A stretch of DNA of 23,031 nucleotides from Blastocatellia bacterium (GTDB taxonomy: Bacteria; Acidobacteriota; Blastocatellia; Pyrinomonadales; Pyrinomonadaceae). The notes below the pieces were generated by a model. That model was not told the DNA's origin and did not search any database. It saw only the letters and a list, made by a program, of their open reading frames with translations. Positions 1-23,031 of this stretch are shown in pieces. Numbering within the stretch: position 1 is the stretch's first letter; every line of letters starts with the position of its first letter. The DNA lies in NCBI GenBank assembly GCA_003175865.1, contig PSRF01000083.1, positions 1 to 23,031 on the forward strand. Direction: 5' to 3'. The position numbers and the translations under genes are program-made.

Positions 1-506
1 CGTTGTGCACCGGCAATTTCAATGGCTGCATCGACCACGAGTGTCAACACATCATCAGGTGCTAATGAGAACTTGAAAGCCTGGTTGATTTCTACATAGC
101 GGGCCAGGTTTTTGAGCTTTTCCTTTGCAGTTGCGGCTGATTGGTGTTCGCCGATGCTCTGTGGGATTTCCGAGGCCGAGGACAAGGCTTCTGCTGCATC
201 AATGGTTGCGATGAATTGAATCTTATAGTCGTCAGCGCCACCAAGACTAATATTGTCGAGGTTTGAAAGCGCGATCCGCTCCACACGCTGCCCGTTAAGA
301 AAAACGCCACTCTTACTGCCTTTGTCTACGAGATAATAAACGCCATTCTCTAGAACTATCTCTCCGTGGTTTCGAGAGACACTCGTAGACATGATGTGTA
401 GATCGCTATCGACCTTACGACCGATCGTGAACACCGGCTTTCGGAGGGGCACGGTTCGGCGAACACCAAAGCCGTCTGTTACTTTTAGGCAGGCCCTCGA
501 TTCCAT
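1..506 (-). CDS. FHA domain + GAF-like protein, N-terminal part only (cut by window edge)
   Basis: The gene starts at the ATG at 506 and reads to the window edge without a stop, giving 168 residues. I translated it by hand. Residues about 5-100 form a forkhead-associated domain: G29-R30, then S44-R45-N46-H47 (the SxxH phosphothreonine-binding signature) and N71-G72 after the DKGSKSG turn. FHA domains bind phosphothreonine peptides. Residues about 132-168 (ARYVEINQAFKFS onward) look like the helix that opens a GAF domain. In related proteins FHA-GAF is often followed by a PP2C/SpoIIE phosphatase or a diguanylate cyclase, but the C-terminus lies outside the window, so the output domain is unknown. 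It begins 28 bases after the STAS gene on the same strand, so the two probably share a transcript. No clear Shine-Dalgarno is visible. FHA identity is firm, GAF is likely, and a phosphatase output is only an inference. Confidence 0.85.
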   Translation of the reverse strand, partial: MESRACLKVTDGFGVRRTVPLRKPVFTIGRKVDSDLHIMSTSVSRNHGEIVLENGVYYLVDKGSKSGVFLNGQRVERIALSNLDNISLGGADDYKIQFIATIDAAEALSSASEIPQSIGEHQSAATAKEKLKNLARYVEINQAFKFSLAPDDVLTLVVDAAIEIAGAQ

Positions 507-534
507 CGTGCCAATCTGCACTAAGAATTAAGAT

Positions 535-870
535 TTAGAAGGACGAAACGGCTGTTGCTTCGTCATCGAAAGTTTCGAACACAGAAAGTAAACCTGTGAT
601 CGAAAGAAGCTGCCGGGCCAAGGGTGTCGGCTTTAACAGCTTGACCTTGCCGCCCTGTCCTTTCGCGTGAGTGAACGACTTTACGAGGCTTCCTATACCC
701 GAACTGTCGATCATCGGGACGTCAGCAAGATTAAGTAGAAGGTATTTCTGATCGGTGCCAAGTAGTTCCTCGACGCGTTGACGCAGGCTTTCCTCAGCGG
801 CTCCGATAGTAAGGTTTCCTTGTAAGTCAAGGATGGTTACATTTCCTGTTGATCTGAGATTAATGTCCAT
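535..870 (-). CDS. STAS-domain anti-sigma-factor antagonist (SpoIIAA/RsbV-like)
   Basis: This 111-residue protein is a single STAS domain, the usual length for SpoIIAA/RsbV. The diagnostic loop D55-S56-S57-G58-I59-G60 is intact; by comparison with Bacillus SpoIIAA, S57 is the residue phosphorylated by the partner HATPase kinase. In that family the unphosphorylated antagonist binds the anti-sigma kinase and frees the sigma factor, and phosphorylation switches it off. The protein starts MDINLRSTG and should be cytosolic. Its likely partners are close by: a HATPase anti-sigma kinase is divergent (1217-1768) and an FHA-GAF gene follows 28 bases downstream. No sigma factor lies in the window, so the final target is unknown. 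There is no good Shine-Dalgarno before the ATG at 870, but no better start exists. Confidence 0.93.
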   Translation of the reverse strand: MDINLRSTGNVTILDLQGNLTIGAAEESLRQRVEELLGTDQKYLLLNLADVPMIDSSGIGSLVKSFTHAKGQGGKVKLLKPTPLARQLLSITGLLSVFETFDDEATAVSSF

Positions 871-1213
871 CAGTATAGTTTTGGTTGGTTAGTCTGAGTC
901 CCGAAAGGCATGATTGGACCGGCATTTGCATCGCATTCTTGCGATACAAAAAACTAATTACCTAGGCTAACTAGTGCGCGAATGATACCAGACACGTCTA
1001 ACCATTGTCTAAATATCGAATCAGATCGAGAGGTGACTCGACCTCGGATTCAACAACTCTGCATCGCGGGTCAAAGAAAGAGGTCTGAGTCATGTAGATT
1101 CAAACCAGAAACCACCGCGAAACTTTTGAGCTTGTATAGATTTGTGGGCCTGTGTAATCTGCGGCGAACAAATAACTGATTCAATTATCTGTTAAACCAG
1201 ACCTATCGCTTCT
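871..1213. other. Divergent intergenic region between STAS and anti-sigma kinase genes
   Basis: This 343-base region must carry promoters for both divergent transcripts. A 6-bp perfect hairpin is seen at 930-945 (ATCGCA, loop TTCT, TGCGAT), about 60 bases upstream of the STAS start, and it could be an operator. A plus-strand reading frame at 982-1179 has no family resemblance and an unconvincing composition, so I do not call it. No -35/-10 pair or sigma-54 (-24/-12) element is convincing by eye. Confidence 0.5.
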
Positions 1214-1216
1214 GTG

Positions 1217-1768
1217 ATGCCTACGCAGCTCCCCCTACTGGTTTTGGCTCGAAACGACGAAGCGCGATCGGCGCTTGAGAAAGAACTTCGCGCGAAGCAG
1301 CTATTTCTGAAAATTATTCAACGTAAAGTCCAGCCAAACGCCACAGCGGTTCTTGAGATGCCAAGCGACTTGGCCTTCCTGGAACCAGTAACAAATTATC
1401 TTACACGTCGCGTTAATAAGATGTGGTCCATTTCGGCCGATAAATCCCAGGCCCTTGGAATCGCCCTACAGGAGGCGCTGGTCAACGCGATCAAACACGG
1501 TAATCGCAATAACCCGGAGAAGCGAGTCCGCATCACCGCCGAGCTTTCTAGTGAGGAAGCGAAGTTTGTAGTGGAAGACGAGGGCGAGGGTTTTGAAAAG
1601 GACCACCCTCCCAATCCACTAAACCCGGCAAACTTATACAAACCGTCCGGACGTGGGGTGTTGCTTATCAAATCGATTATGGACAAAGCGGAATACAACC
1701 ATCGAGGCAACATAGTTACGATGGTCAAAACCCGTTCAACTTTGGATCATCCATTGACGGCCTCGTAA
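1217..1768 (+). CDS. Anti-sigma regulatory factor / HATPase Ser-Thr kinase (RsbW-like)
   Basis: The protein has the GHKL ATPase boxes of RsbW/SpoIIAB-type anti-sigma kinases. In the numbering from the GTG at 1214 these are an N-box with E87 and N91 (EALVNAIKHGN), a G1 box D122-x-G124-x-G126-F127 (DEGEGFE) and a G2 box at G146-R147-G148. Such proteins bind ATP, phosphorylate a STAS antagonist and hold a sigma factor inactive; the divergent STAS gene is the obvious partner. The HATPase core starts near residue 48 (LEMPSDLAF). The first 45 residues are an extension not typical of RsbW, with a short receiver-like start (LPLLVLARNDEARSALEKEL). GTG 1214 and ATG 1217 are adjacent and in frame; I chose the ATG. 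No strong ribosome site is visible for either. The gene converges with the large kinase gene, 29 bases apart. It could act on a sigma factor or on another target. Confidence 0.9.
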   Translation: MPTQLPLLVLARNDEARSALEKELRAKQLFLKIIQRKVQPNATAVLEMPSDLAFLEPVTNYLTRRVNKMWSISADKSQALGIALQEALVNAIKHGNRNNPEKRVRITAELSSEEAKFVVEDEGEGFEKDHPPNPLNPANLYKPSGRGVLLIKSIMDKAEYNHRGNIVTMVKTRSTLDHPLTAS

Positions 1769-1797
1769 AAGCCAAGCGAATTTTTCCACCGCGCAAT

Positions 1798-4700
1798 TCA
1801 ACCTCTAACGCGCAGACTCGCATAGTTGACAGCCACGTTGCCAAACGACAACGAAAGTCCTTCGACTTCGGGTCTGACAAAACGGTAAGTCTGTTCGTGG
1901 AACAATGGGACCAACAAGCTGTCTCGCACAATAGTCTCTTCAATCTGACGGTAGATCGCGTGGCGTGCTGCAGGTGAAGTTTCTGAACGGCCACGAGCAA
2001 TCAGCCGATCCACCTCGGGTGAGCCACACAGTCGACCCAAGAGGCCCTCTTTGGTATCCAGGATATTTGCAAAACTGTCTGCGTCCGGAAAATCAGCTCC
2101 CCAACGACCCAAGACAAAATCGACATTGCCGCGTGTTGTCGCCTCGACCCACTCCTCCATAGTCTTGTTCACGGTTTTAATGATGACATTCTGTTCGCGA
2201 AGTGCACTGGCGGCTTCACGTGCAAACCCGGAGTACTCACCGAAGAATACTGGGTTGAGTACCGCAGTTAACTCAACCTTTTCAGGTGCGGGTTTCGCTG
2301 TGGCCGAAGAGCTACCTGCGTGTTTTGAGACGTAAGCCGGATCATGACCGAGCAGCCCTGGCGCGATCAGTCCTCGCGCAGGGATGGCAAGTCTGCCGAG
2401 TGTTTGTCTAACAATACTCCCGACGTCGATTGCCTGCACCAGTCGCTGGCGTAAAGCTTTGTCCTTGAGTGGTCCACTGTGCGTATTGAATGCAGCGTAG
2501 TAAGTGATCAGGCGCGGAACTTCATGATACCTGGAGACAAACTCCGGATCTCTTCTCAAAGCTTCTGCATCTGCGGGCAACAAGTCTGAAGCAAGCGAGA
2601 GTCGCCCGTCGCGGAATTGCGTGAGAATGTCTGACGGAGCGACTCCAAGATGGAAGACGAGTTGGTCGACTTTTGGATATCCGGTGCGCCAGTAGTCCTT
2701 GTGCCGTTCGAGTTCGACCCGGACACCCGGTTCAAACTTTACGACGCGGAATGGACCAGTGCCGACACTTCCTTCCTGCCAGGAATTACCAAATTTATCG
2801 CTTCCTTCAGGGACAATTGCCGCGGCGTGGTACGAAATAAGGGCAGGGAAGGTAGCGATGGGGTCATCGAGTTCAATTGTGAATTCATCGGAGGAGTGAA
2901 TACGAAATCCACTCAAGTCTGACTGTTCGCCATTGATTAACGCCTTGGCGCCGCGAATCGCCGAGTAGAAATGACGGCCTCTACTCTCTGGGTTTGCCAG
3001 GAGTCTTTCGAACGAGTACCGAACATCCCGTGCAGTGAGTTTTCGGCCATCATGAAAACGGACATCGTCTCGGAGACGGAATCGATAGCTCCTGCCACCT
3101 TGTTCCAGAGTGAAGTCTGTAGCTAACCATGGAACAATCCTTGCGCCGCCAATATCAGAGGTTAGCGTTTCGAATACGCTCGGCAAGATTTCAGCGTCTT
3201 CCAAGGTCGATGCTAGAGACGGATCCAGGTACTGGAGTTGACCTGTAATCGCGACCTGAATTGTCCCACTGGTCGCACGAACATCTGCTGCTTTTACGGC
3301 CGCTTCAAGTTTTCCAATTTCATTGTAGTTAACGTACGGCGCACTGCCGCGAAGGGTCAGACCAACGATCTTGGAGTTCGCAAGGCGATAATCAACGTCG
3401 TGGAATAGAGGTACTAGAATCCCGGAGTCCTGCAAGAAGGTTTCATACTTTCGGTAGAGACTAGCTCGAACAGCAGGACGACTTTCGGTGCGCGCTTCTT
3501 CCAAAAATTGATCCCCATCCGAATTTGAAATGTACGGACGATATAGACCAACCTTCGAATGAAAAAGCGAGTAAGTAAAATCGTCGGGATCATCGTAATC
3601 GACATTCCATCTGCCAATGAACAGGTCTATTCCGCTCGAATTCTGAAATGAGTCCAAATACGCGGCCATAGTTGGCGTGGCAACTTCGACTTTGATCCCG
3701 AGTTCGGACCAGAGCGAAAGCAGCGCGGTTAACAGTGACTTGTATCTGTCGAGGAAGATCGGGTGGACTGAGGCGCGCAAGGTAACTGAACCGTCAACTC
3801 CCGCTGAAGTAAGCATCGCTTTTGCTTCTTCGAGCGTAATCGTGTGTCGACGACGGCCAGGATCATAACCAAGCATTGCAGGTGGAATAAGGCAGACTGC
3901 GGGTTGCGCAAAACGACCAACTGCCTGCCACACGAGATCGTGCGTGCGAATAACGCCGGAGAGGGCACGACGAAACTCTGGCTTCAACGTGACTGAACCG
4001 GCGGCAGAGTTGAAGAGAACGAAGTAGGTATTCTTGCGTGGTGCTTCCACGAGGCCGCTGCGAAAACGTGGATCGCGTAAAAAGTCTTCAAGATCCTCAG
4101 GAGACAAGTCGCGTGCGAGGTCTATAGATCCAGCTCGAAGTCCTGACGCGATCTCTGATGCGCTCAGGCCCGCTCGAAATTCAACTTCATCGAGGGATGT
4201 GGGCGCTCCCTTCCAGTAATTCTCATTTCGCTCAAGCACTAGACGATCAGAGTTGTAAGAGGCGATCTTGAATGGCCCAGTGCCAATGGGCGTCGATCCA
4301 TTACTTCCGTTTTCGGTTTCAAGCGTGATGCCTGTTTTGAAGTCAGTGAGTAGCGCTGGATAGATCGAAAGGGGATCTGAGAGTTGTATTTCGATCTTGT
4401 TGTCTGCGTGAACAATTATTCCGGACAGTTGTTCGTCCGTGCTCTTTGCGAATTCAGCTGCACCTCGTATCGCTGCTAAGCCTGGCGGAAGATCCCTTGC
4501 TCTCTTAATACTATGTTCGAATGAGCGCTTAAATGCCTCGGCCGTTAGTGGCTGACTGTTAGCGAAACGCACCCCATCTCGTAAAGTGAACGAGACCGAT
4601 GCTCCATCGGCGGCGACTTCCCACTTTTCACATAACGCAGGAACTAGATTACCTTCTGAATCAGTCGCTAATGGAGTTTCGAAAACATTGGCGAGGATCT

Positions 4701-7443
4701 CCTGCTCTTCAACCAGCTCCATATTGACTGGATGAATCTCGGCGAGCGGCGTCGCCATTGCCACAACAAGACGACCGCCCTTCGGAATTTCCTGTTGATG
4801 TTCAGTTTCTTTTCCACCAGGCGCGAGTGCCGCAGCTTCTTCGAGATAGCCGTTTGCCTTTTCATACTCGCCACGCATGTTCGCGAGAGTTGAGGCCAGT
4901 GACAGCGCATGTCGCAAACTTTCATTGTCCTGCGCCTTGCGCGCTGCTTCCATCACCTGCGGAACAAGGCGAGTCGTTTCTTCAACCTTGCGAGTCTGCC
5001 AGGCAGTTTCAGCCGCGAAGAGAAGAGCTTTAACCGCTGGTCCAGTGTGGCCTTCGCGTTGCAATATGCGAGCACTTGCTTCAGCTTCCTTCAGTGCAGC
5101 CTCAATATCGCCGGCCATTCGATAAGACTGCGCCAACAACATCCTCGCCTCGCCTTCCACTGCGGGGTCGCCTTCCCACTCCTCATCAAGAAACTCGAGT
5201 ACAGTCCTTGACGCGCGCGCTGCTTCTTCACTACTGAACGCATCCAGTGCAGCTTTGGCCATACGCAAACCGTATTCGACTGTCTTGTTTGGAACGTCCC
5301 CTTGTGAGAAGTGGTGAACGAGTTGTGGATACACGCGTTCAAGCCGTCCGCCATGCCGCTTTTCAACTTCTTCTGCGTACTTACGGTGTAATGATCGACG
5401 CTTGCGTCGCGACAGTCCGGAGTACAAAACGTCACGCACAACACGACTGGAAAAGTTCAAACGATCACCGCGTGATTCACGTTCTTCCTCGAGCAGGCCT
5501 TCTTCGACTAAACGATCGATCGCGTCTTCAACATCTTTCCCACCAGCCAGTGCTTCGAGATCACGAAAATCGAAAGCGCGACCAATCACAGATGCAATCG
5601 ACAACACTTCGCGAAGTTCTTCAGGCAAGCGTTCGATACGTTTCTCAACTGCCTGTTGAATCGTCGCCGGCATGTCGCCACTCGAGAGATCAGTTGTTGC
5701 GCCTAAACTCCAGGCACCGGTCTGGTCCTTTGCAATACCACCCGAGTCGAGGAGCGAACGAACGAGTTCTTTCGTGAAGTACGCGTTGCCCTCGGTTCCT
5801 TCGTAAAGTTTCTCTACGAGGGTATCGGACAGTTTTGGGCCACCGATAAGTGTTTCAAGGAACAGTTTATGTTCAGCAGGTGAGAAAGGCTCGAGCGCGA
5901 TCGTCGCGAAGCGTCGATCACCTCGAAAACTGTCGAGCATGCGAAGCAATGGATGCGATCGATCAACTTCACTAGAACGATAAGTACCGATGATTAGTGT
6001 GGGTGTCGGTCCAAGGCGTCTGACAATGTATTGCAGCGCTTCAATCGAAATCTCTGCCGCATGCAGGTCTTCGAGGAAGAGAATGAGTGGATTTCCGGCA
6101 GCGAGACGTATCAGAGTGCGAGCCAACAATTCAAAAACTTGTGTACGATTTTCTGGTCCCGGTGATGCACCTAATTGCAACAACTTTGAATCGCCCGTAG
6201 CTGCGGCGCGAATCTCACTGATTTCCGTCAGCATCGGAAACAGAGAAACAAGATCAGGTGCGACGTCAGACAGATCTATCAAGCTGGGAGCGCTCGACGA
6301 GTCACGTTGGCGGAAGTATTCCTGAATGGCTTCACAAAAACCTTGATACGGAAATGCGCCGTCTTGTTCGATTGAGCGACCGTGAAGAACGGGCAGTTTT
6401 CTTGCCTTTGCGAGGTTCTCGATCTCGTCGAGCAGACGTGTTTTGCCAACACCCGGTTCACCTGACACGACCACGAACTGGCATTCACCACTAATCGCAA
6501 CGTTCAAACGTCGTTGTAGCTCAGCGAGTTCACCTTCCCTCCCTATAAAAGGAGAGAGCGCGACTCGTGGCAGCATCATCGTTCGTGTGAGTACGACCGA
6601 TTTGCCGAGATCACTCTGGTTGATTCTCGACTGACAACGTCTGAGCAGAGTGATGAATTCGCTGGCGCGCTGTGGTCTCTTAGCAGGTTCCTTGGCAATG
6701 CAATAGAGGATCGCTGCTTCGAGATCTTCGTTGATGTCTGCTCCGAATCCGCGCGGCGATTGCGGGATCTCATGAACAATCCGATAAAGAATCGATTGTA
6801 GTTCACCTGAGAACGGCGGCTCACCTGCAACACACTCGAATAAGACTGTGCCCAGTGAATAGATGTCGGTGCGGTGGTCGATGCCGCTGCCTGACACCTG
6901 TTCAGGACTCATGTATGAGAGTGTGCCGGCAATCGTGCCGCTCTTTGTGATCTTGGTTTCAGTGGCGCCACGTGCGAGTCCAAAATCCATCACTCGAACT
7001 CGAATACGAGAACTTTCGTCACGCGCAACCATGATGTTTTCCGGTTTGATGTCGCGATGTACGACGCCTCTTGAGTGGCTGTATTCGAGTGCTTCTGCTA
7101 CCTGGACGCCGATGTCCAGGACTTCACCAAGTGTGAGGGACCCTTCACGTTGAAACCAGCGCAAATCAGTTCCATGTACTACTGGCATAATGAAGAAGAG
7201 TGAGCCTTCGTGTTTACCAAAATCGAAGATTGGCACGATGGCCGGATGGTCCATCTGCGCGACCAGCTGAGCTTCGCGTTGAAAACGTTGCTCCGACTCA
7301 GGGCTCAATAATGTGGGCGGAATCAGTTTGATGGCTACTTCCCGATTAAGCAGTGGGTCATGAGCTCGATAGACCACGCCCATGCCACCGCGTCCCAGTT
7401 CCGCCTTGATGTCGTACCTGTTGGAAAGCTTCTGACCGATCAT
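1798..7443 (-). CDS. Giant soluble Ser/Thr kinase fused to AAA ATPase, TPR-like region and two SBP family-5 domains
   Basis: 1881 residues, read from the ATG at 7443. Residues about 10-270 are an Hanks-type Ser/Thr kinase with every key residue: glycine loop G17-x-G19-x-x-G22, K39, E57, H129-R130-D131 with K133 and N136, D153-F154-G155 and S179-P180-E181. Residues about 297-680 are an AAA/STAND-like ATPase with Walker A GEPGVGKT (328-335) and Walker B LILFLEDLH (453-461). Residues about 685-875 are TPR-like helices. Two solute-binding modules of the oligopeptide/nickel-binding type (SBP_bac_5) follow, about 888-1375 and 1392-1875. They share matched landmarks: GTGPFKI/GTGPFRV, NYWKG/DYWRT and GRWNVDYDDPDDF/GRWGADFPDADSF. 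No hydrophobic segment of membrane length and no signal peptide are seen, so the binding domains should be cytoplasmic. E. coli SgrR is a known precedent for a cytoplasmic domain of this family used as a sensor. The kinase-AAA-TPR part is a familiar actinobacterial/acidobacterial layout; the double SBP tail is the unusual part. Ligand and substrate are unknown. Confidence 0.92.
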   Translation of the reverse strand: MIGQKLSNRYDIKAELGRGGMGVVYRAHDPLLNREVAIKLIPPTLLSPESEQRFQREAQLVAQMDHPAIVPIFDFGKHEGSLFFIMPVVHGTDLRWFQREGSLTLGEVLDIGVQVAEALEYSHSRGVVHRDIKPENIMVARDESSRIRVRVMDFGLARGATETKITKSGTIAGTLSYMSPEQVSGSGIDHRTDIYSLGTVLFECVAGEPPFSGELQSILYRIVHEIPQSPRGFGADINEDLEAAILYCIAKEPAKRPQRASEFITLLRRCQSRINQSDLGKSVVLTRTMMLPRVALSPFIGREGELAELQRRLNVAISGECQFVVVSGEPGVGKTRLLDEIENLAKARKLPVLHGRSIEQDGAFPYQGFCEAIQEYFRQRDSSSAPSLIDLSDVAPDLVSLFPMLTEISEIRAAATGDSKLLQLGASPGPENRTQVFELLARTLIRLAAGNPLILFLEDLHAAEISIEALQYIVRRLGPTPTLIIGTYRSSEVDRSHPLLRMLDSFRGDRRFATIALEPFSPAEHKLFLETLIGGPKLSDTLVEKLYEGTEGNAYFTKELVRSLLDSGGIAKDQTGAWSLGATTDLSSGDMPATIQQAVEKRIERLPEELREVLSIASVIGRAFDFRDLEALAGGKDVEDAIDRLVEEGLLEEERESRGDRLNFSSRVVRDVLYSGLSRRKRRSLHRKYAEEVEKRHGGRLERVYPQLVHHFSQGDVPNKTVEYGLRMAKAALDAFSSEEAARASRTVLEFLDEEWEGDPAVEGEARMLLAQSYRMAGDIEAALKEAEASARILQREGHTGPAVKALLFAAETAWQTRKVEETTRLVPQVMEAARKAQDNESLRHALSLASTLANMRGEYEKANGYLEEAAALAPGGKETEHQQEIPKGGRLVVAMATPLAEIHPVNMELVEEQEILANVFETPLATDSEGNLVPALCEKWEVAADGASVSFTLRDGVRFANSQPLTAEAFKRSFEHSIKRARDLPPGLAAIRGAAEFAKSTDEQLSGIIVHADNKIEIQLSDPLSIYPALLTDFKTGITLETENGSNGSTPIGTGPFKIASYNSDRLVLERNENYWKGAPTSLDEVEFRAGLSASEIASGLRAGSIDLARDLSPEDLEDFLRDPRFRSGLVEAPRKNTYFVLFNSAAGSVTLKPEFRRALSGVIRTHDLVWQAVGRFAQPAVCLIPPAMLGYDPGRRRHTITLEEAKAMLTSAGVDGSVTLRASVHPIFLDRYKSLLTALLSLWSELGIKVEVATPTMAAYLDSFQNSSGIDLFIGRWNVDYDDPDDFTYSLFHSKVGLYRPYISNSDGDQFLEEARTESRPAVRASLYRKYETFLQDSGILVPLFHDVDYRLANSKIVGLTLRGSAPYVNYNEIGKLEAAVKAADVRATSGTIQVAITGQLQYLDPSLASTLEDAEILPSVFETLTSDIGGARIVPWLATDFTLEQGGRSYRFRLRDDVRFHDGRKLTARDVRYSFERLLANPESRGRHFYSAIRGAKALINGEQSDLSGFRIHSSDEFTIELDDPIATFPALISYHAAAIVPEGSDKFGNSWQEGSVGTGPFRVVKFEPGVRVELERHKDYWRTGYPKVDQLVFHLGVAPSDILTQFRDGRLSLASDLLPADAEALRRDPEFVSRYHEVPRLITYYAAFNTHSGPLKDKALRQRLVQAIDVGSIVRQTLGRLAIPARGLIAPGLLGHDPAYVSKHAGSSSATAKPAPEKVELTAVLNPVFFGEYSGFAREAASALREQNVIIKTVNKTMEEWVEATTRGNVDFVLGRWGADFPDADSFANILDTKEGLLGRLCGSPEVDRLIARGRSETSPAARHAIYRQIEETIVRDSLLVPLFHEQTYRFVRPEVEGLSLSFGNVAVNYASLRVRG

Positions 7444-8325
7444 TAAACCTCCGACGTGGATCCGTTCACCGATTACACAGATTCGCCGATTCCACTTAGG
7501 CCGCTAACCTCTTCCTCACCCTCGGTGCCTTTCTTGTAATCTGTGGATTGTTGTCCTTGGTGAGTTCCCGATGCGATTAGGCTGCACCGCCTGGCATGAT
7601 TCTCTGACAACAAGGGTGCTGAGCAAGCGTCGAGTCGGGCGAATATGTTTTCGCTCACTTGCTAAAAGAATGTGTACTGAATTGATTACGCGCTTCGTAT
7701 TTAATTCTGGGCGACCGTGGCGCGCAATACTTTACCAGATTTTCCGACGACTCGCGATGAGGCTCTAGCGCGGAGTTCAGCGATCGGTGAGATCTGATGA
7801 AAAAAGGACTGGAATTACGATAGGCAATAACCTAAGTCGATAGCAGTCCCTGCGCTCCGCAGCTCCGAGTTCACCAACAGTTGCATCTGATGTAAATAGA
7901 GCAGGAGGAAAGCGACTGAACGACGATTGGCAACCGATGCCGCAAGTAGACAACAGTCGTTTCGCTCATGTTCTACATTGGTGGCTCACATCGAAAAATC
8001 TTTATATCCGGTCTAAATCAACATCAAACTTACCACCGAAGACTGCACCAAACTGTCAATAAATCTCCGTCGCCCTCGGCTGGAGTACTGTTAAAACTGA
8101 CAGTTATCGTAACCGGCCTTCATCCATAGAGTCGTCGGAAGGGAGGACTCGGGGAAGTTCCTGTGTCTGCGAAGGCCACTAGTGTGGAGTCTTATCGGAA
8201 CTTGGTCCAGTTTTTAGGAGCGACCTTCGTAATCAACTAGGCTAAACGACAGGAAGATTAAGTTACCGGATCTTCGGACCTAGATCTTGTAACTAAACGC
8301 GACGGTGGTCGCGGTGTGGACGTGA
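7444..8325. other. 882-base region without a convincing gene
   Basis: The region lies between divergent genes. Frames at 7571-7768 (+), 7473-7658 (-) and a 53-codon frame at 7968-8129 (+) lack family resemblance and ribosome sites, so I do not call them. Visible structure includes GATTAC (7471-7476) and CACAGATT (7476-7483), which can each pair with parts of GTAATCTGTG (7536-7545), in mutually exclusive ways, in the leader of the kinase gene. There is also an 8-bp inverted repeat AACTGTCA/TGACAGTT (8051-8058 and 8098-8105), whose right arm is part of an 11-base palindrome AACTGACAGTT (8095-8105). An AGGAGG at 7904-7909 is not followed by a start codon at a usable distance. No promoter can be assigned with confidence. 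Confidence 0.5.
7448..7452 (-). promoter_or_regulatory. Shine-Dalgarno site of the kinase fusion gene
   Basis: On the minus strand GGAGG lies four bases before the ATG at 7443 and fixes the start. The kinase domain begins nine residues later, as expected. Confidence 0.7.
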
Positions 8326-9054
8326 GTGTTTTGGAATACGTCAAATCGCCTGATCGTTACCGCAATCGCAGCGTTAGGTTGCACCCTATTAATCACAACT
8401 GACTGCTTAGCACAAACGCAAGACCCACAAGTCGCAAATCAGTTTTGGCCCTCACTCAACGTAAACTTTGAACTCAACAGTCGTGCTCGCATCACCGGAG
8501 TTGTTGAAAAGCATAGCGGCGAGGACGCTTTTTACGAACAGGCCAAATTCGGTGTCACTTTCAGTTACCGAATGCGAAGAATTCGAAAGCATCTGTTTGG
8601 AGACGTTGATAAAGAAAATGAGTACAACCTGAGCGTTGCGGTCGGTTATGAATTTAGAGAAACAGATGATGGTGGCACGATCAAACACGAAAATCGCTTG
8701 TTGATACAATCGACGCCGAAGTACATTTTGCCCTGGCACATTCTTTTGCAAAATCGGAACAGGATTGAGTTTCGTTGGATAGATGCCGAGTACAACTTTC
8801 GTTATCGGAATAAGCTGATCGTTGACGTTCCTCTCAAGATCAGGGGCTTCCGAATCACTCCATTCACGTCGGGCGAGTTGTTTTGGGACCGTAATCGTAA
8901 GGCATGGAACCAGAATCAATATGCCTTCGGTGTGCGCTGGCCACTCAGAAAATGGTTTGGCGTTGATACCTACTACATGCGGCAGAACTGTACCACCTGC
9001 ACCTCGGATCCACTCAACATCTTCGGTATAACCACTAATCTGTATTTCCGGTAG
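8326..9054 (+). CDS. DUF2490-type outer-membrane beta-barrel protein
   Basis: 242 residues with a Sec signal peptide: hydrophobic segment about 8-26 (RLIVTAIAALGCTLLITTDC) and probable cleavage after CLA at 27-29. The mature part alternates polar and aromatic residues in short strands (YNLSVAVGYEF, RNRIEFRW, NFRYRNKLIVDVPL, NQYAFGVRW) and ends in an aromatic strand, LYFR. This matches DUF2490 outer-membrane proteins, whose function is not established. A CTTC motif (CTTC in NCTTCTSDP) near the C-terminus could form a disulfide. The GTG start at 8326 directly follows an in-frame TGA at 8323-8325, and no later start would keep the signal peptide. No clear ribosome site is seen. It seems to be a single-gene unit, followed nine bases later by a palindromic repeat. 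Barrel class is fairly sure; transport or structural role is unknown. Confidence 0.75.
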   Translation: MFWNTSNRLIVTAIAALGCTLLITTDCLAQTQDPQVANQFWPSLNVNFELNSRARITGVVEKHSGEDAFYEQAKFGVTFSYRMRRIRKHLFGDVDKENEYNLSVAVGYEFRETDDGGTIKHENRLLIQSTPKYILPWHILLQNRNRIEFRWIDAEYNFRYRNKLIVDVPLKIRGFRITPFTSGELFWDRNRKAWNQNQYAFGVRWPLRKWFGVDTYYMRQNCTTCTSDPLNIFGITTNLYFR

Positions 9055-9063
9055 ACTGGAATA

Positions 9064-9082
9064 CCACCGGCTTGTCCGGTGG
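9064..9082 (-). repeat. Palindromic REP-like repeat, copy 1 (inverted)
   Basis: Perfect 7-bp stem CCACCGG/CCGGTGG with loop CTTGT. The loop is the reverse complement of ACAAG, so this copy is inverted relative to copies 2 and 3. It sits nine bases after the DUF2490 stop and could help end transcription, although no T-run follows. Confidence 0.7.
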
Positions 9083-9196
9083 AGAGTTACGTTGGCTGCT
9101 ACGCCAATTCCTATCACTCTGAAGATGCCATCGCCTTGCGCTGTGGAGTATCAGATTGGATGCGATTCGGCCGCGCGGAGCGAGTAACGTGAAACT

Positions 9197-9215
9197 CCAC
9201 GGGACAAGCCCGTGG
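9197..9215 (+). repeat. Palindromic REP-like repeat, copy 2
   Basis: Perfect 7-bp stem CCACGGG/CCCGTGG with loop ACAAG. Relative to copies 1 and 3 both arms change together (CCGG to CGGG and its complement), a compensatory change that keeps the stem. Flanks CTCC...CATCTCC are shared with the other copies. Confidence 0.7.
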
Positions 9216-9261
9216 CATCTCCAATCTATTTGTCACTTTCTCTAGCACCAATCATGAGAAT

Positions 9262-9280
9262 CCACCGGGCAAGCCGGTGG
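9262..9280 (+). repeat. Palindromic REP-like repeat, copy 3
   Basis: Perfect 7-bp stem CCACCGG/CCGGTGG with loop GCAAG, followed by TATCC, which is also next to copy 1 when that copy is read in the same orientation. It lies 52 bases before the dehydrogenase-like gene. Confidence 0.7.
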
Positions 9281-9331
9281 TATCCTTATTGTCTTCAGCG
9301 CGTGTTGATGTTTACTTAATACACTACGACT

Positions 9332-11077
9332 ATGAGCAAAGGTGAGACATATTTAATCCTGGGTGGCGGTGGGATGATTGGAGCGCAAGTGGTCCACCGC
9401 ATTTGTCGTGAGCTGCAACCACGCGCAGTGATCGTCTGCTCTCGTGAGCTATCTGAGGTGCAGGAGATCATCGATCACAGTCGGCAGTCTTTTCCTAATG
9501 TCAAGTTTGTTGGTTTTGGCGGCGATGTGTTTTTGCGCGCTGAGTGGAATGAAGATGAAGAAAAGCTTCATCTCAGTCGTGGTCAGTTGATGGACTCGGC
9601 TGAGTCGCGTGCTGATTTGTTTGACGATGTCTTTCACGACTTTGACGCCGCTTATTTACGTTCACAACTGACAAAATTAATTCTTCAGCACAAGCCTGAC
9701 GTCGTCGTCGATAGCATCAACACCGCGACAGCAATTAGCTATCAGGATGTTTACACCGGTTCGGAAATAGCAAAAGGTAGTTTCGACGAACTACAGAAAC
9801 GTCTTGTTAACGAAGTCGATGTCGAGCAGTTAAAGATACAAACGGCTAGTGTCGGCAGAGATCTGGAAGCGCTCTTGATCTCACAATCCATCCCACAACT
9901 TATTCGGCATGTCCTCATCATGCAACGAGCCATGACTGAAGCAGGAACACGTCTTTATCTGAAGATTGGTACGACGGGAACTGGTGGAATGGGATTGAAC
10001 ATCCCCTACACGCACTCCGAAGACAAACCATCTGCACGACTAATGACAAAGACGGCGATCGGTTTTGCGCACACCGGGTTGATGTTTCTGATGGCCCGCA
10101 CACCGGGTGGTCCAATAGTCAAGGAACTAAAACCAGCCGCGATGGTTGGTTACAACAATATCAGTCGCCGTGTTATCTGCGAGCGCGCGAAGCAGGGAGC
10201 TCCGCTACATCTGTTTGCCAGTAATCAGGAGGCATTGCGAGATACCCTCGTCTTGAAAGACAAAGAAGATTTGTACGAACGACTTGAACCCATGCAGATG
10301 GTTGTTATTGATACTGGTGAAAATGGACTTTTTACAAAAGGGGAGTTCGAGACGATCACCCACATGGGCCAGATGGAATTCATCACTCCTGAAGAGATTG
10401 CGCGACACGCTGTGCTTGAGATCAAAGGCAGCAACACTGGTTACGATGTGATTGCTGCAGTTGATAGCACTGTGATGAACCCGACGTATCGAGCCGGTAA
10501 TCTCAGACATTTAGCATTGGAAGAGGCAGAGAGCCTTGAGCGACAGTTTGCCTCCGAAGGAGACTCACCTTCTGTCGCGTTGGGTTGGCTAGGTCCACCG
10601 GAGATCGGCAAGCTCCTTTGGGAGGCACATCTCTTGAAGGTTCGATTCAACACATTGAAACGAGTGTTGGATCAATCACCCGAAACACTCGCTGCTGAGA
10701 TCTCTTCATTGATTGAGAACAACACCAAGCTGCGAAACACGATCAACTCAGTTGGTTTGCCAATCTTGACGCCTGATGGTCAGTCGTTAATTAGAGGACC
10801 ACACATTCGCATTCCCGAAGTACCGGGAGCGAACACTGTTAACGTCACGCCCGAGAACATCGACAAGTGGGCTGCTAAAGGTTGGGTCGATCTGCGACCG
10901 CAAAACTTTGCACGTTGGCGCGAGCGATTCACGAAAATGTCGGGTCGACCCTGGCGACTGGACGAACAAGGGTCTGCTGGAATCAAACGCGAAGCCTATC
11001 CTCATGAAGACATCAGGGTCGGTGCAGTGGTGGGCTGGATCTTCAATAATGAGATCCTTGGCTATCGGATTAAGTGA
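9332..11077 (+). CDS. NAD(P)-binding Rossmann-fold dehydrogenase/epimerase-like protein
   Basis: 581 residues, beginning with a Rossmann dinucleotide-binding loop GGGGMIGAQV at 11-20 after strand YLIL, as in epimerase/short-chain dehydrogenase folds. The next strand (AVIVCSR) ends in SR rather than an acidic residue, which might favour NADP(H). A later strand, KPDVVVDSINTATAISY, is the usual position of the active-site floor of such enzymes. I see no clear YxxxK catalytic pair. The remaining ~400 residues are longer than a standard epimerase and contain a glycine-rich segment (GTTGTGGMGLNIPY). No signal peptide or membrane segment is seen, so it should be cytosolic. The ATG at 9332 has no strong ribosome site. 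It seems to stand alone, with palindromic repeats before it and a long hairpin after it. Fold is fairly sure; substrate and pathway are unknown. Confidence 0.65.
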   Translation: MSKGETYLILGGGGMIGAQVVHRICRELQPRAVIVCSRELSEVQEIIDHSRQSFPNVKFVGFGGDVFLRAEWNEDEEKLHLSRGQLMDSAESRADLFDDVFHDFDAAYLRSQLTKLILQHKPDVVVDSINTATAISYQDVYTGSEIAKGSFDELQKRLVNEVDVEQLKIQTASVGRDLEALLISQSIPQLIRHVLIMQRAMTEAGTRLYLKIGTTGTGGMGLNIPYTHSEDKPSARLMTKTAIGFAHTGLMFLMARTPGGPIVKELKPAAMVGYNNISRRVICERAKQGAPLHLFASNQEALRDTLVLKDKEDLYERLEPMQMVVIDTGENGLFTKGEFETITHMGQMEFITPEEIARHAVLEIKGSNTGYDVIAAVDSTVMNPTYRAGNLRHLALEEAESLERQFASEGDSPSVALGWLGPPEIGKLLWEAHLLKVRFNTLKRVLDQSPETLAAEISSLIENNTKLRNTINSVGLPILTPDGQSLIRGPHIRIPEVPGANTVNVTPENIDKWAAKGWVDLRPQNFARWRERFTKMSGRPWRLDEQGSAGIKREAYPHEDIRVGAVVGWIFNNEILGYRIK

Positions 11078-11124
11078 GTTACCGGTTTAAAGCAAATTGC
11101 AAAACATCGGAGCTCAAGTAGGGG

Positions 11125-11212
11125 AAGCCAGAGCGGTAGCGACGCGTAGCTAACAGGCAACTTTGTTCCTTATGGTTGCGTAATAGCTAACCGTCGCTAC
11201 CGCTTTGGGCTT
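11125..11212. terminator. Long cruciform between convergent genes, probable bidirectional terminator
   Basis: AGCGGTAGCGACG (11132-11144) pairs perfectly over 13 bp with CGTCGCTACCGCT (11192-11204). The stem extends outward by AAGCC/GGCTT (11125-11129 and 11208-11212) and inward by TAGCTA/TAGCTA (11147-11152 and 11184-11189) and GCAAC/GTTGC (11157-11161 and 11175-11179). On the plus strand it ends in GGGCTTTT. It sits between the stop of the dehydrogenase-like gene and the stop of the convergent 197-residue gene. It could also be a copy of a genome-wide stem-loop repeat. Confidence 0.65.
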
Positions 11213-11240
11213 TTACTTAAGTTGTCTGAGAACGGGCTAC

Positions 11241-11834
11241 TCAACAGCGATCAGACTCAAGCCGAAATTCAAACACGTGCTCAGCAACTGTCCGACCGTA
11301 CTTCATTTTTGTTAGTGTTCCCCGTAAGACCGCAATGTTCTTATCCGCAGCATACACGAGGTTCTTCCGTAGAAACTCTCCTTCAAATCGATAAGAGTAT
11401 GGCCCACCGTCGGCTGGTTCAGTTTCAAACACCACACGCCGTTCAGTCACGAATCCAAACAAGGTAGTCTGATAGTCGCCAGTTTCTGTATCAAGGTCAA
11501 TGTAACCCGACATCCCATCACGGTTGATTTCGGTCAGTGCCAGTCCGAGCGAATTGACCTCTCGAAACTCCTTTGGCTTTCGACCCATGATCACGTAACC
11601 ACCGTCTGGGGTGAACTTGGCAGCGTCGTAGTCAAAGATCAGTTTCGGCGTCGGAATTGCCACCGGTGTTGGTGTTGAGGGAAGCGATGTTGGTGCAGCA
11701 GTCACAATTGTCGATTCACAGTTTTGATGTTCTATAGCTTTTGGTGGCGACTGTTTCGACAGCATGCGATTAAGACCTACTGACGAAAGAAAGCAGATCA
11801 TCATCACGGCGATATGCAAGACTAAACTTCGCAT
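11241..11834 (-). CDS. Small membrane-anchored or exported protein of unknown function
   Basis: 197 residues. Residues about 4-21 (LVLHIAVMMICFLSSVGL) form one hydrophobic segment, either an uncleaved anchor or a signal peptide. Residues about 40-65 are a Thr/Pro/Ala-rich linker (TSLPSTPTPVAIPTP). The rest reads as a compact, mainly beta domain (FDYDAAKFTPDGG, SGYIDLDTETGDYQTTLFGF, RRVVFETEP, YRFEGEF) and ends in HVFEFRLESDRC. I do not recognise a named family. The layout of anchor, flexible linker and globular domain places the domain in the periplasm or outside. A strong AGGAGGA ribosome site six bases before the ATG at 11834 supports the gene and its start. It is transcribed alone, convergent with the dehydrogenase-like gene across a long hairpin and divergent from the receptor operon. 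Confidence 0.75.
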   Translation of the reverse strand: MRSLVLHIAVMMICFLSSVGLNRMLSKQSPPKAIEHQNCESTIVTAAPTSLPSTPTPVAIPTPKLIFDYDAAKFTPDGGYVIMGRKPKEFREVNSLGLALTEINRDGMSGYIDLDTETGDYQTTLFGFVTERRVVFETEPADGGPYSYRFEGEFLRKNLVYAADKNIAVLRGTLTKMKYGRTVAEHVFEFRLESDRC

Positions 11835-11840
11835 TGCAGT

Positions 11841-11847
11841 TCCTCCT
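11841..11847 (-). promoter_or_regulatory. Shine-Dalgarno site of the 197-residue protein gene
   Basis: AGGAGGA on the minus strand, six bases before the ATG at 11834. It is the best ribosome site in the window. Confidence 0.85.
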
Positions 11848-12120
11848 CATGACTGCGAAGGTAACCGTCTATGGAGCGAAGTTCACACGTCAGAACCAAC
11901 ACCGTCACAGTGTGGCTACCAACACCTGAGGGTCATCCGGAAATACCTTTTGGTCGTTCCGTTAGAGAACTTCAGTGCTGAAACTGTCAATCTTGCGAAC
12001 GCCTTCCTTATTTAATAAACTCCCACTCAAGTAGAGCCCTAATAGAACAGACCGCCCCAAACGTCTGCTCTGCGAGGAGGATCGTTGTCCCCATGCAACG
12101 GTCTTAAGTGTAACTGTGTG

Positions 12121-12169
12121 ATGAGAAAACCCCTCCAAGCCCCGGGTTTGCTCTCACTCGTTTTCTCAT
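12121..12169 (+). promoter_or_regulatory. 10-bp inverted repeat with competing inner stem, upstream of receptor operon
   Basis: ATGAGAAAAC (12121-12130) and GTTTTCTCAT (12160-12169) are perfect reverse complements. Inside them AAACCC (12127-12132) can pair with GGGTTT (12144-12149), and the two stems share bases 12127-12130, so they exclude each other. This is about 90 bases before the receptor start. It could be an RNA switch, an attenuator or a protein-binding palindrome; the sequence does not decide. Confidence 0.35.
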
Positions 12170-12259
12170 AAATTAACGATCGTCAATTAAGTCGTTCGCT
12201 GTCTTAATCCCCTAACTTCGGCGAACTTCACGTTTAAGCGCGCGGGAAATGGTCTGACT

Positions 12260-15200
12260 GTGGACCCGTGCTTGTTTACTGAGGAAGTAGTGTTTCATTC
12301 CGCCCCCTTAACACCCTCGCCGTCTGCGCGATCACCCCTGATTGCGCTCTTCTTTCGGTTGTCCGCCGCCGCTTTTCTCTGTGCCAAAGTAACTAGACTT
12401 CTGTTTGTCATTACCTCTGTCTTTCTCGGCTTATCGGTCGGTGCTCAAATTGTTTTGGCCCAGGCTGATGTCGCAAAAGCGACAATGAAAGGCGTGGTGA
12501 TAGATCAGTCCGATTCACCAGTAGCGAACGCAACGATCACTGTCAGCGACACACAACGCGGTATTGCGCGAAGCTCCAAAACCGATGATGAAGGCAACTA
12601 CAGGCTGCCAATACTCCAACCAGGTGTTTACGAATTGCGTGTCGACGCTGCAGGTTTTAAACCGCAGGTTCTGCACAAAGTAGTGTTGACGGTTGGGCAA
12701 ATCAGCGTCCATGACATCAAACTCGAGCTCAATCCCATCAACGAGTTAGTAAACATAAGAGAACTGCCGTCGCTTGTTGAGACTGAGCGCACGCAACAAT
12801 CTGAAACGATCGAACGACGTCAGATCGCCAACTTGCCGAACCTGCCGCGTAACTTCACGTCTTATATTTTCACATTGCCAGGAGTGGCTGACGTCGCATC
12901 TGCACGTGTCCAGCAAACCCGTGTCGCTCCGACACCAAACTCTGGTTTTTCAGTTGGAGGAGGGAATGGGCGAGGAAATTACATCTCCATTGATGGCGGT
13001 GAGAATGATTCAGGAGTAGGCAGTTTAAGAATACGAAACCTCAGCGTCGAAGCAGTGCAGGAGTTTCAGGTTAACCGCAATGCTTACACAGCCGAATACG
13101 GGTTTTCGATGGGAACAGCAATAAACGTAGTCACGCGAAGTGGCGCGAATGCATTTCATGGATCTGGTTATCTGTTCTATCGATCTGAAAAGACGGCCGC
13201 GCGCGATCCTTTGAATACAACTGGACAGAAAGCGCACGAGCAACGCATTTCACCTGGATTCACGTTTAGTGGTCCACTTGCGAGAAATAAAGCTTTCTTC
13301 TTTACGTCTTTTGAAGCGCTCAGGTATGACGTTGACAGGCTTCGTTCTTACACAAGTAACACCAGTCTTCTTCAGCCAACGGGGGCGCAATCAGTCTATC
13401 TCCAGAGTCTTATATCTGGACCAAGTGCCACCGATACGACGCGACGCATCGCTTCTCAATTGCGGTCAGCGCTAACCACAACAAACTATGCGACGACAAT
13501 GCAGTTGCTCCAGAAAAGCGAGGGACGATTCACCGCGCCCACCAGAACCTACAATTGGACCACAAGACTCGATTACAACCACGGTGGACGAAACTTTCTA
13601 AACGGAAGATTCACTCTTGCCAAAGAAGACAATAATCTGCTGAGTAGTAACAACGTTGAGTCTCCAACGGATGCAATTCTTGAGCGACTTGATGATTACA
13701 CGGCGGTTGGTACGTGGGGCCACATTTTTAGAGACGGCCTAATCAACCAATTTCGTGCTCAGTTTTCTTTCGACGATTACAAACAAGTTTCAGCCGCTCC
13801 GGAAAGTACGCTTATTCGCATTGCGGGTTTGATTGATTACGGACGGGTGCTAACAATTCCATCAGTGACCCGTCAGAAGCGCTATCAGTTTGACGAAGTG
13901 ATCAATTGGAGTCGAGGAAAACAAGATTTCAAGTTCGGCGCTTCTTATCGTCCGGTTGATGCAGACCTCGTTAACGAATTGGGTTTTGGTGGCATCTTTA
14001 CTTTCGCGGCCGGCCAACCAGTTACTCGTGCACTTTCGCCGATTGATGCCGCGTTCCTCACTGGCCCACTTGCTCCTCCGGCGGATACGACTCTGACTTC
14101 ACTTCAAGCATTCGACCTGGGTATCCCTTCGAACTGGCAACAAGGTTTCGGAAACCCTGGTTTCCACGCGTGGCAACAGACTTTTGGTTCTTTCGCCGAA
14201 GTCTCATGGCGAATGACGCCACGTTTCATAGTGAACCTCGGCGCACGTCTCAATTTTGACGGGGAACCCAAGCCGCTTGATCACAACCTTAGCATCTCAC
14301 CACGTGTAGGCTTCGCGTGGGATCCGTTTGGAAAGGGCAGGACCGTACTTCGAGGTGGATTTGGGACGTTCTACGCTCCTGTCTCGCTGCAGGTTTTAAG
14401 TGCGGCTACGCTCCAAAGTGATAGCGGTCAATTTATCAACCTTCAATCGAGGACCCTTCAGGATGGGGCACAATCAACACAGGCGCTCTGGGCCTTTGGG
14501 GTAAATCTCGGAAAACTACCGTTAGTGGCACTGAGCGATCAGGACGTGCGGGCGTTCGGAATCACACCTGGACCACAACAACCAAATCGTCGCATCGCAG
14601 AAGCGGCCGCCGATTACAACAATCCTTACGCTGTTCAGGCCAGCCTGGGGCTCTCGCAGGACATTGGTCATGGTCTGGTGCTTGAAGTGGCAGGTCAGAT
14701 GTATCACGGTGTTCACTTGCCGATTGCAATCGAGGGTAATTACCGAGAGAGCGGTCAATTCGTGTCAGTGCCTGGCCTGCCCGGAAGTGATCTCTTTGGG
14801 CCGCGATTGGAGCGCATCGATCCTTCTATCTCACAGAAGATAATTCACTCATCTGAAGGCAATTCAATTTACTATGGAATGACGTCTTCTTTGGTTAAGC
14901 GGTTCAGCAAGGGATTTCAATTTCGTGCCAGTTACACGTATAGCAAAGCGATCGACGATGTACTCGATTTCACTGGTGCTTCGACTCCCTACCTGCCGAC
15001 ACGACGTTATGTTGATCGAGGATTGTCTGGTTACGATCTTCGCCATAGTTTCATTTTTAGCGGGAGCTACGAAACTCCATTTAGCGGTACTTCAAATGAG
15101 AACTGGCTTGCTCGAGCGCTCGCTCACGTCACGCTGAGTCCTATCGCGACTCTTCGTAGCGGATTCCCATTCAATTTATATATTGGGCGCGATGTTAATG

Positions 15201-15565
15201 GTGATTTGAACACCACTGACCGACCATATTATGCACCTCGCAATTCTGGACGTGGCGAGAACTACTACAACGTCGATCTGAGATTCAGTAAACGATTCTA
15301 TTTTCATCCGAATTCGGAAGGGGCAAACGCAGAGGTTATTGTCGAGGCAACAAATTTTTTCAATCACCCCAACTTTCTCCGCGTTAATGACGTAGTTTGC
15401 GGCACGACAGCCCAACCGGGGTTCATCAACGGGTGTGATCCGAAATTTCTAACAGGCCCATTTGACTTCAGGGGAATACCAGGTCTTCCACCGACAGCTC
15501 CTTTAGGGTTTGTCACGGCAGCCTCGGCGCGACAATTTCAGTTCGGACTCAAGTTTGAGTTGTAA
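12260..15565 (+). CDS. Oar-like TonB-dependent outer-membrane receptor with N-terminal carboxypeptidase-regulatory-like domain
   Basis: 1101 residues from the GTG at 12260. A signal peptide is read at about 45-68 (TRLLFVITSVFLGLSVG, cleavage near VLAQ-AD). Residues about 74-156 are a carboxypeptidase-regulatory-like beta-sandwich (GVVIDQSDSPVANATITV, TDDEGNYRLPILQPGVYELRV). A plug follows at about 185-300 (GNYISIDGGEND, SVEAVQEFQVNRNAYTAEYG, INVVTRSGANAFHG), then a long barrel ending RQFQFGLKFEL. This is the Oar-type layout common in Acidobacteriota; such receptors import or sense bulky substrates with energy from TonB. I see no clear TonB box. The n-region before the signal peptide is unusually long, so the true start may be later: GTG 12290 has GAGGA four bases upstream. 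Seven bases after its stop comes the histidine-kinase start, which suggests co-transcription and a shared ligand. Ligand is unknown. Confidence 0.92.
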   Translation: MDPCLFTEEVVFHSAPLTPSPSARSPLIALFFRLSAAAFLCAKVTRLLFVITSVFLGLSVGAQIVLAQADVAKATMKGVVIDQSDSPVANATITVSDTQRGIARSSKTDDEGNYRLPILQPGVYELRVDAAGFKPQVLHKVVLTVGQISVHDIKLELNPINELVNIRELPSLVETERTQQSETIERRQIANLPNLPRNFTSYIFTLPGVADVASARVQQTRVAPTPNSGFSVGGGNGRGNYISIDGGENDSGVGSLRIRNLSVEAVQEFQVNRNAYTAEYGFSMGTAINVVTRSGANAFHGSGYLFYRSEKTAARDPLNTTGQKAHEQRISPGFTFSGPLARNKAFFFTSFEALRYDVDRLRSYTSNTSLLQPTGAQSVYLQSLISGPSATDTTRRIASQLRSALTTTNYATTMQLLQKSEGRFTAPTRTYNWTTRLDYNHGGRNFLNGRFTLAKEDNNLLSSNNVESPTDAILERLDDYTAVGTWGHIFRDGLINQFRAQFSFDDYKQVSAAPESTLIRIAGLIDYGRVLTIPSVTRQKRYQFDEVINWSRGKQDFKFGASYRPVDADLVNELGFGGIFTFAAGQPVTRALSPIDAAFLTGPLAPPADTTLTSLQAFDLGIPSNWQQGFGNPGFHAWQQTFGSFAEVSWRMTPRFIVNLGARLNFDGEPKPLDHNLSISPRVGFAWDPFGKGRTVLRGGFGTFYAPVSLQVLSAATLQSDSGQFINLQSRTLQDGAQSTQALWAFGVNLGKLPLVALSDQDVRAFGITPGPQQPNRRIAEAAADYNNPYAVQASLGLSQDIGHGLVLEVAGQMYHGVHLPIAIEGNYRESGQFVSVPGLPGSDLFGPRLERIDPSISQKIIHSSEGNSIYYGMTSSLVKRFSKGFQFRASYTYSKAIDDVLDFTGASTPYLPTRRYVDRGLSGYDLRHSFIFSGSYETPFSGTSNENWLARALAHVTLSPIATLRSGFPFNLYIGRDVNGDLNTTDRPYYAPRNSGRGENYYNVDLRFSKRFYFHPNSEGANAEVIVEATNFFNHPNFLRVNDVVCGTTAQPGFINGCDPKFLTGPFDFRGIPGLPPTAPLGFVTAASARQFQFGLKFEL

Positions 15566-15572
15566 CGAGTGT

Positions 15573-17450
15573 ATGCAGACAAAAGGGTTCGAATCTATCA
15601 GTTTGTTTGGTGCAGCTTGGCTCATGCTTGCTTTATGTACTGCACCGCTCGTTGCGCAAGAAACCGGAACGAACAAGAGAATCCTCATTCTGTTCACGCA
15701 TGAGTCGCATCTTCCCGCACAAATAATGGTCGAAGAAGCGATGCGTTCTACCTTGCAGTCTGGTTCGACTGAGTCGCTCGACATCTATTCAGAATATCTC
15801 GACGCAGTACGCACACCGCTTGCCGATTATGAGAAGAATCTCGTTGAACAACTGCAGCGGAAGTACGGAGGAAAAAAATTCGACCTGATCTTTTGTGTAA
15901 ATCCTCCAGCGTTGAAGTTTGCGCTAAAGAACCGCTCGACGTTGTTTCCGAATGTCCCTCTGGTTTTTCTTGTGTTGGACCAACGCAACCTTGATGGTTT
16001 GGACCTCGGCTCGAACGTAACGGGTGTATGGGGCGAAGGCAATTACCGATCAAACCTTGATTTGGCTCTGACGCTACAACCCGGAACAAAGCGAGTGGTT
16101 GTAATTTCTGGAGTTGGGGAATGGGACAACTACTGGCGGTCAAGAGTGAAAGAAGAGTTTCGTCCGTTGGCGGAGACAATTGAGTTCACCTATCTCACGG
16201 GTCTGAGCATTCCAGAACAGAAGGACGCACTCAAGACTTTACCGCCACATACGATCGTGTTTTTCGTTTCGAGTACTCAAGACAATGCAGGCAGCAACTA
16301 CGGCAATGTTGAAGTGCTTCGACAAATCTCTCCAACATCTAGTGCGCCTATTTATGGCACAACCGACGCTCACCTCGGATTTGGAATTGTTGGAGGTCGA
16401 CTCATCAGCTTTGATGCGTTTGGAGTCGGCGGAGCACAGGTTGGTTTGCGCGTGTTGGCAGGAGAGAGACCAGACTCGATTGCGCCTCACGGAATTGCCA
16501 GCGTTCCTATGTTTGACTGGCGTGAACTTAAGCGATGGGGGATCAGTGAAGACAGACTACCGCCGGGCAGCGTCGTGAAGTTCAAGCAGCCTAGTTTCTG
16601 GGCGGAGTATCGCGGCCGCATTATTATTGCCATTAGTCTTCTTGCACTGGAGTCATTTGTTATCGCCTTGCTGCTGATCGAAAGGAGGCGACGCCAGCGT
16701 GCGAAAGAGGCACTCGATCAACTCAATGCTCAACTCGAAGGGCGTATCACTGCACGGACGGCTGCTCTCGACGCGAAGACTCGCGAACTCGAAACTTTCG
16801 CATACTCAGTCGCCCATGACCTCAAAGCGCCACTCCGTGGTATCGACGGTTACAGTCGACTCCTACTCGAGGACCACTCCGAACAACTCAACGAAGAAGG
16901 CCGTTCATTCCTGACAACTATTCAGAATTCAACCGAAGAAATGGGTCAGTTGATCGAAGATCTGCTTGATTACTCTCGCGTTGAACGCCGCGAGTTGAAG
17001 CCAGATCGTATTGAGTTGAAGTCGATCGTTCAGAAGGTCGTCGAACAGGAAAAGCGAGATCCGACTGATCGCAAGATCGATTTTGTCGTTAATGTCAACG
17101 GCGGGACTGTGATGGCTGATGTCAATGGTCTGACACAGGCCCTTAAGAACTATCTCGACAATGCGATCAAGTTCACTCGGAATGTCGAACACGCTCGCAT
17201 CGAGGTTGGAGCGGAAGAGAAAACGAACGGCTGTGTGTTATGGGTGCGAGACAACGGTATTGGGTTCGATATGAAGTATCACGATCGCATCTTCAATATT
17301 TTTCAACGCCTGAATCGATCTGAGGATTATTCCGGCACAGGCGTGGGTCTGGCGATTGTCCGCAAGGCAATGGAGCGCATGGGTGGTCGCGCATGGGCCG
17401 AAAGTGACCCGGGCAAGGGCGCTACTTTTTATTTGGAGATTCCAAAGTAA
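15573..17450 (+). CDS. Membrane sensor histidine kinase with periplasmic ABC-substrate-binding-like domain
   Basis: 625 residues from the ATG at 15573. A longer frame from TTG 15510 would overlap the receptor gene and bury the signal peptide, so I reject it. Residues 1-29 are a signal peptide ending LVAQ. Residues about 34-320 look like the periplasmic ABC substrate-binding family PF04392/COG2984 (KRILILFTHES, FDLIFCVNPPALKFAL, PNVPLVFLVLD, TKRVVVISGVGEW, APIYGTTDAHLGFGIVGG). A membrane helix follows at 349-369, then a coiled segment, a HisKA dimerisation helix with H415 (SVAHDLKAP), an N-box with N526 and N530, G1 DNGIGFD (560-566), an F-box FNIFQRLNR and G2 GTGVGLAIV (588-596). All catalytic boxes are intact. 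It lies between the outer-membrane receptor and two regulators, so it probably senses a periplasmic ligand delivered by that receptor and phosphorylates the next gene product. The ligand is not inferable; PF04392 relatives are often linked to aromatic or amino-acid uptake. Confidence 0.9.
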   Translation: MQTKGFESISLFGAAWLMLALCTAPLVAQETGTNKRILILFTHESHLPAQIMVEEAMRSTLQSGSTESLDIYSEYLDAVRTPLADYEKNLVEQLQRKYGGKKFDLIFCVNPPALKFALKNRSTLFPNVPLVFLVLDQRNLDGLDLGSNVTGVWGEGNYRSNLDLALTLQPGTKRVVVISGVGEWDNYWRSRVKEEFRPLAETIEFTYLTGLSIPEQKDALKTLPPHTIVFFVSSTQDNAGSNYGNVEVLRQISPTSSAPIYGTTDAHLGFGIVGGRLISFDAFGVGGAQVGLRVLAGERPDSIAPHGIASVPMFDWRELKRWGISEDRLPPGSVVKFKQPSFWAEYRGRIIIAISLLALESFVIALLLIERRRRQRAKEALDQLNAQLEGRITARTAALDAKTRELETFAYSVAHDLKAPLRGIDGYSRLLLEDHSEQLNEEGRSFLTTIQNSTEEMGQLIEDLLDYSRVERRELKPDRIELKSIVQKVVEQEKRDPTDRKIDFVVNVNGGTVMADVNGLTQALKNYLDNAIKFTRNVEHARIEVGAEEKTNGCVLWVRDNGIGFDMKYHDRIFNIFQRLNRSEDYSGTGVGLAIVRKAMERMGGRAWAESDPGKGATFYLEIPK

Positions 17451-17461
17451 GTGGTTCTAGT

Positions 17462-17887
17462 ATGAATGATTCGATCGGACCCATCCTCATCGTTGAAGAC
17501 AGACCCATCGATCTGGATCTGACGAAACGGGCATTCGTACGACGCCGCTTGCTAAATCCGATTCTGGAAGCGCGTGACGGCGAAGAAGCACTCGACTACA
17601 TCGACAGATGGGACGCAGGTGAGCCGGTGCCGGTGTTGATCCTTCTCGATCTCAGATTGCCAAAGGTAAACGGGCTGGAGGTTTTGCAGCGCCTTAAGCT
17701 TCACCCGAAGTATTCGGCAATACCCATAATTGTTTTGACTACCTCTGGCGAGGACGCAGACATTCACGAAGCTTACAGACTGGGATGCAACTCTTACATC
17801 GTGAAACCTGTCGATTTCGATAATTTCATGGAAGTGGCTTCCCAAATAGAAATCTATTGGTGCGCACTCAATACAGCTCCCCGATGA
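17462..17887 (+). CDS. Single-domain response regulator (CheY/Rcp1-like)
   Basis: 141 residues, one receiver domain with no output domain. Key residues are present: acidic pair E12-D13 (IVEDRP), phosphoacceptor D63 (LLDLRLPKVNG), T93/T94 in the switch strand (IIVLTTSG) and K115 (IVKPVDF). The spacing and KVNGLEVLQRLK segment are like Rcp1-type regulators, which pair with phytochrome-type histidine kinases carrying an AHDLKAPLR motif; the adjacent kinase has that motif. It starts 11 bases after the kinase stop and ends 4 bases before the sigma-54 activator. It probably serves as a phosphate carrier or sink, or acts by protein contact. No DNA-binding segment is present. Confidence 0.93.
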   Translation: MNDSIGPILIVEDRPIDLDLTKRAFVRRRLLNPILEARDGEEALDYIDRWDAGEPVPVLILLDLRLPKVNGLEVLQRLKLHPKYSAIPIIVLTTSGEDADIHEAYRLGCNSYIVKPVDFDNFMEVASQIEIYWCALNTAPR

Positions 17888-17891
17888 AATC

Positions 17892-20129
17892 ATGAGAATT
17901 CTCTACGTCGAAGACGACGCCCGTGATGCAGACATTACTATTCGGATGTTGCGCAAGGTTGCGCCTTCTTTTGAGGTGGAGACAGTCTCTACGATCGAGG
18001 ACGCACTTAAACGTTTGGAGCACCTTAGCACCGATCCACTCGATCTCGTGTTGACCGATGTGCATGTGAACAATGGAGATGGTCGGTCCTTGCTACAGCA
18101 CATACGCGAAAACTCTCTGCCGCTCGCAGTCGTTGTGGTCACAGGAATGGGTGATGAAGAAACTGCTGTTACCGCACTAAAAGCTCGTGCCGACGATTAT
18201 GTCGTCAAGAGCAAGGGGTATCTCGAACGTCTGGCGATCACGCTTGAAAGTGCACTCAATCATTACCGAGCGGATGCGGCTCGTCTCGCTCGTTCACTTA
18301 ACGTGCTGTATGCGGGTGAAGACCAACGCGAAATAGAAGACGCCCGTCGTCACTTTGCCATTCATGCAAATCACATTCGGCTCGACTTCGTCTCTAAACA
18401 AGAAGCATTTGGATTAGTGGTATCCCAAAGGCGCGATCGTAAGTATGACGTCGTAGTTGTAGATCTTGATCTTGACGAGTTCAAGGCGTTTGAAGTGTTA
18501 AGGGAACTGCAGCTGAATTCACGAGACATACCCATTGTTCTTCTGTGCAGTGATAAGAATGAAGAGTTGATGCGCCGTGGTCTAAAGTTGGGCGCGACGA
18601 CTTATATGATCAAGCGTCCAGGCTACCTATTCAGGTTGTCTTGGGAAATTGAGGACGCAAACATCCGCGCTGACTTGCAGCGGCGTGAAGCTGCTTTCAG
18701 GGCAAGCGAAGAACGATTGCGGCTGGCCCAAGAAGCGGCTCGCGTTGGAACATGGGAATGGGACGTGCGGACAGGTGCCTCAGTCTGGTCAGAAATGCTC
18801 TGGGACTTACTTGGTTTGAGTCCTGACGATGAACCGGTCACTGTCGAGAGGTTTGTCTCATTCATCCATCCGGAAGATCGCGACCGCGCCTTGTGTAATG
18901 TCAACGAGGTGATTCTGAACGGTGAAGAGTACAACGATGAGTTTCGTATCGTTCGTCGCGATGGAAGTTCACTGTGGCTTGCGTCGAAAGGTCGGCTTAT
19001 CAGAGGCGAGGATGGTACGGCTGAGCGAATGCTCGGCGTCAACATCGACATCAATGAACGAAAATTAGCCGAACAATCTCTCAAGCTCGCACTGACTGAG
19101 GTGCAGCAGCTCAAGGACCGTCTGTACCAGGAAAATATTTACCTGCAGGAAGAAATTCGTCTTGCGAGTCAATTCGATGAGATCATCGGTCATAGCGATG
19201 CGATCAAGCGAGTGTTGCAAATGGTCGAACAGGTCGCACCGTTGGATACGACTGCCTTAATTCTCGGAGAGACTGGTACCGGCAAAGAACTCTTTGCTCA
19301 TGCCATTCACAGTCTGAGCGCGCGCAAGCACAAACCACTTGTCAAAGTTAATTGTGCAGCGTTACCCGTGAACCTGATCGAAAGCGAGTTGTTTGGTCAC
19401 GCGAGAGGTGCTTTTACGGGAGCGCAGGGACAACGTACAGGACGCTTTGAGATTGCTAACCACGGCACGATCTTTCTCGATGAAATCGGCGAATTACCTC
19501 TTGATCTGCAAGCAAAATTACTCCGCGTTTTAGAAGAAGGCGAATTTGAGCGAGTCGGTGATAGTCACACTATAAATGTCAACGTGCGTGTAATTGCAGC
19601 GACAAATCGAAATCTGGAAGAAAATGTAAAAGCTGGGCTCTTTCGATCGGATCTCTATTACCGATTGAGCATCTTTCCCCTCACCCTGCCGGCGTTGAGA
19701 GAGCGACGCGAAGACATTCCTTTGTTGGTGAAGCATTTTGTGAAGCAGTTTGGTTCCAAGTTTGGCAAGGAAATCGACGCTATTCCCCAGGAAGCCATGA
19801 ATGTTTTAAGGAGCTATCCCTGGCCGGGAAACATTCGTGAGTTGAGAAACGTCGTTGAGCGAGCAGTTATTGTGACCCAGGGACCGAAGTTACGACTACT
19901 TGATACCTTGGAGTCAGTGCGCCTGGAAGCAGAAGCGCGAATAGAGGTGGAGGACGTTGAGACGCTCGAGTCAAGCCAATACAACTTGATATTGCGAACG
20001 CTGAAGAAAACGCATTGGCGAATTGAAGGAAGTTACGGTGCGGCAGCGGCGCTTAAGATCAATCCGAGTACTCTGCGAACGCGAATGAAGAAGTTAGGAA
20101 TCACGAAGCCAGGCGGAGCTGCGCATTAA
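17892..20129 (+). CDS. Sigma-54-dependent activator with REC-REC-PAS-AAA-Fis layout
   Basis: 745 residues. REC1 (1-122) has D8-D9, phosphoacceptor D56, T84 and K106. REC2 (about 135-255) is divergent, with G142-E143-D144 in the acidic pocket, D191 at the acceptor position, C219-S220 at the switch position and K241. A PAS domain of the PAS_3 kind follows (about 275-392; WEWDVRTGASVWSE, HPEDRDR, NIDINERK), then a coiled linker (395-425). The AAA+ domain (428-655) has Walker A GETGTGKE (459-466), the sigma-54 contact loop GAFTGA (506-511), Walker B FLDEIGEL (528-535) and PWPGNIREL (643-651). A Fis-type helix-turn-helix ends the protein (about 695-737, AAALKINPSTLRTRMKKLG). The protein should open sigma-54 promoters when the upstream kinase phosphorylates REC1, with the PAS domain as a second input. 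It starts 4 bases after the single-domain regulator, so translation is probably coupled. No sigma-54 promoter is visible in this window, so the targets are likely elsewhere. Confidence 0.94.
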   Translation: MRILYVEDDARDADITIRMLRKVAPSFEVETVSTIEDALKRLEHLSTDPLDLVLTDVHVNNGDGRSLLQHIRENSLPLAVVVVTGMGDEETAVTALKARADDYVVKSKGYLERLAITLESALNHYRADAARLARSLNVLYAGEDQREIEDARRHFAIHANHIRLDFVSKQEAFGLVVSQRRDRKYDVVVVDLDLDEFKAFEVLRELQLNSRDIPIVLLCSDKNEELMRRGLKLGATTYMIKRPGYLFRLSWEIEDANIRADLQRREAAFRASEERLRLAQEAARVGTWEWDVRTGASVWSEMLWDLLGLSPDDEPVTVERFVSFIHPEDRDRALCNVNEVILNGEEYNDEFRIVRRDGSSLWLASKGRLIRGEDGTAERMLGVNIDINERKLAEQSLKLALTEVQQLKDRLYQENIYLQEEIRLASQFDEIIGHSDAIKRVLQMVEQVAPLDTTALILGETGTGKELFAHAIHSLSARKHKPLVKVNCAALPVNLIESELFGHARGAFTGAQGQRTGRFEIANHGTIFLDEIGELPLDLQAKLLRVLEEGEFERVGDSHTINVNVRVIAATNRNLEENVKAGLFRSDLYYRLSIFPLTLPALRERREDIPLLVKHFVKQFGSKFGKEIDAIPQEAMNVLRSYPWPGNIRELRNVVERAVIVTQGPKLRLLDTLESVRLEAEARIEVEDVETLESSQYNLILRTLKKTHWRIEGSYGAAAALKINPSTLRTRMKKLGITKPGGAAH

Positions 20130-20133
20130 TAGT

Positions 20134-20219
20134 GTACTTCGTGTTTTGTTCTTTGAACTTTGTTTGCTGAATCCTGGATCAATCCCGATGCGCAAAGTAC
20201 GAAGTACAAAGCACAAAAC
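20134..20219. terminator. Imperfect inverted repeat between convergent genes, probable bidirectional terminator
   Basis: The left arm (20134-20162, GTACTTCGTG then TTTTGTTC and GAACTTTG) and the right arm (20193-20219, CAAAGTACGAAG then TACAAAGCAC and AAAAC) pair over about 22-24 positions with few mismatches and two G-U pairs. The arms are AT-rich with A/T runs at the ends. It fills the space between the sigma-54 activator stop (20129) and the protease stop (20224). The ACTTCGTG/CAAAGTAC words also look like a simple repeat family rather than a unique terminator. Confidence 0.5.
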
Positions 20220-20223
20220 AACA

Positions 20224-21717
20224 TCAATCCAAGGAAAACGACAAGTATACGAGTCGACCTTCGCGCTGAATCTGCAACGTTACGGGAGCGCCAGCTGGCA
20301 ATGCTTTCAACGAATTGCGCAAGGTGTCGAGCGAATTCATCTGCCTCCCATTCAAATCTCTAATCACGTCCCCCACCTGCAAAGGCACTTCCGTAGTTGC
20401 ACCAGCGGCCTTCGCAGCAACAATGATCCCGTACGGATCACGTAAGCCCTTCGCCATCGACGCGATTCTCTGATCGATTTCGACGCCGAGTATTCCGAGA
20501 GTTGAGACAAGATTTCGTTCGGCATCAGCCATCGAAGAAACAGTATCCAATTCATTTCTCAGTTCAACTGCTGGCACGCTGAAACTTTGTTGAGCAGTTC
20601 CTCTGAGCACGACAATCTGGACGTTTTCCGCCGAGTCACGTAAGCGAAAGTAGTAACTCACCGAAGGCAAGTTTTCGGCTGGCTGTCCGTCGACTGTCAC
20701 CAGAATGTCGCCTGTTTTTAGTCCACTCGCTTCGGCCGGACTGCCGGGAAGTACATCGGAAATGATCACACCGTAATCGCGGCTCAATCGCATACTAGCT
20801 GCCATCTCGGGAGTTATGGTTTGAAGGCCGATGCCGATCTCTTGTCGACGTAGTTGACCGTATTGTTTCAATTGTTTGAAGACAGTTCGTGCAGTTGCAC
20901 ACGGCACGGCGAACCCTAATCCCTCGTTGCCACCAGACTGCGACAAGATAAAAGTGTTCACGCCGACCACCTCTCCTTTTACATTCACGAGAGGACCACC
21001 GGAATTGCCTGGATTAATTGCTGCGTCTGTTTGAATGTAAATCAACGGTGAATCAGGATCAGTTTGTCGAGCGACGGCAGAGACGATGCCTCGCGTCAGA
21101 GTGTTACGGAGTCCGCCGGGGCTCCCAAAGGCGAACACCGATTCGCCTTGTCGCACTTTGGTGTAAGTGGCCAACGGGAGAGCAGGCACCTTGGCTTCAA
21201 TCTTCAGCACAGCCAGATCAATCTCGGTAGTCATTCCAACAATGCGTGCGGGAACAATGTTGGTTTTGGCAGAGAGCGCTGCAGCCAACGTCCCGTTTGC
21301 ATCTGCATTAGGCAGGACAACCTGTATGCGTTCCGCGCCATTAACTACATGTGCATTGGTCATGATGTAACCGTCCGGATCAATCACGAAACCTGAGCCA
21401 ACCGCTCGCTGTCTGCCAACGACGATACTGGTGTTACCGCGGTCATTTTCCGCGCGAGGGCCATAGCTCGTAACGAGAATCTGGACAACGCTCGGCCAAA
21501 CCTTTGCTACCAGTGATTCGACCGAGTCGTTCGTTTGCTGCAGGGTATCTTCAGGAGGAGTGATCCTTGATGCGCTGGGTCGTTGGGCGATTGCTGAAGA
21601 AAACGCTATGACTATGAGCAAAGTAGCGAACAGCAAACATTTCTTTGCGTTCCGAAGTGCCATCGGAACTGAGGATTGAAACCCACAAAGTTCAGACTTT
21701 TTGTCTCGTCGAAGCAT
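20224..21717 (-). CDS. HtrA/DegP-like trypsin-type serine protease with two PDZ domains
   Basis: 497 residues from the ATG at 21717. An earlier in-frame ATG at 21873 would overlap the upstream gene and add 52 residues before the signal segment; the ribosome site AAGGAG seven bases before 21717 decides the start. A hydrophobic segment (about 28-43, LLFATLLIVIAFSSAI) is a signal peptide or anchor, with possible cleavage after SAIA. The protease domain (about 65-285) has the full triad H123 (TNAHVV), D167 (EIDLAVL) and S239 (GNSGGP). PDZ1 is about 293-383 and PDZ2 about 403-493. Such proteins act in the periplasm as quality-control proteases or chaperones, and their PDZ domains bind exposed C-termini. 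The ChrA-type gene lies 106 bases upstream on the same strand, so co-transcription is possible but not shown. Active-site residues are intact; substrates are unknown. Confidence 0.93.
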   Translation of the reverse strand: MLRRDKKSELCGFQSSVPMALRNAKKCLLFATLLIVIAFSSAIAQRPSASRITPPEDTLQQTNDSVESLVAKVWPSVVQILVTSYGPRAENDRGNTSIVVGRQRAVGSGFVIDPDGYIMTNAHVVNGAERIQVVLPNADANGTLAAALSAKTNIVPARIVGMTTEIDLAVLKIEAKVPALPLATYTKVRQGESVFAFGSPGGLRNTLTRGIVSAVARQTDPDSPLIYIQTDAAINPGNSGGPLVNVKGEVVGVNTFILSQSGGNEGLGFAVPCATARTVFKQLKQYGQLRRQEIGIGLQTITPEMAASMRLSRDYGVIISDVLPGSPAEASGLKTGDILVTVDGQPAENLPSVSYYFRLRDSAENVQIVVLRGTAQQSFSVPAVELRNELDTVSSMADAERNLVSTLGILGVEIDQRIASMAKGLRDPYGIIVAAKAAGATTEVPLQVGDVIRDLNGRQMNSLDTLRNSLKALPAGAPVTLQIQREGRLVYLSFSLD

Positions 21718-21724
21718 GGTCAGG

Positions 21725-21730
21725 CTCCTT
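21725..21730 (-). promoter_or_regulatory. Shine-Dalgarno site deciding the protease start
   Basis: AAGGAG on the minus strand, seven bases before the ATG at 21717. It favours this start over the longer frame from 21873. Confidence 0.75.
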
Positions 21731-21823
21731 CCGCATAACCGGACGTAGTTATAGAAGTGGAATCCTGCCAAGCCGTGCTCTCTTGCGTAACTGTAACTTC
21801 TTACAGGTGACAGAAGGTTCACC

Positions 21824-22966
21824 TCAAAAATAGCTATGCAGTAACCATCCGACGACTGCACCTCCGAGAACAAGCCATGCCGAGTTCACACGGAAGCGGA
21901 AGAGAAGAAAGGCGCTAATCAGGGTGAGCAGGGCGGCTTTGAAGTCGACAATGGCCGCGCGACCAAGTTGATAAGTAACCACAAACATAAGTGACAGTGC
22001 AGCTGCGTTAACTCCATCTAGAAATGCCCCCGCAAGTGGCGACCGTCGAATCCGCGGCACTAGCGGACCACTGATTGCGACGAAGAAAAATGCCGGAAGA
22101 AATATTCCCACGGTTGAAACAACGGCACCTTTAACTCCACTTAGTACGAAGCCAATGAAAGTCGCAGTTGTGAAAACAGGTCCAGGTGTCACTTGTCCCA
22201 CCGCAATTGCGTCGAGCAATTGAGACTCAGTCAACCAGTGCCACCTTTCAACAAGGTCTGCTCTGATGAAAGCAAGCAAGACATAACCGGAGCCATACAA
22301 AACTGCACCTACTTTGAGAAAGAACAAGAACAGCGGCCAGAGTCCGAATGATGTACTTGCGCCAGCTGTTGTTTGAAAGAGAAGTGCCAGTGACAACGGT
22401 GAGGTCAGGCACGCTTTGAAGTGCTTGATGAGCAAACCTGCCGCCAAAGAGAAAACGCCGCCAACGGCTAACACAAGAAGTTCGTGGACGCCAAGAAACG
22501 TCGCCGCCACTCCGAGTGTTCCGATCGCAGCAAGTAATTTGCTCTTGATTGCTGTTCGTCCAAGCGCCCACAACGCCTGAACTACTACAGCGATGATCAC
22601 AGGCTTTACGCCATAAAGAATGCCCGCTACCTGGGGAAGCGATCCGTAACGAACATAGGTCCACGCAAAGAAGGTGACGATCAATGCCGCCGGCAAAATG
22701 AAACTACTACCAGCTACCAACAATCCGGGCCAGCCAGCCTGGCGATGGCCGATGTGGATGGCCATTTCAGTTGAATTTGGACCAGGGATAACATTTGTGG
22801 CGCCCAGCAGATCTAGAAACTCCTCATGAGTTAGCCAACGACGTCGCCGCACAACTTCATCTTCCATCATTGCGATGTGTGCAGCAGGACCACCAAACGC
22901 AATTGTGCCTAGCTTCAAGAACAGAAGGGCCAACTCTTTCAGTGAAGCCTTTTGATTATTTGGCAT
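21824..22966 (-). CDS. chrA: Chromate efflux transporter of the CHR family, two-domain ChrA type
   Basis: 380 residues with many membrane helices and two homologous CHR domains (about 8-180 and 205-378). Family signatures are present: FGGPAAH (24-30), PGPNSTEMAIHIGHRQAG (61-78) with the repeated GPG-type turn, and in the second half VGQVTPGPVFTTATFIGF. Long-type CHR proteins are proton-coupled exporters; characterised members expel chromate, but many family members have no tested substrate, so chromate efflux is the family default rather than shown here. The start at ATG 22966 has no strong ribosome site. An overlapping ATG at 22970 is out of frame. The protease gene follows 106 bases downstream. 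No chrB-type regulator is visible in the window. Confidence 0.9.
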   Translation of the reverse strand: MPNNQKASLKELALLFLKLGTIAFGGPAAHIAMMEDEVVRRRRWLTHEEFLDLLGATNVIPGPNSTEMAIHIGHRQAGWPGLLVAGSSFILPAALIVTFFAWTYVRYGSLPQVAGILYGVKPVIIAVVVQALWALGRTAIKSKLLAAIGTLGVAATFLGVHELLVLAVGGVFSLAAGLLIKHFKACLTSPLSLALLFQTTAGASTSFGLWPLFLFFLKVGAVLYGSGYVLLAFIRADLVERWHWLTESQLLDAIAVGQVTPGPVFTTATFIGFVLSGVKGAVVSTVGIFLPAFFFVAISGPLVPRIRRSPLAGAFLDGVNAAALSLMFVVTYQLGRAAIVDFKAALLTLISAFLLFRFRVNSAWLVLGGAVVGWLLHSYF

Positions 22967-23031
22967 CCATTTAACTTAAGATGTTCGATGAGTTGATCGT
23001 CGCAAGAGAGCCAGATGGAAAATGAAAACTG
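22967..23031. other. Right-edge region upstream of the transporter
   Basis: 65 bases that would include the transporter's leader. On the plus strand an ATG at 23015 follows AGAGAG (23005-23010) by four bases and stays open to the edge, so a divergent gene may begin here, but five codons cannot support a call. Confidence 0.25.

Follow-up and report, generated by a model that had tools for sequence, protein, structure and literature searches.

The DNA analysed here, called the window, is a 23,031-nt stretch of contig PSRF01000083.1 from Blastocatellia bacterium GCA_003175865.1. It contains a complete gene for a protein with, in this order, a Hanks-type Ser/Thr kinase, an AAA_16 P-loop ATPase, a TPR superhelix and two complete SBP_bac_5 domains, SBD1 and SBD2 (Table 1). 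The original prediction had placed a kinase, a P-loop ATPase, TPR-like helices and two family-5 solute-binding domains on this one polypeptide, and domain searches together with a structure model found all of them. Mean identity of 36 relatives to the window protein was 82-85% in the kinase and ATPase, 74% in the TPR part and 71-72% in the SBDs, and the two linkers around SBD1 were the least conserved parts (51-55%). The predicted structures had pTM values of 0.55 and 0.66, and the relative placement of the domains was therefore left uninterpreted. A viral structure library gave no match to the modelled structures at E ≤ 0.001.

Table 1. Features of the window, with the loci of MCPsignal-SBP_bac_5 fusions discussed in the text.
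Feature	Position	Strand	Remarks
FHA protein	3-521	-	
STAS protein, anti-anti-sigma-like	535-870	-	
RsbW-like HATPase	1214-1768	+	Convergent to the kinase gene
Kinase-ATPase-TPR-SBP-SBP gene	1798..7443	-	Complete, 1881 aa
SBD2, second SBP_bac_5 domain	1801..3267	-	Residues 1393-1881
SBD1, first SBP_bac_5 domain	3328..4779	-	Residues 889-1372
TPR superhelix	4819..5283	-	Residues 721-875; structure model, Pfam TPR below cut-off
ATPase lid and probable winged-helix region	5284..5943	-	Residues 501-720; GN motif 552-553
AAA_16 P-loop ATPase	5944..6555	-	Residues 297-500; Pfam, conserved motifs
Hanks-type Ser/Thr kinase domain	6619..7443	-	Residues 1-275; Pfam Pkinase 10-258
MCPsignal-SBP_bac_5 fusion	L063:4484-7567		
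MCPsignal-SBP_bac_5 fusion	L065:5467-8565		
MCPsignal-SBP_bac_5 fusion	L067:362-3583		

The kinase domain scored 168.8 bits against Pfam Pkinase, and its best matches in the PDB were PknB structures. It has the sequence hallmarks of a Hanks-type kinase: a glycine loop (GRGGMGVV, residues 17-24), the VAIK lysine (K39), HRD within HRDIKPEN (129-136) and DFG (153-155), with activation-loop threonines at T166, T170 and T174. K39, R130, N136, D153 and the three threonines were kept in all 37 aligned rows, and D131 in 36 of them. When strict motif patterns were applied to 51 sequences, Walker A fitted 40 and the other patterns 37 to 50. One or two patterns were missed by P0049, P0018, L073 (start cut), L087, L089 and L095, and all five kinase patterns failed, as expected, in the form with a winged helix-turn-helix (wHTH) domain described below.

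The ATPase carries GREGE (residues 301-305), Walker A GEPGVGKT (328-335) and Walker B ED (458-459). R302, E305, G331, G333, K334, E458 and N553 were kept in all 41 aligned relatives, D459 in 35 and R489 in 39. These include the motifs that we take to define STAND proteins (hhGRExE, Walker A and the acidic Walker B). No dedicated STAND, NACHT or NB-ARC profile of Pfam exceeded its cut-off in the window protein; nSTAND3 and NB-ARC matched at only E 0.06-0.08, below cut-off, and AAA_16 was the profile that passed. We therefore call the ATPase STAND-like. In the predicted model, helical repeats come after a P-loop ATPase, and the TPR hairpins apparently start near residue 667. A match to an Orc1/Cdc6 structure covered model residues 19-402. 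The structure matches listed for the ATPase-TPR model were filled by TPR entries, so that the absence of STAND structures among them is uninformative. As to the STAND-type switch of the original prediction, the motifs (41 of 41 relatives) and the P-loop with helical repeats are present, no STAND profile passes, and the switching itself would be a function suggested by these features. Because the catalytic and ATPase residues are conserved across the relatives, the kinase is likely active and the ATP-binding switch likely functional.

Both SBDs matched the SBP family 5 profile (PF00496), and structure prediction of the C-terminal half gave complete SBP folds with both lobes (mean pLDDT of the SBD model, 86.2). 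The closest solved relatives of both include peptide-binding proteins. In HMMER alignments, D1784 of SBD2 fell on Asp419 of E. coli OppA, as counted on the printed alignment, and D1282 of SBD1 fell on the matching aspartate of MppA; the two residues also occupied the same column in an alignment of 89 domains. In OppA, Asp419 holds the amino group of the bound peptide. At this position, SBD1 had aspartate in 26 of 29 sequences (2 E, 1 S) and SBD2 in 23 of 25 (the others A and S), as opposed to none of the 29 exported SBP_bac_5 proteins that were aligned from the bacterial family of the source genome (26 G, 1 R, 2 gaps). The exported control set comprised the 30 highest-scoring loci of one bacterial family, taken as longest frames without curated starts. 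From this aspartate only we infer the ligand class, which in most of the family is perhaps a peptide or another amino-bearing compound; a single residue is weak evidence, and an aspartate at one site is not enough to establish that peptides are bound.

With the two-SBD region as the query, a search of 5.8 billion proteins gave 880 matches among 7992 candidates scored. The best 120 of the 880 all covered 98-100% of this region, and 109 of them (query included), from several sources, had kinase, AAA_16 and SBP_bac_5 domains in 1854-1901 amino acids. The other 11 of the best 120 were shorter (1049-1659 aa) and without a kinase profile, two being named 'partial' by their source. Where the databases give names, those of NCBI are mostly 'ABC transporter substrate-binding protein' and those of JGI often cite both halves, so that the signalling role is easily missed. 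An alignment of 37 full-length members had a mean column identity of 83%.

Within the class, 19 of 162 genomes matched at E ≤ 1e-40. The tandem-SBD protein was found in nine of the 162 (G000, G006, G009, G010, G012, G013, G039, G041 and G043), and contig ends broke it in G009 and G013. The other ten genomes matched with one SBD, and the two of them that were scanned, G141 and G021, carry MCPsignal. Across the phylum, 12 of 297 genomes held the family at E ≤ 1e-100, with at least 16 genes; of the 16 read, 15 encode a kinase (two in tandem in one case) and one a wHTH domain instead. The numbers of genes per genome are minimum values, because at most five candidates per genome were scored in the class search and at most two in the phylum search. 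Presence across genomes is patchy, and some nearly complete genomes of the genus are without the protein (e.g., G004, 98% complete). Of the 80 loci kept in a scan of GTDB contigs, 26 (L071-L096, 21 assemblies) belong to the family, including MAGs labelled Acidobacteria gp7, gp22, Thermoanaerobaculia, Planctomycetota, Polyangia and Myxococcales; these labels are those of the records, and the MAGs may be contaminated. The other 54 loci matched the ATPase-TPR part only (query residues up to 619), although one of them (L125) also matched SBD2 weakly, in another frame.

Eighteen of the 26 loci carry the two SBDs in a single frame, and at each of these the leading domain was closest to SBD1 and the trailing one to SBD2. 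An unrooted FastTree of 89 SBDs separated SBD2 (support 1.000), SBD1 (0.999) and a group of exported domains and those of the MCPsignal fusions (0.999); one of the 30 exported sequences, which had no 300-residue match, and two of eight MCP-type loci were left out. The consistent order, with which the tree agrees, indicates that the SBD pair is old. The sequences are compatible with an origin of SBD1 and SBD2 by an old internal duplication, and since the tree is unrooted, the SBDs may also have been captured independently.

The original prediction had also claimed that the protein lacks a signal peptide and a membrane segment, and had named such elements as evidence for a C-terminus outside the cell. 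In the window protein, a KD value of 1.6 was not reached by any 19-residue stretch, and hydropathy revealed no export or membrane signal; the signal peptide or lipobox of an exported ABC-type solute-binding protein was not found. In close relatives, KD 1.6 was just exceeded in 2 of 37 (1.62 and 1.65), inside the ATPase and SBD1. Among 25 more distant relatives, nine had a 19-residue stretch at KD 1.6-1.89, in every case inside kinase, ATPase or SBD segments. Exported-type SBP_bac_5 proteins from the bacterial family of the source genome served as a positive control, and 27 of 30 reached KD 1.6 in their first 90 residues.

Further evidence on placement came from a relative with a different output. 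In Blastocatellia MAG SSF51 (L034:10495-15825, JAIBAN010000126.1; the same locus as L079), a Trans_reg_C domain of the OmpR/CadC type (59.5 bits) replaces the kinase, and the same frame continues with AAA_16, TPR and two SBP_bac_5 domains. In this relative, the aspartate of SBD1 is replaced by serine. Since a DNA-binding output requires the cytoplasm, this swap places the C-terminal sensor there. A search with residues 1-800 of the wHTH relative gave no second example among the best 120 of 834 matches, and the swap thus rests on one MAG. Placement of the window protein in the cytoplasm is therefore supported both by its sequence and by the output swap.

SBP_bac_5 domains also occur behind MCPsignal, in a second large family. 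Of the best 120 of 1217 matches (P0191-P0310), 111 carried both domains; such proteins have about 1030 amino acids, with SBP_bac_5 following MCPsignal in all three scanned from other class members. The six examined had no N-terminal hydrophobic segment (best value 1.24 in the first 60 residues), and two of them had internal KD peaks within the SBD (2.04 and 1.67). Five of the six SBDs had aspartate at the OppA Asp419 position, and the sixth had a gap. In local alignments, identity to SBD2 was 28-34% for the MCP-SBDs (6 proteins), compared with 21-30% for the exported proteins (30 proteins). These fusions are apparently cytoplasmic chemoreceptors with a solute-binding domain. Taken together, the absent export and membrane signals, the wHTH swap and this soluble family agree with the soluble intracellular receptor kinase that had been predicted.

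Other variations were found in the number of domains. A relative of 2141 amino acids (L186:2545-8970) has two tandem kinase domains before the ATPase, a layout that database matches of 2128-2152 amino acids (P0160, P0162, P0176, P0177, P0180 and P0185) may share. L036 (1436 aa), which is internal to its contig, has just one SBD, of the SBD2 type, showing that two SBDs are not always needed. Two further candidates for one-SBD forms, L035 and L040 from genome G039, both stop at contig ends and were left uncounted for this reason.

The source genome (3.57 Mb, 436 contigs, 62% complete) gave 58 Pkinase match rows, some of which are halves of one frame. At this completeness, it showed no MCPsignal match and no SBP_bac_5 match beyond SBD1 and SBD2; SBP_bac_5 matches were present in all 40 genomes of the bacterial family sampled, the source genome included. 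A second copy of the gene (L037:10962-13440, G000 contig C131) is 68% identical over residues 1-816 and is cut by the contig end. It adjoins three other Ser/Thr kinase genes, two kinase-TPR and one kinase-PD40, and a TPR protein. A partner-switch operon of the window gene with the adjacent FHA, STAS and RsbW-like genes, whose products are typical of partner switches, was considered and rejected, as the RsbW-like frame is convergent and the neighbours are not conserved: none of the three had a blastp match (E ≤ 1e-5) in 15 stretches of the family (L026-L040), several of them cut by contig ends. More broadly, no Pfam family was matched by more than three of 82 neighbour frames at 22 loci (E ≤ 1e-5; 25 of 96 families listed), the frames being chosen by a greedy longest-ORF rule and not by a gene caller. 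The stretches examined thus hold no conserved gene neighbourhood pointing to a ligand or target. Elsewhere in the window (15510-20129) lies a histidine kinase that has two hydrophobic segments (30-48 and 371-389) and, in the part between them, no Pfam match at E ≤ 0.001; after it come a receiver-like frame and a receiver-PAS-sigma54 activator. A neighbour frame of the wHTH relative (L034:1992-5840, 1282 aa) has a kinase-like match near its C-terminus (930-1206).

We favor, with a probability of about 60%, the reading that the window protein is a soluble cytoplasmic one-protein receptor kinase, in which SBDs that perhaps sense a peptide or another amino-bearing ligand would act through a STAND-like ATPase/TPR switch. 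A small molecule of the cytoplasm, most likely a peptide or free-amino compound, would be bound by one or both OppA-like domains, and closure of the cleft would be relayed to the TPR superhelix and the ATPase through a short linker at approximately residues 874-890. This could then switch an ATP-dependent self-association that brings kinase domains together, so that activation-loop phosphorylation follows and the kinase informs its substrates of the nutrient or peptide status. Control of the kinase by ligand binding is plausible, and the ATP switch, the oligomerisation and the substrates are putative. Counting against this model are the single-MAG wHTH swap with the serine in its SBD1, the lack of a conserved neighbourhood, the patchy presence, the one-SBD relative L036 and the hydrophobic stretches in nine of the 25 more distant relatives.

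Alternatively, the tandem SBDs might no longer bind a ligand and might instead form a rigid arm through which an ATPase-controlled kinase dimerises or docks its substrates. We know of no ligand, kinase activity or ligand effect for any family member, and the SBDs vary more than the kinase and ATPase among the 36 relatives. However, both folds are predicted to be complete with both lobes, and most SBD1 and SBD2 domains retain the cleft aspartate, which is absent from the exported controls; a lost function would be expected to erode it. We hold this alternative to be unlikely. SBP_bac_5 proteins are normally extracytoplasmic and classically feed ABC importers, and peptide-binding proteins are among the closest solved relatives of the SBDs. 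The SBDs could on these grounds recognise the same ligands as an ABC peptide importer, with the kinase phosphorylating the transporter or its regulators. This is improbable, since no ABC importer family was among the 25 of 96 listed for the neighbour frames, and a protein without an export signal cannot meet the importer's periplasmic face.

The usual location of the family would also suit a partly exported or membrane-bound protein whose C-terminal SBDs are periplasmic as in ordinary receptor kinases. The hydropathy of the window protein speaks against this, the two marginal segments in close relatives lie inside folded domains, and the wHTH relative must act in the cytoplasm; the idea is already contradicted and has very little left in its favor. 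Finally, the original prediction had allowed for a frame that joins separate genes by assembly error, to which a fragmented and incomplete genome could lend color. The recurrence of the same one-protein layout in at least 109 homologues contradicts such a join, and we give it practically no credence.

Beyond the single protein, we tentatively propose that such cytoplasmic receptor kinases form a widespread class, present in Acidobacteriota and some further phyla, in which duplicated OppA-like domains, relocated into the cell, would sense cytoplasmic peptides and gate a STAND-like ATPase that switches on Ser/Thr phosphorylation. Considered along with the MCPsignal fusions and the wHTH swap, SBP_bac_5 would be a general intracellular sensor cassette for different outputs. 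We consider this possible rather than probable. If true, solute-binding domains have moved inside the cell and been reused with at least three outputs, namely a kinase, DNA binding (in one MAG) and a chemoreceptor. The presumed sensor is cytoplasmic and covalently attached to its kinase, and the ligand range of its fold is easy to screen, which opens the stimulus of one kinase family to direct testing.

Comparison with NCBIfam models showed that the window protein fits none of the named equivalog families tested. The PknB-type PASTA kinases (NF033483) are closest in the kinase domain by sequence, in agreement with the PDB matches, yet the window protein has neither a transmembrane segment nor a PASTA match (E ≤ 0.1) and scored 302.4 bits against a cut-off of 450. 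The TOMM kinase/cyclase fusion (TIGR03903) resembles the ATPase-TPR part, with the best stretch at residues 297-884; the whole protein scored 280.3 bits against a cut-off of 705.75, and it adds two SBP_bac_5 domains after the TPR. The SgrR model gave 43.7 bits, with the best stretch in SBD2 and a cut-off of 476. The acidobacteriotal MCPsignal-SBP_bac_5 proteins share a soluble signalling output, a C-terminal SBP_bac_5 and, in five of six, the same aspartate, but have a chemoreceptor output and one SBD, with no ATPase or TPR; to our knowledge, no functional study of them exists. No description of the kinase-ATPase-TPR-SBP-SBP layout was found among the titles and opening lines of abstracts listed in searches of open-licence papers, and a prior mention elsewhere is possible.

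Fusions of a kinase with a solute-binding domain appear in a table of actinomycete siderophore clusters (PMC13293324). As we interpret its columns, five of 55 SBP_bac_3 proteins have a further domain, with Pkinase in 100%, whereas the only further domain among 221 SBP_bac_5 proteins is a TAT_signal in one. Those proteins thus also join a kinase to a solute-binding domain, but of family 3 and with one SBP domain each. Kinase and family-5 names merely co-occur in one table of PMC6821194, and the relevant passages of PMC9602780 make no mention of such fusions. The original prediction had invoked SgrR as a precedent for a cytoplasmic SBP_bac_5 sensor, an analogy that is sound in its logic: passages of a preprint on DsvR, an SgrR homologue, describe an HTH with SBP_bac5 (PMC13060122). 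SgrR of E. coli and DsvR of V. cholerae resemble the window protein in having SBP_bac_5 C-terminal to the output domain (PMC13060122, for DsvR). Theirs is a single SBD behind an N-terminal DNA-binding domain, without kinase, ATPase or TPR, in contrast to the kinase and two SBDs of the window protein; the wHTH relative has the DNA-binding domain but also ATPase, TPR and two SBDs. The PknG/GlnH/GlnX system of Actinobacteria likewise combines a kinase, TPRs and input from a solute-binding protein, which the activity of the kinase is proposed to follow (PMC6069109, PMC8546545). There, GlnH is described as a separate putative lipoprotein that senses in the periplasm, and GlnX signals across the membrane, whereas in the window protein kinase, TPRs and family-5 SBDs form one cytoplasmic chain.
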